Below the pieces are notes generated by a model. That model ran no database searches, was not told the DNA's origin, and saw nothing but the letters and a program-made list of their open reading frames with translations. From Spirosoma telluris (GTDB lineage Bacteria; Bacteroidota; Bacteroidia; Cytophagales; Spirosomataceae): 64,000 bases of DNA. The stretch lies in the NCBI GenBank assembly GCA_003259005.1, contig QLII01000001.1, forward strand, positions 6,749,001 to 6,813,000. The letters run 5' to 3'. Numbering within the stretch: the first letter of the stretch is position 1; every line of letters starts with the position of its first letter. Both the position numbers and the translations under genes were made by a program. Shown piece by piece: positions 1 to 64,000 of the stretch.

Positions 1-1066
1 GCCGTCTCGTACGTTCTCGACCCTCGTCAGAATCTTCGTGTACGATTAAGGTAACGCTGATAGTTTCTTCGCCAATACTACTATCTTCTTCATAGGCAGC
101 CCTGAGACCCTTCAACCGATGCTGGCCGTCAAGTACAAATAAGGTTTCAACCCCGGTTAGCTTGATAACCCCAAAGGTATCCCCTAAAAATTCCAAGTCC
201 TGTCCACTAACTGATAACCCTGCTGCGCTGTAGCTTATATCCAAGTTCAGCCAGTCAGGGCTTCCACCAAATACTGCTACTGTTAAATTATTGATGTATT
301 TATCTGGTTGCATCAGCAGGTATTTCTTAATAGGGATTAGCCTCTTAATGTCGTATGCCCGCTGCAATAAATTGCTTACCCCTCGTTCAGAGTAAATTTC
401 AGAGACTTCTTCAACCGTTTTTATACGAAAGTTGGGAGAGTTTCGGGTTCCAAAATTCCTAACGACATCGGCCACAGTAATGGCAACTTGGTAATATCGC
501 CATTGCCCAAACTGACCTGTTAAGGCTGGTAGATATAGCTCAACGTGGGCATATGCTTTTATGTTTTGATTGATAACATCGCCCCTGAATTGGTTATTCA
601 TTGGGGGAACCGTCATGTTAATAAGATCGAATTCAATATCAGTCAATTCTTTCTTAGTGAAATTAGGCGTCTCAAAGTAGTGAAATTGAAGTCGCTCCTG
701 CCAGATCAAAATCATTATACGCTTTAACTGATCACTTGGCTTTTTCGACTTAACATACCCAAAATAGCCATTGAATCGTTCTTGAAGATTACTTGCTTGA
801 CCAACATACATGATGTAACTATGCTGGCCATTTGTCATCGGAGCATTTGATGACCTCAATACAAACATATATACTCCCATAGATTGGGGAAGCATCGTGG
901 CATTTGAGCGTTCAAATTTAACTTCCTGCCAGTTAAGTGTATGGCTGTGTAATATTTTTGTCGGAGCCTCCCATAGCCGACAATCCGCGCAAAAAGTTCG
1001 CCAACGATGAAGGTCGTTCTGCAAGATTTTTTCGTTAGTTAGCTCTGGCGTGTATAATGTACCCAT
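1..1066 (-). CDS. dndB: GIY-YIG nuclease fused to DndB-like DGQHR protein (C-terminus outside window)
   Basis: The frame opens at an ATG at 1066 and is still open at base 1, so 355 codons are visible and the C-terminus is missing. Residues ~64-158 look like a complete GIY-YIG nuclease: GVY at 64-66, YVG at 87-89, the catalytic-type Arg in NLQERF near 97, a Glu in the KELTDIE helix near 140-145 and the closing PPMNN. The DGQHR signature of the DndB/DGQHR family stands at about 313-317 (FVLDGQHRLKGL). DndB regulates DNA phosphorothioation by repressing dnd transcription in studied systems. The gene follows dndE-herA by 22 bp on the same strand. A nuclease joined to DndB is unusual; whether it cuts DNA is inference. 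Confidence 0.8.
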   Translation of the reverse strand, partial: MGTLYTPELTNEKILQNDLHRWRTFCADCRLWEAPTKILHSHTLNWQEVKFERSNATMLPQSMGVYMFVLRSSNAPMTNGQHSYIMYVGQASNLQERFNGYFGYVKSKKPSDQLKRIMILIWQERLQFHYFETPNFTKKELTDIEFDLINMTVPPMNNQFRGDVINQNIKAYAHVELYLPALTGQFGQWRYYQVAITVADVVRNFGTRNSPNFRIKTVEEVSEIYSERGVSNLLQRAYDIKRLIPIKKYLLMQPDKYINNLTVAVFGGSPDWLNLDISYSAAGLSVSGQDLEFLGDTFGVIKLTGVETLFVLDGQHRLKGLRAAYEEDSSIGEETISVTLIVHEDSDEGRERTRR

Positions 1067-1088
1067 AATTAAAAGTTGCGCTCATAAA

Positions 1089-2678
1089 TCACTTATTAAA
1101 CCGCTCCAATTTTATCAACTCTCCTTTCTTAAATTCCTTCAAACTCGTTACGGCTTGGCCGGATTCGATTTTTTCCATGTTTCGGGCGAGAAGTAAGCCC
1201 TCTTTTTCGCTGTAGCCTAGGAAACGGGTCATCGTTTTTAGGTTGCGGTTTTTGATATTCAGCAGGAATACATTGGCACAGTTGGCCGAGAAGTCGATGT
1301 CGGGTTGGATGAACTCTTCGATTTGCTGCGATACCAGCACCACCATCACACCTTTCGAGCGGATTTCACGAAGCATGGTATCCAGAATGGCGCGGGACTT
1401 TGGCTCTTTGAAAATATTATGGGCTTCGTCAATCAGGAAGACGTACCGGATGGCCTGTAATGCGTTGCCGAAATCATCTGCCTCCACGGGCGCGTCGTCC
1501 ATGTTCATGAACGTGTTGTGGATGTAGTTAATCATCAGGAACGTGGCCGTAAACCGTACTGCATCATCTAAGTTGGAACCCAAGCTGATATAATAGTTCT
1601 GGTTCAGAAAGCTGTTTTTGACATCGGTAGCGGGCGCAAACATATCCAGTTCGCTGAGGCTGTCCATAATCTGCGTCAACGTTCCGGGTCGACCACCCGT
1701 AACGGTACGTAATTCGTCGTTTATGTCAGACAGCGATGGGTATTCGCCATTCTTTTTGGCGTCGAAAGCGGCTTTGGTAGCTTCCTTTAATTGCTGTTGC
1801 TGCACCGGCCCCATTCGCGATGCGTATTTCATGACAATGTCGACAAACTTGCTGATTCCCTGAATCTTGTTTTTGCTGTTCACATTGTCGATGAACGACA
1901 GCGGGTTGAACGGAAACGGCGTTTGCGGTACGTCGACATACGTGGCCCGCGTCGCATCGAAAAACGGTTGCCGACGCGGCCGGTCGCCGGGTTGCATCCC
2001 TTTGAAGTCGAAATAGATGAAGTTAACTGCTCCGTTCGATGCGGCCACTAGTTGTTGCAGCAGGCTAAGGGCAAACTGCGTTTTACCACTCCCCGACTCA
2101 CCCGCTACCGCTACGTGTGCGTTTGCATGCAACTGCACGTCGTTCATGATCGCGGTTAGCTGCTCGCCCGTCTCGATGTCATAACCGACTGTAACGCCCA
2201 GCCGCCCGGCAAAGTACCCTTTTTTGATGGTCTGATTATTGTTCGTAACTGATGTAAGGGGGACGTCGGCATCTTCAAGAGCCTCGATTCCCCGTTCGAC
2301 TTCATCGAACAGAAAGTCAAGCCCGGTATAGGTCTTGTTTTGCTGGAATAGCTTGTCCATCATATCAAGACCATCATCGAGGTGCATCTTGATATACTTT
2401 GCCAGATTGCCGTCGGTGCTGGGAATCAGGTAGTGCTGGCAAACGAGGGCGATGTAGAGCGACCGGTATTTGCCCAGCAAAATCTGGTCGGTGTATTCCT
2501 TGCCCTTGCTATCCTGTAGGTCGGTTTCAATGTTGAGCCGGTTGCCTTTGGAAAGCGAGTAATTCAGGGCAATACGAGCCACCACGTTTTCGCTCAGGCG
2601 CGTGGAGCCGCCAATTCGGTTGGTTAAATCGGTAACACGCTGCCGGTTAGCCTCCGACGTTTTGATATTAATCTGCAT
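1089..2678 (-). CDS. dndE: DndE-HerA/FtsK-type ATPase fusion
   Basis: This 529-residue protein has two parts. Residues 1 to ~115 resemble DndE, the small DNA-binding protein of phosphorothioation (normally only about 110-130 residues), including the ENVVARIALNYSLSKG stretch and QILLGKYRSLYIALV. Residues ~150-529 form a HerA/FtsK-like P-loop ATPase with Walker A GESGSGKT at 193-200, a hydrophobic strand ending FDFKGMQP, Walker B LIDEAH at 415-420 and a VLVSQQ sensor segment. HerA-type motors translocate DNA; DndH of the DndFGH restriction module also carries such an ATPase. The start overlaps the end of the dndD remnant by 11 bp, as in a coupled operon. Joining nick-binding DndE to a motor suggests a translocating modification or restriction complex (inference). 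Confidence 0.85.
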   Translation of the reverse strand: MQINIKTSEANRQRVTDLTNRIGGSTRLSENVVARIALNYSLSKGNRLNIETDLQDSKGKEYTDQILLGKYRSLYIALVCQHYLIPSTDGNLAKYIKMHLDDGLDMMDKLFQQNKTYTGLDFLFDEVERGIEALEDADVPLTSVTNNNQTIKKGYFAGRLGVTVGYDIETGEQLTAIMNDVQLHANAHVAVAGESGSGKTQFALSLLQQLVAASNGAVNFIYFDFKGMQPGDRPRRQPFFDATRATYVDVPQTPFPFNPLSFIDNVNSKNKIQGISKFVDIVMKYASRMGPVQQQQLKEATKAAFDAKKNGEYPSLSDINDELRTVTGGRPGTLTQIMDSLSELDMFAPATDVKNSFLNQNYYISLGSNLDDAVRFTATFLMINYIHNTFMNMDDAPVEADDFGNALQAIRYVFLIDEAHNIFKEPKSRAILDTMLREIRSKGVMVVLVSQQIEEFIQPDIDFSANCANVFLLNIKNRNLKTMTRFLGYSEKEGLLLARNMEKIESGQAVTSLKEFKKGELIKLERFNK

Positions 2679-3000
2679 TACTGGCGTAGAGTTGCGAATA
2701 AGTGTCTATGAGCGCCTTTGGTTCGCAGGCACGAAACTCCGAACGGTCGGGCGTAAGGTTGTGAATCAGGTAAGCCTTTGCCACGCGGGGCAGCAACATT
2801 TTGTATTCCCGTTTGGTCATCTCTTTGTTGATGAGCGGGAATAAGATCACCTGACCGGCAATATTGGGATAGAAAAACCGGATGATGTTTTCGGCGTGTT
2901 CTTCATCGAATTTCTGCATCGGCGAGTCGATGAATACCGGAAATTCGATCTGTAATTCTTCCACTAAGCCACGTAGAAGGGCTGTGGCACATGACGACAT
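2668..3000 (-). pseudogene. dndD: dndD 3' remnant (C-terminal ATPase lobe only)
   Basis: Only 110 residues remain of a protein normally around 650-700 residues long. They match the C-terminal lobe of the SMC/RecN-like ATPase DndD: the Walker B/D-loop segment FPVFIDSPMQKFDEEH lies at ~20-35. Walker A, the coiled coil and the SxGE signature are absent. Reading upstream in frame, two more plausible codons (Thr, Leu) precede the ATG and then a TAG at 3007-3009, so homology ends within about 10 bp. Next comes an opposite-strand peptidase gene instead of the missing ~550 codons. This cannot be repaired by adding one base, so it is a true truncation. The remnant overlaps dndE-herA by 11 bp, which preserves the original operon joint. 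Confidence 0.8.
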
Positions 3001-3035
3001 TAATGTCTACATTGCATAAATATTAAATCCCGTAC

Positions 3036-4043
3036 ATGATGGCTACATACGATTACTATGATATTGTAGGAGAACTTATTAGTAATAAAGTGATTCCGAA
3101 AGGAGATGAATTTGATTTTGAAATGAGTCCAACATCACTAAACTATAGTAGGTATTTTCAATTTTGTCAAGAAAATCTCTCGGAGCGTTGCAATGATTAT
3201 AACATTCAGCCTGCTAAATTCTATTTCAGAGAAAGTTTCGAGGTAAACGCAAGGGCGGGTTTCAAAAATAAATATTATGTAATAGCAGTTAACAAAGGTA
3301 CGATTCACACCCTATATGATTTTTTCTATAATCAGAATAATATTTTTGAAGAAAGCGAACTTGCTGATTTTAACCAATTGAATGCAATTTTAGATGTCCC
3401 TGTCGGCTACTTTATGTATCAGTCTGCAACCTTATTCACTTACTATCACGAGTTAGGTCATCTAATTCAATTCAGTAATATTATCCACAATGAAGTTATA
3501 CCAGAACTCTGGCTAAATGAACAATATGACAATAGTGTAGACAATTTTGATTTCACTAAACACATTTATGAATTTGACGCAGATGTGCACGCAGCCAACT
3601 CCGTATGCTTTCATCCAATTGATTTATGGTCAAATTTGGACGATGAATACAAAACTCTAGGTAATTTAGAAAAAATACTTAGTCTGACATTAGCAAGTGT
3701 CTTTTCATACTTCATGTTCTTAATGAAAAACAAAAACGAAGAAATTTATTATAATAAGTATACACACCCTCATCCATTGATTCGAATTACATATATACTA
3801 ACAGCCTTTATAGATGTAGCAAAAATATACTATCCCACTATAAGTCAACAAAACGTTATTAATGATGTTTTTAAAGTTACTACTATCCTCTTTAAAAAGT
3901 CCAAGGTGGAGAATATTATTATTGAGTATCAAGATAAATTATTCAAAGAATACCAAAATATTACAGATTATATTAGTTTAATCCTTGAAAAAATAAAGGA
4001 TGATCCAACATTAGTTGTCAACACCGTCCATAAAAAACAATGA
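3036..4043 (+). CDS. HELGH zinc metallopeptidase-like protein, AT-rich, inside the dnd locus
   Basis: This 335-residue protein has no family I can name. It carries HELGH at 138-142, within FTYYHELGHLIQF, and a second motif EFDADVHA at 179-186. That is the spacing and form of the second helix that supplies the third zinc ligand in gluzincin peptidases (ExxxD). There is no signal peptide, so it is probably cytoplasmic. The C-terminal third is Ile/Lys/Asn-rich and helical. Base composition is clearly AT-richer than the neighbours, and the gene is antisense to the dnd operon exactly where dndD has lost its 5' part, so recent acquisition is likely. The motif pair recalls Lit/U49-type phage-exclusion peptidases, but this rests on two motifs only. 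Confidence 0.75.
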   Translation: MMATYDYYDIVGELISNKVIPKGDEFDFEMSPTSLNYSRYFQFCQENLSERCNDYNIQPAKFYFRESFEVNARAGFKNKYYVIAVNKGTIHTLYDFFYNQNNIFEESELADFNQLNAILDVPVGYFMYQSATLFTYYHELGHLIQFSNIIHNEVIPELWLNEQYDNSVDNFDFTKHIYEFDADVHAANSVCFHPIDLWSNLDDEYKTLGNLEKILSLTLASVFSYFMFLMKNKNEEIYYNKYTHPHPLIRITYILTAFIDVAKIYYPTISQQNVINDVFKVTTILFKKSKVENIIIEYQDKLFKEYQNITDYISLILEKIKDDPTLVVNTVHKKQ

Positions 4044-4071
4044 GCCTTTATCATTTTGTAATAAATATTAC

Positions 4072-5049
4072 TTACTTAAATACATACTTTCGGTGCCACT
4101 CAAGTGCTCCAATATCAGGCAAGAACTTTCCGTCTCTTGGCAATTCAATTTGCTTTCCAGCTAACGCTTTCAATGAATAAATACTAGATTCATTTTCCAC
4201 GAACGTTGGAGAAACTATAACACGGTAGTCTTCAATCGAAATAACTCCTTTGTCAAACGCTCGGTGCAGATTCGGACAGAGCGCAATTCCGTTTGTTGGA
4301 TGATTATTGAACGTTTTGTAAAAGGGCACGATATGGCAGGCATCAACCATTGAAAATGTATACGGAGCTGACACCCGAATACCAGTTATGCAACACGTAT
4401 CATCGTAAAGCTTAACTATCTCGCGCCGAAATAGCGTATCACGAGCAAACACTTCAATTTGATAGGTTTCAGGATCAAGTCTGGTTTTTAAATCTCTCAG
4501 CTTGGCACGGTACTCAACGGGGCTTTCTTCCAGCATTTCACGAGCCAGATCATCAAGGTGCGCGTCTGGGCTAACAGGAACAATAATTGTCTGATTAGGA
4601 AAGTAAGTCGTTAGTAACGTTTGGCGAAGAATAGCCCGTGTTTGTTCAGCCTTAAGCAGTTCAGCCAAATTAGGGTCAATTTGAGCATAGGCCACGGCAG
4701 CACTTAAATTACCAAAGCTTGTTAATTTACCATATTGCACCCACGTCTCACAGCCCGGATTTGCTACTAATTCCCACCAGTCCCCTTTCTCATTTTTAAG
4801 ATGAAAAAAGGGAAGTGCAAACCCCAACGTATGATCTGTCGTTACAAATAGATTCCAATTCGTTTTAAAGATTCCGGTAAGCTCAGGGGATATAGGTATT
4901 TGATTGGTAGTAAGTAACTTACTTTCGTAAGCCTGAATAATAGATAGTAGTAAAACGGGTTTATGAGGGGCTTTTTCTTTGATTTTTCCTCCACCCATAT
5001 TTAGGTTGGAGAATGCATAAATATAGTAATCAAGTATTTTATCAGCCAC
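4072..5049 (-). CDS. Phosphorothioated-DNA-binding HNH restriction endonuclease (SBD-HNH)
   Basis: A 325-residue two-domain protein. The N-terminal ~150 residues resemble the sulfur-binding domain of ScoMcrA-type enzymes: KAPHKPVLLLSII near 25-37 and ALPFFHLKNEKGDWWEL near 77-93, which parallels the family pattern (Y/A)PFxxL...WE. The C-terminal part is an HNH nuclease of the HNH_2 type, with CCITG, ACHIVPF and NGIALCPNLHRAFD. Such enzymes recognise phosphorothioate-modified DNA and cut near it. The chosen start is GTG at 5049, which overlaps the dndC stop by 8 bp and implies translational coupling. A sulfur-reading nuclease within a dnd operon could act on foreign modified DNA or on misplaced self modification; that role is inferred. 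Confidence 0.8.
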   Translation of the reverse strand: MADKILDYYIYAFSNLNMGGGKIKEKAPHKPVLLLSIIQAYESKLLTTNQIPISPELTGIFKTNWNLFVTTDHTLGFALPFFHLKNEKGDWWELVANPGCETWVQYGKLTSFGNLSAAVAYAQIDPNLAELLKAEQTRAILRQTLLTTYFPNQTIIVPVSPDAHLDDLAREMLEESPVEYRAKLRDLKTRLDPETYQIEVFARDTLFRREIVKLYDDTCCITGIRVSAPYTFSMVDACHIVPFYKTFNNHPTNGIALCPNLHRAFDKGVISIEDYRVIVSPTFVENESSIYSLKALAGKQIELPRDGKFLPDIGALEWHRKYVFK

Positions 5050-6380
5050 GAACGGTATCCTTTATACGTCTAACAAGAAAACTATCCAATCGCTTTTCCA
5101 AGTCCTGTTGAAGGCCACGTTTTTTGCGCAGGAAAGTCTTATTTCTTTGTAGAAGTAGCATTTCCTGAATTAGTTCGACGTGTTCAGGTTGGTCGATGCA
5201 AACTTCACGAAGCAACTCCTCTTCCCGATAAAGCTTCTCAATATGCCTAGGCATATCAATTTCGGTGTCATAGATGCGGTTATAAATATCGGCTACTTTG
5301 GGCTAAATACACCATCTCGGAACCAGGTTAATTGAATGGCTACCAGTTCCTGATGGGTAATCAGTTCCATTAGGTCGCCCTGCGAATCCTGAATTTCCTT
5401 TTGGGCCTGTAGTAACATAGTCAGAAACTCAGCCCGGATTTTGGGCGTATACGGCCCCCAGGTATTTTCGTCTTCTTCTTTATAGGCGCTTTCGGTACGT
5501 CGGCGTTTTTCGCGGGAGTCACGGTTCGAGCGCTCCACTAAAATCTTGTTACGGAGTTCCATGAGTGGTTCCATCCAATCGTCGCCGTTACCAATTAGCC
5601 CTTCCATGCTTTTATCCCGGCTCACCACCGTACAAACCCAGCAGCCAAACCGGCTATTACCGCAGGAAGGCGTTGTTTCGTCAATTACGAGCGGGCAGTC
5701 GCCGGAGTTGGCATTCCGATACAACGTCACCAATTCCTTGTGTGTACCGCCCCAGGGTGGCGATACCTGCATCATGTATTGCCAGAGTTCACCGGTTTCA
5801 ATATCCCGAATGGGCGCATACACAAATGCATTGGGGAGTATGTGTTTACGCAAGCGCTGCCCTTTCAGTTCGTGCCGTTTCATGGACCGGGCGCGGCTTT
5901 GGCTTTCATCAGAACGCGTACCGAGTAGGATAATAGCCTCACCCGATTCGCTGATTTTTTCCTGAATAAAGCGCGTCGTGGGATTTATTTTGAGTCGTTC
6001 GGTACACCACGGAACGAGTTTGTGGGAGCCGGGTAGCCTTTACCAATTAGATTCACCCAGAACGTATCTTCAAGCCGGGGTGTCGTGCGGTGTACGCTGA
6101 TCGGTAAGCCCTGCTGCGTTGCCGATTTCTGTAGCAGCTTTAATGTGCGATTGATAAAGGCAACAATTTTAGGATTTTCGACAAGTGTGTCATTGCACAC
6201 AACATAAATACGTCGATTCCTTAATTCGGCTGGAATTTTCATCAAGGCCCGCCAAACCACCTGCAACAGCATGGTTGAATCTTTGCCACCACTAAAGCCA
6301 ATAATCCATGGGCGTGGGTTCTCGTCGTAGAGATACTGGTCGGTGATTTCGGCTTCTATGAAAGGGAGCTTGAGAGACAT
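5042..6380 (-). CDS. dndC: DndC phosphorothioation sulfurtransferase (two frame breaks)
   Basis: DndC is the PAPS-reductase-like, Fe-S ATP pyrophosphatase that activates the DNA backbone for sulfur insertion. From ATG 6380 the protein shows SGGKDS at 30-35, the family block DTLVENPK, and DTFWVNLIGKGYPAP. The first frame (6380-5985) breaks in the conserved FRWCTERLK block near 6012; adding one base restores it and leads into MKRHELKGQ. The second frame holds CGNSRFGCWVC, which with the WC of the first break supplies the expected Fe-S cysteines. It breaks again near 5293: adding one C to CCC gives VADIYNRIYDTEID and joins the last 70 codons (5254-5042). The repaired length is about 447 residues, usual for DndC. 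Both breaks look like homopolymer errors. Confidence 0.82.
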
Positions 6381-6651
6381 AACGGTAGTGGTATTAGCGA
6401 AAGTAGAACTATTACCTGAAAAAATAAACTTTTGTCGGAGATCAATTTTACAAAGATGCCGAAATTTAGGATTCAAGAAGGCAGGAGTTGAAAATACAGC
6501 CCGCATGCTTTACGCTATTGGGGCTATAGACAAGGTTAAGTAGTCAGTCGGTGAGCGCTCAGATAGCCTTAGTAGCTTCATCTATTTTGCACCCCTACTC
6601 TTTTTGCCGTATTTTTATCGGCTTATACCCCAATTACCCGAATACAATCTC

Positions 6652-8121
6652 ATGAAAAAACAATTCCTCGCAATTATCTTACTGGCTCCTATGCTCGCGG
6701 TTGCCCAACCCAAAGCGAAGAAAGCCGTTGCTTCTACAGTCGATGCAGATAAGAAAACCATTATTACTAATCTGGATAGTCGGTTTCAGGAATACGCCGG
6801 AATCTCAAAGCAGATCTGGAATTTCGCTGAGCTGGGTTATCAGGAAGAGAAGAGTTCGGCCCTGCTGGAAGAGCAGCTAAAAAAAGAAGGCTTCGAGGTG
6901 CAAACGGGCGTAGCGGGCATTCCAACCGCTTTTGTCGCCACCTACGGCTCGGGAAAACCCGTTATCGGGATTCTGGGCGAATATGATGCGCTACCTGGCC
7001 TGGCTACGGAGGCTAAGCCTGAATTTACGCCCATTGCGGGCCAGAAAGGCGGCCATGGTTGCGGACACAATCTGTTCGGCACGGCGTCTATGGCGGCTGC
7101 GGTACAGGTGAAAGACTGGCTCAAAAAATCGGGCCATGCCGGAACGATCAAAATTTATGGTTGCCCCGCCGAAGAAGGTGGCTCGGCCAAAGTGTATATG
7201 GTGCGCGAAGGGCTATTCAAGGATGTGGATGTGGTATTGCATTGGCACCCCGGCGCTCAGAATGCCGCCGATGCGGGTACATCGCTGGCTAACAAAAACG
7301 CCAAGTTCCGCTTTAAGGGAATTGCCGCCCACGCAGCAGCTTCACCCGAGCGCGGCCGGTCGGCGCTGGACGGTGTGGAAGCCATGGATTACATGGTCAA
7401 TATGATGCGCGAGCACATCCCGTCGGATACCCGTATTCACTATGTCATCACCAAGGGTGGCGAAGCGCCAAACGTGGTTCCGGCCAATGCTGAAGTGTAT
7501 TATTACGTTCGGAACAAAGACCGGGCGGTGGTACAAAGTGTCTGGAAACGGATTGAAAATGCGGCTGAAGGCGCTGCCAAAGGAACCGGAACGCAGGTAA
7601 CCTGGGAAGTTCTGGGCGGTGTATATGATATTTTACCCAACGTAACCCTGGCCGAGGTCATGCACCAGAACCTGCAAACCGTTGGCGGGGTGAACTATAC
7701 ACCCGAAGAAACCGAATTCGCTAAAAAAATCAGCGAGACCTTCGGCGAGCAGAAAGTGCCCATCGAAAATGCGGCTAAAGTGAAAGATTTCCGCGATGCG
7801 TCCGAAAGTGCAACCAGCGGTGGCTCCACCGACGTAGGCGATGTAAGCTGGGCGGTTCCCACCGTAGGCCTGTCGACGGCAACCTGGGTACCCGGCTCAT
7901 CGGCGCACAGCTGGCAGTCGACTGCCGCCAGTGGCATGAGCATTGGGCAGAAAGGGATGATTGTGGCGGCTAAAACGCTCGCCATGACGGCGCTGGATTT
8001 GTATAAAACGCCTATCCTCATCGAGAAAGCGCGCGAAGAATGGGTGAAGAAGATTGGCCCCGACTTCAAATACGAGGCACTGCTCGGCGATCGGAAACCA
8101 GCGTTGGATTACCGGAAATAA
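6652..8121 (+). CDS. M20 family amidohydrolase, exported (AbgB-like)
   Basis: A 489-residue protein starting at ATG 6652 with a signal peptide (MKKQFLAIILLAPMLAVAQ), so it probably acts in the periplasm. M20/AbgB-type motifs follow in order: GEYDALPGL, GGHGCGHNLFG, the catalytic-type Glu pair in CPAEEGGSAK and VLHWHPG, then a dimerisation segment with FKGIAAHAAASPERG. Relatives hydrolyse amide bonds of acylated amino acids such as p-aminobenzoyl-glutamate or indole-acetyl conjugates; the substrate here cannot be read from sequence. An in-frame ATG at 6604 would place the signal peptide internally and is rejected. It stands alone, downstream of and divergent from dndC. Confidence 0.85.
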   Translation: MKKQFLAIILLAPMLAVAQPKAKKAVASTVDADKKTIITNLDSRFQEYAGISKQIWNFAELGYQEEKSSALLEEQLKKEGFEVQTGVAGIPTAFVATYGSGKPVIGILGEYDALPGLATEAKPEFTPIAGQKGGHGCGHNLFGTASMAAAVQVKDWLKKSGHAGTIKIYGCPAEEGGSAKVYMVREGLFKDVDVVLHWHPGAQNAADAGTSLANKNAKFRFKGIAAHAAASPERGRSALDGVEAMDYMVNMMREHIPSDTRIHYVITKGGEAPNVVPANAEVYYYVRNKDRAVVQSVWKRIENAAEGAAKGTGTQVTWEVLGGVYDILPNVTLAEVMHQNLQTVGGVNYTPEETEFAKKISETFGEQKVPIENAAKVKDFRDASESATSGGSTDVGDVSWAVPTVGLSTATWVPGSSAHSWQSTAASGMSIGQKGMIVAAKTLAMTALDLYKTPILIEKAREEWVKKIGPDFKYEALLGDRKPALDYRK

Positions 8122-8123
8122 CC

Positions 8124-8154
8124 TTGTCCTTTGCGGTCGGAGTCCGTACCTTTG
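8124..8154 (+). promoter_or_regulatory. Predicted promoter of aspS (TTG-N20-TACCTTTG)
   Basis: TTG at 8124-8126 and TACCTTTG at 8147-8154 are 20 bp apart, matching the Bacteroidota housekeeping pattern (-33 TTG, -7 TAnnTTTG). Transcription would start near 8161, so the large inverted repeat at 8167-8251 falls entirely in the aspS leader. Confidence 0.55.
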
Positions 8155-8166
8155 CGGCAGAATTTC

Positions 8167-8251
8167 AATGAGCGAATGAGCGAATGAGTGAATGAGTGAA
8201 TACCACCTGGTTGATCATTCACTCATTCACTCATTCGCTAATTCACTCATT
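8167..8251. repeat. Inverted repeat of 35-bp arms in the aspS leader
   Basis: Left arm 8167-8201 and right arm 8217-8251 are reverse complements with two mismatches, around a 15-base loop. Each arm is itself made of short 8-mer units of the form gaatgagt/gaatgagc. It ends 4 bp before the aspS ATG, so the start codon would sit at the foot of a strong RNA hairpin. Confidence 0.9.
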
Positions 8252-8255
8252 AAAA

Positions 8256-10024
8256 ATGCTCCGAACGCACACTTGCGGGGAACTCCGCCTTTCTAACGAT
8301 AATCAAACTGCCACACTGGCTGGCTGGGTTCAAACCATCCGCGATAAAGGCGGTGTTCTGTGGATCGACCTCCGCGACCGCTACGGGATTACGCAGCTTC
8401 TGCTCGAAGACGGCCAGACTGCCCCTGAATTGTTCACGATTGCCCGCTCACTGGGTCGTGAATTTGTCCTGAAAGCCACTGGGACGGTTATTGAACGGAA
8501 GTCAAAAAACCCGAATATCCCAACCGGCGAGGTTGAACTGAAAGTGACGTCGCTGGAGGTATTGAACCCGGCTAAATTGCCGCCCTTCCTGATCGAAGAT
8601 ACCACCGATGGGGGCGACGATCTCCGCATGAAATACCGCTACCTCGACCTTCGCCGGAATCCGGTTCGGAAGAGTCTGGAACTGCGCCACCGCATGGCCC
8701 AGCAAACGCGGGTGTACATGGATGGCCAGAATTTCATTGAGGTCGAAACACCAGTTTTGATCAAATCGACGCCCGAAGGTGCACGCGATTTTGTGGTGCC
8801 CAGCCGCATGAATCCGGGTGAGTTTTACGCCCTGCCCCAATCACCCCAGACGTTCAAGCAACTATTGATGGTATCGGGATTCGATCGTTACTATCAGATT
8901 GTCAAGTGTTTCCGCGACGAAGACCTTCGTGCCGACCGTCAGCCTGAGTTCACACAGATCGACTGCGAGATGTCGTTTGTGGAGCAGGAAGACATCCTGA
9001 ACATGTTCGAGGGTCTGGTGCGGCATTTGTTTAAAGCCGTAAAAGGTATCGACATGGCCGAAGTGCCGCGCATGACCTATGCCGATGCCATGAAGTTCTA
9101 CGGTTCCGACAAGCCTGACACGCGTTTTGGCATGCAGTTCGTTGAACTCAAAGCCCCATTCGACACCGTCGACATGACCTCGGGCAAAGGGTTCGGCGTA
9201 TTCGATTCGGCAGAATTGGTCGTGGGTATCAACGCACCCGGTTGCGCACATTATACCCGCAAGCAACTCGATGAACTGACGGATTGGATCAAACGCCCAC
9301 AGGTGGGGGCCAAAGGTTTGATCTATGTTCGGTATAACGAAGATGGCACCCTGAAATCATCGGTCGATAAGTTCTATTCAGAAGCCGATCTGAAAGGCTG
9401 GGCGGCCCATTTTGGTGCTAAACCGGCGATTTGATGCTGATCCTTTCGGGCGAATGCGCCAAAGCGCGTAAACAACTCAATGAGCTGCGTCTGGAAATGG
9501 GCACCCGGCTTGGCCTGCGCGATCCCAACGTGTTCAGTACGCTGTGGGTTCTTGACTTCCCCCTGCTTGAGTATGGCGAAGAAGAGCAACGCTGGTTTGC
9601 GATGCACCACCCGTTCACATCACCCAAACCAGAAGACATTCCCCTGCTCGACACGGACTTAGGGTCGGTACGGGCTAATGCCTACGATTTAGTTATCAAC
9701 GGTACGGAAGTTGGTGGTGGTTCGATCCGGATCTTCAACCGCGACCTACAGGCCCGTATGTTCAGCATTTTGGGGTTCTCGGACGAAGAAGCCAAAGCGC
9801 AGTTTGGCTTCCTGATGGATGCCTTCGAGTTTGGGGCTCCTCCGCACGGTGGCATCGCCTTCGGTTTCGACCGGCTGTGCTCCCTCTTCGGTGGTGCCGA
9901 TTCCATCCGCGATTTCATCGCCTTCCCGAAAAACAACTCGGGTCGCGATGTCATGATCGACTCGCCTTCTGTAATCAGTCAGGCGCAGTTGAACGAACTG
10001 AAAATCGCGACAGTCGCGAAGTGA
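8256..10024 (+). CDS. aspS: Aspartyl-tRNA synthetase (one frame break)
   Basis: A class II aminoacyl-tRNA synthetase charging tRNA-Asp, cytoplasmic and essential. The N-terminal OB-fold anticodon domain ([19 protein letters not shown]) is followed by motif 2 ([19 protein letters not shown]) and, near the end, motif 3 ([14 protein letters not shown]). The ATG at 8256 is chosen over an upstream in-frame ATG at 8196, whose codons come from the repeat. The frame breaks near 9431: adding one G (CCGG to CCGGG) turns AKPAI-stop into [13 protein letters not shown], the expected family sequence, and continues to 10024. Repaired length is about 590 residues, normal for bacterial AspRS. As cells cannot lose this gene, the break is best read as a sequencing deletion. 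Confidence 0.93.
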
Positions 10025-10031
10025 TTTTTTA

Positions 10032-10058
10032 GTAGCGCGGACAGGATGTCCGCGCTAC
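10032..10058. terminator. Bidirectional hairpin terminator between aspS and sulfatase
   Basis: A perfect 12-bp stem, gtagcgcggaca with tgtccgcgctac, closes on a 3-base loop between the convergent ends of aspS and the sulfatase. It follows a T run on the aspS side. Confidence 0.7.
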
Positions 10059-10060
10059 GC

Positions 10061-11578
10061 TTATTCAAACTCCCACTTACTCACCCACGGGTCATGGGTT
10101 TGTTGCTGGAATCGCTTTAGTTTTGTTTGCATTCGTGTCAACACGTCCCGATAGCGTGGGTGGTTGGCCAGATTATGCACTTCATCGGGGTCCGCTTGCA
10201 GGTCGTATAGCTCAAAGCGCGGGCGGTGCAGATAGGCGTCTACCGTTCGTTTGCCGTAGACTTTTTGCTTCGTGCGTAGAATATCCTGCCAGGTAAACGA
10301 ATTGTATAAATCAAGTGCCATCGGGTAGGGTAGCGCGTGAGCAACGTTGAAAATCAACTTATACCGCCGTTCACGCAGCACCCGCATCGGGTAATACATA
10401 GTCACCTCGTGTAGTGAGTGCGAGGCATAGACTTCGTCCCAGCCTGTAACGCCCTCCTGCTCAATAATAGCCTTAAATGAACGGCCTTGCTTCTGGCTTT
10501 TCCCTGCTTCAATGCCGGCAAAGTCCAGGAGTGTCGGGCTTATATCGGCCCACGAAATCATCGCATCCTGCACAAATCCAGGCTTTTGGGGCTTCGGTAG
10601 TTTAACAATCAAGGGTAGCCGCATACCCGGTTCATAGAGATTCGTTTTCGAGCCGGGAAATGGAGCCCCATTGTCGGAGAGGTAAATAATCAGCGTATTC
10701 TCATACTGGCCAGTGTCTTTCAGATACTCGATCAAACGACCAACGCCCTGATCAAGCCGACTGACGGCCTCGTAATACTGCGCCAGTTCGGCCCGACTGG
10801 CTTTGGTATCCGGCATATAGGGCGGCACCCGGACATCGCGAGGCTGGTAAAAATGATCGCCTACCTGCGGATAGCCCCCCGGTTTATTCCCAAACAGATT
10901 GGGCTTAGTACCATCGAAAATGGGAGACCCGTCGGGCGCTACCGTGTTACTCCGGTGCGGGTCATCGGTAGCGAAATACAGGAAGAATGGGCTAGCTGAT
11001 TTCTGCTCCAGAAACGAATAGCATTTCCGGGCCATTTCTACTGGACTTCGCCCAATGGAAGCTGGATCATTGACACTACCGGCACCAAGCACCTGCTGAA
11101 AATGATAGACGCTCTCTGGGGCTACGTGCAACTTCCCAATTCGGGCGGTTCGATACCCGGCCTGTTCGAGCAAAACCGGCAGCGATCGCACCGTATCGAA
11201 CGAACTGAAATGATGGACCTGATGCTCCAGCCCATACATCCCATTCGCATGATTATGAAGACCCGTCAACAGTACCGACCGGCTGGGGCTGCAACTAGCG
11301 GTAGTACAGAACGCATGGGAGAACCGAGTCCCGTCGGCTGCCAACTGGTCGATATGGGGTGTTCGTATGGTTGGTGGTGGAGCACCCTTTTCTCTATAGC
11401 AGCCAAGGGCTTCGCGGCCATGATCGTCGGAAACGATCAGCACAATATTTGGGCGTTTTTCGACCAGATCGTGTGCCCGATACGGATCATCCACGCCTGT
11501 AGGCTCTAGTTGAACCAGTATATAAAATCCAGCCAGAAAGCTAGTTAGAATCCCACAAAATGTATACGTCATGTCCAT
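10061..11578 (-). CDS. Type I sulfatase, heparan N-sulfatase-like
   Basis: A 505-residue sulfatase with an N-terminal hydrophobic segment (residues ~5-23), so exported or membrane-anchored. The alkaline-phosphatase-fold core begins at PNIVLIVSDDHG (metal-binding Asp pair). The formylglycine site is CSPSRSVLLTG, the Cys type CxPSR that needs an anaerobic or FGE-type maturase. GKLHVAPES and YLSDNGAPFPGSK supply further active-site residues. The closest general pattern is N-sulfoglucosamine sulfohydrolase, which removes N-sulfate from heparan-type sugars; the exact substrate is not certain. No maturase or other glycan enzyme sits beside it. Confidence 0.85.
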   Translation of the reverse strand: MDMTYTFCGILTSFLAGFYILVQLEPTGVDDPYRAHDLVEKRPNIVLIVSDDHGREALGCYREKGAPPPTIRTPHIDQLAADGTRFSHAFCTTASCSPSRSVLLTGLHNHANGMYGLEHQVHHFSSFDTVRSLPVLLEQAGYRTARIGKLHVAPESVYHFQQVLGAGSVNDPASIGRSPVEMARKCYSFLEQKSASPFFLYFATDDPHRSNTVAPDGSPIFDGTKPNLFGNKPGGYPQVGDHFYQPRDVRVPPYMPDTKASRAELAQYYEAVSRLDQGVGRLIEYLKDTGQYENTLIIYLSDNGAPFPGSKTNLYEPGMRLPLIVKLPKPQKPGFVQDAMISWADISPTLLDFAGIEAGKSQKQGRSFKAIIEQEGVTGWDEVYASHSLHEVTMYYPMRVLRERRYKLIFNVAHALPYPMALDLYNSFTWQDILRTKQKVYGKRTVDAYLHRPRFELYDLQADPDEVHNLANHPRYRDVLTRMQTKLKRFQQQTHDPWVSKWEFE

Positions 11579-11797
11579 AGACAGCTAGCTACAATAATGC
11601 CTTTTCAACCTACTACATCTTGGTGCCAGCACTCTTCTTAAGCGCAGTCCTATAATTTAATATAGATAAAAAAGTACGACAGTAAGATATTTACTATTTT
11701 TGTAGAAAATATCTCTTTATAAAACTACTTATAAATCATATAAATATTAATATGAGAATACTTAATGTCTTACTTTATTTAATTACCCCACCTTTTA
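11579..11797. other. AT-rich divergent intergenic region
   Basis: About 220 bp between the divergent sulfatase and CotH genes, markedly AT-rich from 11640 on. TATTTTTG at 11695-11702 fits the -7 element TAnnTTTG for the rightward gene, but no TTG stands at the right distance upstream, so I do not call a promoter. Confidence 0.4.
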
Positions 11798-14281
11798 ATG
11801 AATTTATTGTCACTTCTAGGTCGAGGCATTGGCCTCTTTAGTATCAGCATCTTGCTCTTTGCCATAAGCAGTCCAGCACAAACGCTCACTACAACGAATC
11901 TACCCATTGTCATTATCAACACGGAGGGACAGACGATCACCAATGAACCCGGCATTGTATGTAGCATGAGTATCATTAACAATACCAGCGGTGTGAACAA
12001 TAGTACCGATTTGCCGAATGAATACAATGGGAAAATAAAAGTTGAATATAGAGGATGCAGCAGCCAAAACTATCCTAAGAAACCCTTGGGCATTGAGCTA
12101 CGATCCACAACTGCCGTCACAACCTCCATCGACGTTCCGCTATTTGGTTTTCCACAGGAAAGTGACTGGATACTAAACCCCTCCTACATTGATAAAACGT
12201 TCATGCGGGATGTATTGGCCTATTACATGGCAAATGCTTCGGGTCGTTATGCGTCACGCACAAAATATGTCGAAGTTATTATCGACGGGAGTTACCAGGG
12301 CGTCTTCGTATTCGAAGAGAAAGTTAAACGCGACGCTGGACGAATAAACGTTAACAAACTAGATCCTACTGATTTGGGAAGTAATTCCATAACAGGCGGT
12401 TATGTGGTTAAGATTGATAAAGCCTGCGGTAATTATGATCCAAACCACCAATGGCAATCCGCTTATTCCAGTCCGGGTGGAACGCAAAACCACTACTGGA
12501 TGACCGACTACCCGAACGATGCCAATATTGTTCCACAACAGTTTACCTATATCAAAAACTACATCAATGCGTTTGAAACGACTATGGCCAGCAGTACCTA
12601 TTGCAGTGGCTACAGTAGTCTTATCGCCGATGATACGTTTGTCGACTATTTCCTGATGGAAGAATTGTCGAGCAATGCCGATGCTTATCGGTTTAGTACG
12701 TATTTGTCTAAAGAACGAAATAGTAAGGGCGGCAAAATTGCAGCAGGGCCTGTATGGGATTTTAATCTGGCCTTCGGATTTCTGACGAGCGCCTTTAGCG
12801 GCAATAGCCAAAGTTATCAGGGTTGGCGATATACCGCTCCGGGTGATCCATCCTTCCCGGTACCGTTCTGGTGGGGGAAATTAGTGAACTGCTGCAACTA
12901 TAATCACAAACTGGTCGCTCGGTATCAGCAGCTTCGCCAAACAGCCTGGAGCACACCCACACTGATGGCATTTATTGATGCGCAGTACGCTCTTTTAAAC
13001 CAGGGTGCTTTTGACCGTAACTTCCAGAAGTGGCCCATTATTGGCACATCGACCTGGAACGACTCGCCTTCTTACAATGGAGCTACGCTACAGGACGAAA
13101 TTAATTACCTGAAAACCTGGCTGACCAACCGGTTAAACTGGATGGACAGCAACATCAGCTCGTTTATTCAGGAGCCGATAGCCACCCTTAGTGGTACAAA
13201 TCCACCCCTTGCTATTGGGCAACCGGCCCAACTAACCCTGACCTGCACGGGTACAGCTCCCTGGGCATACACCTTTTCGTCGGGCCAAAGCGGAATCGCA
13301 ACGAGCAGCCCTACCGTCCTGGTTGTGCAACCCACCCAGACTACTACCTATACCCTTCAAACGGTAAGTAATAGCTGCGGCACAGGTCTCTTATCTGGCT
13401 CCGCTATCGTAACCGTGCTACCGTCCTCCGCCGATCTGTCAATCGGGTTGGTCAGCAATCGGCGGGTGGCTGTGGTTGGCGATACGGTTATGATGAGTTT
13501 GCTGCTTACGAATGATGGGCCACAAACGGCTTATGGCATTCAGCTACAAAACAGACTACCCAACGGGATGCTATTTGCGGGTAGTTCGTCAACCGCCATC
13601 ACTCAAAGTGATGGTATTGTAACGGCCACCATCGACAGCCTTTTGGCTGGTCAAAGCATAGCCTATCCCTATCATCTTCAGCTAACAGCCAATGGGACTT
13701 TCTGGAATGCGGCTCAGGTGTTGGCAACAACAACTGCCGACCCGGATAGCCAGCCTGGCAGCGGCACCGGCGATGGGCAGGACGATATGGCTGAAAGTGA
13801 CCTGCGTGTTGGCGATTATGGAAGCGGACTGTTTGTTTCTCCTAACCCTGACCAAGTCCCTTTGCCATCTGTGCAATCCAATCAGCCTCCTACTGATCCT
13901 GCCAAGGCTGATTTAAGTTTAGCCATTACCACCAGCAGTCTGGTCATTTCGCCAAACCAGGTCATTAGTGTAACGCTAACCGTGAACAATCGTGGAGGAG
14001 CGTCGGCGAGTAATGTGTCCCTACAAACGCTATTACCTATAGGCTGGCAGTTGACTAATACCGCGGGTCTAACCGTAGTAGGGCAAACCGTTACCGGTAC
14101 AATTAGCTCTGTCCCAGCCAACAGTTCAGCAATGCTGGTACTTTCGGTTCAACCGGCGGGTAGTGGCACACTTCAGGCCCAACTATCCAGTGCTACCCCT
14201 GCTGATTCAGACTCCACACCGGGCAATGGCTACACTAATGGTGAGGATGATACGGCGGCTGTAATGTTGCGGCTAGAGTAA
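11798..14281 (+). CDS. Secreted CotH-kinase-like protein with DUF11 modules
   Basis: An 827-residue protein with signal peptide (residues ~1-27). Residues ~35-450 form a CotH-like domain: GKIKVEYRGCSSQ, SDWILNPSYIDKTFMRD, GSYQGVFVFEEKVKRD and the metal-site pattern GPVWDFNLAFG. CotH proteins are atypical kinases of spore coat and cell-surface proteins. From ~460 a PKD/Ig-like domain is followed by two DUF11-type repeats holding acidic DxDSxPGxG...GxDD motifs, probably calcium sites. This C-terminal ~330-residue module recurs in the next gene (14373-19623), 91 bp downstream on the same strand. No classic type IX secretion C-terminal domain was recognised. Confidence 0.82.
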   Translation: MNLLSLLGRGIGLFSISILLFAISSPAQTLTTTNLPIVIINTEGQTITNEPGIVCSMSIINNTSGVNNSTDLPNEYNGKIKVEYRGCSSQNYPKKPLGIELRSTTAVTTSIDVPLFGFPQESDWILNPSYIDKTFMRDVLAYYMANASGRYASRTKYVEVIIDGSYQGVFVFEEKVKRDAGRINVNKLDPTDLGSNSITGGYVVKIDKACGNYDPNHQWQSAYSSPGGTQNHYWMTDYPNDANIVPQQFTYIKNYINAFETTMASSTYCSGYSSLIADDTFVDYFLMEELSSNADAYRFSTYLSKERNSKGGKIAAGPVWDFNLAFGFLTSAFSGNSQSYQGWRYTAPGDPSFPVPFWWGKLVNCCNYNHKLVARYQQLRQTAWSTPTLMAFIDAQYALLNQGAFDRNFQKWPIIGTSTWNDSPSYNGATLQDEINYLKTWLTNRLNWMDSNISSFIQEPIATLSGTNPPLAIGQPAQLTLTCTGTAPWAYTFSSGQSGIATSSPTVLVVQPTQTTTYTLQTVSNSCGTGLLSGSAIVTVLPSSADLSIGLVSNRRVAVVGDTVMMSLLLTNDGPQTAYGIQLQNRLPNGMLFAGSSSTAITQSDGIVTATIDSLLAGQSIAYPYHLQLTANGTFWNAAQVLATTTADPDSQPGSGTGDGQDDMAESDLRVGDYGSGLFVSPNPDQVPLPSVQSNQPPTDPAKADLSLAITTSSLVISPNQVISVTLTVNNRGGASASNVSLQTLLPIGWQLTNTAGLTVVGQTVTGTISSVPANSSAMLVLSVQPAGSGTLQAQLSSATPADSDSTPGNGYTNGEDDTAAVMLRLE

Positions 14282-14372
14282 CCTTACGTAGCTAGGTGGC
14301 ACTAAAATTGCACAGTGCATCTAACAATAGATATACTTTGCAATTTAGTTTCTTAACCGTAACCTGTCTTCC

Positions 14373-17300
14373 ATGCCTATTTCTACTTGCTATCGACTGA
14401 TAGCTGGGGTGTTATTGCTTATTCAATCTTCATTTGTTTATTCCCAAAATCAACCTAAAGCTCCTGGACTCGACACGCTCAGGCTCATCGCCGAAGAGGA
14501 ACAGCGACGCTTAATTGACCCCGCCACCGGCACAGTCCCCTACGAACGGCTCGACGAAGCTCGAAGCCAGTTAAAGAACCAACCCTTGACGTCTACGGGT
14601 GGTCCGAGTGCGCAAAGTGGAATTCCTGGCATTACCTGGCAGGAACGTGGTCCCAGCAACATCGGTGGCCGAACGCGTGCTCTCCTGTTCGATCCCAATG
14701 ACCCAACCCACAAAAAAGTGTGGGCAGGAAGCCCGGCGGGTGGATTATGGTACACCAATGATATTACGGATGCCTCCGCAACCTGGACGCCCGTCAGTGA
14801 TACCTGGGAGAATACCGTTGTAACTGCCCTTGCTGCCGATCCATCGAATCCACAGGTGATGTATGCTGGAACGGGCGATGCGTATAACTATGTAACAGGT
14901 GGTGGTATCTGGAAAACCACGAATGGCGGCACTACCTGGACCCGATTAACCAGTACAATTCCGGGTGGAAATCCACCCATAATTAATTATAGCTTTGGCT
15001 ACATACAACAAATTGTTGTCAATACTAGCGGGCAGGTATTTGCCGCTACGCGTTTGGGACTCGTACGTTCTGTCGATGGTGGCACTAGCTGGACTTATGC
15101 GTTGGCCCCTAACCAGGCTATCGGTATAAGTGGCTCGACGGGAAGCTATTATAACGATTTGGTCACTGATCTCGAACTGGCTACCGACGGTATTTTATAC
15201 GCAAGTTTTAGTCCCAGCCGCGTTTTCAAGGCAACGAATTCAACAGGTACAACCTGGACCGAGATTACTCCTCAAGGTGCTCCTACGGGAGATCGAACCG
15301 AATTAGCCTTAGCTCCCTCAACAAGCGGAACCGGGCAAGTGGTTTACTGCGTATCAAGAGCCTATAATAGCGCAAACTACTATCAGGATATCAAATGGTT
15401 TAAGAAAAGTACTAACGGTGGCAGCACCTGGACAGATATAGCAATCCCAATATTTAGTGGGGGCGATCATTTTAGTGAAGGGAGTGGAAATTATGCCCTG
15501 AATCTGACGGTAAATCCAACCGATGCGAATACCATTTACGCAGGGGGTATGACTGGTTTCGGTCGACCGATGGTGGTAGCACCTGGAGTAATCAACTCGC
15601 TAACAGATACATAAGCCAACAAGGAATCTGGTTTCAGCCAGGTAGTAGTAGTAACGTAGCCTTTGCCGACGATAAAGGCATTCGTTGGTCGAGTAACTGG
15701 GGAATAATGCTGTATCAGCTCCAACATTTACGGATCGGAATGCAGGTTATCGGATAGCCGAAGTTAGTTCCGTGTCGATGAAAGGAAGTCCGGGTAGTTC
15801 GTATCTGCTGGCGGGGGTTCGAGCATCAGGATACGTTCAACAACTAACTGCTGGTCTTTCGGCAGGCACAATCATCTGGAATACCAATTATTCGACAGGA
15901 GTAACGTTCATTGATGAAAACGAACCTAACATTCAAATTTTTCAATATTTTGGTCAATTTTATAAATATGATGGGTCTAATTTCACCCAATTGGTTAGTT
16001 TGAGCAATTATTCCTATCCTAATCCAACCGATTATGATAGTCAATCGAACACACTTTATACTAGCGACTACACGAATAATCAATATGCAATTCGTAAAGT
16101 AGCTGGCATTGGAGAGAACACCTCGACTACCACGCTAACTCTATCGGGCATTACCAATTCGCTCACCTATCTTAAGCTAAATATAGACCGAACAGCCCTG
16201 TTTGCAGGCTCTAATTCCGGTAAGCTTTACAAAATCACCAACCTCGACCAATCTACGCCCACTGTTACCGCTATCGACAATGGGGTATTTTCTCAATACG
16301 CGACCGTATCTTGTATTGATGTAGGAGCTACCGACAATGAACTACTGGTAACGCTCTCAAACTTTGGGGTACAATCGGTCTGGTATACCAGCAATGGGGG
16401 TGACACCTGGACGGGGAAAGATCAAACGAACTATGGCCTGCCCGATGTACCCGTTCGAACGGCCCTGTTCAATCCGCAAAACCGTAAGCAGGTACTTTTG
16501 GGGACCGATGTGGGTATCTGGTCGACAACGGATATAACAGCCGCCAATCCTGGCTGGGCGTTTTCCAGTACGGGGCTAGGAACATTTCAAGTAAATCAAT
16601 TACGTTACCGGGCATCCGATGGGCGTATGTCGGCGGCTACCAACGGACGGGGTATTTTTACTTCTGATGCATTCGCTATCCCTTATATAGTCCCTAGCAT
16701 TGCCATTACCAGCCTTTCAAATGTGTCTCTATGCGCTGGCAACACCTTTACGGTGTCGTTCAGTACAGCAGGCCCAGCGTTTAATACCGGCAATTCGTTT
16801 GAGGTCTGGCTATCCGATGCCAATGGAAGCTTTACTAATTCCACGAAAATTGGCAGTGGCACGACAAGTCCTATTTCAGCAAAGCTGTTAAGTGGCTATA
16901 ATGCAGTTCCTTATGGCACCAACTACAAGGTAAAGATTATTGCCACGAATCCAGACGTAGAAAGTAGCCCAAGTAGTGCCTTAGCAATTGGCAATTTGGG
17001 AAGTGCCAGCGTTTATGATCGACGTGCTGAATTTCAGGCGTATTATAGTGATGGAACAATCTGCGCAGGGAGCAAGACTACGCTCAAAGCCTATCCATAC
17101 ACTACCAACTATGCTGCCGCTACCCCAGAGAGTTTTCAATGGTTGTTTAATAACTCGCCGATCAGTGGTGCTACCTCGGCAACTGTTTCTGTACAGCAAG
17201 CAGGCACATACACCGTTACGGTGAAGCAAGGAGGTTGCACTGTTGTTAGTAGTGTCTATACGCTGTCGACTTCGACCAGTCCGTATACTGGCATTTTAAC

Positions 17301-19623
17301 AACCTCAAATGGAGAGCCTCAATGTGACGACCATCCTTTAAAACTATCTTCCTACTATATCGGTGAGACCGCCAATTACCAATGGACTCGTGATGGAATT
17401 GATATTGCCGGAGCAACCAGTTATACGTATATCACCACCCAAACAGGTTCTTATTCATATAGAATGACCGATGGCAGTTGTTCTAATACTGCTTCATCTT
17501 CTTATTTTCAGTTTGGACGGTCATTATCGGCTAAGGTGTTTCTAAGTTCAAGTGGAGACTCTCTCGTTTGTGCGGCCTATCCGTATTATAGCATTGCAGT
17601 TTATGCTTCTAGTCCATCATCAAACGATTTTACAGTTCAGTGGTATCGAAATGGGACTATACTTACCGGTGCTACTTCTATGTACTATAATACAACTCAA
17701 CCCGGTGCTTATTCTGTATTACTCAAGCAAGGTACTTGTCAAGCGTTCAGCAATGCCGTTAGAATTCAACTGACAGATCAGCTTCAGGCTGGCATCAGTT
17801 ATTCATACGCCAGCAAAGCTGCTTGCCCTGGCGAAACACGGTATTTATACTCGACTGTCGACAATAGTGGTGGTTTACAATGGCAAAAAGACGGTGTAGA
17901 CATAGCAGGTGCAACAAGCTCAAGTTATGGAGCCACTTCGTCTGGGAACTATACCTTAAAATTGACACGAGGCTCATGTAGCGCAATATCCTCTCCTGTA
18001 TCCCTTACATTTAGTAATTCACTACAGCCCAAAGTGATTTATTATTCTTCTACGGTAGAGGCCTGTTCTGGGAAAGATATATATGTATGGGATTCCTATA
18101 ATTTAAGTGGCTATCAATATCAATGGTACAAAAATGGAATTAGTATTAATGGTTCTACAAGTAGCGGCTATTACGCTACGCAATCAGGAGCTTATTCTGC
18201 TCGTGTAACTAATGGTAGCTGCACAGGCTTATCAAAGGAAGTGTATGTTACTGTTGGTGCTGGTACAACGGCAAAGCCTGTCATAAGTAGCAGTCCATCG
18301 AGCCGACAACTATGTCAGAATAATAGCTTGCAACTAACTGTAAATTCTTATAATGGCGCTCTGCAATGGAAACGCAATGGTGTTCCTATTCCTGGCGAAA
18401 CGCGCAGTAAATTCTACGCCACCCAATCCGGCCTCTACACAGTCGTTAATCAGGACGGCTCCTGCACCGCCGAATCCGACCCTATTGAGGTAAAAATAGG
18501 CGAAGCCACCACGGCTACCCTAAACGGTAATGCACTCATCAGCGCGGGTCAATCGGCTATGCTACCCGTTTCGTTTACAGGGCCAGCGCCCTGGTCGTTT
18601 ACATTGACTAATGGACAGTCGATGACGGCTACGTACCAGAATCCGGCGTTTATTGCTGTCTCGCCAACGAGTACGACCACTTACCAATTAGCGTCGGTTG
18701 TAAATGCCTGTGGCACAGGAGCCGTGTCGGGGCAGGCCAGCGTATCGGTAGGAACGGGTAGTGCTGATGTGTCGTTGAATATGGCGGTTAGTAACCGTGC
18801 ACCTAATGTGGGTGATGTAGTGAGCTACACATTGAGCGCTGCCAATGCTGGACCGCAGGATGCTGTGGGGGTGCAACTCAGTAGTCTATTGCCCGCTGGG
18901 CTATCGTTTGTCAATACTACCTCCCCAGGTGTTAGCATTGCTAATGGGTTGGTAAGTGCCAATCTGGGTACTATTCCGGCCAACGGGACAAACACGATTA
19001 GCTTCCAGGCGATGCCAACGCAGCCGGGTGTTTTTGCAACGGCTGCGCAAATCATAGCCAGCCAAACCCCCGACCCAGATAGCCAGCCTAATTCCGGTAC
19101 GGGCGATGGTCAGGACGATGAAGCCATTGCGGATGTACGCACACCGGCTGGTGGTATGCTTATCACATCGGCCAATCCAAATCAGGTGCCGCTACCTAAG
19201 TTGTCTAGCAATCAACCTATTGCTGACCCAGCTACGGTTGATCTCAGTCTGGCAATGCAGGTAGATAAGCTCACACCGATAGTTTCTCAAAATGAGGTCG
19301 TTACGACAACACTCGCCGTTAACAATCGGGGCGGTTCGTCGGCATCATCGGTTATCGTGCAGGTGGTGCTGCCCAATGGGAGCTTCAGTGCACAAAGCCC
19401 AGTGGGCTGGATACAGGTCGATAGCCAGACCTACAAACGCTACATTAACTCCCTCGCGGCCGGGCAGTCAGCAACTCTATCCTTTAAATGGCAACCATCA
19501 GGTAGTGGCACCCTAAAAGCGCAGATTCTGGATGTAGCAGAACCCGATTCTGATTCGACACCAGGCAATGGCTATACGAAGGGCGAAGATGATGAAGCAG
19601 TTATCACCCTGCGAACTCAATAA
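14373..19623 (+). CDS. Giant secreted protein: BNR/VPS10-like propeller, Ig-like repeats, DUF11 (two frame breaks)
   Basis: About 1750 residues after repair. A signal peptide (1-25) is followed by a propeller of BNR/sortilin-type repeats (DGGTSW, NGGTTWT, GGDTWTGK). Then come about six Ig-like repeats of roughly 80 residues, each with one Cys near its start, a QW core, a GA(T/G)SxxYxATQSGxY-type strand and one Cys near its end. The end is a PKD-like domain plus two DUF11 repeats like those of the CotH protein. The frame breaks near 15547 (one G short before YDWFRSTDGGSTW) and near 15700 (one G short in TGGGGAAT, restoring WGNNAVSAPTFTDRNAGYR). A surface adhesin or glycan-binding role is likely but not shown. 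Confidence 0.82.
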
Positions 19624-19636
19624 TAAGGCTGAAACT

Positions 19637-19668
19637 GAAGAAGGCCCCATAGAAACGGGGCCTTCTTC
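19637..19668. terminator. Bidirectional hairpin terminator
   Basis: A perfect 12-bp stem (gaagaaggcccc with ggggccttcttc) with an 8-base loop lies between the convergent giant surface gene and galU. Confidence 0.8.
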
Positions 19669-19679
19669 GGTTTAGTCGT

Positions 19680-20546
19680 TTATTCTTTTCGGAGAATCTC
19701 TTCCAGAAAGGCCCGAAATTTATCGGCAAATTCGGGCCGCTTGAGGGCGAACTCAACGGTAGTTTTCAGGAAATCGAGTTTGTTGCCAATGTCGTGGCGC
19801 TTCCCTTCAATGCGGTGGGCATAGAGATTTTCCCGTTTCAGCAGCAACAGCATCGCGTCGGTTAGCTGAATTTCGTTGTTTTTACCTGCCGGGGTTTGTT
19901 CCAGCATCGCAAAAATTTCGGGGGTTAAGATATACCGACCCGCAATAGCTAGGTTCGACGGAGCGTCTTGAATATTAGGTTTTTCTACCAGTGTATTAAT
20001 TTCCAGAATCCGGTCGCTTAATGATTTCCCCCCCACAATACCATACCGGTTTACTTTGTCGTGGGGAACTTCTTCAACGGCGATCACGGAGCCGCCATAC
20101 TGGGCGTAGGTGTCAATCAATTGCTGGGTTACGGGAATTACCGAATCCATAATGGTGTCGCCCAGTAAAACAGCAAATGGTTCGTTACCAACATGATGGC
20201 GTGCATACCGAATGGCATCACCCAGCCCGTTCAGTTCGCGCTGACGAACATAGTGCAGGTTAGCCATATCGGAGAGCCGTCGCATCTCGTCAAGCAGTAA
20301 CTGATCTTCTTTTTCTTCGAGCCGGGTTTCAAGTTCGTGGTTACGGTCAAAGTGGTCTTCGATAGCCCGTTTGCCTTTACCCGTAATAATCAGAATATCT
20401 TCGATCCCCGAATCGACGGCTTCCTGCACCACATACTGAATGGTAGGGCGGTCAATGATGGGCAGCATTTCTTTGGGCTGAGCCTTGGTGGCAGGCAAAA
20501 ACCGGGTTCCAAATCCGGCAGCAGGGATAACGGCTTTTTTGATCAT
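19680..20546 (-). CDS. galU: UTP-glucose-1-phosphate uridylyltransferase (GalU)
   Basis: A 288-residue nucleotidyltransferase making UDP-glucose from UTP and glucose-1-phosphate in the cytoplasm. The N-terminal nucleotide loop KAVIPAAGFGTRFLPATKA is complete, followed by KEMLPIIDRP, FAVLLGDTI, VEEVPHDKVNRYGIV and VEKPNIQDAPSNLAI, all typical. ATG 20546 is chosen because it starts right before the Rossmann strand; an upstream in-frame start at 20600 adds unrelated residues. It lies 69 bp downstream of the glucuronokinase-like gene on the same strand, so the two may act together, for example in making UDP-glucuronate or UDP-glucose for glycans (inference). Confidence 0.93.
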   Translation of the reverse strand: MIKKAVIPAAGFGTRFLPATKAQPKEMLPIIDRPTIQYVVQEAVDSGIEDILIITGKGKRAIEDHFDRNHELETRLEEKEDQLLLDEMRRLSDMANLHYVRQRELNGLGDAIRYARHHVGNEPFAVLLGDTIMDSVIPVTQQLIDTYAQYGGSVIAVEEVPHDKVNRYGIVGGKSLSDRILEINTLVEKPNIQDAPSNLAIAGRYILTPEIFAMLEQTPAGKNNEIQLTDAMLLLLKRENLYAHRIEGKRHDIGNKLDFLKTTVEFALKRPEFADKFRAFLEEILRKE

Positions 20547-20615
20547 GGTTTTGTAAGGGCAGGGAGCACGGGCAGGGAGCAGGGAAATTCCGCGCACCAT
20601 GCCCCGCGCTCCGCG

Positions 20616-21611
20616 CTAGACTACATAAGGCTTAATAACGCGGGCATTGATTTTCTTTAGTTCTACAAATAGGCGGTTCAGCATGGCATCGTCGCGGTAA
20701 ACACCGATGATGGAGCCGCCTGAACCGGTAAATGAAGCCGACGCGCCACAGGAGCGAGCGGTTTCAATCATTTTCCGATTTCGGTCACTGATATTATAAA
20801 TCTGGGAACGCAGATCGAAATTACGATTGACGAGTTCATTCAACTCTTTAGTGTCCTGTTTTAGCAGGGCTTCGCGTCCCTGGCGGGCTACGTCAGCAAT
20901 CGAATTCATCGTCTCGATTACGGTAACGTCGCCTTTGAGCCACCGCGCCCGCACATCGTTATGCACCTGCCCCGATTGTTTTCCTAAATCGGTGTTATAG
21001 GCAATGTATAGTTTGGGTAGCAGCCGTGGGTCTATTGGTTCATATTGACCATACCCCTGGCGCTCCATGGTGGTCCGGTCGAAATCCATATATACGCAGC
21101 CTTCATAGCATTGAATGACGCGATCCTGCAAACCCGCCGTAATACCCAGTTCCTCGGCTTCAGTGGCCAGCACCAGGTTCGGTAGGATTGGTTGTGGAAT
21201 CTCGACCCCGTAGAACTGCATAAGCGCCCTAAACGTAGCAACAATAATGGCGCTTGAGCCCGATAAACCGACCTGGCGAGGAATGGACGTATTGTAGCGA
21301 ATCGAGAAATTCTGATTACGAAGTCGTATCTGTTCGGCTTCGCAGTATTCCGCAAATTTCTTGATAGCGGCTTTTAGTAAGGGAACACCCCCATGATAAC
21401 CGAGCGTGCTCACCGAGTCGCGAAGATGATATAAACTTCTGAAAACGTTCGTATCCTGCGGCTGCGGTTCAATGTGCAGTTCGGGCGATGGATAAAGCGT
21501 TACAGACGCTCCAAAATTACGGACGGTAATGGCGATCGTCTTGCCAAAAAAGCCGTCGGATGGGTTGCCGAGCATCCCCGCTCGGGCATAGGCACGCGTT
21601 TCGATGAGCAA
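20616..21611 (-). CDS. GHMP kinase, glucuronokinase-like
   Basis: A 331-residue sugar kinase of the GHMP family. The N-terminus RAYARAGMLGNPSDGFFGKT corresponds to motif 1, IPRQVGLSGSSAIIVATFRAL to the ATP-binding motif 2 (PxxxGLxGSSA), and GASASFTGSGGSIIGV to motif 3. The ARAGxxGNPSDGxxGKT opening is the one I associate with plant-type glucuronokinases, which phosphorylate glucuronate at C1. Adjacent galU could then form the UDP-sugar. Substrate assignment is by motif resemblance only; galacturonokinase or arabinokinase activities are alternatives. The gene is complete and shares strand and likely transcript with galU. Confidence 0.75.
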   Translation of the reverse strand: MLIETRAYARAGMLGNPSDGFFGKTIAITVRNFGASVTLYPSPELHIEPQPQDTNVFRSLYHLRDSVSTLGYHGGVPLLKAAIKKFAEYCEAEQIRLRNQNFSIRYNTSIPRQVGLSGSSAIIVATFRALMQFYGVEIPQPILPNLVLATEAEELGITAGLQDRVIQCYEGCVYMDFDRTTMERQGYGQYEPIDPRLLPKLYIAYNTDLGKQSGQVHNDVRARWLKGDVTVIETMNSIADVARQGREALLKQDTKELNELVNRNFDLRSQIYNISDRNRKMIETARSCGASASFTGSGGSIIGVYRDDAMLNRLFVELKKINARVIKPYVV

Positions 21612-21764
21612 AATAAATGGCGGAGTCAGTACCCGCGGGCTTAGCTAAACAATAAGACGACAAGTTTACGAAAGAATCTTCAGCATAAACCAGAAAACGT
21701 AGATTCTATTGATTGTATGGATATTGTAGATAATGAGCAGGCGGTGTTCGTCAAACACGCAACC

Positions 21765-22856
21765 TCAATAATCATACACATGCTCGATCTTCACCGATTG
21801 CTCGTTTATATACTGGATGATTTTATCTAACGAGACAACTGGCGTTACCAGCGCAACCCGTTTCAGACCGGGTTTAGTTACGATGGGTTGAGTAAATATG
21901 AGCTGCATAGTTGGCGAAGCTGGTTGCCAGGTTTCGGGCGCCAGCACAGTTAACAGAATGGCCGAGTTATTTCCCGCAATTTCGCGGAACGTTACTCCCT
22001 GCCTGGCCAATGCCGATACGGCTGGATGAAAGGCTTCGTAACGAGGGAGGAGCAATAAGGCTGACCCATCTGCATACGTTTTAACCGGGGGCGTGGCACC
22101 AGGGGCAGAGGGGAGTCGATCTATGATGACAGCCGTGGTGGGCAGTGCTTCGTCGTAAGAGGCTTTGGTGCCGAGTTTGATGAGATAGCCATAGCCCGCT
22201 TTCACCAGTAATTCTGTCAATAGCACGTACTTACGCTCGCACTTGCGGATGAAGTGAGGCCCCCAAAAGGACGTACCCTTGAGCAAGGCAGGAATCCGGG
22301 ATTTGAAGTCGAATTCGTACCAGGGCAATACACGAATAAAATCCACGTAGTCCTGCGAAAACTGAGCGTTAAACCGATCTTCGTCCGTCACCACAGCTCC
22401 GTTGGCGGGATTGGTTAACCGCCCGATAACCGTTTCGTATAAGGCTTTCAGCGCATACTCGACCGTTGTGCTTACGCCAATCACCCAGATCATAATATGG
22501 TAGCCTGTATTGAACGCAAAGCTGCCCTTAATCTGATTATACACAACGTGGTAACTCTGCCAGAGCTGCCTTACGTGACTCATGTATGGAAAGGTCGTGG
22601 TCGTATGTAGGTGGGCATAATCAGCGATTTCGGCAGGACTATGAACCAGAAACCATTCCGGATAGGTCAGAAAGGTCTGATCGGCGGGGCGGATGTGTTC
22701 GGCTGGCGTGATTGGATGCGGGTTGCTAACGAGCCATTCTTTGGGCACTACGCAGCCTTTCCCGGCTGGCATCGTCAGGGCTTGCCGTCCTTTTCGGAAG
22801 AATAGAATGATGGCCAGTACCACCATGATGACCGTTAGGATTGGGAGTCTTAGCAT
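21765..22856 (-). CDS. Membrane-anchored protein of unknown function
   Basis: A 363-residue protein not recognised. It has one N-terminal membrane segment (residues ~4-20) and a second hydrophobic stretch near 115-135 (GYHIMIWVIGVSTTVEYALK). In between and after, it has conserved-looking aromatic motifs: FLTYPEWFLVHSP, FPYMSHVRQLWQSYHVVY and LPWYEFDF. The C-terminal 100 residues look like a beta-rich soluble domain. It is expressed leftward, 152 bp upstream of the glucuronokinase gene. No catalytic motif can be named. Confidence 0.6.
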   Translation of the reverse strand: MLRLPILTVIMVVLAIILFFRKGRQALTMPAGKGCVVPKEWLVSNPHPITPAEHIRPADQTFLTYPEWFLVHSPAEIADYAHLHTTTTFPYMSHVRQLWQSYHVVYNQIKGSFAFNTGYHIMIWVIGVSTTVEYALKALYETVIGRLTNPANGAVVTDEDRFNAQFSQDYVDFIRVLPWYEFDFKSRIPALLKGTSFWGPHFIRKCERKYVLLTELLVKAGYGYLIKLGTKASYDEALPTTAVIIDRLPSAPGATPPVKTYADGSALLLLPRYEAFHPAVSALARQGVTFREIAGNNSAILLTVLAPETWQPASPTMQLIFTQPIVTKPGLKRVALVTPVVSLDKIIQYINEQSVKIEHVYDY

Positions 22857-22864
22857 AAGTTAGT

Positions 22865-22951
22865 AGTGGTCATTTGTTGTCATTGATTGTCATTAGGTAG
22901 TCAGTCAATGGTCATTTTTTGTATCGCAATCAATGACCATCAATGACCACT
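22865..22951. repeat. Inverted repeat, 25-bp arms
   Basis: Left arm 22865-22889 and right arm 22927-22951 are reverse complements with two or three mismatches, built from ggtcatt/aatgacc units. It lies between the unknown membrane protein and the 3' end of the lipoprotein gene on the same strand, and touches that gene's stop codon. A terminator role is plausible. Confidence 0.75.
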
Positions 22952-23546
22952 TAATGACTCCAAACCAGGCCAGCAGTTTTAAACTCAATGAGTCGCTTTC
23001 CCTGTCCCTCAAAGTCGACATCGACCGTCATTTTTCGGGCGGCTTCTATTTTGTCGATCAGTGCCTGCTCTGCGTCAAAAAAAATAACATTAGCGCTTCC
23101 GTTTTCGGCGGCTGAAAAGGAGTAGGTTAGGGGAGGGGTCTCATCGAACCGAACGTAGGCCTTGCCTCCCTGAAAGCTTCGATTGAACTGCCCTTTCGAT
23201 ACATGTATGTAGACGTGCGTCCCGCTTTCCCGCTTCCGAATGGTTAGCGTTGCGGTGGACCCCCGGCATACGGAAAGCCAAACTTGATTAAGTTAGGCGA
23301 CGTAATGGATGCTTTGTAAACGGGTTTCCCTTCTCGATCGGTCGTCTTCTCATAGTGCCATGTATCGGCACCCGTTACAGCGCCTTTAGTAGGCGAAGGT
23401 TTATCGGATAAGGCTACAGGTGGCTGAAGCGTGTCGATGTCAGCGGTCGATTTTGACGATCCACTGCGGGTTTCCTGCGTTGATTTTTCCTTGCCTGAAC
23501 AGCTAAAAAGGGCGAGCAGACTAAGGGCGTAAAGGGAAATTTTCAT
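22951..23546 (-). CDS. Small lipoprotein of unknown function (one frame break)
   Basis: A lipoprotein signal (ALSLLALFSC, lipid-bearing Cys near residue 16) starts at ATG 23546, followed by a Ser/Thr-rich linker. The first frame ends in FGFPYAGGPPQR after 100 residues because of one missing G in the run at 23260-23264. Adding it gives GGSTATLTIRKRESGTHVYI and then GQFNRSFQGGKAYVRFDE, VIFFDAEQALIDKI and a natural stop at 22951, about 198 residues in all. The repaired C-terminal domain looks beta-rich. Family not recognised. Confidence 0.7.
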
Positions 23547-23560
23547 GGAGAGATTGTATG

Positions 23561-23586
23561 GCTACGCGGGTTTCCACCCGCGCTAC
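23561..23586. repeat. Short GC hairpin
   Basis: cgcgggt and acccgcg pair as a 7-bp stem with a 4-base loop between the lipoprotein start and the methyltransferase stop. The flanking GCTAC bases recall the hairpin at 10032-10058. Confidence 0.5.
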
Positions 23587-23595
23587 ATAAGTTCA

Positions 23596-24450
23596 TCAGC
23601 TTTTTGTGAACAGGACCATCGTGTTGTCGGAAGGATCATTGGCTTGCAGGAGCCGTTTGCCAGCATCCGTAAAGCCAGCCTTGCTGATCAGTTTACTCCA
23701 CTCGTCAATGGGCTTAAAATCCTTGTAATCCGCCTTATCAACTTCCCAGCTTATATTCAACCCCAGATTAAAGACCGTATGCACCAGCGATACAAAGGTG
23801 GCCATATCGGGAGTTTTTACGTCGTGATCGCGCAGAATGAACCAGCCACCCGGACGTAATATGCGTCGGATGGACGCGATAAAGTCAGCTAGTTTTTCAG
23901 GTCGGGTATGGTGAAGGCCAATTAAGCAGGTTACCAGATCGAGGCTTTCATCGGGGATGGCACCTGGGCTGATGGGATCAAAATTATGCGATTCGACGAA
24001 GGTGCCCAACTTGGTCAACTGCCCGCGTTCCATAATATCGGCTGGACTGAATGTGGGGGCTACATCATTGATCAGATAAATAGGGCCACTGATAGGCAGG
24101 TGTTTACGTAAATGACTAATGTACCGACCCGGTGAGCCAATTTCGGCGTAACCGTTCACCTGCGCCCCCTTTGGGAGCAACTCCAGCATTTGTCGGGTCA
24201 TTTCCTTTTTCTGGACGTTGAGGGCAGGCAGTGCGTAGGTCAACTCCGATAGAAACGGTTTGATACTGGGTAGCCGATTCTGGATGGTTTTATAGATGCT
24301 TTCGTCCGACGTTTCGGTCTTTGTCACTTCCCGAATCAGGTGATGAAACTTGTCCTCAGGATAAAGGTGAAAAACGACTTGCAGAAAGCGATAAAAGGCA
24401 TCGCGTGGCTTCGTTTGGTCAAATACGGTATGAAATTCAGAAGTTGCCAT
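23596..24450 (-). CDS. Class I SAM-dependent methyltransferase
   Basis: A 284-residue protein with a helical N-terminus of about 90 residues and then a class I methyltransferase fold. Motif I is the variant YAEIGSPGRYI near residue 100, the acidic strand end is LINDVAP, motif IV is LDLVTCLIGLHHTR, and ILRPGGWFILRDHD is the typical post-I segment. Substrate is unknown; the LxPGGxxxxRDHD form occurs in small-molecule methyltransferases. The gene is complete, cytoplasmic, and stands 50 bp upstream of the lipoprotein gene on the same strand. Confidence 0.75.
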   Translation of the reverse strand: MATSEFHTVFDQTKPRDAFYRFLQVVFHLYPEDKFHHLIREVTKTETSDESIYKTIQNRLPSIKPFLSELTYALPALNVQKKEMTRQMLELLPKGAQVNGYAEIGSPGRYISHLRKHLPISGPIYLINDVAPTFSPADIMERGQLTKLGTFVESHNFDPISPGAIPDESLDLVTCLIGLHHTRPEKLADFIASIRRILRPGGWFILRDHDVKTPDMATFVSLVHTVFNLGLNISWEVDKADYKDFKPIDEWSKLISKAGFTDAGKRLLQANDPSDNTMVLFTKS

Positions 24451-24487
24451 ACGTTGTTGATTAGGAAAATATTGATTTTTGAGATGT

Positions 24488-24619
24488 TACCCCACCCCAG
24501 CCCCTCCCCTTGAACTAAGGGGAGGGGGGCACTTGAGAACAAACCTCTCTTTGGTTTAAGGAGAAGAGTGTAGCTTTAAGCCCCTCCCTTAGTTCAAGGG
24601 GAGGGGTTGGGGTGGGGTA
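24488..24619. repeat. Long inverted repeat, ~40-bp C/G-rich arms, entering a coding region
   Basis: Left arm 24488-24527 and right arm 24581-24619 are reverse complements apart from about two differences (one indel, one substitution), 53 bases apart. The core is cccctccccttgaactaagg. The right arm covers the last codons and stop of the FAD-oxidase gene, so the repeat encodes that protein's ATPPQPLPLN ending. Confidence 0.88.
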
Positions 24620-26364
24620 GCATTGTAGTCAGGCTGTTGATAATACGTATCCCAGAATACATTATGAAACCGGAAAGTTGGGTCCAGGTTTTTCTTTAGC
24701 GCAAAGAGCTTTCCCGCATTTGGATATGCCTTGTGAAATTGTTCTGGAGTAGCATGCGCCTGATAGGGTAAATAATACGCTCCTCCTACCGACAGGGCTG
24801 CGTCGATCAGTTCACGCGTCCAAATGGCCACCTCATTTTTCGCTACCTCATTAGTACGTTGTTTGTAGTAGACCACAAACGCAAAGACTTCTTCGCGCGC
24901 CCAGGCCAGATACGAACCCGAATCAGGCAGGGCGTGCCGAACCGAAACATTAATGACATTGACCCGGTAGCGATTGAAAATCTCACTCATTTTGGCCGAA
25001 AAATCATCGAAATGCCGGATGGGTACGAAATACTCCTGTAACACATAAGTTCGTTTGGTACGGGAGCGTGGTTCGAGTTCGGCCACGTCGTACCCGGCTT
25101 CGTAATTGCGCCAGTGAATGGGCTTGGTCATGTAAAGAAGCGGGTCAACGATGTGCTCCCGACGCCATTTGCCAGCCGCTGTTTCGGTAAAGGCCCACAT
25201 AAAATAGCGTTCCAGCGGATACGACTCGCGAAGTGGCATCAGGCGGCTTTTAACTGTAGGGGGCTCCGTTGTTTTCACCCAGGTAACAGCCCGCATGTTT
25301 GTGTAGGCGGGTGGATACATATCACCGTTATGGAAAACCGCCTGGGGATTATCGCGAATGGTTTCGGCGAAGTAGTTCCTATAATTCGACCGTGTGAGTT
25401 TGTGGTGTTCCCGCCGAACTGCCAGGTTGTCTTCCAGATCCAGTTCGGCTGAAACAATGATGCCTAGTCCGTTATAGCCGCCGATGGTCCCGAAAAAGAG
25501 ATCCGGGTTTTCGGTGCGGCTGGCGTGAACCAGCGAGCCATCGGCCAGAACAAGCTCAATAGAACGAACCGATAGAATTATTGGGCCGTGCCCCATGTAG
25601 CGACCATGGCAGTTTACGCTTAACGCTCCACCAACGGTGAAGTTCGCGTAGGTCTGCATAATCTTGATACTTAGGTCGTGAGGATCAATAAACCGCTGAA
25701 TGTCGCACCACCGAATGCCAGCCTGTACACTAATTCGGCGCTCTTCTTTCGCGAACTGTATAACCTGATTCAGGCCCCGCATGTCGATGTGCAGACTATG
25801 GGGGCTGGCAGTTTGTCCACCCATACTGAATCGCCCGCCCCCCACCGATACAGGACCTGTCGTGGTGCGAAGTCGCTCCTGTAAGTCGGAAACTGATGTT
25901 GGGCGGAATACATCGGCTACCACGACCGGGTTCAATTGCGTTACGTCGTTGATAATCCGTTCTGGGGCACTGGGTGAAACGGGTTGCCCGTTGTCGTTTT
26001 TAAAATAGTCGGCGGCCTGGTCAGGCACTGTGCCGAAGGTATTTGGCTGTTTATCACCCCGCCGGAACCCCAGTTGGTAGATCAACCAGAGCGGTCCCAG
26101 TACCGGAATCAGGACTGTTAATAACCAATAACCCGATCGGTTCGTGTCATGCAATCGTTTGTTGGCCGTGGCTACTAATGACCCTAGCAGCAATGGATAG
26201 AGCACATACGTGGCTCCTTCATTCACGAACTCGTGTAATACCGTATGGAGCACATAAAAGGTACTCCAGATAAATGTTGAGACGAGCCAATACGTTGAGC
26301 GAGGAATACGACCCCGGTTTGTAAACAGAAGGTAGCTAAGAGGAAGTTTATCTTTCAGACGCAT
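24589..26364 (-). CDS. DUF805 membrane domain fused to FAD-linked oxidase
   Basis: A 591-residue fusion. Residues 1 to ~115 are a DUF805-type membrane domain (NRGRIPRSTYWLV, then NKRLHDTNRSGYWLL, several hydrophobic helices). Residues ~150-330 are an FAD_binding_4 domain: VFRPTSVSDLQERL, the pyrophosphate loop SVGGGRFSMGGQT, and GGALSVNCHGR with GTIGGYNGLGIIV. The C-terminal part resembles aldonolactone/D-arabinono-lactone oxidases, so oxidation of a sugar lactone or alcohol at the membrane is plausible. The last ten residues are encoded by the inverted repeat at 24488-24619 and may have been added by it. The gene is leftward, upstream of the methyltransferase. Confidence 0.82.
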   Translation of the reverse strand: MRLKDKLPLSYLLFTNRGRIPRSTYWLVSTFIWSTFYVLHTVLHEFVNEGATYVLYPLLLGSLVATANKRLHDTNRSGYWLLTVLIPVLGPLWLIYQLGFRRGDKQPNTFGTVPDQAADYFKNDNGQPVSPSAPERIINDVTQLNPVVVADVFRPTSVSDLQERLRTTTGPVSVGGGRFSMGGQTASPHSLHIDMRGLNQVIQFAKEERRISVQAGIRWCDIQRFIDPHDLSIKIMQTYANFTVGGALSVNCHGRYMGHGPIILSVRSIELVLADGSLVHASRTENPDLFFGTIGGYNGLGIIVSAELDLEDNLAVRREHHKLTRSNYRNYFAETIRDNPQAVFHNGDMYPPAYTNMRAVTWVKTTEPPTVKSRLMPLRESYPLERYFMWAFTETAAGKWRREHIVDPLLYMTKPIHWRNYEAGYDVAELEPRSRTKRTYVLQEYFVPIRHFDDFSAKMSEIFNRYRVNVINVSVRHALPDSGSYLAWAREEVFAFVVYYKQRTNEVAKNEVAIWTRELIDAALSVGGAYYLPYQAHATPEQFHKAYPNAGKLFALKKNLDPTFRFHNVFWDTYYQQPDYNATPPQPLPLN

Positions 26365-26533
26365 AGGTCAGGCAAAGATAGCGGAGGGATACGTATCGGG
26401 TTGATTAGCAAGGTAACCACTTATTTTAAGGTATGAAATTTGCAGGGAAAGGAATTAAAGTTTGGGTCTGTTCGCTAACTTTTATTCTATAGGCCAAATT
26501 CTTTTCCCTATGTTTGGGATATATTCATTTTCT

Positions 26534-27481
26534 ATGTTTACTCGTAAAACCGTATCCTTCTCAGCAGCGCTTTGTCTGTCTGTTTTACTTACCAACGGCC
26601 TGATGGGCTGCCAGTCGAAAAGCGCTACTACCAGCGAAGCCACAACCACCGACTCTGCAAAGACGGCTACGTCTGATAAACCGGCGGCACCTGCTGAAAC
26701 CGCCACATCGGCTCCCGATCGGAGCGCCGAACCATCTAGTTCAATTCCGGCCGATAAAATAGCCGATGCCGCTACAATTCTGGCACGCCCCCAGGTGCCG
26801 GTACTTTGCTATCATCAAATTCGGGACTGGCGTGGTAGCGATTCCAAAAGCGCAAAAGATTACATCATTCCTGTTCAGGCATTCAAAGAGCAGATGCAGA
26901 TTCTGGCCGATAGTGGGTATCATACTATTCTGCCCGATCAACTTTACGCATATCTGGCCACCGGCGCGCCTTTGCCATCAAAGCCCGTCATGCTCACCTT
27001 CGATGATGGTGACCTCGATCAGTATGAAACCGCACTGCCAATTCTGGATAAACATGGGTTCAAAGGGGCGTTTTTCATTATGACGGTTGCAATTGGCCGC
27101 CGGGGAAAACAGCCGTACATGGACAAAGCGCAGATTAAAGATTTGTCGGATAAAGGCCATACCATTGGCGCTCATACCTGGGATCACCACAACGTGAAAA
27201 AATACCAGGGCGACGACTGGAAAATTCAGATTGAAGAACCCAAGGCAAAGCTGGAAGGTATCATTGGCAAACCCGTGAAATACTTCGCCTATCCGTTCGG
27301 CTTGTGGAATCACCAGGCTTTGCCTGAAATCCAGAAGCGGGGTTATGCCGCTGCGTTCACCCTGGCCGACAAGCGCGATGACCAAATGCCACTTTATACC
27401 ATCCGGCGCATTATTGCGGGTGGCCAGTGGAGCGCGAAAACCTTTTATCGCAACATGACTCAGAGCTTTGACGGTAAATAA
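26534..27481 (+). CDS. Polysaccharide deacetylase lipoprotein
   Basis: A 315-residue protein starting at ATG 26534, which leads directly into a lipoprotein signal (VLLTNGLMGCQSK); the in-frame ATG at 26462 would bury it. A Thr/Ala-rich linker of ~60 residues precedes a NodB-type carbohydrate esterase 4 domain: VLCYHQIRDW, the metal-binding Asp-Asp in MLTFDDGDLDQYE, and the His pair in GAHTWDHHNVKKY, then YFAYPFGLWNH. It probably removes N- or O-acetyl groups from envelope polysaccharide at the outer membrane. A hairpin at 27502-27529 follows. Confidence 0.87.
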   Translation: MFTRKTVSFSAALCLSVLLTNGLMGCQSKSATTSEATTTDSAKTATSDKPAAPAETATSAPDRSAEPSSSIPADKIADAATILARPQVPVLCYHQIRDWRGSDSKSAKDYIIPVQAFKEQMQILADSGYHTILPDQLYAYLATGAPLPSKPVMLTFDDGDLDQYETALPILDKHGFKGAFFIMTVAIGRRGKQPYMDKAQIKDLSDKGHTIGAHTWDHHNVKKYQGDDWKIQIEEPKAKLEGIIGKPVKYFAYPFGLWNHQALPEIQKRGYAAAFTLADKRDDQMPLYTIRRIIAGGQWSAKTFYRNMTQSFDGK

Positions 27482-27501
27482 GCCTGGTCGGTTAATCAAC
27501 C

Positions 27502-27529
27502 GAAAAAAGCGGCTCAGGTCGCTTTTTTC
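27502..27529 (+). terminator. Intrinsic terminator
   Basis: A 10-bp stem (gaaaaaagcg with cgcttttttc) ends in a T run 20 bp after the deacetylase stop. It could also serve the leftward AraC gene. Confidence 0.75.
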
Positions 27530-27569
27530 ATTATTTGTGAAACTAATTTTTAGGAATACTGACCTTTTG

Positions 27570-28410
27570 CTATGTCTCTGTAACGCCAAATAGGCGCTCA
27601 GGTGATTTGGTGTCGGCTACTAAAAAGGCATTGGGCGTCAGTTGTGTGAATTCTTTAAAATCCCGGACCAGGTGCTGATAGTCATAATATCCCAGGCCGA
27701 TGGCCACGCTCAGCCAGTCGAGGAGGGTTGGGAATTTTTGAGCTTCATGGCGTTTTCAAATCGGGCAATACGGGCGTACAATTTAGGACTGACACCCTCC
27801 CGTTCCATAAACTGCCGATAAAACTGCCGCTGGGACAAACAGGCCTGATTAGCCATCCAGTCCAGCGAAACCGTCATAGGGTTTTGCAGGATAAATCGGC
27901 TCACTTTGTCAATGGGACGAAGGTATCTGTTTTTGGACCGACTGATCAGATAAAACAGGAAGTTCTCCACAATTGGAATCATTTCCAGATAGTGCTTTGC
28001 ATAACTCAATCGCTCATTTACCCGACGGATTTCGGCAGAGAATACGGATTCTGCATCCAAAAACGTATTGGTCAGTTCGTGCGAAGGTATGCCCATTAGG
28101 CGGAACAAGGCTCCCGGTTGAAACTGAACCTGAAAAACCATGAAATCGCGCCCAACGTGTCGGTTGGTTACAATCGAATATTGTCCGTTAAGCGTTGAGC
28201 ATGGTTTTTTAAGCAAATTACCATCAAATCCGTAGGCTATTTTTTCGGGATCTTTCGGATAAAATGCCAGCGAATTCTCGGCCCGTGGCCAGTAGGATTT
28301 AACGGGTAAAACGGGCATCGACGCAGAAATGAACAGCCTACAATCTGTAACGTTCTCACGTAGTCGCGCAAGGCAGGACTGGGAAGTCGGTAGTCGAATA
28401 TGGCGTCCAT
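27570..28410 (-). CDS. AraC-family transcriptional regulator (two frame breaks)
   Basis: Repair is needed at two points. ATG 28410 opens MDAIFDYRLPSPALRDYVRT, the usual start of this AraC subfamily. One base missing in the T run near 28330 joins it to ASMPVLPVKSYWPRAENSLAFYP. The DNA-binding domain shows LDWMANQACLSQRQFYRQF and GVSPKLYARIARFENA. A second missing base near 27722 restores LDWLSVAIGLGYYDYQHLVRDFKEF, the second helix-turn-helix, to a stop at 27570. Repaired length is ~280 residues. It starts 10 bp after the cupin gene, so the pair is an operon and the cupin product or its ligand may be the input. Confidence 0.75.
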
Positions 28411-28419
28411 TCCATTCTG

Positions 28420-28967
28420 TTAGTTCAACGTCAGCGGTGGACCAAGTACGGTCATACCGTGGGCTTTGTGCATTTTCTGAATCAACTCGTCGGTTGGTGG
28501 GCCTTTTAGCTCGGTTAGTTTCAGGAAGAAATCTTCCAACTGTCCCGCAGGCTGCACCATATACACCTGTTTGCCTCGTTCCGATAATTGAATCCAGGTG
28601 TGCGGTATACCACGGGGGCAAAAACAGTATCACCTGCCTTTACTATGAACTTTTCGTCACCTACCTGAAAGAGGTATTCTCCGTCAACGATGGAAAATAT
28701 TTCGTCCTGATCGTGGTGAACGTGCAATACCGGCCCAACCTTTTCAGTGCCAACATACTCAAAAACAGCCAATTGTCCATTTGTATCTTTGCCAGAAATT
28801 TTTACATCGTTTGCATTTACACCCCGATAGGGCGTATGAACCCCAAAACGGGCATCGCCTGCTTTAACAGTGAAGGGCTTTTGGGGAGCAAGCCGGTTGT
28901 GAGGTGTGGCTTGGGTAGCAAAGGTCGATACGGCCAGTGTCGAAACCAGAAATTTTCTGCGTTGCAT
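28420..28967 (-). CDS. Exported cupin-domain protein (one frame break)
   Basis: A signal-like N-terminus (RRKFLVSTLAVSTFA, residues ~3-18) precedes a single cupin: GPVLHVHHDQDEIFSIVDGEYLF holds the HxHxxxxE metal triad, and the second motif is GDTVFAPRGIPHTW after repair. The uncorrected frame ends early (28521) because one C is missing in the run near 28618. With it the protein runs through LEDFFLKLTELKGPPTDELIQ to 28420, about 183 residues. The RR at residues 3-4 lacks the rest of a good Tat motif. Function is unknown; relatives are quercetinase-like or regulatory cupins. Confidence 0.75.
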
Positions 28968-29043
28968 AACTAGTTCTATTTAAGAATGTTATGCAAAGGT
29001 TTCTCAATGGCGAGGTTGTTTGGTGGTAAAAATCAGCCATTTT

Positions 29044-29405
29044 TTATACGTTAACCCTATCATACGCGCATTTGAGTACCGGGCTATCCTGCTGCAAAAA
29101 TTCGTTGGGTGTTACCGTCGTAAACTCGCTGAAATAGGGAACCAACTGCGGATAGTCATAGTAGCCCGCGTCAACAGCAAGACGCAACCAGTCTTCTATT
29201 GGGTGCGCTCTTTGAGTTTAGCCGCCTTATTAAAGCGAATAATCTGATCAAAGAGCTTGGGGCCAACGCCAAACCGTTCGACGCTTTTTTGATAAAATTG
29301 CTTAGGGCTCAGGCATACTTCTTTCGCCAGCCAGTCCACGGATCGGGTCAACGTTGTTGGCGATTTTGTTCCCTGTGACATTAGGTGGTCAATCGGTATC
29401 CTGTA
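29044..29405 (-). pseudogene. AraC regulator remnant, DNA-binding domain only
   Basis: The readable part starts around 29405 (IPIDHLM) and gives the AraC DNA-binding region: SVDWLAKEVCLSPKQFYQKS, GVGPKLFDQIIRFNKA. One C missing near 29200 breaks the frame; restored, it continues as PIEDWLRLAVDAGYYDYPQL and FSEFTTVTPNEFL to a stop at 29044. The ligand-binding N-terminal ~150 residues are absent, and sequence just upstream is already the truncated cupin gene on the other strand. It is a paralogue of the AraC genes at 27570 and 42545. Confidence 0.75.
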
Positions 29406-29406
29406 T

Positions 29407-29757
29407 GTAACAGAAGGTACGGTGTCCGTACTGGAAGGTGATAGGGTGGTAGAGGTAGCAGCAGGAGGCTGGCATTTCCGGTCTCGCGGCTTAGTTCACA
29501 CGTTCTGGAATGGGCACGATTCCCCTGCTAAGTTCGTGGATTTATACCCCAGTACGCAGAATTTTGCGCATTATCTGGAGGAACTCTCGCAGCTTGATGA
29601 AGACCTCCACAACGAAAGAGCTAACCCGTTTGCCCCCGAAAATATAGTCATGTTCAACGCACTGGATGCTCGCTATAAGCATGAGATTTTTTACGAGCAG
29701 ATCCTGAGTTTATGGCTAACTATGGGCCAAAAATATGAAATGTTGATAACTGATTGA
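29407..29757 (+). pseudogene. Cupin protein remnant, N-terminus missing
   Basis: In-frame sequence beginning near 29407 reads VTEGTVSVLEGDRVVEVAAG, the later strands of a cupin, then GGWHFRSRGLVHTFWNG and a helical tail ending LTMGQKYEMLITD. The first cupin motif with its metal ligands is missing, and the only ATG (29422) falls inside the barrel. The missing 5' part adjoins the missing 5' part of the AraC remnant, so one deletion removed both starts and the shared divergent promoter. Confidence 0.7.
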
Positions 29758-29778
29758 TTTATAATTTATTATGAATTG

Positions 29779-29819
29779 ATACGTCTAGGCCAGTGTGCAG
29801 AATACGGGCCTAGACGTAT
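29779..29819. terminator. Hairpin after cupin remnant
   Basis: A perfect 13-bp stem, atacgtctaggcc with ggcctagacgtat, with a 15-base loop. No T run follows, so terminator function is tentative. Confidence 0.6.
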
Positions 29820-29840
29820 GTATGGGCGGCTCAATTTATC

Positions 29841-29858
29841 ATTTGAGACGTCTCAAAT
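29841..29858. promoter_or_regulatory. Perfect 18-bp palindrome, possible operator
   Basis: ATTTGAGACGTCTCAAAT is an uninterrupted perfect palindrome 73 bp before the small beta-domain gene. With no loop it would form a poor RNA hairpin, so a dimeric regulator's binding site is the better guess. Confidence 0.5.
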
Positions 29859-29931
29859 CTATTTTGGGTCGAAAGGAACCTGCTTAATGGGCGATGTTTG
29901 CTGTCAGTAATCACAAATGACTGTTAATCAG

Positions 29932-30278
29932 ATGAAACACAACCGCTCGTTTTTCGCCCTCTTTATCATGATGGTTAACCTGTCGATAACAGGTTTTACC
30001 CAGCAGCCGCAGAAGGTCAGCATACGGCTAAAAAACAATAGCCTTCTTCCTCGCGAGTTTAAGTTTCTGGAGCGTCATCCTGCCGATAAATACCCTAACG
30101 TATTCACAACGTATCTGCTACCAGGGCAATCGTACGCGGTTTCACTAAAAGTCGGCACATCGCTCGCTCTGGTAACCCAACCGGAAATCAATGCCACGAT
30201 GCGGGGCAGGACGTACCTGGCAAACCACTTTTGGTTGTTAAAGCGGATGATAATACAAAGACGTTCAAACTCAACTAA
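29932..30278 (+). CDS. Small exported protein with DoxX-partner beta-domain (one frame break)
   Basis: About 115 residues after repair. ATG 29932 starts a signal peptide (SFFALFIMMVNLSITGFTQQ). The mature part reads KVSIRLKNNSLLPREFKFLE, PGQSYAVSLKVGTSLAL and, after adding one G near 30210, QDVPGKPLLVVKADDNTKTF with a stop at 30278. The same layout (short strand with NNSLLPR/NNSFLPR, basic second strand, closing K(P/A)xL.VxxxD..KT) occurs twice at the end of the DoxX protein 25 bp downstream. So this is a free-standing copy of a small domain I cannot name, co-transcribed with its fused version. Confidence 0.65.
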
Positions 30279-30302
30279 TATTCACCCCTTTTTTTCATTG
30301 CC

Positions 30303-31352
30303 ATGAAAACGCTACAAGCTATTATCAACCCGATTGTTATGCCTCATTGGTTGCAGGATTTCCTTTTATTAATGCCCAGAGTAATAGCCTGTTATTTCCT
30401 ATGCGTTAATTTCGGAGGAAGTAAATTCCCAACACCCGATTGGTTCATTCAGGATGTAGCCAAGCTAGGCTTTCCGTTTCCGGTATTTTTCGCCTGGTGT
30501 GCTGTACTGACAGAAGTATTCGGCTCATTTTTACTGATAATTGGCTTGTTTACCCGCGTAGCTGCCTTCAATTTGATGATCACCATGCTGGTTGCCATTT
30601 TTCTTCAAAAGTGGGATACGGAGGTATGGGAAAAGTTACCAGCTATGGGATTCCTCTGGATTGCCATTTTCTCGCTGGTTCTCGGTTCAGGAAGATTCGG
30701 AGTTGATTATTTAATCAGCAAAAGAATTAGTCTGGTAAAGACTAAAATTCTTTTTCCTGCCCTTGTCGGATTGTTCATTATAACGTCTGCTCCCGGCTTC
30801 GCCCAATCTAGCCAAACGGCTACCGAGCGCATATCGTTTGTATTAAAAAATACGCTCGGCTACCATCGGATGTTTCGGGCGGAGGGGCCAGGTATAGCGT
30901 ACGGATTCTCGATGAACCGTAATGAAAAAACGCCTAAAAGCTGGCCCATTGGCACAACACTGTACTTTAGTAAAACGGGCGATACCGCCGATCAGCCTAT
31001 TCTGACCGTTACGGCTAACGACGCAGGTAAAACCCTCAATACCGACGAACGCCAGCCGGAAAGAACGGGTAACGGGACTATCATTACGGTTCGTTTTCGA
31101 AACAATAGCTTCCTGCCCCGGAAAGTAATGCTTATCTCCTATCGCCCCGACGAGCCGGGCAACGGTACACAGGGCTTTTTGTTACTGCCCGGTGGCCTGT
31201 CTCGGCAATCGTTTCCAGTTGGTACAAAGGTCTATTTTGCCAATAACGACCAGGTTGATGTAGTTATGAGCGGCAAACGTATCGATACCGAAAAGCCCTT
31301 TCTAATCATCAAAAAAGAGGATGCGGAAAAAACGATCAACATCTTTAAGTAA
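30303..31352 (+). CDS. DoxX-family membrane protein with two C-terminal beta-domains
   Basis: A 349-residue protein. Residues ~15-155 are a four-helix DoxX-type membrane domain (PRVIACYFLCVNFGGSKF, FFAWCAVLTEVFGSFLLIIG, IFSLVLGSGRFGVDYL). A further hydrophobic segment ending APGFAQ (~150-172) looks like an internal export or stop-transfer signal. Two tandem ~85-residue domains follow: ERISFVLKNTLGYHRMF...DAGKTLN and GTIITVRFRNNSFLPRKVML...DAEKTINIF. Both resemble the small protein just upstream. DoxX proteins occur in respiratory and sulfur-related membrane complexes; the role here is unknown. Confidence 0.75.
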   Translation: MKTLQAIINPIVMPHWLQDFLLLMPRVIACYFLCVNFGGSKFPTPDWFIQDVAKLGFPFPVFFAWCAVLTEVFGSFLLIIGLFTRVAAFNLMITMLVAIFLQKWDTEVWEKLPAMGFLWIAIFSLVLGSGRFGVDYLISKRISLVKTKILFPALVGLFIITSAPGFAQSSQTATERISFVLKNTLGYHRMFRAEGPGIAYGFSMNRNEKTPKSWPIGTTLYFSKTGDTADQPILTVTANDAGKTLNTDERQPERTGNGTIITVRFRNNSFLPRKVMLISYRPDEPGNGTQGFLLLPGGLSRQSFPVGTKVYFANNDQVDVVMSGKRIDTEKPFLIIKKEDAEKTINIFK

Positions 31353-31393
31353 TAAATCTGTTGTTATTTTGCCCGGATCAAACGGTATTATCT

Positions 31394-32608
31394 ATGACCT
31401 TTTATTTCAGCGTCTATTCATCACCCCTTCTGTTTGGATTTGTCCAAGGCTGGATTTACGCGGTGTTGCTATGGGTACGGGGTCGGCGGGAAGAGCGTTT
31501 GTCTGATTTGTTGCTGGGCTGGGTACTGGTAGGACTGAGTTTTAACATCTGGGAGTATATGCTGGGCTTTGGGGGCATTGAAATACTCTGGCGTGAACTG
31601 GAGTTCTTTCCCCGTACCTTGGGCTTTCTGTTTCCTGCCTTGTGCTATTTCTACCTCAAAAGCCAGATTAATGCCGATTTTCGGTTTACCTGGCAGGATG
31701 CGTGGCATGTGGTTCCGTTTCTGATTCAGGTAATGTACCACATTAGTGTTTTTTCGATGGGCCACACTTTCGTTGAGTACTGGAAAGCAGCGGTTCATTA
31801 CCCCTACCACCTCGAAGATGTTGAGTTTGTCGTGGGCGTTGGTCTCAATGTCTACTACCTGATTTTGTCAATGCGCCTATATCGGCACTACCGGGTCTGG
31901 ATTAAAACGCAGTTTTCCCAAACTGAAACCATTAGTTTTCGATGGTTTCGTAATTTCCTGATTGCCCTAACGACCACTATGCTGTTTAGTTTGTTAATGA
32001 CGCTTCTGAGCTTGGGTCTGGGATTAAATTATTGGCAAAACTGGTGGGATGAGCTGGCTGGAGTAGTCCTGATTTATTACGTCAGCATCAATGGCTATGC
32101 ACAGGTTCAACCCGGCCGACGACTCACCTTCGGGCAGTTGCCAGTGTTGGAACCAGTAGGAGTCACCATTCCGCTGGTAGTTGACGAACATAAAGGAGAA
32201 ACGGCGCTGGCAGGTATAGAGAACCGACAGGAAGTTACACTCACCCAACCTATTCTTACGGATGATCTGATAATCTGGCGTGATACGTTGCTGGTCTACA
32301 TGGATAATGAACGCCCTTATTTAGACCCTGATCTGTCGCTAATTGACCTCGCCCGACGGCTTAGGACAAATGCTTCTGTATTATCGCCAGTCATCAACGT
32401 TGGAACGGGAAAGAACTTCAACGATTTTGTGAATCAGTATCGAGTAGAAGCTTTCAAACGACAGGCTCTCGACCCCGCCAGCCAGCATTTAAGCCTATTG
32501 GGCATTGCACTCGATTGTGGTTTCAACTCAAAAGCTACCTTTAATCGGGCCTTCCGGAAACTTACGGGGCAGGCGCCGAGAGAATTTGTCGAGTCAATGT
32601 CCGGTTAA
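31394..32608 (+). CDS. Membrane-bound AraC-type transcriptional regulator
   Basis: A 404-residue protein with six or seven hydrophobic helices in the first ~235 residues (SSPLLFGFVQGWIYAVLLW, FFPRTLGFLFPALCYFYL, FLIALTTTMLFSLLMTLLSL), a linker, and a C-terminal AraC domain of two helix-turn-helices: LIDLARRLRTNASVLSPVI and GIALDCGFNSKATFNRAFRK. The membrane part probably senses an extracytoplasmic or membrane signal and the regulator binds DNA from the membrane. ATG 31394 starts at the first helix. It follows the DoxX gene by 41 bp on the same strand and may control it. Confidence 0.8.
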   Translation: MTFYFSVYSSPLLFGFVQGWIYAVLLWVRGRREERLSDLLLGWVLVGLSFNIWEYMLGFGGIEILWRELEFFPRTLGFLFPALCYFYLKSQINADFRFTWQDAWHVVPFLIQVMYHISVFSMGHTFVEYWKAAVHYPYHLEDVEFVVGVGLNVYYLILSMRLYRHYRVWIKTQFSQTETISFRWFRNFLIALTTTMLFSLLMTLLSLGLGLNYWQNWWDELAGVVLIYYVSINGYAQVQPGRRLTFGQLPVLEPVGVTIPLVVDEHKGETALAGIENRQEVTLTQPILTDDLIIWRDTLLVYMDNERPYLDPDLSLIDLARRLRTNASVLSPVINVGTGKNFNDFVNQYRVEAFKRQALDPASQHLSLLGIALDCGFNSKATFNRAFRKLTGQAPREFVESMSG

Positions 32609-32613
32609 TGCAC

Positions 32614-33354
32614 TTACAACCAGCCAAAACGCTGTACCAGATTCTCCTTCTGATTCCGCGCTACCGGAATGTTGACATCATTGCTCATAACCAGATAGGT
32701 GCCTTCACCTTTCATGAATAGTTTGATATGGTCGAGGTTAATGACATACTGACGATGGACGCGCAGGAAATTCCGCTCTTCGAGTACTTCCTGAACCTCA
32801 CGCAGGGTACGGGTGAGCAGATAATGCCGCTTCTGGGTGGCAATCACTTTGGTGTAATTACTGTCTGATTCGCAGTAAATGATCTCGTTAACAGGCAGAA
32901 AAATAACGCCCTGCTGATATGGAACGGCAATTTTGTCGGATAGCTGATGCGTATGCAATTGGCTCCTGAGGGAGGCTATCTGACGGTCGTCAATGCGTTG
33001 CCGACGTTCGGCTTTTCGAACAGCTTCCTGTAAATCCTGCGAGTCGATGGGCTTCAGTAAATAATCCAGCGCGCTGAATCGGAACGCCTTCACCGCGAAC
33101 TCATTATAGGCCGTTACAAAAATGAGACTGAACGGAATCTCTCCCAGTTTTTCGAGTAACTGGAAACCATTCATGCGGGGCATCTCAATGTCGAGAAACA
33201 CCACATCGGGTTGCACAACCTGAATAAGTCGCAGACCATCTTCGCTACGAGTAGCCTGCCCAACTACCTGCACCTGTGGACAATGCGTTGCCAGCTCGCG
33301 GGCCAGCAACTGCACGCAATCCGGTTCGTCGTCAATGAGAATAGCCTTGAGCAT
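32614..33354 (-). CDS. LytTR-type response regulator
   Basis: A 246-residue two-component regulator. The receiver (residues ~3-115) has the acidic pair in LIDDEPD, the phospho-acceptor in DVVFLDIEMPRMNGF and the conserved Lys in YLLKPID. The LytTR DNA-binding domain covers ~140-245 (IIYCESDSNYTKVI, REVQEVLEERNFLRVHRQYVI). ATG 33354 is chosen because the receiver strand begins there; upstream codons derive from an inverted repeat. The partner histidine kinase lies directly upstream on the same strand, so the two form one system. It faces the membrane AraC gene tail to tail with a 5-bp gap. Confidence 0.88.
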   Translation of the reverse strand: MLKAILIDDEPDCVQLLARELATHCPQVQVVGQATRSEDGLRLIQVVQPDVVFLDIEMPRMNGFQLLEKLGEIPFSLIFVTAYNEFAVKAFRFSALDYLLKPIDSQDLQEAVRKAERRQRIDDRQIASLRSQLHTHQLSDKIAVPYQQGVIFLPVNEIIYCESDSNYTKVIATQKRHYLLTRTLREVQEVLEERNFLRVHRQYVINLDHIKLFMKGEGTYLVMSNDVNIPVARNQKENLVQRFGWL

Positions 33355-33377
33355 AAAGAGCAAAAGAGTGAATGGTG

Positions 33378-33441
33378 AAAGAGCGAATGGCGAAAGAGTG
33401 GCTGGCGCGTTGATTTTTACTCTTTCATTCTTTCGCTCTTT
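33378..33441. repeat. Inverted repeat between histidine kinase and regulator
   Basis: Arms 33378-33399 and 33419-33441 pair imperfectly (aaagagcg...aaagagt with actcttt...cgctcttt). They are built of gaaagagcgaatg-type units like the aspS leader repeat, and the right arm touches the kinase stop codon. Confidence 0.6.
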
Positions 33442-35444
33442 ATATCCGTATCTCCAGGACAACTTCGGTTCCGGCGGGCTGACCTTCGCTGTCGACTAGG
33501 TCTCGGATCAGGACCTGCGTACTTGTTTTATACAACTGATTGATTAGCGCAATTCGCTCGCCCGTTACCTTCATCCCATAGGACTTTTTAGGCATGGCCG
33601 ACTTGCTTTTTAAGCTGGCAGCTTCGATCCGGCCAATGCCATCGTCGGTAATGGTGACCCGTAGGCAATTATCCTGCGGTTGCTCCACCCGCACCAAAAC
33701 CATTCCCCCGATTCCTTGTGCATCAACCCGTGCCAGATCGCGTTTTCGACGTAGGGTTGAAGCAACAACGGAGGAATTTCGATAAACTCCGCGTCGATAG
33801 CGGGGGCCATGTCAATCCGGAAGTTCAGTTTGGCTTTGAAGCGCATGGCTTCCATCGTGAGGTATAATTGCAAGGCATCCAGCTCGTTTTGCAGCGTGAC
33901 CCGCTCTGAACGGGAGTTCTCCAGCACCAGCCGGATCAGCCGACTGAACTTGGTGAGGTAGTCCGACGCTTTGGCTGCGTCATTTTCGGTCGCATAGAGT
34001 TTTATGGAATTCAGGCAGTTGAAAATAAAGTGCGGGTTCATCTGCGCGCGTAGGGCCGTCATTTCGGTTTCGGCCAGTTTCTGCTCAAAACCCAACTCGA
34101 GCTGGCGGATGTGCTGCTCTTCTAACAGACGGCTTTGTTCCTGAATTTCCTGTGTTCGCTGAGCCAGTTGTGCTTCAAGCTGTTGCGTATAGGTCATGTG
34201 CAAGGAAGCGTTTTCCAGTTCGACCAACCGCCCCCGGTAGGCCAGAGCCAGGGCAAAACACAACGATTCGATGGATATGCCCAGCAATCCCCAAAAAGCA
34301 GGATAATTGACAAATATCTCGATTCGGGTGGTACGTTCTGAAGAAAACCGTTCAGCAGCATGGGCAGAAATGTGATACAGAGCAGGCTGGCAATACCCGC
34401 CACGAGGTATGTTTTAATTGGGACCTTCGTTCGGAGAAGCGCCCCAAAAAGTAGTAGGGTGATTAGTCCGGCCGGAATGAGGCTATACCGGTAAATGGTG
34501 TTATCGCTGAAGACTAGTTTGCCCTGAACAAATTCGATCAGGGTCATGAGCTGTTGGATGGCGAGAATAAAAAGAAGCACGCGCAGGTATGACCATAGGC
34601 TGGGGAAACGTTGCCGGATGCTTAGTAGTTGATCCAGAAATAGCGCATAAAATAGCGTGAACATAGATAGAGAGACCGGCGATAGGGCAACGGATGATAA
34701 ATACAGCATGTCCAGCCCAAACCGAGTGTCGATAGCTGACAAGGCAAAATAGAAACCGGTAAACGTATAGAGGCCATAGTAGCGATACGATTTGTCGCCG
34801 GTAAGCCGATAATAGTAAAACGCAAACAGGCTCATAAACAGCAGGCATCCGGTCAGTATAGCCATACCAACCAGCAGCGGGGCTTCGAGGTACGCATTCT
34901 CCAGCGTGTTTTTGTAGGCTTCTTCCGGCGTATGAATGAGGGATACCGTTGGCAAAACGCCCATTATATAGCTGACCGTTTGTACGTAGTACGTATAGGT
35001 CTGCCCTGCCGGAATTCGAAGTAAAACGCTCGACGTATTGGGCGAACCGTTACGACGGGGAACGGCATGGCCACCTACGGCCAGCAAGTGGTTGTTTTCG
35101 TAGTACTTAATGACTGCTCCCTGCCAGCAGTCGTAAAAAAGCCGGAGGGTATCCGTGGAGTTTGCATTCCGAATCCGAAACCGTAGCCAGGTTACCAACA
35201 GCGACTGATCGGCGTTGGTGGTGCGCTCATTCCGTTTCTGGGCAAAAGGCAAAAAATGCTGTTTCTGAATGGTTGCCAGCGGCAGCGTGTCGCCCGATTT
35301 GTCTTCGTAGAATTCCGTAAACCGGCCAATGTCATGGGTGGGCATATGACGGCCACTAATAACGACAGGAGGGGTCGTTTGTGCCACTGCCTGTTGAGCT
35401 GTCAATAATCTCAGTAGAAGTAGAGCAAACGATCTCATCGACAA
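33440..35444 (-). CDS. 7TMR-DISM sensor histidine kinase, LytS-like (two frame breaks)
   Basis: About 669 residues after repair. A signal peptide, an extracytoplasmic 7TMR-DISMED2-like domain (LLVTWLRFRIRN, TLRLFYDCWQGAV), seven membrane helices (~190-370), a coiled coil (LEAQLAQRTQEIQEQSRLLE) and a His_kinase domain with MNPHFIFNCLNSIK as the phospho-acceptor region. The ATPase has QPYVENAIWHGL and DDGIGR. The first break, near 34300, is one missing T (LLFWGLLGISIES restored). The second, near 33708, is one missing G (HKESGGMVLVRV restored). It signals to the LytTR regulator 85 bp downstream. Its ligand is unknown. Confidence 0.82.
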
Positions 35445-35541
35445 ATGGTTAGGTACCCGCCCAGGCCTTTATCTGCCGAATATCGCTATTGATTTATACT
35501 TATCCATACGCCTTTCTTGCGAACGGTATTGATTTGCCTGT

Positions 35542-35591
35542 GAGTAGCGGAATTTCTGCGTGAAACGCTTCACGCAGAAATTCCGCTACTC
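35542..35591. repeat. Perfect 23-bp-arm hairpin in a divergent promoter region
   Basis: Arms 35542-35564 and 35569-35591 are exact reverse complements around a 4-base loop (acgc). It lies between the divergent histidine kinase and the rightward membrane protein gene, so it ends neither transcript. Confidence 0.92.
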
Positions 35592-35680
35592 GTCTGTTCG
35601 TTTGCGCTACTCGGATAGAAAAGGTGGCAAACGACTTAGGTAGCCATGTAGCTTTATTTCCTAACTAGTTCCCTACCACG

Positions 35681-36334
35681 ATGGAAAATGCCTACAGAAA
35701 CATTATCTACTTTTTCGGGGCTGTGCTGCTCCTGGTGTTTGTTGCTTTTTTTAAAACCTATTTCGGATTATTTCCTGGATTTGCAGGTACAGCCACGCTC
35801 ATTCATGTTCATGTCGTAACGATCCTTCTATGGTTTGCCCTGCTCATTATTCAACCCATTCTGATTGTTCAGAAGAAGGTTGGGCTGCACCGCTTACTAG
35901 GCAAGTTCTCGTATGGCTTAATGCCGTTTCTGGTTATTCTGCTCGTAATCGTCTTGAAATCAGGACAATTGCATGAGAAGCACCTAGGCATTTTCGCAGG
36001 TAATATCCTCGACATTAGTCTATTAGTTTTGTTTTATGGGCTGGCTATTACCTATCGGCACAAGGTTGCTTATCACGCTCGGTTCATGATCCTGACAGTC
36101 TTGCCGTTTCTAGGGCCGGCATTAGGCCGTTTGCCGCAGATTCCATTACCCCCTGGTGTTGCCCATTTATTAATTATTGGTGGGCTATTGCTCTACGAGC
36201 GATTTCATCGAAAAATATACAAACCGTATGTCATTTCGCTGCTCGTCTTTCTGGGCCTGTTCATTCCACTGCTCTGTTTGTATCTGTTCGGTCAATCTAC
36301 CCTGAACTCGTTGTGGGAAGCGTGTTTTGGATGA
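35681..36334 (+). CDS. Integral membrane protein of unknown function
   Basis: A 217-residue protein made mostly of six hydrophobic helices (YFFGAVLLLVFVAFFKTYFG, VTILLWFALLIIQPILIV, FLVILLVIVL, ISLLVLFYGLAI, PYVISLLVFLGLFIPLLCLYL). Short loops hold His residues (LIHVHVVTILLW, GLHRLLGKFSYG, VAYHARFMI) that could bind heme or metal. The layout resembles DUF2306/YtaF-like small membrane proteins, but I cannot name it. It may share a transcript with the cupin gene 140 bp downstream. Confidence 0.6.
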   Translation: MENAYRNIIYFFGAVLLLVFVAFFKTYFGLFPGFAGTATLIHVHVVTILLWFALLIIQPILIVQKKVGLHRLLGKFSYGLMPFLVILLVIVLKSGQLHEKHLGIFAGNILDISLLVLFYGLAITYRHKVAYHARFMILTVLPFLGPALGRLPQIPLPPGVAHLLIIGGLLLYERFHRKIYKPYVISLLVFLGLFIPLLCLYLFGQSTLNSLWEACFG

Positions 36335-36474
36335 TAATCAGGCAAATAATACTTCCTTTTTTACGAGACCGTCTAACTTTTTTTTATCATCTCGACGTCA
36401 GGAGAGATCACAAAAGCCAGCTGCAGAAAGAAGCCAGAACGGAATTATAACCAAGCTCCAAATTCTCCAACACC

Positions 36475-37116
36475 ATGAGAAAGGTATTTAAAATCCTGAT
36501 TTATACGATTAGTGCCTATCTATTGATTGCCCTAATATGCCAAATATGGCCAACCAACCGTCCCGATTTTTCAAAAGTATTTGCACCCAATAGCCATTTC
36601 GGAAACAACACGCAGGGGAATGAGCAAATCGTTCTTGGCTATCATGATGGAGTCGTTCGAATGTTAGGTAAGGTAAAGCCACACGCAGAAGGCCCGCCCG
36701 AACATGTGCACACCAACTTCGATGAACCCTTTTCAGTGGATAAGGGTACACTCTCGTTATTGGTCAATGGTGAAAAGAAAGTTCTCCATTCGGGCGAGAC
36801 GTTTACGGTGTCCAAAGGAACGTACCACAAGTTTTTTAATGAAACCGATTCGACTGCCACGGCGATTGGGGATGCCCCCGCTGAATTCAGGTTTATACTT
36901 ACTCAATTATACGGACTTACCAACGAAGATCCGGCTATTTTTCAATCGCCCCGATTTCTGCTTCAATTATCGGTTTGGGGAAGCGATTTTGATTCCTATC
37001 TGAAAGAAGGGCCACCGCCGTTTGTTGTGAAAATAATCAAATTTCTGTTGCTTCCTATTGCTAAACTGGCTGGTTATCAATATGCAAACGAAGCGTATTT
37101 TCCTAAACCTCAGTAG
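36475..37116 (+). CDS. Membrane-anchored cupin protein
   Basis: A 213-residue protein with an N-terminal membrane helix (KILIYTISAYLLIALICQIW) and then one cupin barrel on the outer face. Motif 1 is PPEHVHTNFDEPFSVDKGTL (HxHxxxxE-like) and motif 2 is GETFTVSKGTYHKFFN. A C-terminal hydrophobic stretch (FVVKIIKFLLLPIAKLAGY) may lie on the membrane. Function is unknown; the cupin metal ligands look intact. It converges on tenA with only a 9-bp gap. Confidence 0.65.
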   Translation: MRKVFKILIYTISAYLLIALICQIWPTNRPDFSKVFAPNSHFGNNTQGNEQIVLGYHDGVVRMLGKVKPHAEGPPEHVHTNFDEPFSVDKGTLSLLVNGEKKVLHSGETFTVSKGTYHKFFNETDSTATAIGDAPAEFRFILTQLYGLTNEDPAIFQSPRFLLQLSVWGSDFDSYLKEGPPPFVVKIIKFLLLPIAKLAGYQYANEAYFPKPQ

Positions 37117-37125
37117 AGCAGTCTG

Positions 37126-37776
37126 TTACACCAGCCAGCGATTCTGCGTGTAGGCATCGTTCCAGAAATGCCATTCCAGTCGGCTCGACATTCGAAAGGC
37201 TTCCTGCATCTGGATCTGCTCTGATGGGCTGGCTAATTCGGCAAATTGGTCGGTTAGTCTGAGCATCTGATTCACCGACTGGTCGAAGGCATCGCCTGCG
37301 TAGGTGTCGATCCAGGCGCGATAGGGATTGTCGGGAATGGCTCGTTCATAAATGTGCTTACCCACTTGCCGGTAAATCCAGAAACAGGGCAAAACGGCGG
37401 CTGCCCCTATGGCTACCGACTGGAGCGATGTTGTGGCCAGTAAATAGTTCGTATAGGCAAAGCAGGTCGGCATTTTAACGGTCTCTGGCTGAATAGCATA
37501 GAGCGAGAAGTAGGTTTCGTGTAAAGCTCGTTCCACCAGAATTGCGTTCTGCGCAAACTGTGTAAATTGCAGCATATCGTCGGGGCTTGTTGCCCGTGCT
37601 GCCAACTGATTCAGGGCGCGGCTAAAATCGGCCAGATACAATGCATCCTGCTGAATATAAGACTGGAACATAGCCGTGGGCAGGCTACCTGCCATCAATT
37701 CATCAACAAAACCATGCGTCAGAACGGAGGAATAGATTGGGCTGATATCTTGCCAGAGTTGCTCGGTGAATGTCAT
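37126..37776 (-). CDS. tenA: Thiaminase II / aminopyrimidine aminohydrolase (TenA)
   Basis: A 216-residue all-helical TenA protein that hydrolyses degraded thiamine pyrimidines to HMP for salvage. Typical blocks are seen: FQSYIQQDALYLADFSRAL, AVLPCFWIYRQVGKHI, YRAWIDTYAGDAFD with the active-site Tyr and Asp, and the C-terminal Glu helix RLEWHFWNDAYTQ. It is the last gene of thiM-thiE-thiD-tenA, 6 bp after thiD, under the TPP riboswitch at 40105-40190. Complete, with no frame break. Confidence 0.92.
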   Translation of the reverse strand: MTFTEQLWQDISPIYSSVLTHGFVDELMAGSLPTAMFQSYIQQDALYLADFSRALNQLAARATSPDDMLQFTQFAQNAILVERALHETYFSLYAIQPETVKMPTCFAYTNYLLATTSLQSVAIGAAAVLPCFWIYRQVGKHIYERAIPDNPYRAWIDTYAGDAFDQSVNQMLRLTDQFAELASPSEQIQMQEAFRMSSRLEWHFWNDAYTQNRWLV

Positions 37777-37782
37777 AAAGAA

Positions 37783-38587
37783 CTAGCGCCAGACATTGAA
37801 AAAGTGATGAACTGGGCCATGACCATGCCCTATTTTGTAGGTTGCTCCGGCCTCAAGTGCCCCGGTCAAATAGGTTTTGGCTGCGGATATGGCATCAAAA
37901 ACCGGTAATCCTTTGGCCAGACCAGCTGCAATTGCTGACGAAAGCGTACAACCCGTTCCATGCGAATTGCCCGTTTGAATCCGAACTGTTGGAAATAAAT
38001 GGGACTCACGCGCAGAAACATAGAGTAAGTCGGTGCTTTCATCCGTAGTTAAATGCCCCCTTTTACCAGAATGGCTCCTGGACATAGTTGGGCCAGATCA
38101 GTGGCCGCCTGCTTCATGTCGATAAGGGTTTCCACGGGTCGGCCCAACAATACGCTGGCTTCGGGCAAATTGGGTGTGATGACGGAGGCTATAGGCAACA
38201 GATAAGTTTTGAGTGCGTCGATGGCTTCGTCCTGCAAGAGTTTATCCCCGCTTTTGGCTACCATGACCGGGTCAAGTACAATGGCCGTGACGCTAAACTC
38301 CTTAACGTTTTCGCCACTTCTACAATGACTTCCGGCGAGTGGAGCATCCCGATCTTAACGGCATCAGTACCCATATCGCTAAGTACGGCCTTTATCTGTT
38401 CGGCGATAAAAGCAGACGGTACCGGCATAATGCCTGTTACAGAGGTAGTATTCTGAGCAGTTAGGGCGGTTATCACCGACATACCATAGCAGCCAAGGGC
38501 GGCAAAGGTTTTGAGATCGGCCTGAATGCCGGCTCCCCCGCCACTATCCGACCCAGCAATTGTTAGAACGCGTGTGTAGTTTTTCAT
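37783..38587 (-). CDS. thiD: Hydroxymethylpyrimidine (phosphate) kinase (two frame breaks)
   Basis: ThiD phosphorylates HMP twice to HMP-PP for thiamine synthesis. ATG 38587 gives [20 protein letters not shown], the ribokinase-type start, and [20 protein letters not shown]. One base missing near 38300 links to [14 protein letters not shown]; one G missing near 38055 (AAAGGGGGC) restores [15 protein letters not shown]. The final part holds the anion-hole motif [13 protein letters not shown]. Repaired length ~268 residues is normal. Its position between thiE and tenA supports the call. Confidence 0.9.
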
Positions 38588-38618
38588 AAGTCCAAAGAGC
38601 GAAAGCGTGAATGAGCGG

Positions 38619-39242
38619 TCATGCATCATCCATCAGTTTAATAAGTTCACGGGTGGCTTCGTAGGGAGATGGGTGCCCACAAATGGCCGAAACCACGGCC
38701 GATCCTGTTGCTCTGGTTCGTGCAATTTCCTGAATAGTACGGGTATTAATGCCGCCAATCGCAAAAGTAGGCAGGGTAGTTCGTTGACAAATAAGCTGTA
38801 AGCCTTCCAGCCCCAACAGGCTTGACGTATCCTGTTTCGTGCTGGTTGGAAAGATGGTGGCGATGCCCAAATAATTAACATCAACGTCACGGGCAGCTTC
38901 CAATTCCGCCAGATTGTTGATCGACAGACCAATAATCTTGTTGGGGCCAATTAGGGAGCGAACCAATGAGCAAGGCATATCATCCTGCCCAACATGAACC
39001 CCGTCGGCATCAATCGCCAGTGCAATATCGACTCGGTCGTTGATAATCAGGTTAGCTCCGTAAGTTTGGGTAATGCGTTTCAGCACTGTGCCCAGTTCCA
39101 GAAAGGCGCGGGTCGAGAGCGATTTCTCCCGTAGTTGCACCCATCGGATACCGGCCCGACAGGCTTCGTCAACAACATATGCCAGTGTGTGCCCCGCCTG
39201 TTGGGCAATGGCGCTATCGGTGACCAGATACAACGAGCTCAC
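38619..39242 (-). CDS. thiE: Thiamine-phosphate synthase
   Basis: A 207-residue TIM-barrel enzyme joining HMP-PP and THZ-P to thiamine phosphate. Diagnostic blocks are WVQLREKSLSTRAFLE, LIINDRVDIALAIDADGVHVGQDDMP, IIGLSINNLAELEAA, GIATIFPTSTKQD and FAIGGINTRTIQEI. It is complete and overlaps the end of thiM by 4 bp, so the two are translationally linked. Confidence 0.94.
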   Translation of the reverse strand: MSSLYLVTDSAIAQQAGHTLAYVVDEACRAGIRWVQLREKSLSTRAFLELGTVLKRITQTYGANLIINDRVDIALAIDADGVHVGQDDMPCSLVRSLIGPNKIIGLSINNLAELEAARDVDVNYLGIATIFPTSTKQDTSSLLGLEGLQLICQRTTLPTFAIGGINTRTIQEIARTRATGSAVVSAICGHPSPYEATRELIKLMDDA

Positions 39243-40044
39243 GATAAGCTTAGCTTAAGCCGTTCGTCAATCTCCGATTCGGTCAGGGCATATAAGGCGT
39301 CCAGGAAGTTGACCTGAAGACTGCGGGCGCCAGTTTCTTCTCCGCAGCCAGTTCGCCCGCAATCCCCATGACGGCCATGGCGTGCGTGGCAGCCTGAAAG
39401 TAGTTTGTATTTACGGCGACAAAGGCACCTGTGAGGGCGGTAGCTGTGCAGCCCATACCCGTTACTTTCGTCATGAGTGGATGCCCATTGGCTACGGCGG
39501 CTAGCTGTTCTTTCCAAACAATGTAGTCGACGGCTCCACTGATAACAACGACGCAACTCCATACCGAACTTAGCCGCCGGGCTGCATCGAGGGCTGCATC
39601 CGACCCGAATAAACTATCGACACCTTTAGTTTGGGCATTTAAACCCGCCAGCGCCATAATTTCAGAGGCATTTCCTCGAATCACCGTGGGTGTAGCCAGG
39701 GTCAATAAATCCTGACTAACCTGATTACGATAAGCTGTGGCCCCAACTCCAACCGGGTCGAAAACAATTGGCTTTCCTAATTCGCTGGCCCGGCGCATGG
39801 CCAGTGTCATACCCGTTACGAAATTGTCATCGAGTGTCCCTATGTTTACGACGAGTGAACTGGAAATGGAGACGAAATCTTCGACTTCGGCGGGGGAGTG
39901 AACCATCGCAGGCGACGCACCTACAGCCAGCAGGGCATTGGCCGTGTTGTTCATGACCACGAAGTTGGTAATATTGTGAACAAGCGGAGCCTGCGCACGA
40001 ATCTGTGTCAGGTCGTTCCAGATAGATTGAGTAGTTGGAGACAT
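39239..40044 (-). CDS. thiM: Hydroxyethylthiazole kinase (one frame break)
   Basis: ThiM phosphorylates the thiazole moiety for thiamine salvage. The N-terminus has APLVHNITNFVVMNNTANAL, the middle PIVFDPVGVGAT and RGNASEIMALAG, and the catalytic segment is TKVTGMGCTATALTGAF. One missing G near 39340 puts the last ~35 codons out of frame; repaired they read TGARSLQVNFLDALYALTE to a stop at 39239, overlapping thiE. About 268 residues. It is first in the operon, 60 bp downstream of the TPP riboswitch. Confidence 0.92.
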
Positions 40045-40104
40045 ATTGCTGTCAATGGATTTATTAAAACAGCAACTTTAGGAGTGCGGAGTGCGTCTCG
40101 TTAA

Positions 40105-40190
40105 CTTTTCCCTACGGCAGTACAAACTGCATCAGGTAGTGAGGGTATTCTCTCAGTCAGTCCAGATTTGATACTGACACCCCTAAAGTT
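40105..40190 (-). promoter_or_regulatory. TPP riboswitch (THI element) upstream of thiM
   Basis: On the minus strand the conserved TPP-aptamer pieces appear in order: GGGGTGTC, a short P3 stem (TCAGT...ACTGA), CTGAGAGAATACCC, ACCTGATGCAG and GCCGTAGGGAA. It ends about 60 bp before thiM, placing the thiM-E-D-tenA operon under thiamine pyrophosphate control. No clear terminator hairpin follows, so control of translation is as likely as attenuation. Confidence 0.93.
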
Positions 40191-40247
40191 GTTGGGTAAA
40201 GGTAGGGAATTCTGCCTTATAGAATGATAAAAAAATAGGCCTATCTC

Positions 40248-40276
40248 TTGACTTTAGAAAGTTTAAGATAGCTTTG
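40248..40276 (+). promoter_or_regulatory. Predicted promoter of the esterase gene
   Basis: TTG at 40248-40250 and TAGCTTTG at 40269-40276, 18 bp apart, fit the Bacteroidota promoter form. The start codon follows 28 bp later. Confidence 0.45.
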
Positions 40277-40304
40277 CCACCAACATTACTACTCCCTAAA
40301 ATCT

Positions 40305-41613
40305 GTGAGGTCGATCGCTGTTCGTTACCTGCTTCTCCTGCTCTTTACCCTGGGAGCGGCCGGGCAGACCACCGCCCAAACCCCTGATAATACCTTCGTT
40401 AATGGCGATTTGCTCCCCAACGCCCCCGAACTCGCAGCTCGTGGACCCTACGCAGTTGGCGTGCGGACGATGAAACTTATTCATAAAGATCAGGTCGATT
40501 TGCTGCATACAAAAGAGGGTAAATCTCCTCGGTATGACCGCCCATTAACACTTGAAATCTGGTATCCGGCTCGTAATGCAGCGAACAAACCAGCCCAGGT
40601 AATGTATGAATCCGTTCTGGGTCGCTCCAATGACCCTAAGCGCCCCCTTATTCCGTTCAGCTTTGCAGGTCGGGCCAGCCGCGATGCTGAGCCAGACCCC
40701 AGCGGAGGAGCGTATCCGTTAGTAATTGTCTCGCACGGCTATCCCGGCTCCCGCCTATTGCTTACATACCTGACTGAAAACCTGGCCTCGAAAGGCTACG
40801 TTGTGGTTGCGATTGACCATACCGAATCTACGTACAGTGATTTAGCCGCATTTCCGAGTACGCTGTTAAATCGGCCTCTCGATGATTTGTTTGTACTGAA
40901 CGAAATGGCCCGACTGAGCGGCAAAGCCAGTAACACCTTCCTGAGTGGATTGCTCAATGCCGACAATACCGCCCTGATTGGCTATTCGATGGGTGGCTAT
41001 GGAGTGCTCAACGTTACAGGGGCAGGTTTTAGCGCTGAGGCCATGAAGTTTTTTGGACAGGCTACCGGGGCAGCACGGCTCTTGAAAGTCGCACAATAGA
41101 CTCGCCAGCCTACAAAGCCTCATTAGATCCCCGAATTAAAGCCGTAGTTGCATTTGCACCCTGGGGCATGGAGCGTGGCGTGTGGGATGCCAAAGGATTA
41201 GCGGGACTGACCTTGCCGACGCTGTTTGTTGCGGGTAGTAAAGATGATGTGTCTGGCTATGAAAAGGGAATAAAAGCTATTTATGACGGGGCCGTTAACG
41301 CCGACCGCTACTTACTCACTTACGTAAATGCACGGCACAACGTAGCACCCAATCCGCCACCAGCAGCCACCTTACAACCCGGTGTATCGGCTGAAGAGTA
41401 TGGTCACTATGCCGAACCCGTCTGGAACGAGCACCGGATCAATAACATTAATCAGCACTTCGTAACGGCGTTTCTAGGCATACATCTGAAGAAAGCCGAT
41501 TCCGCCAAGTATCTGGATCTCCCTGAAACAGATGCCAATGGTCCGTGGCCTGGCTTCAAACCCGCACATCTGTTGGGCTGGAGATGCGCCATATGAAGCC
41601 CCAGACCCGTTAA
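40305..41613 (+). CDS. Exported alpha/beta hydrolase, PAF-acetylhydrolase/dienelactone type (two frame breaks)
   Basis: About 436 residues. A GTG at 40305 opens a signal peptide ([16 protein letters not shown]). The hydrolase core shows [20 protein letters not shown], the nucleophile elbow [14 protein letters not shown] (GxSxG), and the acid/His region [13 protein letters not shown] and [10 protein letters not shown]. One A missing near 41095 ([20 protein letters not shown] restored) and one base missing in the C run near 41570 ([19 protein letters not shown] restored) place the natural stop at 41613. The GLxxxH-type ending is usual for this family. The substrate is an ester of unknown kind in the periplasm. 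It is divergent from the thi operon. Confidence 0.82.
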
Positions 41614-41652
41614 ATGATGTCTGGTTTAGCCCGGCCCTATTCGTAATTGGCC

Positions 41653-41900
41653 ATGAACAGGTTTCATTCCATACAAACACCACGGCTGTTACTGCGTGCC
41701 TGGCGATCCGATGATGCCAGACCTTTTGCCGACATGAATACCGATCAGGAGGTTATGCATCACTTCCCGGCTCATCTGACTCGCGCCGAAAGCGATGCTA
41801 TGATCGACCGGATTATGCAACATTTTGTAACGAAAGGGTGGGGGCTATGGGCCATAGAGATTCCAGAGTTATTCTTTAGTACCCTTAAACTGGACGAAAT
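41653..41900 (+). pseudogene. GNAT acetyltransferase remnant
   Basis: Starting at ATG 41653 the first ~70 residues match RimJ-type acetyltransferases (TPRLLLRAWRSDDARPFADM, HFVTKGWGLWAIEI). The text then jumps to LFFSTLKLDEIVFF, which resembles the family's much later FxxLGLDEIVSFT strand. The acetyl-CoA-binding core between them (about 50 residues) is missing, and the C-terminus is absent. Adding single bases cannot repair this, so an internal deletion is likely. It ends next to the 3' end of the leftward membrane protein gene. Confidence 0.65.
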
Positions 41901-41915
41901 CGTATTTTTCAGGGG

Positions 41916-42533
41916 TTATAAGGACTTCGTTACCGGGATTTCGTTACTAATTTCCTGCACCCGTTGCCAGGCCGCCCAAGCGAGTAATAACCAGGGAAAT
42001 CCCCAGAGACCGATTAACTGAGCTGGTCTTGCACCTGAAATAATGAGTATTGGGAACATGAAAATAAATGGGAAACCACCCACAACAAGGGGTATATAAC
42101 GTTTCCAGTCTGTCCAGATGTTGGCTTTTAAGCTGGCAAAGCCAACGACCAGCATACCAATTCCGCTCAGGAAAGCACCCATCGGGGCAAAAGGCAGGGG
42201 CATCCATTGGCCTAATACATAAGCAATGGCTCCGGCCATAGGAATAAATAATAAAGTTCGTTTTTTGCCGAATCCCGTAGGCTCACCCGCTTTCCAGAGA
42301 GAAAAGGCACCCACAAACATGCCCACTTTGGAAATAAGCCCAATCCATCCTCCCTGTTCAGTTGAAACGAAGGCATCATCGGACAGAAAAATGAATGGTG
42401 CCAGTAAACGGCCTTTCGCTTCTGCTTCGACGGCACCCAAAAACCAAAACTGGAAGCCAAAGGCCAAAAGACCTATTCCAGCCAATGAATAAGCCAATGC
42501 TGCCCGGCGGAGGTATGTGCTCGAATGTTCCAT
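41916..42533 (-). CDS. Six-helix membrane protein of unknown function
   Basis: A 205-residue protein starting at ATG 42533, with hydrophobic segments at about 10-30 (LAYSLAGIGLLAFGFQFWFLG), 65-80, 90-110, 115-135, 150-170 and 178-195. GWIGLISKVGMFVGAFSLWK and FGKKRTLLFIPMAG mark loop edges. No family is recognised. It lies a few bases after the AraC regulator on the same strand and is probably in its operon. Confidence 0.65.
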   Translation of the reverse strand: MEHSSTYLRRAALAYSLAGIGLLAFGFQFWFLGAVEAEAKGRLLAPFIFLSDDAFVSTEQGGWIGLISKVGMFVGAFSLWKAGEPTGFGKKRTLLFIPMAGAIAYVLGQWMPLPFAPMGAFLSGIGMLVVGFASLKANIWTDWKRYIPLVVGGFPFIFMFPILIISGARPAQLIGLWGFPWLLLAWAAWQRVQEISNEIPVTKSL

Positions 42534-42544
42534 AGTTGTGTGAT

Positions 42545-43456
42545 TTAGGGCAAAATTGACCAAAGCACATACGGAGAACATAGTAAAAAAACGACAACCT
42601 TATGTACGCGAGCCTCTGTGAGGTGAATATCGCCTGAAGAAATCCTGATGAGCCAACTCTTCGTCAAACAACTGGCTGGGGTGGTACCCGCAAACTGCTG
42701 AAAATCTTTGACCAGGTGATTCGGGTCGAAATAGTGACAGCCATAGGCAATGTCGAGCCAGGAGCGATTTGGATCGACTTCGCGGAGTTTGTAGGCTTGT
42801 CTGAATCGGGCAATGCGGGTGAATAGCTTGGGACTGACACCAACCCGCTCGCGAAACTTACGCTCAAATTGGCGTACACTCAAACAGGCTTCGTGCGCTA
42901 GCTGATCCAGCTGGTGGTACCCCACTGGCCGGAGCATCTGTCGGGCAACGATGTCAATCGGTAATACGGCCTGGCGACACTGAGTCGCTTTCCGTAGCAG
43001 GAACTCTTCAACGAGCCGGATCATGGCTGCATAGCTGGTTGCTTCTGGTAATTGTTGATGTACTTCCCGAACTGCTTTGCCCGTAATCGCTTCCAGATCT
43101 GCGTGACCATCGGTCAACAGGTTCATGGGAACACCCAGCAACCGAAACAGACTTCCTGGCTGAAAACTGACTTTCAGCATCAGGTAATTTGGATTGATGG
43201 TGATATTCATTCGCGTAAGCGGCTGACCCACTATAATGCCTGGTGTAGCGCCTTCGGGGGCCTGATTACCTACTTTTACGCTGTGGGGAAGGTCATAGGG
43301 GTAAAAATACAGGCACTGCTCCGTAGTGGGCGGATAGGGTTTTGTAGGTAATTGTTCAGGGGAGATTTTGGGGTCAAGCTGGATGTGAATGATGTGGTAG
43401 TATCGCACAAACTCCTGCAAAGCCGGGTGTGGTGTATACTCCTGAGCGAAAACCAT
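42545..43456 (-). CDS. AraC-family transcriptional regulator
   Basis: A 303-residue regulator. The N-terminal half is the DUF6597-like ligand domain seen in the other AraC paralogues here (TPHPALQEFVRYYHII, SFQPGSLFRLLGVP). The C-terminal half has two helix-turn-helices: LDQLAHEACLSVRQFERKF and SWLDIAYGCHYFDPNHLVKDFQQF. After TTPAS the text becomes unlike the family. Adding one base near 42670 would give FDEELAHQDFF and a stop at 42600, so the last ~40 codons as written may be out of frame. It probably controls the membrane protein gene that follows within about 11-66 bp. Confidence 0.8.
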   Translation of the reverse strand: MVFAQEYTPHPALQEFVRYYHIIHIQLDPKISPEQLPTKPYPPTTEQCLYFYPYDLPHSVKVGNQAPEGATPGIIVGQPLTRMNITINPNYLMLKVSFQPGSLFRLLGVPMNLLTDGHADLEAITGKAVREVHQQLPEATSYAAMIRLVEEFLLRKATQCRQAVLPIDIVARQMLRPVGYHQLDQLAHEACLSVRQFERKFRERVGVSPKLFTRIARFRQAYKLREVDPNRSWLDIAYGCHYFDPNHLVKDFQQFAGTTPASCLTKSWLIRISSGDIHLTEARVHKVVVFLLCSPYVLWSILP

Positions 43457-43573
43457 GGCGCTGACGGGCTAGTTTCTGGAAGTTACAGCTATTTAGGGCA
43501 ATAGCTTCCGAACTTGAGCGGTATTTTTCCTCCAGCTTAGTGAACGGTATTTTTCTGGCCAGTATAGCTAAAC

Positions 43574-43610
43574 ACAGAGAGCGGGCCTACATAGCAGGTC
43601 CGCTCTCTGT
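43574..43610. terminator. Hairpin terminator of the ScyD/E-like gene
   Basis: Arms 43574-43588 and 43596-43610 pair over 15 positions with one G-T type mismatch (acagagagcgggcct with aggtccgctctctgt), just after the stop at 43628. Confidence 0.7.
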
Positions 43611-43627
43611 CTGTTGCAACTAACTGT

Positions 43628-44638
43628 CTAGTATGTGACTTTCAGTAAAGTACCGTCGCCAAGGCTGGTTACATAAGCCGTGTGGGCGTCGAGTGGTTTT
43701 ATATCCGTCGGGAGGTTTAACTTATCGACTAAGGTCGAATTCCCAGCGCTGGTTACCTGAATTATTTTTCCGGTATTCGCCCCAAATCCCTGAGCACCAA
43801 ATACGCCATGTTGTAAGAGAAGTCCGCCCAGATTATTATCCAGATTAATATCGACTAAGCTGGTAAAGCCCGGCTTATACACCGAAACAACGCCCGCCAG
43901 ACTTACCTGATAGATACTTGATGCACCTACAGGGAATGGGAATCCAATCAACGTACTGACCAGAAATTTCTGCCCGTCGAAAACAACGCCCGTAGGTACC
44001 GAATCAATAAATGGAGGGCCAACGGGCGTTGGATTTGGGATTCTTGGTATGTTAGCAAAAATGCTCCATACACCCGCTTTCGTTCGGCGAACAATGGCAT
44101 TGGCAGCAGCATCAGCGAAATAAAGGTCGCCATTTGGGCCAACGCTCATGTTGTAGAGGTGTGTATCCTCGGTGTCCTGACCCGCTGGGAATACGTAGTC
44201 GAGAATAAACTTTTTCTTGTCTTCGAGTGTAAGGTTTTTGGCCAGAAGCGGTGTATCGCCCGGTTTGAACGAAGCTACATTGGCAATATACAAACGGCTT
44301 TGTGAACCAAGTATATATAGTACGCCATCTGCAAAAAGCAGGTGATTCAGACCATCCAGTTCGCCTGGCTGAAACACCTGAGAATCAAAGCCTGTAATCA
44401 CTGGATACACCTTGCCGTCGGCGGTAATCATCGATACTTTTCCATCGTTATTGCCAGTGCCAGCTTCCGTCACAAAAATACGCCCGCTAGCATCCGTATC
44501 AACACCAATTGGGCTGGCTAACCCCGTAGCCAGTGTTGTTACCTTAACTGTTTCGGGTAGTGGAATTCGGTGATCCTGGCAACTCGTAATAAGCAATCCA
44601 CTCAGTAAGCAGCTTAAAAGAGGTAGTTTGTATTTCAT
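43628..44638 (-). CDS. ScyD/ScyE-like beta-propeller lipoprotein
   Basis: A 336-residue lipoprotein (LLSGLLITSCQD, lipid Cys near 20). The rest is an NHL/SMP-30-like propeller with strands such as TGLASPIGVDTDASGRIFVT, NMSVGPNGDLYFADAAANAI and SVPTGVVFDGQKFLVSTLI. The arrangement matches the ScyD/ScyE family, named from scytonemin clusters, but common in Bacteroidota without such clusters. No enzyme role can be read here. It stands alone with a long upstream region. Confidence 0.78.
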   Translation of the reverse strand: MKYKLPLLSCLLSGLLITSCQDHRIPLPETVKVTTLATGLASPIGVDTDASGRIFVTEAGTGNNDGKVSMITADGKVYPVITGFDSQVFQPGELDGLNHLLFADGVLYILGSQSRLYIANVASFKPGDTPLLAKNLTLEDKKKFILDYVFPAGQDTEDTHLYNMSVGPNGDLYFADAAANAIVRRTKAGVWSIFANIPRIPNPTPVGPPFIDSVPTGVVFDGQKFLVSTLIGFPFPVGASSIYQVSLAGVVSVYKPGFTSLVDINLDNNLGGLLLQHGVFGAQGFGANTGKIIQVTSAGNSTLVDKLNLPTDIKPLDAHTAYVTSLGDGTLLKVTY

Positions 44639-45257
44639 AATTGTAAGTTAATTAGATAAAAAGGGAAATTATAAATGGGTGATCGCTTGGTTAGGGTGTT
44701 GGCCTAAACGGAAAAATGGTGTGGATAGGCACGTAGTCGGAGTTGACAAGCGGCCTGGAAACACCCAATCCGTCTATTGCGTAAAAGGAAGCTTGCCGGT
44801 TGGTCTGGAAATAGTAAGGAAACATCATTCTTACAACCGGTTGCTCAGTTTATTTGCGCCGTTAAACCTATTAAATCACCTAAAAACGTGCCACTTATAT
44901 TTAGCGAACGGTTTGACTTTATGATTAACTGGGCTCTTTTTTAATGATTGAATAAATGGTCAGTTTTGCTTATTTCTATACAAGTCAGGAAAAACGGATA
45001 CAGAAGTTCCAGAGTGTGTGTATTTGCTCCAGATATTGATGCGGTTAAGGTAGCCCGGCAACCTGTTACCACCTAAGAAAGTATCTATCAGGGTGAGATA
45101 GTCGACAAAGTAGAAACCCTGCTGTTTATTCCTTAGGGGTGTACCAGGTTGCGCGTTGTGGCGTTTCCGGTGGTAAAATGATTGTATTTTTAACGCAGAT
45201 TTGCATCGTTATCCAAAACGTACACGCCCTGTCTACTCTCATTAATTCAGTTTCAAT
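44639..45257. other. 618-bp region without a recognisable gene
   Basis: I see no convincing gene here. An 81-codon frame (44679-44924, plus) has no family features. Near 45018-45075 the plus strand reads VCVFAPDIDAVKVARQPVTT and then stops, which looks like a coding scrap, but I cannot assign it. The region holds the upstream sequences of both divergent neighbours. Confidence 0.5.
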
Positions 45258-46102
45258 ATGATACGTACAACTTTAGTAGGACTCGCCCTTCTGGCCGGCA
45301 TGTCGGCCATACAGGCGCAGCCATTTGGTAAACTCCTTCCGAAAACACCGGGCATTGTTTCGTATACCATGCGCGACAGTTTCAGCAAAGATGTTCCCGG
45401 TACGCTCGATAAAATCAAAGCCTGGGGCATTACGGATATTGAGTTTTCTGGCCTGTTCGGAAAAACGGCCCCTGAATTACGGGCTCTACTCGATCAGCGT
45501 GGGCTGAAGTGTAGTAGCTATGGTGTGAGCTATGATGCCATTGATCAGAAACCGGATTCAATTCTGCAAAATGCCCAGGCGCTGGGTGTTAAGTACATTC
45601 GTATCGGTTCTATCCCGCACAAGAGCGCGGCAACGCTGGAGATGATGCAGAAAGCGGCCGACGTGTTCAATCGCTTTGGGAAACTAGCGCATGAAAAAGG
45701 CATGATGTTTTGTTACCATAATCACGGGTTTGAGTTTCAGCCTTACGAGAACGGAACCCTGTTCGACTATCTGGTGAAGCAAACCAATCCAGAATACGTA
45801 GGCTATGAAATGGACGTAACCTGGACCTATTTGCCAGGGCAGGACCCGGCCGCGCTACTATTGAAATACCCAAACGGTTCCGGCTTATTCATCTGAAAGA
45901 TGTGGAAAAGGGCGTTCCTCACAGCGACAAAGGCGGTATGGCGAACGAGCAATCGGTGGTTTTAGGGACGGGTCAAATCGACTGGCCAGCCGTTCTCAAA
46001 GCTGCTCGTAAATCCTCTATCGATCACTACTATATTGAGGATGAAAGCAAGGCAGTTGAACAACAGGTACCAAAAAGTATCGCCTATTTGAAGAGTTTGT
46101 AG
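45258..46102 (+). CDS. Exported sugar phosphate isomerase/epimerase-like protein (one frame break)
   Basis: About 281 residues with a signal peptide (LVGLALLAGMSAIQAQ). The body is an AP-endonuclease-2/xylose-isomerase TIM barrel: GIVSYTMRDSFSKD, DIEFSGLFGKTAPELRALLD, FCYHNHGFEFQPYENGTLFD and GYEMDVTWTYLPGQDP hold the usual metal-binding Glu, His and Asp. One missing base in a C run near 45873 separates the last ~75 codons; restored, it reads KRFRLIHLKDVEKG and DHYYIEDESKAVEQQ. Exported members of this family are common in Bacteroidota sugar catabolism, with mostly unknown substrates. Confidence 0.83.
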
Positions 46103-46110
46103 AGTAAGGA

Positions 46111-46184
46111 AATGGATAATGTAAAATGAATAATGGAGGTATGCTGATTGCCAATTAATCATTATTCATTTTACATTATCCATT
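46111..46184. repeat. Perfect inverted repeat, 25-bp arms
   Basis: Arms 46111-46135 and 46160-46184 are exact reverse complements (aatggataatgtaaaatgaa at the left end) with a 24-base loop, starting 9 bp after the isomerase stop. AT-rich and without a T run, so a terminator role is uncertain. Confidence 0.9.
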
Positions 46185-46319
46185 CGCTTAATAAATTCCA
46201 AAGAATCCCAATTTGCCGCCTTTCCTAACACAGATTTAATTCAGAGCCTAGATGATTTTAGGCTCTTTTTTCGTTACCAAAGTGTGCAATTCTTCTGTTG
46301 TAGTAATAATGCATACGCT

Positions 46320-47135
46320 ATGAAAACGACTGCTACTGTTGGGTTATTGGCCGTACTGACCATTGGACTATTTGTTCTTGCCTGTGACACAAACGACACC
46401 AACCCGGTTACGACGACGACGGGAAAGATGCGTATTGCGTTTGATAATGTAGTGAATGCATCAGATCTGAAACTGGGTACCGGCTCTTATCAGAATTCAT
46501 CCGGTGAATCCTTTGTCATTACGAAGTTCAATTATTTTGTGAGCAATATACGGCTTCGCAAACAGGACGGTAGCGACTACGTAGTACCCCAGGACAGTAG
46601 TTATTTTCTGATTCAGGAAGATAAGCCTGCTTCCCAAACCATTACGCTAAACAACTTGCCATCAGGGAACTACACAGGCTTAACGTTTACAGTGGGTGTC
46701 GATAGTGTGCGTAGTTTGGCCGACATCAGCAAGCGAACGGGCGTACTTGATCCTGCCCTGAACGATGGCATGTACTGGGAATGGAACTCCGGTTATATTT
46801 TCATGAAACTGGAGGGTACATCTCCGGTAGCACCGGCTCTTCAGAATAATACCTTCTTCTATCATGTTGGTGGCTTTGGGGGAGGCTACAACGGCAAGAA
46901 AACCATTAATAATCTGCGTACGGTAACGCTTCCTTTTGCCAATAGTGTAGCTAGTGTACAGGCCACGGCGACGCCGTCGATTCGCATTACAACCGATGTC
47001 ATGAAGATATTCAATGGACCAACGAAATTGAGTATCGCCCAGTATTCGTCGGTCATGTTTGATCCTTATTCGACCAATATTGCCGACAATTACGCACAGA
47101 TGTTCAGTTTTGATAGGATTCTGGCTAACCAATAA
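46320..47135 (+). CDS. MbnP-like copper-associated lipoprotein
   Basis: A 271-residue lipoprotein from ATG 46320 (IGLFVLACDTND, lipid Cys near 22). The body fits the MbnP family: ITKFNYFVSNIRLRKQDG, LTFTVGVDSVRS, and the hallmark MYWEWNSGYIFMKLEG, containing the Trp pair of which one is converted to kynurenine in studied MbnP proteins, then FYHVGGFGGGY. MbnP works with the di-heme enzyme MbnH, which is encoded directly after it with a TAATG overlap. No methanobactin genes are nearby, so a general copper-binding role is inferred. Confidence 0.85.
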   Translation: MKTTATVGLLAVLTIGLFVLACDTNDTNPVTTTTGKMRIAFDNVVNASDLKLGTGSYQNSSGESFVITKFNYFVSNIRLRKQDGSDYVVPQDSSYFLIQEDKPASQTITLNNLPSGNYTGLTFTVGVDSVRSLADISKRTGVLDPALNDGMYWEWNSGYIFMKLEGTSPVAPALQNNTFFYHVGGFGGGYNGKKTINNLRTVTLPFANSVASVQATATPSIRITTDVMKIFNGPTKLSIAQYSSVMFDPYSTNIADNYAQMFSFDRILANQ

Positions 47136-48237
47136 TGATCCCAACGAAAACGATATCGCCAAAGCATATTGGTCTGTTTATCAGTGCACTTCTGTTCGCT
47201 TTGGTCATAGCGTGTCAATCCCAAAAAGATCCTGATCCCGGCCCTGGAACAACAGAGCCGGGGGGGGGATTGCGTACCAAACAACGCCCGTAACCCTTCG
47301 GCAACCTGCTAATTTTCCCACGAAGAGCTACGATTTAACCAAAAATCCACTGACGGTGGAGGGGGTTGCCTTAGGAAAGGCTTTGTTTTATGAACCTATG
47401 CTGTCACGCGATACCAGTATTAGTTGCGGATTCTGTCATCAGCAGTTTGCCGGTTTTGGGCACTCCGATCATCCGTTAAGTCATGGAATCGGGGTAAATT
47501 TGGAACCCGTAATGTGCCGGGTTTACAAAATTTAGGATGGGATCGTGAGTTTTTCTGGGACGGGGGGTAACAAGTCTGGACGAATTGCCTATTTCGCCCA
47601 TTCAGAATGCGGTTGAAATGGATCTTAAGTTTTCGGAAGCCCTTAATCGTATTCAGAAAAGCCCTAAATACACCCCATGTTCAAGGCTGCTTTTGGTTCG
47701 GATACCGTAACGACAGCCCGTTTTCTAAAAGCCATTTCCCAGTTTTTACTAACCCTCGTATCGGCCGATTCGCGTTATGATAAATACGTTAGAAAAGAGA
47801 GCGGGGGCGATTTGGCGATTGATGAGTTGGCGGGATTGGCACTGTTTCAGCAGAAGTGTGCAAGCTGTCACGCTACCGATTTATTTACCGATAAGAGTTA
47901 TCGTAATAATGGCTTGCCGGTTGGAGCGATCAACGACCAGGGCCGTTATACCATAACGCTTAGCGAAGCCGACCGGCTGAAATTCAGGGTGCCGAGCCTG
48001 CGAAATGTGGAGAAGACGTTCCCCTATATGCACGACGGGCGTTTTTCCACGTTAGAGCAGGTGATCGACCACTACCGGACGGGCGTTAAAGACAGCCCTA
48101 CGCTCGACCCAGCCCTGAAAGCCAATGGGCAACTCGGTATTCCTCTAACTGATACTGAAAAGAAACAGGTAATCGCTTTCCTTCTGACTCTGACCGACAA
48201 TACGTTTATGAACAACCGGGCGTTTAGCGCGAATTAA
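47135..48237 (+). CDS. Di-heme cytochrome c peroxidase family protein, MbnH-like (four frame breaks)
   Basis: A MauG/CcpA-superfamily protein of about 368 residues. It has a lipoprotein-like start (FALVIACQSQ), then the first heme site CGFCHQ in DTSISCGFCHQQFAGFG and the second CASCH in LFQQKCASCHATDLFTDKS, and the closing MHDGRFSTLEQVIDHY and GIPLTDTEKKQVIAFLL. Single bases are missing near 47260 (nine Gs), 47491, 47565 and 47674, each in a G or C run; adding them gives one open frame. In its likely role it oxidises a Trp of the MbnP-like partner, whose stop overlaps this ATG. Acts in the periplasm. Confidence 0.8.
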
Positions 48238-48614
48238 TGTGTGTGACTTACCCGATGTTGCCGAATGTTGAGCAAGTGGGTAATCACTAAACCAGCCGAT
48301 GATGCGTAGGCCAGGTAGTCAAAAATGGGATCAGTGTCTTCCAGAAGTAACGCAATGCTAAACAGACTTAGAAATCCCCAAAGTGCTATCTTAATAGCTA
48401 CCGGGGCATAATGCCGGGTAGCAAAATAGACAGCCACCATGTTAACGCCAATAAACACGTAGTCGAGGCTTAGGTAGCCAACGCGAAGGGTTGAATCCTG
48501 CAAAAGAGAGGTCGTTAGCAACAATACGGGTGTAACAAGGCAGTGGATAATACACAACACTGAGCCAGTAATACCGATATAATCCGCTTTCCGGGAGAAA
48601 CTATCTGTTTTCAT
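48234..48614 (-). CDS. MerC-domain membrane protein
   Basis: A 126-residue protein with four hydrophobic helices and the MerC hallmark LCIIHCLVTPVLLL, a Cys-x3-Cys-like pair in the first helix, plus a His-rich tail ending HRVSHTH. MerC proteins move Hg or other soft metals across the inner membrane. ATG 48614 is chosen over one four codons upstream; either is possible. Its 3' end overlaps the MbnH-like gene by 4 bp tail to tail. A candidate operator sits 60 bp upstream. Confidence 0.8.
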   Translation of the reverse strand: MKTDSFSRKADYIGITGSVLCIIHCLVTPVLLLTTSLLQDSTLRVGYLSLDYVFIGVNMVAVYFATRHYAPVAIKIALWGFLSLFSIALLLEDTDPIFDYLAYASSAGLVITHLLNIRQHRVSHTH

Positions 48615-48673
48615 GAGCAAGCACAAAAGTACAATGCCTTAGGCAATGATTCTTTAGTGAAACCCACTTTTTT

Positions 48674-48686
48674 GCAACAAAGTTGC
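48674..48686. promoter_or_regulatory. GCAAC-AAA-GTTGC dyad, candidate metal-regulator site
   Basis: A 5+5 inverted repeat with a 3-base spacer, in TTTTTTGCAACAAAGTTGCG, lies 60 bp upstream of the MerC start. The form resembles Fur/Zur-family dyads, but the site was seen only once here. Confidence 0.35.
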
Positions 48687-48695
48687 GTAAAGAGG

Positions 48696-48741
48696 TAAAG
48701 ATATATGATGAATGTAATCAGTCATACATCATATATCTTTA
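48696..48741. terminator. AT-rich hairpin at the end of the TapB-like gene
   Basis: Arms 48696-48714 and 48723-48741 pair at 17 of 19 positions (taaagatatatgatg with catcatatatcttta) and cover the stop of the leftward gene. Confidence 0.65.
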
Positions 48742-49443
48742 GTTTGCTTTTGTTAGCAGCGAGTAGCCCATTAGCTTGCCATTCTTGTTGTAAGACTCCG
48801 ACTTTATGTCAAAAAGTTGATTTTCAGTTCGGTACGTGACAACGCGCATGGTGTTGCGAATCGGAATACCCATAACTTTATTCTCAAAATTGACATCAGA
48901 CGAGATTTTGAACGTATCGAATGTCCCTGCCGTGGTTGTAATTGACTCTTTGCCTTCTACCTGCCGATTGGCCATTGTCATGCTCATGGTTGCCATGGGG
49001 CCGCCACCTCCGCTACTCATTTCGGCCTCCATCTGTCCGTCACTGAGTTTCTGGCCTACAGTGAGCTTGCCGGGATAAACGAGCTTATTGGCTTTCATTT
49101 TCATCTCCATGTCTTTCATACCACCACTCTGCATAGCCTGCATCATTCCCGACATATCGGCGATCAGTTCATCACCTGTGCAGGTGTAATGAATTGTATA
49201 AGGTGGGCGTTGTTTGCCTTTCTCATCTTCAAACTGCGCCGAAATATCCATTACCGTCGAGCCACCTTCTTTGTGAACATCTTTGACCTGATAAAGGACC
49301 TTGCCAATTGGTTTTTCTTTGGCATTGAACTGACTGAGTTCGAAGTTCATACCGGTCTTTAACGCCATACCCAGACAGTCCTGAGCCTGACTAACTATCG
49401 GGAAAACTACCAGTGCAAACAGCGAAATAAGAAGCGTTTTCAT
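48739..49443 (-). CDS. TapB/DUF3108-like exported protein
   Basis: A 234-residue protein from ATG 49443 with signal peptide (LISLFALVVFPIVSQAQ); the frame extends far upstream into the neighbour's region, but only this Met gives a signal peptide. The mature part reads GMNFELSQFNAKEKPIGKVL, MDISAQFEDEKGK, a Met/Gly-rich middle (MMQAMQSGGMKDMEMKMKAN), and TTTAGTFDTFKISSD, the strand order of the TapB/DUF3108 family of beta-rich periplasmic proteins. The Met-rich segment could bind copper (inference). Confidence 0.72.
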   Translation of the reverse strand: MKTLLISLFALVVFPIVSQAQDCLGMALKTGMNFELSQFNAKEKPIGKVLYQVKDVHKEGGSTVMDISAQFEDEKGKQRPPYTIHYTCTGDELIADMSGMMQAMQSGGMKDMEMKMKANKLVYPGKLTVGQKLSDGQMEAEMSSGGGGPMATMSMTMANRQVEGKESITTTAGTFDTFKISSDVNFENKVMGIPIRNTMRVVTYRTENQLFDIKSESYNKNGKLMGYSLLTKAN

Positions 49444-49544
49444 GTGGATAAACAAAATTGGTTTATAGGATACTAAAGATAAGCCAACTAACAAACAAAC
49501 ATTGAAATCCTTGAGGGAACGGGAGATTATGTATGATATATCAT

Positions 49545-50420
49545 TTAAGTCCACATCATGCTCAGGATACCCACAAGCATAATGAGTTTGCAGAGGCTGC
49601 TGAGGTAGCCAAACTCGCGTCGGGTATCGGCCAGAATGAGCCGGTAAACCAGCCACGCAATGGGGAGGAGGAGTAACACGAAAATTAGAATAAGGCGGCT
49701 GTTATGGAGTGAACCTGCAATGAGAAAAAGCGCACAAACAAACACGCCGATTAAAACGTAGAGCAGATATTTGGTTCGACGCAACCCCCAGATGATCGGT
49801 ATGGTGCGACAACCAAAACGGGCATCGCCCCGGATGTCCTGCATATCTTTGATGATCTCGCGAATAAGCGAAATCCCAAATGAAAACAGCGCATAGATAA
49901 GAACCATATGGGTATTATGGCGGTAATAAACGGCTAACACAAGCAGGGAAAGAGCGGCCAGCAGCGAAATAACAATGTTACCAATAAGGGGTTGCCGTTT
50001 GAAATTTGCCGAATAAAACCATAATAACGACACCGCTACTACGTCGGCCAGGAAGACCCATTTGCTCAGGTAAAGGCCAACCAGACAGCCAATTACGTTT
50101 AGGCCCTGATGTATGCCTATCGCTACCCTGCGCTTCAGATAACGACCAATGATAACCCGCTCAGGCTTGTTGATCAGGTCAATTTTTACATCAAAGTAAT
50201 CGTTGATAATGTACCCGGCTGCGGCAATGCAAACTGTCGAAAATGAAAGAAGCCAGAAACCCGTATCAGCCAGGATGTTCAGACTGTCTTCGCGTGGCCC
50301 TACTAAAAACAGGCGGGCAAGCAACTGCGTCAGCACAACGATCAGCAGGTTCTGCACCCGAATGAGCCGCAGAAAGCCAGATGTGAAGGCTGAGAAAGGA
50401 ACCGACTGACGCACAACCAT
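49545..50420 (-). CDS. UbiA-family prenyltransferase
   Basis: A 291-residue membrane enzyme with about eight helices. The first Asp-rich motif is NDYFDVKIDLINKPERVI and the second DMQDIRGDARFGCRTIP; both bind the prenyl diphosphate through magnesium. UbiA members attach prenyl chains to aromatic or glycerol-phosphate acceptors. The Nx3Dx3D form with NKPERVI is close to geranylgeranylglycerol-phosphate transferase-like members seen in Bacteroidota, acceptor unknown. Divergent from bshA across a large inverted repeat. Confidence 0.85.
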   Translation of the reverse strand: MVVRQSVPFSAFTSGFLRLIRVQNLLIVVLTQLLARLFLVGPREDSLNILADTGFWLLSFSTVCIAAAGYIINDYFDVKIDLINKPERVIIGRYLKRRVAIGIHQGLNVIGCLVGLYLSKWVFLADVVAVSLLWFYSANFKRQPLIGNIVISLLAALSLLVLAVYYRHNTHMVLIYALFSFGISLIREIIKDMQDIRGDARFGCRTIPIIWGLRRTKYLLYVLIGVFVCALFLIAGSLHNSRLILIFVLLLLPIAWLVYRLILADTRREFGYLSSLCKLIMLVGILSMMWT

Positions 50421-50452
50421 TGGGATGGATTTTTCTGTAAAAATAGTGTAAT

Positions 50453-50543
50453 AAGTGTATTAAGTGAAGTGGGCGTAGTACGTGAAATAAATTAAACGAT
50501 TCCACTTATTTCACATACTACACCCACTTCACTTAATACACTT
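50453..50543. repeat. Inverted repeat, 38-bp arms, in a divergent promoter region
   Basis: Left arm 50453-50490 and right arm 50506-50543 are reverse complements at 36 of 38 positions with a 15-base loop. It lies between the divergent UbiA and bshA starts. Confidence 0.9.
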
Positions 50544-50601
50544 GCTTCGGGATTCTTTTTGCTATCATTTGTTGTTGAAGAACAAACTCGTTCTCTCACG
50601 C

Positions 50602-51740
50602 ATGAAAATTGGCATTGTGTGCTACCCGACTTTTGGGGCAGTGGTGTAGTGGCTACCGAACTCGGTAAGGGTTTGGCGAAAAATGGTCACCAGATTCATT
50701 TTATTACCTATCAGCAACCACCCCGGCTCGATTTTTTTAACGAAAATGTCTTTTATCATGAAGTAAATATACCCTCGTATCCGCTCTTTCAATACGCTCC
50801 CTACGAGTCGGCGCTGGCCAGTGCCATGGTTAATGTAGTGATTAACGAAAACGTTGATTTACTGCACGTTCACTACGCCATTCCGCACGCATCAGCGGCC
50901 TACATGGCCAAGATGATTCTGCGTTCGCAGGGGAGAAATGTACCGGTTGTGACTACCCTGCATGGTACAGATATAACCCTGGTGGGCAAGGATGCCTCTT
51001 ATGAACCGGTGGTTACGTTTAGCATCAACGAATCGGACGGGGTTACGGCTGTATCGGAGAATTTGCGGGAGGATACCTATAAGCACTTCAACGTTCATCG
51101 CGAAATTGAAGTGATTCCTAACTTCATTGACCTGAGCCGTTTTAAACGCCAGCAGAAGGAGCATTTCAAAAAGGCTATTTGTCCTAACGGCGAAAAGTTG
51201 ATTGTACATACATCAAACTTCCGGCGGGTGAAACGTATTGACGATGCCGTAATGGCCTTTTACCACATTCAGCAGCAAACACCAGCCAAACTGCTTCTGG
51301 TAGGCGATGGTCCCGAACGTGCCCGTATCGAGCGACTCGTGCGCGACCTTAACATTTATGATCAGGTACGTTTCCTGGGTAAGTTAGATGCGGTTGAAGA
51401 AGTTCTGTCGGTTGCCGACCTGTTTATCATGCCATCCGAAAACGAAAGTTTTGGTCTGGCTGCGCTCGAGGCCCTGGCTTGTGAGGTGCCGCTCATTACA
51501 TCGAATGCCGGTGGATTGCCCGAACTGAACATACAGGGAGTAACCGGTTTCCTGAGTCCGGTTGGCGATGTCGATGATATGGTCAAAAATGCGCTCTATG
51601 TGCTGGATGATGCCAACTTACCCACATTCAAAGAAAATGCACTGGCAAGGGCCAAAGAGTTTGAGTTATCGCGTATCTTGCCCCTCTACGAAGCCCATTA
51701 TGAGCGGGTATTGCAGGCAGCACAGCCGTTAGTATCCTAA
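50602..51740 (+). CDS. bshA: N-acetyl-alpha-D-glucosaminyl L-malate synthase (one frame break)
   Basis: BshA is the first enzyme of bacillithiol synthesis, moving GlcNAc from UDP-GlcNAc to L-malate. ATG 50602 gives MKIGIVCYPTFGGSGVVATE after adding one G to the GGGG near 50635; uncorrected, the two parts are in different frames. Diagnostic segments follow: HFITYQQPPRLD, LLHVHYAIPHASAAYMA, VVTTLHGTDITLVG, HTSNFRRVKRIDDA and the GT4 motif ENESFGLAALEALACEVP. Repaired length ~380 residues is normal. Cytoplasmic. Confidence 0.92.
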
Positions 51741-51893
51741 TTGATCCTAACAAATAGGGGCCTTTGGGGTTACAGTTGTCATTGGATTATACTCAATTTT
51801 TGACTACTGTTGCCTGCCGTTGGCCCAGTACCAAAATGCATACCACACGTCAATGGCCGATCATCAACAGCCTCGTGTAAATCGTAAAGTTGA

Positions 51894-53231
51894 ATGAACC
51901 CAAACATACCTCAAACCGACCGTAAGCGCGTAGTCATTGTTGGCGCTGGTTTTGGAGGCCTGAAACTGGCCCGTAACCTATCGAGTCGAAAGGAGTTTCA
52001 GGTAGTTCTGATTAATAAACAGAATTATCACGAGTTTCAACCGCTTTATTATCAGGTGGCTACCGCCGGTTTAGAGGCAAACTCCATTCTATTTCCCCTG
52101 CGTGCGGTGTTTGGTAACTGCAAAAACGTACACATTCGCGTTACCAACGTTACGGGTGTTCGAACGGCTGACAAGGCTATTGATACAGAACTGGGGCCCA
52201 TTACGTATGATTATTTAGTGATGGCCACTGGAGCTGATACTAATTTTTTCAATCAGCAGAACATTATCGAAAAAGCACTGCCCATGAAGTCGGTGTCTGA
52301 AGCTATTGCCTTACGCAACCGAATGCTTCAGAATTTCGAGGATGCCCTGAGTGTTGAAACATTGGATGAGCGGGAGGGCCTGATGGATGTTGTCGTTGTG
52401 GGCGGTGGACCAACAGGCGTAGAACTGTGTGGTACACTGGCCGAGATGCGTAAGACCGTTCTGCCAAAAGATTATCCCGAACTGGATTTCAAGATGATGG
52501 ATATTTACCTCATCGAGTCGGGGGCTGAGTTATTGGGCCCCATGTCGGTACAGTCGCAGGAGCATTCGTTGAAATACTTGCAGGGTCTAGGGGTTAATGT
52601 ACGGCTGAATACGCGGGTGAAAGATTTCGACGGACGCATTGTGACCATGAATGATGGCTCAACGCTCCGTACCAATAACCTGATCTGGGCGGCTGGTGTA
52701 AAGGCCAACCCGTTAGCCGGTTTACCCGCCGAAGTGATCGGACGCGGGGGGCGCGTGTCGGTTAATCGGTACAGTCAGGTTCTGGGATTCACGGATGTGT
52801 TTGCGATTGGTGATGTGGCCATGATGGCTGAAGAAAAATGGCCAAATGGACACCCTCAAATAGCGCAGCCCGCTATTCAGCAAGGGAAACATCTGGCCAA
52901 AAATTTCATTCATTGGATTCATAACGAACAGCCCAAAGAATTTACCTATCGGGATTTAGGGACAATGGCCACGATTGGCCGGGGGCTGGCCGTCGTTGAT
53001 CTCCCATTTTTGAAATTTCAGGGATTTTTTGCGTGGCTAACGTGGTTATTTGTGCACCTCATGTCGATTGTTGGCGTAAAAAATCGGCTATCTATTTTTC
53101 TTAACTGGATGGCCAACTACGTAACATACAGTAACTCTCTTCGGCTTATTATTCGCCCTAAGCTGCCTAAAGGAGATGTAACTGCTATGAAGGAAAAACT
53201 TTCCGACCAGCTAGAGGTTAGTAAGACGTAA
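51894..53231 (+). CDS. Type II NADH dehydrogenase (NAD(P)/FAD-dependent oxidoreductase)
   Basis: A 445-residue membrane-associated flavoenzyme passing electrons from NADH to quinone without pumping. The FAD site is RVVIVGAGFGGLKLARNL (residues ~11-28), followed by HEFQPLYYQVATAGLE, the type II NDH signature. The NADH site is VVVVGGGPTGVELCGTLAEM (~170), and VFAIGDVAMM binds FAD again. The C-terminus is amphipathic and hydrophobic (FFAWLTWLFVHLMSIVGVKN), the usual membrane anchor. Complete, on its own, after a 150-bp spacer from bshA. Confidence 0.9.
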   Translation: MNPNIPQTDRKRVVIVGAGFGGLKLARNLSSRKEFQVVLINKQNYHEFQPLYYQVATAGLEANSILFPLRAVFGNCKNVHIRVTNVTGVRTADKAIDTELGPITYDYLVMATGADTNFFNQQNIIEKALPMKSVSEAIALRNRMLQNFEDALSVETLDEREGLMDVVVVGGGPTGVELCGTLAEMRKTVLPKDYPELDFKMMDIYLIESGAELLGPMSVQSQEHSLKYLQGLGVNVRLNTRVKDFDGRIVTMNDGSTLRTNNLIWAAGVKANPLAGLPAEVIGRGGRVSVNRYSQVLGFTDVFAIGDVAMMAEEKWPNGHPQIAQPAIQQGKHLAKNFIHWIHNEQPKEFTYRDLGTMATIGRGLAVVDLPFLKFQGFFAWLTWLFVHLMSIVGVKNRLSIFLNWMANYVTYSNSLRLIIRPKLPKGDVTAMKEKLSDQLEVSKT

Positions 53232-53265
53232 TTAAAATATAGTAAACTGTATTTACTATATTCAC

Positions 53266-53294
53266 TTGAAGAATTGATTTTCATTGTAATTTTG
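53266..53294 (+). promoter_or_regulatory. Predicted promoter of the hydroxylase gene
   Basis: TTG at 53266-53268 and TAATTTTG at 53287-53294, 18 bp apart, match the Bacteroidota pattern. The start codon lies 22 bp downstream. Confidence 0.45.
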
Positions 53295-53316
53295 CACGGC
53301 TAATTGAGTACAACTT

Positions 53317-53964
53317 ATGGAATCTACTACTGAAAAGCTGCAAACCCTGGCCGGACATGGCAAAACCCGGCCTAAAAATAGCGGCACTAAAAAATTATTT
53401 GATAACCCGATTTTAGAGGCTCTGTCGCGCACGCACATCATGGTTCCTATTTCGATGTGGCTTATTTTATCGGCGTTTCTGGGTTGGTATGCGTTTACCT
53501 ACACCGATATGAGCAATGGCACTATCGGGTTGCTGTTCGTATCAGGCTTACTGGCATTTACCCTGTTTGAGTACGTTTTGCACCGGTATCTATATCATTT
53601 GACACCATCAACACCTCAGCGGGCCAAAATTCAGTACACTTTTCATGGCATTCACCACGAATACCCGAAAGACAAAACCCGGCTGGCCATGCCACCGGCA
53701 CTAGCGATTTTTGTAGCTGCTTTCTTCTTTGGCTTGTTTTTCCTGCTAATGGGCGAAGCTGCCTATGCGTTCTTCCCTGGTTTCCTGGTGGGCTATTCGG
53801 GTTATCTGGCTACGCACTTTATTGTGCATGCCTATGCGCCACCAAAGAATTTTTTCAAGCAATTGTGGATTAATCATAGTGTGCACCACTATAAGAACCC
53901 CGAAAGCAATTACGGCGTATCGTCGCCTTTCTGGGATTATATTTTTGGATCGTTTCAGAAGTAA
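53317..53964 (+). CDS. Fatty acid hydroxylase / sterol desaturase superfamily protein
   Basis: A 215-residue integral membrane di-iron enzyme with four helices and the full His-box set: HRYLYH, HGIHHEYPKD, HFIVH and HSVHHYKN. This is the layout of fatty acid 2-hydroxylases acting on acyl chains or sphingolipids; Bacteroidota make sphingolipids, so a lipid 2-hydroxylase is a fair guess. The C-terminal SNYGVSSPFWDYIFGSF is also typical. A strong terminator follows. Confidence 0.87.
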   Translation: MESTTEKLQTLAGHGKTRPKNSGTKKLFDNPILEALSRTHIMVPISMWLILSAFLGWYAFTYTDMSNGTIGLLFVSGLLAFTLFEYVLHRYLYHLTPSTPQRAKIQYTFHGIHHEYPKDKTRLAMPPALAIFVAAFFFGLFFLLMGEAAYAFFPGFLVGYSGYLATHFIVHAYAPPKNFFKQLWINHSVHHYKNPESNYGVSSPFWDYIFGSFQK

Positions 53965-53980
53965 CTGACCTGTATTCTTA

Positions 53981-54022
53981 CGAAAAATCCCCGCTGAGAT
54001 TAGTTCCAGCGGGGATTTTTCG
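53981..54022 (+). terminator. Strong intrinsic terminator
   Basis: A perfect 16-bp stem (cgaaaaatccccgctg with cagcggggatttttcg) with a 10-base loop and T runs on both sides, 17 bp after the hydroxylase stop. Confidence 0.88.
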
Positions 54023-54025
54023 TTT

Positions 54026-54114
54026 GTAACGCGGCTGGAAAGCCGTGTAGCCAAAGGCTAACAATTTTTAGCTACCCATTAGCCTTCGGCTACATGGCTT
54101 TCCAGCCGCGTTAC
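54026..54114. repeat. Inverted repeat, 36-bp arms
   Basis: Arms 54026-54061 and 54079-54114 match at 34 of 36 positions (gtaacgcggctggaaagcc core) with a 17-base loop. The right arm covers the MazG-like stop codon, so it may end that leftward transcript. The GTAACGCGG edge resembles the hairpin at 10032. Confidence 0.88.
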
Positions 54115-54437
54115 TTTAACTTATCATTCGTCAAATGCCGGGTAGCATCCCGGATATTTTTCTTATCCAGGTTTTTCTGAAATGCTTCAGTCAGATCGAC
54201 GCCAGTTTGGTTAGCCAGGCAGATAAGCACCCAAAGTACATCGGCCAGTTCATCGCCAAGGTCTTTGTTTTTGTCTGATTCTTTTTCGGATTGTTCGCCG
54301 AAACGCCGGGCAATGATACGGGCTACTTCTCCAACTTCTTCAGTAAGTTGGGCCATATTCGTTAACTCATTGAAGTACCGAACCCCAACAGTTTTTATCC
54401 AGTCGTCGACAGTGGTTTGGGCGTCTTTTATCGTCAT
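54111..54437 (-). CDS. MazG-like nucleotide pyrophosphohydrolase
   Basis: A 108-residue all-alpha NTP pyrophosphatase. The metal-binding EExxE/ExxD pattern is in LTEEVGEVARIIARR and DLGDELADVLWVLICLANQT. Such enzymes hydrolyse non-canonical or excess nucleoside triphosphates. The length fits single-domain MazG-like proteins. It is downstream of the M16 peptidase on the same strand, separated by an inverted repeat. Confidence 0.85.
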   Translation of the reverse strand: MTIKDAQTTVDDWIKTVGVRYFNELTNMAQLTEEVGEVARIIARRFGEQSEKESDKNKDLGDELADVLWVLICLANQTGVDLTEAFQKNLDKKNIRDATRHLTNDKLK

Positions 54438-54438
54438 T

Positions 54439-54494
54439 AGTTGCTAGTCAATAGTCGTTAGTCAACAGCCGCTAACGACTATTGACTAGCAACT
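54439..54494. repeat. Perfect inverted repeat, 23-bp arms
   Basis: Arms 54439-54461 and 54472-54494 are exact reverse complements (agttgctagtcaatagtcg at the left) with a 10-base loop. It fills the gap between M16 peptidase and mazG-like gene; it may end the peptidase transcript. Confidence 0.9.
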
Positions 54495-55729
54495 TATTTT
54501 TCTGGTACAAACGTCAATGTACTGAACTGGTTTTCGTCGAAAATTTCCTGGGCCAGACCCTGGAGTTGTTCAGAGGTTACGGCTTTGATGTCGCTGAAAA
54601 TGTCGTTTAGTGCTTCAACGCGGTTAATGTCAAGGAGACTTTTAGCCATCATCAGCATAAAACTATTATTACTTTCTTCGGCCATAGCTAGCTGGCCAAT
54701 CAATTGTTCCTTCGTCTGGTGCAATTGCAACGTCGTTAGTGGCTGGTCACGCAGGCGTTTCAACTCCTTCATAATCAAGGAATGAGCCTTATCTACTTTT
54801 TTTGGATCGGTGCCAAAGTAGATGCCCAAGAAACCCGTGTCTAAATAAGGCGTATAGCTGGCGTCGATGGAATAGACTAGGCCATACTTTTCGCGTAGAT
54901 TCAGATTCAGTCGTGAGTTCATACCGGGTCCACCCAGTAAGTTGACGAGCATGAAAAAGGGAAGTCGTCGCGGATCGGTCAGACCGTAGGCAGGTCGGCC
55001 AAGAGCACACTGCGCTTGCGTAATGGGTCGTTCAACACGGGTTTGGCGTGGAACGTAGTCTGTTGGTGTTTTACGATGTCGGATGGAATGCTGCGCGGGT
55101 ACGTCATGGAAATACTTTTCAGCCACTTTCACCACCTGCTTAAACGGCAATTTGCTAACGGAGGCAAACACAATCCGACTGGTATCATAATTTTCGGCGA
55201 TGAATCGCTGAAGATCTTCCCGATTAAAGGAAGCAACGGTCTCCGTAGTTCCGAGTATATTACCGCCCAGAGCATGATTTGGGAACACCAGTTCATCGAA
55301 ATCATCCTGAATCGCATCTTCGGGCGAGTCATAATACATCGCCATTTCCTCCAGAATGACTCCCCGTTCACGCTCGATCTGCTTTTCAGGAAAGACCGAG
55401 TGGAACGTTATATCGGCCAGTAATTCAGCCGCTTTCTCAAAATGAGCATCTAAAACCGACGCATGAAAACAAACTTTTTCTTTTGTTGTATAGGCATTTA
55501 ATTCACCACCGATATTTTCCAGACGAGTGATAATGTGGTAGGACTTTCGTTTCTCCGTACCTTTGAATGCCATATGTTCCCAGAAATGGGCTAGTCCCTG
55601 CTGGTGCGGTTGTTCGTCTCGGCTGCCAATGTCGAGCATAATACCACAGTGGGCAATCTGCGTATGTGGCATTTGTTTGTGCGCAATTCGAATTCCATTA
55701 GGCAGAGTATAAACTTGGTAATCTTCCAT
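54494..55729 (-). CDS. M16 family zinc metallopeptidase
   Basis: A 411-residue insulinase/processing-peptidase-type enzyme. The inverted zinc motif HFWEH (HxxEH) lies near residues 48-52 in GLAHFWEHMAFKGT, and the distal Glu is in ERERGVILEEMAMYYDSPED. The second, inactive half follows with LLGGPGMNSRLNLNLREKYG, which carries the R...Y substrate pair. There is no signal peptide. It probably degrades peptides as a clamshell of two homologous halves. Complete. Confidence 0.9.
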   Translation of the reverse strand: MEDYQVYTLPNGIRIAHKQMPHTQIAHCGIMLDIGSRDEQPHQQGLAHFWEHMAFKGTEKRKSYHIITRLENIGGELNAYTTKEKVCFHASVLDAHFEKAAELLADITFHSVFPEKQIERERGVILEEMAMYYDSPEDAIQDDFDELVFPNHALGGNILGTTETVASFNREDLQRFIAENYDTSRIVFASVSKLPFKQVVKVAEKYFHDVPAQHSIRHRKTPTDYVPRQTRVERPITQAQCALGRPAYGLTDPRRLPFFMLVNLLGGPGMNSRLNLNLREKYGLVYSIDASYTPYLDTGFLGIYFGTDPKKVDKAHSLIMKELKRLRDQPLTTLQLHQTKEQLIGQLAMAEESNNSFMLMMAKSLLDINRVEALNDIFSDIKAVTSEQLQGLAQEIFDENQFSTLTFVPEK

Positions 55730-55772
55730 TCTTAGTTATTGACGCAGTCGTAACGACGTATTGAGCGTACTC

Positions 55773-56798
55773 ATGATAACCGCAACCAAACCGCCCCGGT
55801 TCCTGATTATTCAAACCGCTTTCATCGGCGACGTGATTCTGGCTACGGCTCTGCTCGAACAACTTCACCAGGCCCTGCCCGATGCTGTACTGGATATACT
55901 GGTTCGTCAGGGAAACGAGAGCCTGCTTGCCAATCATCCGTTTCTGAATGATGTGTTGGTTTGGCATAAAAAGGGTACCAAATATCGGGATTTGTGGCGG
56001 TTATTGCGAATTGTTCGTGCCCGCAAATATGATGCTGTTCTGAATCTTCAACGCTATGGCACCATGGGCCTCCTAACGGCTTTCTCGGATGCAGACGTTA
56101 CGGTTGGTTTTACCAAGAACCCATTTGCGCGATTATTCACCCATCAGGTCGAGCACCGCTTTGAGCCGGGTGTACACGAAATTAATCGCAATGCGGGTTT
56201 ACTAACGGCATTAGGATTGACAGAACACCTTCAGCCTAATGCCCTGACAAAACCTAAATTATACCCGTCGGCTGCTGATTATGCATTTGTAAAGCCTTAC
56301 CAAAGTCAGCCCTATGTGTGCATGGCCCCCATGTCGGTCTGGTTTACAAAGCAGTATCCTGCCGAGCGATGGGTTGACTTAATAAAAACCTTACCCGAAT
56401 CGCTGACGATCTATTTGTTAGGCGCTCCTACTGATATGGTCGCTTGTGACGCCATAAAAACATTGGCAGAGCGAGGGGAGAAGATGGTCAATCTGGCGGG
56501 AAAATTGAGTTTGTTGCAATCGGCTGCTTTGCAGCAGGGGGCAGTTATGAACTACGTGAATGATTCGGCCCCCTTACATCTTTGCTCGGCTATGAACGCA
56601 CCGACAACGGCTATTTTCTGTTCGACGGTTCCCGAGTTTGGCTTTGGTCCCCTGGCTGATGTATCGCGGGTCGTGCAAGCACCGGAACCGCTTGAGTGTA
56701 AGCCCTGTAATCTACACGGTCGGAATGCTTGTCCGCTGGGGCATTTTCGATGCGCACTTACTATTCGGGTGGAGGAATTGGCGCAACTGGATTTATAG
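55773..56798 (+). CDS. Glycosyltransferase family 9 (heptosyltransferase-like)
   Basis: A 341-residue enzyme of the ADP-heptose:LPS transferase family. FLIIQTAFIGDVILATALLEQL is the N-terminal donor-fold strand, and NDSAPLHLCSAMNAPTTAIF the usual (N/T)DSGPxHLA region near 270. CKPCNLHGRNACPLGHFRC is a Cys-rich segment often seen at the end of GT9 proteins. ATG 55773 is preferred to a TTG at 55761. It acts in lipopolysaccharide core assembly or similar glycans at the inner membrane face. It diverges from the M16 peptidase gene with only 43 bp between starts. Confidence 0.85.
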   Translation: MITATKPPRFLIIQTAFIGDVILATALLEQLHQALPDAVLDILVRQGNESLLANHPFLNDVLVWHKKGTKYRDLWRLLRIVRARKYDAVLNLQRYGTMGLLTAFSDADVTVGFTKNPFARLFTHQVEHRFEPGVHEINRNAGLLTALGLTEHLQPNALTKPKLYPSAADYAFVKPYQSQPYVCMAPMSVWFTKQYPAERWVDLIKTLPESLTIYLLGAPTDMVACDAIKTLAERGEKMVNLAGKLSLLQSAALQQGAVMNYVNDSAPLHLCSAMNAPTTAIFCSTVPEFGFGPLADVSRVVQAPEPLECKPCNLHGRNACPLGHFRCALTIRVEELAQLDL

Positions 56799-57161
56799 AA
56801 TTCCTTTGGCTGCTAAAGCCCGGTTGTGGTACATGACTAATTCGGTTATGGCCTGATACGCTTTCTGCTGCTCAAGCGCACTTTGATGAATGGCTTCCGT
56901 GCGCTCGCGTAAGGAACCGAATGCCTCCCCGTGTCTGTCCAGACGTTCCTGATGCTTCTGAATTTGGCCTATTATGGCTCCTATTTCTTCTTGCTGACGT
57001 TCAAGCCGCTCGCTATACAATTCCAATAGTTCGTTATGCTGGTCAAACTGCTCAGCATGCCGGTCAAATTTTTTGTTAAGGCGAGCAATTTCTTCATTAT
57101 GGCGGTCTATTCGCTGAAGCGTTTCCGCTAGTAGTTCTATAATCCGGTCTTCATTTTTCAT
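56793..57161 (-). CDS. Small coiled-coil protein of unknown function
   Basis: A 122-residue, highly charged and almost wholly helical protein. It repeats a heptad-like unit rich in Asp-Arg-His and Glu-Gln (RIDRHNEEIARLNKKFDRHA, HQERLDRHGEAFGSLRE), so a long coiled coil is expected. No signal peptide, no family recognised. It overlaps the glycosyltransferase 3' end by 6 bp, tail to tail. Confidence 0.6.
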   Translation of the reverse strand: MKNEDRIIELLAETLQRIDRHNEEIARLNKKFDRHAEQFDQHNELLELYSERLERQQEEIGAIIGQIQKHQERLDRHGEAFGSLRERTEAIHQSALEQQKAYQAITELVMYHNRALAAKGIL

Positions 57162-57564
57162 ATGCCAAATCTATTGGTTATTTCACGGAAAATGAAAATT
57201 TGGTTACTATTTCTTGTGAGAAATTAGATTTCTGCGTTCTGTCTCTCTATAAGGTCATTTTCGATATCCTTGGGACATCCAGATAAGGGAATTGGCGCAA
57301 ATAGATAAGTAGCAATAAATTGACTTTGAATAGTTTAGTTTTATTTGGCAAATTTTATATTTATTGAAATTTTATATAGCAATTAGTAATTTATATTAAA
57401 ATATAATTTGAAGCCGTTGTTTTGGGCTCTATATTTGGTCTAGTCGATAGAGTACAACAAAATAATCAATTTGCGGCTTCCTGCCAGTGCTTCTGGGAGC
57501 CGGTCCTTCCTTGAAAGTTTAGTCGTCAGTTCATTTGTTCATGCGATAAAAATAACCTTTACTT
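57162..57564. other. AT-rich 400-bp intergenic region
   Basis: No gene is seen. It is very AT-rich between about 57300 and 57410. It separates divergent genes and holds the promoter at 57408-57437 for the aminotransferase, implying a leader of about 120 bases. Confidence 0.55.
57408..57437 (+). promoter_or_regulatory. Predicted promoter of the aminotransferase gene
   Basis: TTG at 57408-57410 and TATATTTG at 57430-57437 with a spacer of exactly 19 bp fit the Bacteroidota housekeeping consensus very well. Confidence 0.6.
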
Positions 57565-58707
57565 ATGTCTCTCAATCGTCGTGACTGGCTCCGGGCCAGT
57601 ATGTTATCAGGCTTAAGTCTGGCCGCTGCGCCTGCTGCATTCTGTGAACCAGAACCCGAGATGCTCCCAGGCTATAAACTGCCTAAGGATGGTGTGCTAA
57701 AAGCACGCTTATCGGCTAATGAGAATCCGTATGGCCCTTCGCCAAAGGCGATTAAAACCATTACGGAAGCCGCACCCGATGGCTATCTGTATGCTATGGA
57801 ATATGCCCGGAAATTCCGCAAATTAGTAGCCGATACGGAAGGTGTTCCTGAAGACTACGTATTGTTGGGCGCTGGCTCAGGAGAGCTATTGACGGCAGCT
57901 TCCTTGTGGGCGGCCTACCGTCCAAACGCTGGCCGGACCATCGTTGCGCCCGATCCGACGTTTGATCAACTTCCCCGCGCGGCTATCAAGCATGGTATCA
58001 CGATGGATCGTGTACCACTCGTAGCGGCTGATGGATATGACATAAACCTGAACAAACTCAACGAGCGCGTAGGTAGCCAGACGGGCATGGTTTACATGTG
58101 TAACCCAAACAACCCCACAGCCATCACGGTTGATCCAACTAAACTTCGTGCTTTCTGTGAAGCCGTTGGTGCCAAGACACCCATTCTGGTTGACGAAGCC
58201 TACATCGACTATACGCCCGATCCGAAAGCCTATACGATGGTGGATATGGTGAAGAAAGGCTACAACGTCATCATCACCAAAACCTTCTCGAAAGTACACG
58301 GCTTTGCCGGTTTGCGAACGGGTTATATGATTGCGAAGCCTGAGTTGCTGGAGCAGATTGCCAAATTCTCAACCGGTGGTGGCTGCCTCAGCATGACTAC
58401 CCTGCGCGCTGCCAGCGTTAGTTTGCAGGATAAAGACTTTATCAAATTCTCGCTTGGCAAAGCCCAGGAGTCGAAAGATTTCCTGTTGGGTGTGCTGAAA
58501 CAGCATAATTACGAACCGCTGCCATCGGGTGCTAACTTCGTGATGTTCCCGATTCGGATGAAGGGGGAAGATTTCGTTGCCCGGATGATGGAACAGGGCG
58601 TTAGTATCCGTCAGTGGAAATTCGATGGTCAATACTGGTGCCGCGTTTCGCTGGGCACCATGCCTCAGATGCAGGCATTTGCCGACGGGCTGAAATTGGT
58701 TTCGTAG
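57565..58707 (+). CDS. Tat-exported PLP aminotransferase, HisC-like
   Basis: A 380-residue class I/II aminotransferase. The N-terminus MSLNRRDWLRASMLSGLSLA with a following Ala-rich stretch has the twin-arginine form RRxWLR, so export of the folded PLP enzyme is predicted. The core fits the histidinol-phosphate aminotransferase group: LSANENPYGPSPKA, LGAGSGELL, MVYMCNPNNPTAI, LVDEAYIDY and the PLP lysine in TKTFSKVHGFAGLRTGY, then CRVSLGTMPQMQAF. Histidine synthesis would need a cytoplasmic enzyme, so this is probably a different exported activity with an unknown amino donor. Confidence 0.85.
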   Translation: MSLNRRDWLRASMLSGLSLAAAPAAFCEPEPEMLPGYKLPKDGVLKARLSANENPYGPSPKAIKTITEAAPDGYLYAMEYARKFRKLVADTEGVPEDYVLLGAGSGELLTAASLWAAYRPNAGRTIVAPDPTFDQLPRAAIKHGITMDRVPLVAADGYDINLNKLNERVGSQTGMVYMCNPNNPTAITVDPTKLRAFCEAVGAKTPILVDEAYIDYTPDPKAYTMVDMVKKGYNVIITKTFSKVHGFAGLRTGYMIAKPELLEQIAKFSTGGGCLSMTTLRAASVSLQDKDFIKFSLGKAQESKDFLLGVLKQHNYEPLPSGANFVMFPIRMKGEDFVARMMEQGVSIRQWKFDGQYWCRVSLGTMPQMQAFADGLKLVS

Positions 58708-58745
58708 GCCATTGTAGCATGATTTCTATTCACGAAGTCAGGTTA

Positions 58746-58800
58746 ACTGGCAAAAAAAGAAGTGGTAACATGCTATGTTACCACTTCTTTTTTTGCCAGT
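58746..58800. terminator. Bidirectional intrinsic terminator, perfect 25-bp stem
   Basis: Arms 58746-58770 and 58776-58800 are exact complements with a 5-base loop. Each carries an A7/T7 run, giving a T-rich 3' side for both convergent genes. Confidence 0.88.
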
Positions 58801-58811
58801 GGTTCTACGCC

Positions 58812-61800
58812 CTAATCGAGGTCGCTAAGCCGGTGTATATGATGCCGGTTAAACAGTCGGTAAATAATCGGAAAGATCAGCAGGGTTAATACCGTTGCAG
58901 TGATTAATCCGCCAATAACGACAATGGCCAAAGGCTTTTGTGTTTCGGAGCCAATACCCGTTGAGACGGCTGCTGGCAGGAGACCGATGGCTGCCATGAG
59001 CGCTGTCATGACCACGGGGCGTATCCGGGAACGAACGCCTTCCCGGATGGCCTCATCAAGCGGCATTCGCTCTTTTCGATTGTGGTTAAAGACCGAAATC
59101 AGGATAACGCCATTCTGGACGCAGATGCCGAACAGGGCAATGAAACCTACACCCGCCGAGATACCGAAGTTCATACCCGTCACGTGCAGGGCAAGAATTC
59201 CACCAATGAGCGCAAATGGTACATTGAACAAGACCAGACCCGCATCTTTGGCATTACCGAAGGTGATAAACAGGATAACGAAAATAGCGGCAATACTGAT
59301 TGGTACAACCTGGCCCAGTCGCTCGGTGGCTCGCACCTGATTTTCAAATTCGCCAACCCACTCTACAGAATACCCTTTGGCGGTTTGAAGCTTTTGCAGG
59401 ACTTGTTGCTGCGCTTCGGCAATGGTGCCGCCCAAATCACGGCCACGTACCGAAAACTTCACACCAATAAATCGTTTGTTCAGGTCGCGGTAAATAAAGG
59501 CTGGCCCCGTAATCTGCCGGATGGTGGCGATCTCTTTCAGAGGGATTTTTCCACCACTCATCGTCGGTACCATCAACCGCATAATATCGTCTTCACTTTT
59601 GCGATACTCGGGCAGAAACCGAACCCGGATGTCGAACTTTCGTTCGCCTTCATATAGGATCGATGCTGTTTTGCCCCCGATGGCCATTTCAATCACCGCC
59701 TGAGCATCGGCTGTCGAAACGCCATAAAGGGCCATTTTATGATCATGGAACAATACACTTATTTCAGGCTGGCCCACGTTTCGAATAATGCCTAGGTCTT
59801 TGATCCCGTCAACGTCCCGAACGGCGTCCATCGCCTGGTTGGCATACTTCTCCAGTTCGTAGACATCCGGGCCGAAAATCTTGATGCCATTACTGGCCTT
59901 GTAACCCGCTACCGCTTCGGCTACGTTGTCGATGATGGGTTGTGAGTAGTTGTACAGAACACCCGCGTAGTTCTTGAGCTTGGCATCCATTTCATCGGTT
60001 AGCTGCTCGGTACTCATTTCACGTTCGGGCCATTCTTCTTTAGGCTTCAGATCAACCTGAAACTGGCAGAAATAGAAACCATTCGGGTCTGTGCCATCGT
60101 TGGAGCGCCCCACCTGCGAAAGCACCTGCTTGACCTCAGGAAAGGTGTTCAGGTCTCTACGAATGGTTTTGGCCATATCAACGCTTTCGGGTAGCGACAT
60201 GCTCATGGGCAATTCGGCGGTTACCCACAGCGCTCCTTCGTTTAGCTGAGGCAGAAATTCAGTTCCCAGCATGCTAGAAGAGAAAAACGTAGCAATCATG
60301 AAGGCAATGGCCCCAACCAGACTAATCCGACGGTGGCGATAGCACCAGCCAAAACCAGCCATGACGATCCAGTTAAAGAAATTAACGATGGGATTATTTC
60401 TCTCTCGAACGTTTTTCCGAAGAAGTATTGAACAAAGTACTGGTACCAGTGTGAGGGTGAATAAGAGTGCTCCTAGCAGGGCAAAACCCAGTGTCCAGGC
60501 CAGGGGCGAGAACATTTTTCCTTCTACTTTTTCGAACGAGAAAATGGGTAGTAAAGCCGTGATAATGATCAATTTAGAGAAAAATACGGCTTTCCCTAGC
60601 TCGCCACCTGTTTTTCGAATCAGTCCGAGTTTGGCCATGCGGTTGTAGCGGTCCATCCCGACTCGATGCGCCAGATGATCCAGCGAGACGAAGATGCCTT
60701 CGACCATGACTACCGCTCCGTCGATGATAATGCCAAAATCGACTGCACCCATGGATAGCAAATTGGCCGACATGCCCCGTAGTTTCAAGCACATGAACGC
60801 AAACAATAGCGCCAATGGAATAATGATTGACACGATCAGTGTGGTTCGCCAGTCGGCCATGAACAGAAATACGATGACGGTTACCAGCACAATACCCTCG
60901 GTAAGATTGTGCAGGACAGTTTGCGTACAAAATTCGATGAGATTATCCCGGTCGTAGAAAGTGACCATCTTGACATCAGATGGGAGAACCTGGGTGTTCA
61001 ATTCCTCAATTTTAGCCTTCACCCGGCCCAGAATTTCGCTGGGATTTTCGCCCTTCCGCATAACAACGATGCCTTCTACCACATCGTCATTTGTGTCCAG
61101 ACCTACCTGGCCAACACGCGGCAGATTCGATTCGGCGACCTCCGCTACGTTTTTAACCAGCACCGGATTGCCGCCTACTTCTTCGATCAGAATGTTCTCA
61201 ATATCCTGAATGGATGTCAAAAGCCCAATCCCGCGAACAACGTAGGCCTGTGCATTACGCTCGATCACATCCCCCCCTACATTAATGTTGCTGCGGGTAA
61301 CGGCCTGATATACTTCCAGGGGGTAATGTCGTATTTGGTTAGTTGCGTTGGGTTAACGCGTAACTCGTAAATCTTATCGCGCCCGCCAAAGGCAACAACA
61401 TCGGCCACACCTGGCACGCTCCGTAACTGCCGGTCAACAACCCAGTTTTGCAGCGTAAGCAGTTCGCGACTGTCGCGTTTTTTACTTTCGAGTGTGTAGC
61501 GGAAAATTTCCCCCGTCGGGCCGTAAGGAGGCTGTATTTCAGGATCGACACCTTCGGGTAAGGACACATTTCGCAACAGGTTATTCACCTGCTGACGGGC
61601 AAAAAAATCCTCGACACCGTCTTCGAAGATAATTTTCATGACCGATAGCCCGAACATGGTGGTTGAGCGGACGTTACTTTTCCGCTGGACGGAGTTCATC
61701 GCCACTTCGATCGGGACCGTTACGAAGCGTTCAACTTCCTCTGCCGAACGGCCACTCCATTCCGTCACGACAATAATCTGGGTATTCGTTACGTCAGGAA

Positions 61801-61924
61801 ATGCTTCTAACGGAGTACGTAAATAGCTGAAAATACCTGCAATGATCAGCCCGGCCGTCATGAAGAAAATGAAGAAGCGGTTCTTCAGTGAAAAGCCGAC
61901 CAGATTACGGATGAATTTGTTCAT
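58812..61924 (-). CDS. CusA/CzcA-type RND metal efflux pump (one frame break)
   Basis: A heavy-metal-efflux RND transporter of about 1037 residues. The N-terminus from ATG 61924 (NKFIRNLVGFSLKNRFFIFF, then TPLEAFPDVTNTQIIV and WSGRSAEEVERFVTVPIE) is typical. One C missing near 61310 breaks the frame; restored it reads YDITPLEVYQAVTRSNINVG and joins GGDVIERNAQAYVVRG. The DFGIIIDGAVVMVEGIF helix and GAVSTGIGSETQKPLA-like end belong to the HME subfamily. With the adaptor and outer-membrane genes upstream it forms a tripartite pump for Cu, Ag, Co, Zn or Cd; which one cannot be told. Confidence 0.9.
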
Positions 61925-61933
61925 GAGAAGAGG

Positions 61934-61980
61934 CACGGAGCAGGGAGTACGGAGCACGGTTTTTAGCCCTGCTCCGTGCT
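61934..61980. repeat. Inverted repeat inside the efflux operon
   Basis: Arms 61934-61946 and 61968-61980 (gcacggagcaggg with ccctgctccgtgc) are perfect over 13 bp. It lies between the adaptor stop and the pump start and could tune expression within the operon. Confidence 0.65.
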
Positions 61981-61996
61981 CCCGCCCCCACGCTTT

Positions 61997-63076
61997 TTAG
62001 TTATTAAGTGCGTTATAGACCAGCAACTGGTTTTTGGAAATGACTTTTTCGCCCGCTTTAATACCCTGCTTGATATACGCCCGGTCGCCCAGCGATTTGA
62101 GGATATCCACTTCCCGAGTTTCAATATCGGAGGGGCTTCTGAAGACCATGACGTACTGCTTGGAGCGATCGAAGATGACCGCATCGGATGGCACAGTTGC
62201 CAGTTGCCCACCGTCTTCATAGCGCAGGGTTACGGTAGAGTGCATCTCTGGCCGGAGTTTCAAGCCTTGGTTGTTGAGCCGAATCCGGATGGTCATCGCT
62301 TTTGTGTTAGGGTCCAGTACCGTATAAATTTTATCGACCTTTCCGCTGAAATACTCGTCGGGGTAGCTTAACGTTTGTACGCTGGCTTCCATACCCGTAC
62401 GTACCTGGCCAATATCGCTTTCGTTGACATTGGCCAGTACCCACACTTGGCTGATCTGGCCAATTGTGAAGAGATTATCCGCATTGTCGGAGCGGAGCTG
62501 CATATCACGGTTGATGTTTTTTTCAATAACATAGCCGTCAATGGGCGCTTTTACGGTGTACATCGACGACTTGCCAATACCATAAATCTGCGATACCTCT
62601 TTCACCCGGTTGGCTTCGGCCTGGGCTTTTTCCACCTCTTTCTGAGCGGCTACTACTTCGCGCTGGGAGGTGAGTTTGGTCTCAAACAAATCCTGGGCAA
62701 CCCGCATATTCTTTTCCGCCAGTAACAAATCCGATTGCGCCTGAATCGCCTGACGTTCCAGATCCGCCACCTCTCCCGACCGGATAGAAGCCAGCGTTTG
62801 CCCTTTGCGGACATAATCGCCCAACTCCACCTTTACATCTTCCACGTTGCCACCCACCAGCGGGAATACCTTGATGACCCGATTTTCGTCGGCTACTACC
62901 TTGCCAACCAGTGTTAGTTCGCTTCGTACGGGCTGGATGATGGCACTATCCAGCCGGATGCGGTGCATCATCGTATCGGAGAGCATGAAGGCCCCGGCTA
63001 TTTCGGGGGTCGGTTTAGGGCCGCAGGCGGTAACAGCCGTTACGATGCTGAGTAATACTAAAATGTTGATTTTCAT
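61997..63076 (-). CDS. RND efflux periplasmic adaptor lipoprotein
   Basis: A 359-residue membrane-fusion protein with a lipoprotein signal (LSIVTAVTACGPKP, lipid Cys near 18). Barrel-sandwich lipoyl halves are VFPLVGGNVEDVKVELGDYV and YTVKAPIDGYVIEKNINRD, around an alpha-hairpin (ADLERQAIQAQSDLLLAEKN through KEVEKAQAEANRVKE). A beta-barrel domain follows with VWVLANVNESDIGQVRTG. It links the RND pump to the outer-membrane channel and is encoded between them. Confidence 0.9.
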   Translation of the reverse strand: MKINILVLLSIVTAVTACGPKPTPEIAGAFMLSDTMMHRIRLDSAIIQPVRSELTLVGKVVADENRVIKVFPLVGGNVEDVKVELGDYVRKGQTLASIRSGEVADLERQAIQAQSDLLLAEKNMRVAQDLFETKLTSQREVVAAQKEVEKAQAEANRVKEVSQIYGIGKSSMYTVKAPIDGYVIEKNINRDMQLRSDNADNLFTIGQISQVWVLANVNESDIGQVRTGMEASVQTLSYPDEYFSGKVDKIYTVLDPNTKAMTIRIRLNNQGLKLRPEMHSTVTLRYEDGGQLATVPSDAVIFDRSKQYVMVFRSPSDIETREVDILKSLGDRAYIKQGIKAGEKVISKNQLLVYNALNN

Positions 63077-63168
63077 TATAGTACCGGACGGGAAGCCCGG
63101 CTTTGTTAGTAAGGGTGAGTTGATGGAAGTTTATCTCAGTGGGACGAGATGTCCGGCACTACACGGGG

Positions 63169-64000
63169 CTACCTGAACAGATCTTCTCCAACCAGGTAAT
63201 TGAGTTCTTCATAGGCGCTTACCCGGTCGGCTTTCAGGCGATTGAGTTGACTGATGCTGTCATTATAGGCTTCGATGAGATCGACAAACTCCAGGAGGGT
63301 GATATTGCCCTTTTGAAAACTAGTGACGACACCCCGGTTCAACTGGTCGAACTGGTCGGTAAATGGTTGTTCGACAGATTGTACACGGCGCTCCACTTCC
63401 TGTACTTTTTGCAGGGCGGTGGCCACTTCATTGCCTATCTGAATCGCCTTCTGCCGCTGTAGCTGAGTCTGATACTGAATTTGGCTGCGAGCCGCCCGAA
63501 TGCCCCCTGGTTCCGGTTGAAGACGGGGATATCAGCCGAGACTGACAGGCCCACGTAATTCTGAATATAGCTTCCGGCCTGGTCGTAAGTGCCGCCTACG
63601 CGCATATCCGGCACCGCTAACGCTTTTTGTAAAGTATAATTCAATTCGGCCTGGCGTGTGAGGGATTCTATAACCTTAAGGTCGGGACGGTTGCGAACGG
63701 CCAGTTGTTGGAGCGTATCTTCAGGCTGAGTGGGTAAGTGATAACGAGCCAGCGTTTCATCCGCAAGCACGGGTTTAACCGGTTGATCAATTGACAATAA
63801 CGTTCGCAAGGCACGTTGATCGTCGGCCAACTGGAATAGAATAGCCGCACGGTCATTACTTAGTTGAAAAAGCAGGGCTTTTAGCCGAAGCAACTCGCGA
63901 AGCGATACGTTATTGCGGTTATACTGCACTTCGTAAGCCGCTACAGTAATCTGGAGGGTAGCCAGTTGCTGATCGAAGCGAGCCAGCGTTTTTTGCTGGA
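63169..64000 (-). CDS. TolC/CusC-family outer membrane efflux protein (N-terminus outside window, one frame break)
   Basis: The gene is already open at base 64000 (QQKTLARFDQQLATLQI in frame) so its N-terminus is missing. Helical OEP repeats follow: VSLRELLRLKALLFQLSNDR, VRNRPDLKVIESLTRQAELN, MRVGGTYDQAGSYIQNYVG and ADIPVFNRNQG. One G is missing near 63510 (CAGGGGGC); restored, the frame reads NQGGIRAARSQIQ and joins EVATALQKVQEVERRVQSVE to a stop at 63169. First visible gene of the efflux operon. Confidence 0.85.

Follow-up and report, generated by a model that had tools for sequence, protein, structure and literature searches.

The window analysed here, i.e., the whole stretch of 64,000 nucleotides of Spirosoma telluris DNA, contains an open reading frame (ORF) coding for a genuine and intact fusion of a DndE domain with a HerA/FtsK-type ATPase. 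Fusions of this type are already known and widespread, and the protein is no one-off. In the reading that we prefer, and for which the case is about evenly balanced, the protein is a member of the described family of DndE-HerA/FtsK fusions, its HerA motor replaces DndH or PbeA in cis, and the operon in the window is most likely dead or dying. The coordinates of the individual features are collected in Table 1.

Table 1. Features of the dnd-type operon in the window (positions are those of the window).
Feature	Position	Strand	Evidence and remarks
DndB/DGQHR protein gene	2..1066	minus	crosses the window edge; full length 602 aa (L002:13258-15066)
dndE-HerA/FtsK fusion gene	1089..2678	minus	529 aa, uninterrupted ORF
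HerA/FtsK-type ATPase domain, ~residues 157-493	1200..2210	minus	Pfam, PADLOC, conserved residues, PDB profile search
DndE domain, residues 5-111	2346..2666	minus	PF08870, E 1.2e-19; genome position C1:6751346-6751666
dndD remnant, last ~106 of ~705 residues	2668..3000	minus	tblastn with G017 DndD, residues 600-705, 87.7% identity
Low-GC gene (30.6%) where dndD should continue	3036..4043	plus	HELGH motif by eye
SBD-HNH-type nuclease gene (phosphorothioate-DNA-binding restriction family)	4072..5049	minus	PF13391, E 2.1e-14
dndC, residues 1-441 of the 448 of G017	5060..6380	minus	tblastn, PADLOC/NCBIfam DndC; three frames as assembled

The first-pass annotation had given the exact limits of the fusion ORF and had described it as a DndE part followed by a HerA/FtsK-type P-loop motor. 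Both parts proved to be real in profile searches. The gene is read from the minus strand, and the plus-strand reading of the same stretch is broken by stops. The DndE domain scored 71.1 bits with the Pfam model (cut-off 25) and was also recovered by the PADLOC DndE model (E 2.1e-11). The NCBIfam equivalog TIGR03184 matched with E 6.2e-11 and 42.7 bits, which is under the cut-off of this model (71.85); therefore, we call the N-terminus a DndE-family domain and not an NCBI-defined equivalog. DndE consists of two tandem ribbon-helix-helix units (PMC10853773). In the ATPase part, the Pfam models FtsK_SpoIIIE (30.5 bits, cut-off 24) and HerA_C (24.2 bits, cut-off 22) were over their cut-offs, and DUF87 fell just short (22.2 bits, cut-off 23.2). 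The best PADLOC matches of this part were mad8 (E 1.8e-20) and the C-terminal ATPase of DndH (residues 157-483, E 2e-19). Among the NCBIfam motor models, VirB4_CagE was at the top (E 3.5e-12) and CedB was also among the leading ones, both far under their cut-offs. As these conjugation-type ATPases lead in NCBIfam, DndH/DptH may or may not be the nearest kin of the motor; the kinship with the restriction side that had been claimed for it holds in that its close relatives include DndH/DptH.

The Walker A motif GESGSGKT (residues 193-200) and the Walker B motif LIDEAH (residues 415-420) were found exactly where they had been reported. The window fusion was aligned with eight homologues that are 37-95% identical to it, and K199, T200, D417, E418, R437, R440, and Q451 were identical in all nine proteins. 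HerA/FtsK ATPases are recognized by Walker A and B motifs, a glutamine ending core strand 4, and an arginine upstream of the strand (PMC10853773). The corresponding residues of the fusion are K199/T200, D417/E418, Q451, and R440, with the strand positions deduced from sequence alone. A search of the PDB with the nine-protein profile retrieved, as the closest relatives of known structure, the DptH ATPase (7es4; profile positions 157-488, E 2.1e-16) and DndE (7x4e; profile positions 18-105, E 1.4e-8). The motor thus belongs to the same family as the C-terminal ATPase of DndH/DptH across most of the domain, whereas DndH is a protein of ~1730 aa with restriction domains and the motor in the window is attached to DndE instead. 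Similarly, the stand-alone DndE of 7x4e matches the DndE part of the fused profile, but the stand-alone DndEs of 12 loci are encoded by ORFs of 124-169 aa, in contrast to the 529-aa fusion. The AlphaFold2 model of the fusion, built from an alignment of 3 sequences only, had a mean pLDDT of 35 and was unusable.

HerA/FtsK domains fused to DndE and located beside a DndD-related ABC ATPase were described by Rakesh, Aravind, and Krishnan (2024, Nucleic Acids Res., PMC10853773), where the fused motors are termed 'clade-3' HerA/FtsK domains and the fusion is credited to Krishnan et al. 2020. In excerpts of PMC8569181, a DndE-motor fusion is not mentioned. Consequently, the suggestion that the fusion is an unusual form of DndE had to be abandoned, as the form is in print in the passages of PMC10853773 on it and common in the phylum. 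The features of the published group, i.e., both domains in one chain, a DndH-type motor, and a DndD-related neighbour, were all found in the window; however, in contrast to the published fusions, the dndD neighbour in the window is a mere remnant. Of 395 genomes sampled across the phylum, 10 (the genome of the window counted) had DndE over the cut-off, half of them with the domain in open frames of 511 aa or more and half in frames of 135-169 aa. Of 395 genomes sampled from the class, at least 10 matched the fused profile over nearly its full length, including the genome of the window and G204, which is broken by many stops, and at least 6 had a DndE-only match among the matches listed; these counts are lower bounds, with at most three candidates scored per genome. 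A search of 149 relatives, the genome of the window included, gave 19 genomes with a match at E <=0.001. Full or near-full fused copies were present in G000 (the window), G013, G017, G026, G045, G040, G145, G085, and G129; the copy was damaged in G016 and interrupted by a transposase gene in G125; DndE alone was matched in three genomes (G094, G020, and G102) and the ATPase alone in five. Homologues 95% and 84% identical to the window fusion come from S. utsteinense and S. fluviale. The fusion is not an assembly artefact, because full-length fused homologues exist in other species and genera, and because, in the copy of G125 that looks split, the two parts are separated by a DDE transposase gene. 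For the same reason, the 'unfused' pair of G125 was ruled out as an ancestral split. One scan of viral contigs with the fused alignment revealed no relative, and a plasmid search returned 5 records that matched the ATPase part only, none of which covered 80% of the query.

In most of the relatives examined, the gene order is dndC-dndD-dndE-HerA. A gene for a DndB/DGQHR-type protein often comes next after the fusion, a cysteine desulfurase gene is often nearby, and the operon is conserved in other genera. In the window, the dndD remnant overlaps the start of the fusion gene by 11 bases. No DndD over the cut-off was found in the genome of the window; its two matches were the tail (50.1 bits) and a weak one (31.4 bits) of a kind that also occurs in 9 of 14 control genomes. 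A working DndCDE system should include a full-length DndD ABC ATPase with a Walker A motif, and the genome of the window has only residues ~600-705 of it. G017 and other genera have a full-length DndD, and the proteins of G017 and G013 scored 261.3 and 260.5 bits, respectively, which is over the NCBIfam DndD cut-off of 245.85; the top PADLOC label of these two fused-locus proteins was 'PbeC'.

Two genes stand where the missing part of dndD should be. The one at 3036..4043, with a GC content of 30.6% vs. 48.1% for the window, codes for a possible metallopeptidase; it gave no family over the cut-off and no PADLOC or PHROGs match. The product of the SBD-HNH-type gene matched NF045808 with E 1.1e-27 and 96.9 bits, under the NCBIfam cut-off of 180, and its nearest solved relative is SBDHga1 (PDB 8h0l, E 8.4e-8). 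On the other side of the fusion, the DndB/DGQHR protein scored 90.5 bits with PF14072 (cut-off 29.1) and 84.8 bits with TIGR03187 (cut-off 58.85). By eye, its N-terminus is GIY-YIG-like (GVY..YVG..R). The part of the protein inside the window scored 17.6 bits with GIY_YIG_2 (cut-off 22.4) and 16.7 bits with GIY-YIG (cut-off 22.6), and neither of these Pfam models was listed for the full-length protein of 602 aa. This neighbour is a candidate nuclease partner of the fusion. It resembles the DndI/SspE-type NTPase-nucleases by motif alone, i.e., DGQHR vs. the DGQQR of DndI, where the motif is required for ATPase activity according to the passages of PMC11662687 on it. DndI has an HNH nuclease, whereas the DndB-type protein of the window has the N-terminal GIY-YIG-like stretch that is below the Pfam cut-offs.

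We compared 22 fused loci (3 of them damaged: G016, G125, and G204) with 12 loci of stand-alone DndE, all of them from the phylum, class, and relatives searches described above. Stretches of ~9-20 kb per locus were searched, several of which stop at contig edges; in the case of the window, all 64 kb and the flank were used. The queries for DndF, DndG, DndH, and PbeA came from three stand-alone loci (G503, G350, and G094), and tblastn hits longer than 150 aa were counted. DndF/G/H was found in 5 of the 12 stand-alone loci (for G850, the hit covers just the C-terminal half of DndH, where the stretch ends) and PbeA in 5 others (partial in G211, also at the stretch end), which gives 10 of 12 with one or the other. 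DndF, DndG, and PbeA were found with these queries in none of the 22 fused loci, where distant relatives could be missed because all queries derived from stand-alone loci. In 14 of the fused loci, the matches of the DndH query were confined to the fused ATPase region, and in the other 8 it had no match longer than 150 aa. In a query-free check, no ORF above 1,204 aa was listed in the fused stretches, while DndH has ~1,730 aa. When five Spirosoma genomes were searched whole, the DndH query matched the fused ATPase alone. The difference between 0/22 and 10/12 corresponds to a Fisher p of 5e-7, calculated post hoc and with ancestry ignored; since one clade of the dndD tree holds 11 of the 12 stand-alone rows, the contrast may be nearly a single evolutionary event.

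We did not find dndC in the stretches of 4 of the 22 fused loci (G125, G239, G389, and G735), so the fusion is not strictly tied to phosphorothioation. A multi-HTH protein is encoded ahead of dndD in three of these four loci. At L090 4983-11085, L091 4749-10797, and L101 5687-11521, the multi-HTH protein is accompanied by DndD and a divergent DndE-HerA fusion, with no dndC found. The multi-HTH proteins have 666-738 aa and, in those scanned, sigma-70 region 4-like, RNA polymerase alpha CTD-like, and helicase-associated matches. Apparently, these loci represent a dnd-like system without sulphur chemistry. In the dndC-less locus of G125, a SufE gene immediately precedes the HNH and dndD genes (L033 14657-15190).

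The dndD tree had 31 rows, i.e., 17 from fused loci, 12 from stand-alone loci, and 2 more distant ABC proteins; the 5 fused loci of the 22 that have no whole ORF (G000, G013, G016, G026, and G204) were omitted. The DndE tree, based on a short alignment, included 19 of the 22 fused loci (G013, G016, and G204 omitted) and the 12 stand-alone ones. On the dndD tree the fused state requires 3 changes, and supported branches force 2 of these; the DndE tree requires 2 changes with 1 forced. In both trees long branches meet and the roots are uncertain. The fusion may have had a single origin followed by reversal, or several origins. The CxC motif was of no use as a test for the ABC partner. CxC and CxxC were absent from all 17 fused-locus and all 12 stand-alone DndDs, and the two distant ABC outgroup proteins contain CxxC and lack CxC. 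The assignment of DndD therefore rests on the NCBIfam cut-off and the tree.

Of the five Spirosoma genomes compared, only G017 has an intact dndD. The gene is interrupted by one in-frame stop (codon 410) in G013 and reduced to residues ~298-705 in G026 and to the tail in the genome of the window; in G016 none was found, and a KwaB-like (Kiwa) gene occupies its position. The genome of the window, G026, and G016 carry the HNH gene; searches of G013 and G017 yielded none. The fusion gene is intact in four of the five genomes and damaged in G016. At the DNA level, the dndC of the window is closest to that of G026 (88.1%) and the fusion gene to that of G013 (88.6%), and the three HNH genes are mutually only 65-70% identical. 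The operon of the window looks like a mosaic by these identities. In the three genomes with the HNH gene, an SBD-HNH-type nuclease occupies the position of dndD (window 3036-5049; L027 8623-10832; L028 9215-11703), together with the low-GC opposite-strand gene in the window and, in G016, with the KwaB-like gene and a neighbour of 188 aa that is apparently of membrane type. This position looks like a replacement hot spot. Because dndD lacks the first ~600 of its 705 residues, the operon of the window probably no longer modifies DNA and, as a modification system, has most likely died or is dying.

In the proposed mechanism, the DndE part and the DndD ABC ATPase would find the target sites, and the HerA part would be an ATP-driven double-stranded-DNA translocase that does in cis what elsewhere falls to the motor of DndH or to the helicase PbeA. 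The motor would bring the DNA to nuclease partners, which may be the GIY-YIG-like/DGQHR or the SBD-HNH protein. That DndFGH and PbeA were not found in the fused loci favours, as judged from gene content, a motor that would stand in for the separate restriction motor. The idea of the first-pass annotation that one protein may serve both modification and restriction would fit this result. We also put forward, with more doubt than belief, a general pattern in which dnd loci have either a stand-alone DndE and an outside motor (the HerA domain of DndH or the HKD/SF2 helicase PbeA) or a DndE with its own HerA, but not both, and in which the fused scanner-motor could also work without sulphur chemistry, as in the three multi-HTH loci. 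Such an either/or pattern is not stated in the passages of PMC10853773 on the fusion. Should it hold in a broader sample corrected for ancestry, the fusion would offer a compact system in which to study the cooperation of a site-finding subunit with a DNA motor in sulphur-based defence, and to ask whether marking, cutting, or both depend on the motor. The motor could instead serve modification, moving DndCD-DndE along DNA for processive sulphur addition with no role in restriction. The location of the gene inside the modification core, its overlap with the dndD tail, and the fusion to the modification subunit DndE agree with this, but we consider it unlikely, as some fused loci have no detectable dndC, the top PADLOC matches of the motor are mad8 and DndH, and the stand-alone loci, whose DNA modification is assumed, keep dndC, dndD, and dndE without a fused motor. 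In the genome of the window, the earlier proposal of a modification machine moving along DNA is unsupported because dndD is truncated there.

A different fate of the window operon, in which the fusion was repurposed to act without DndD in a modification-free defence with the HNH and GIY-YIG-like/DGQHR proteins, seems improbable to us. Since the separation from G013, the intact fusion gene has accumulated 61 synonymous and 10 non-synonymous changes, with an omega of 0.047 that indicates conservation, and it is also intact in G026 and G013, where dndD is truncated and stopped, respectively. However, the control fails, as the dndD tail gave an equally low omega of 0.044 (19 synonymous vs. 3 non-synonymous changes) over the same period, and G016, in which no dndD was found, has a damaged fusion too. 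Because the presumably dead tail is equally conserved, the conservation of the fusion is uninformative on its use after the loss of dndD, and selection on the fusion after that loss was set aside as unproven. Probably, dndD was lost recently or its tail is still used. Very improbable is the view that the operon has not decayed and the truncation of dndD is an assembly error. The assembly probably does carry indel errors, so that other split genes in the window should be read with care: aspS (window 8196-10024) is split by a frameshift and no second good copy of it was found in the genome of the window, dndC and the cysteine desulfurase gene are also frameshifted, and the completeness of the genome is 94.65%. 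For this reason, the frameshifts of dndC were not taken as a sign of decay. Yet indels cannot swap ~1.8 kb of dndD for two genes, and G026 and G016 likewise show the HNH gene with a truncated or missing dndD.

Further genes were observed around the fusion in its relatives. In some of them, two more genes follow the fusion (L030 11393-13451; L031 7709-9773). In L030, the N-terminal part of the first gene product matches PD-Lambda-5_A of PADLOC (9.8e-27), and the product of the next gene has no clear family. In both fused and stand-alone DndE systems, a small protein of 156-191 aa, membrane-spanning by eye, is encoded before the DndB-like DGQHR protein (L032 8805-9380; L025 16556-17026; L088 11519-12004; L093 5650-6201).
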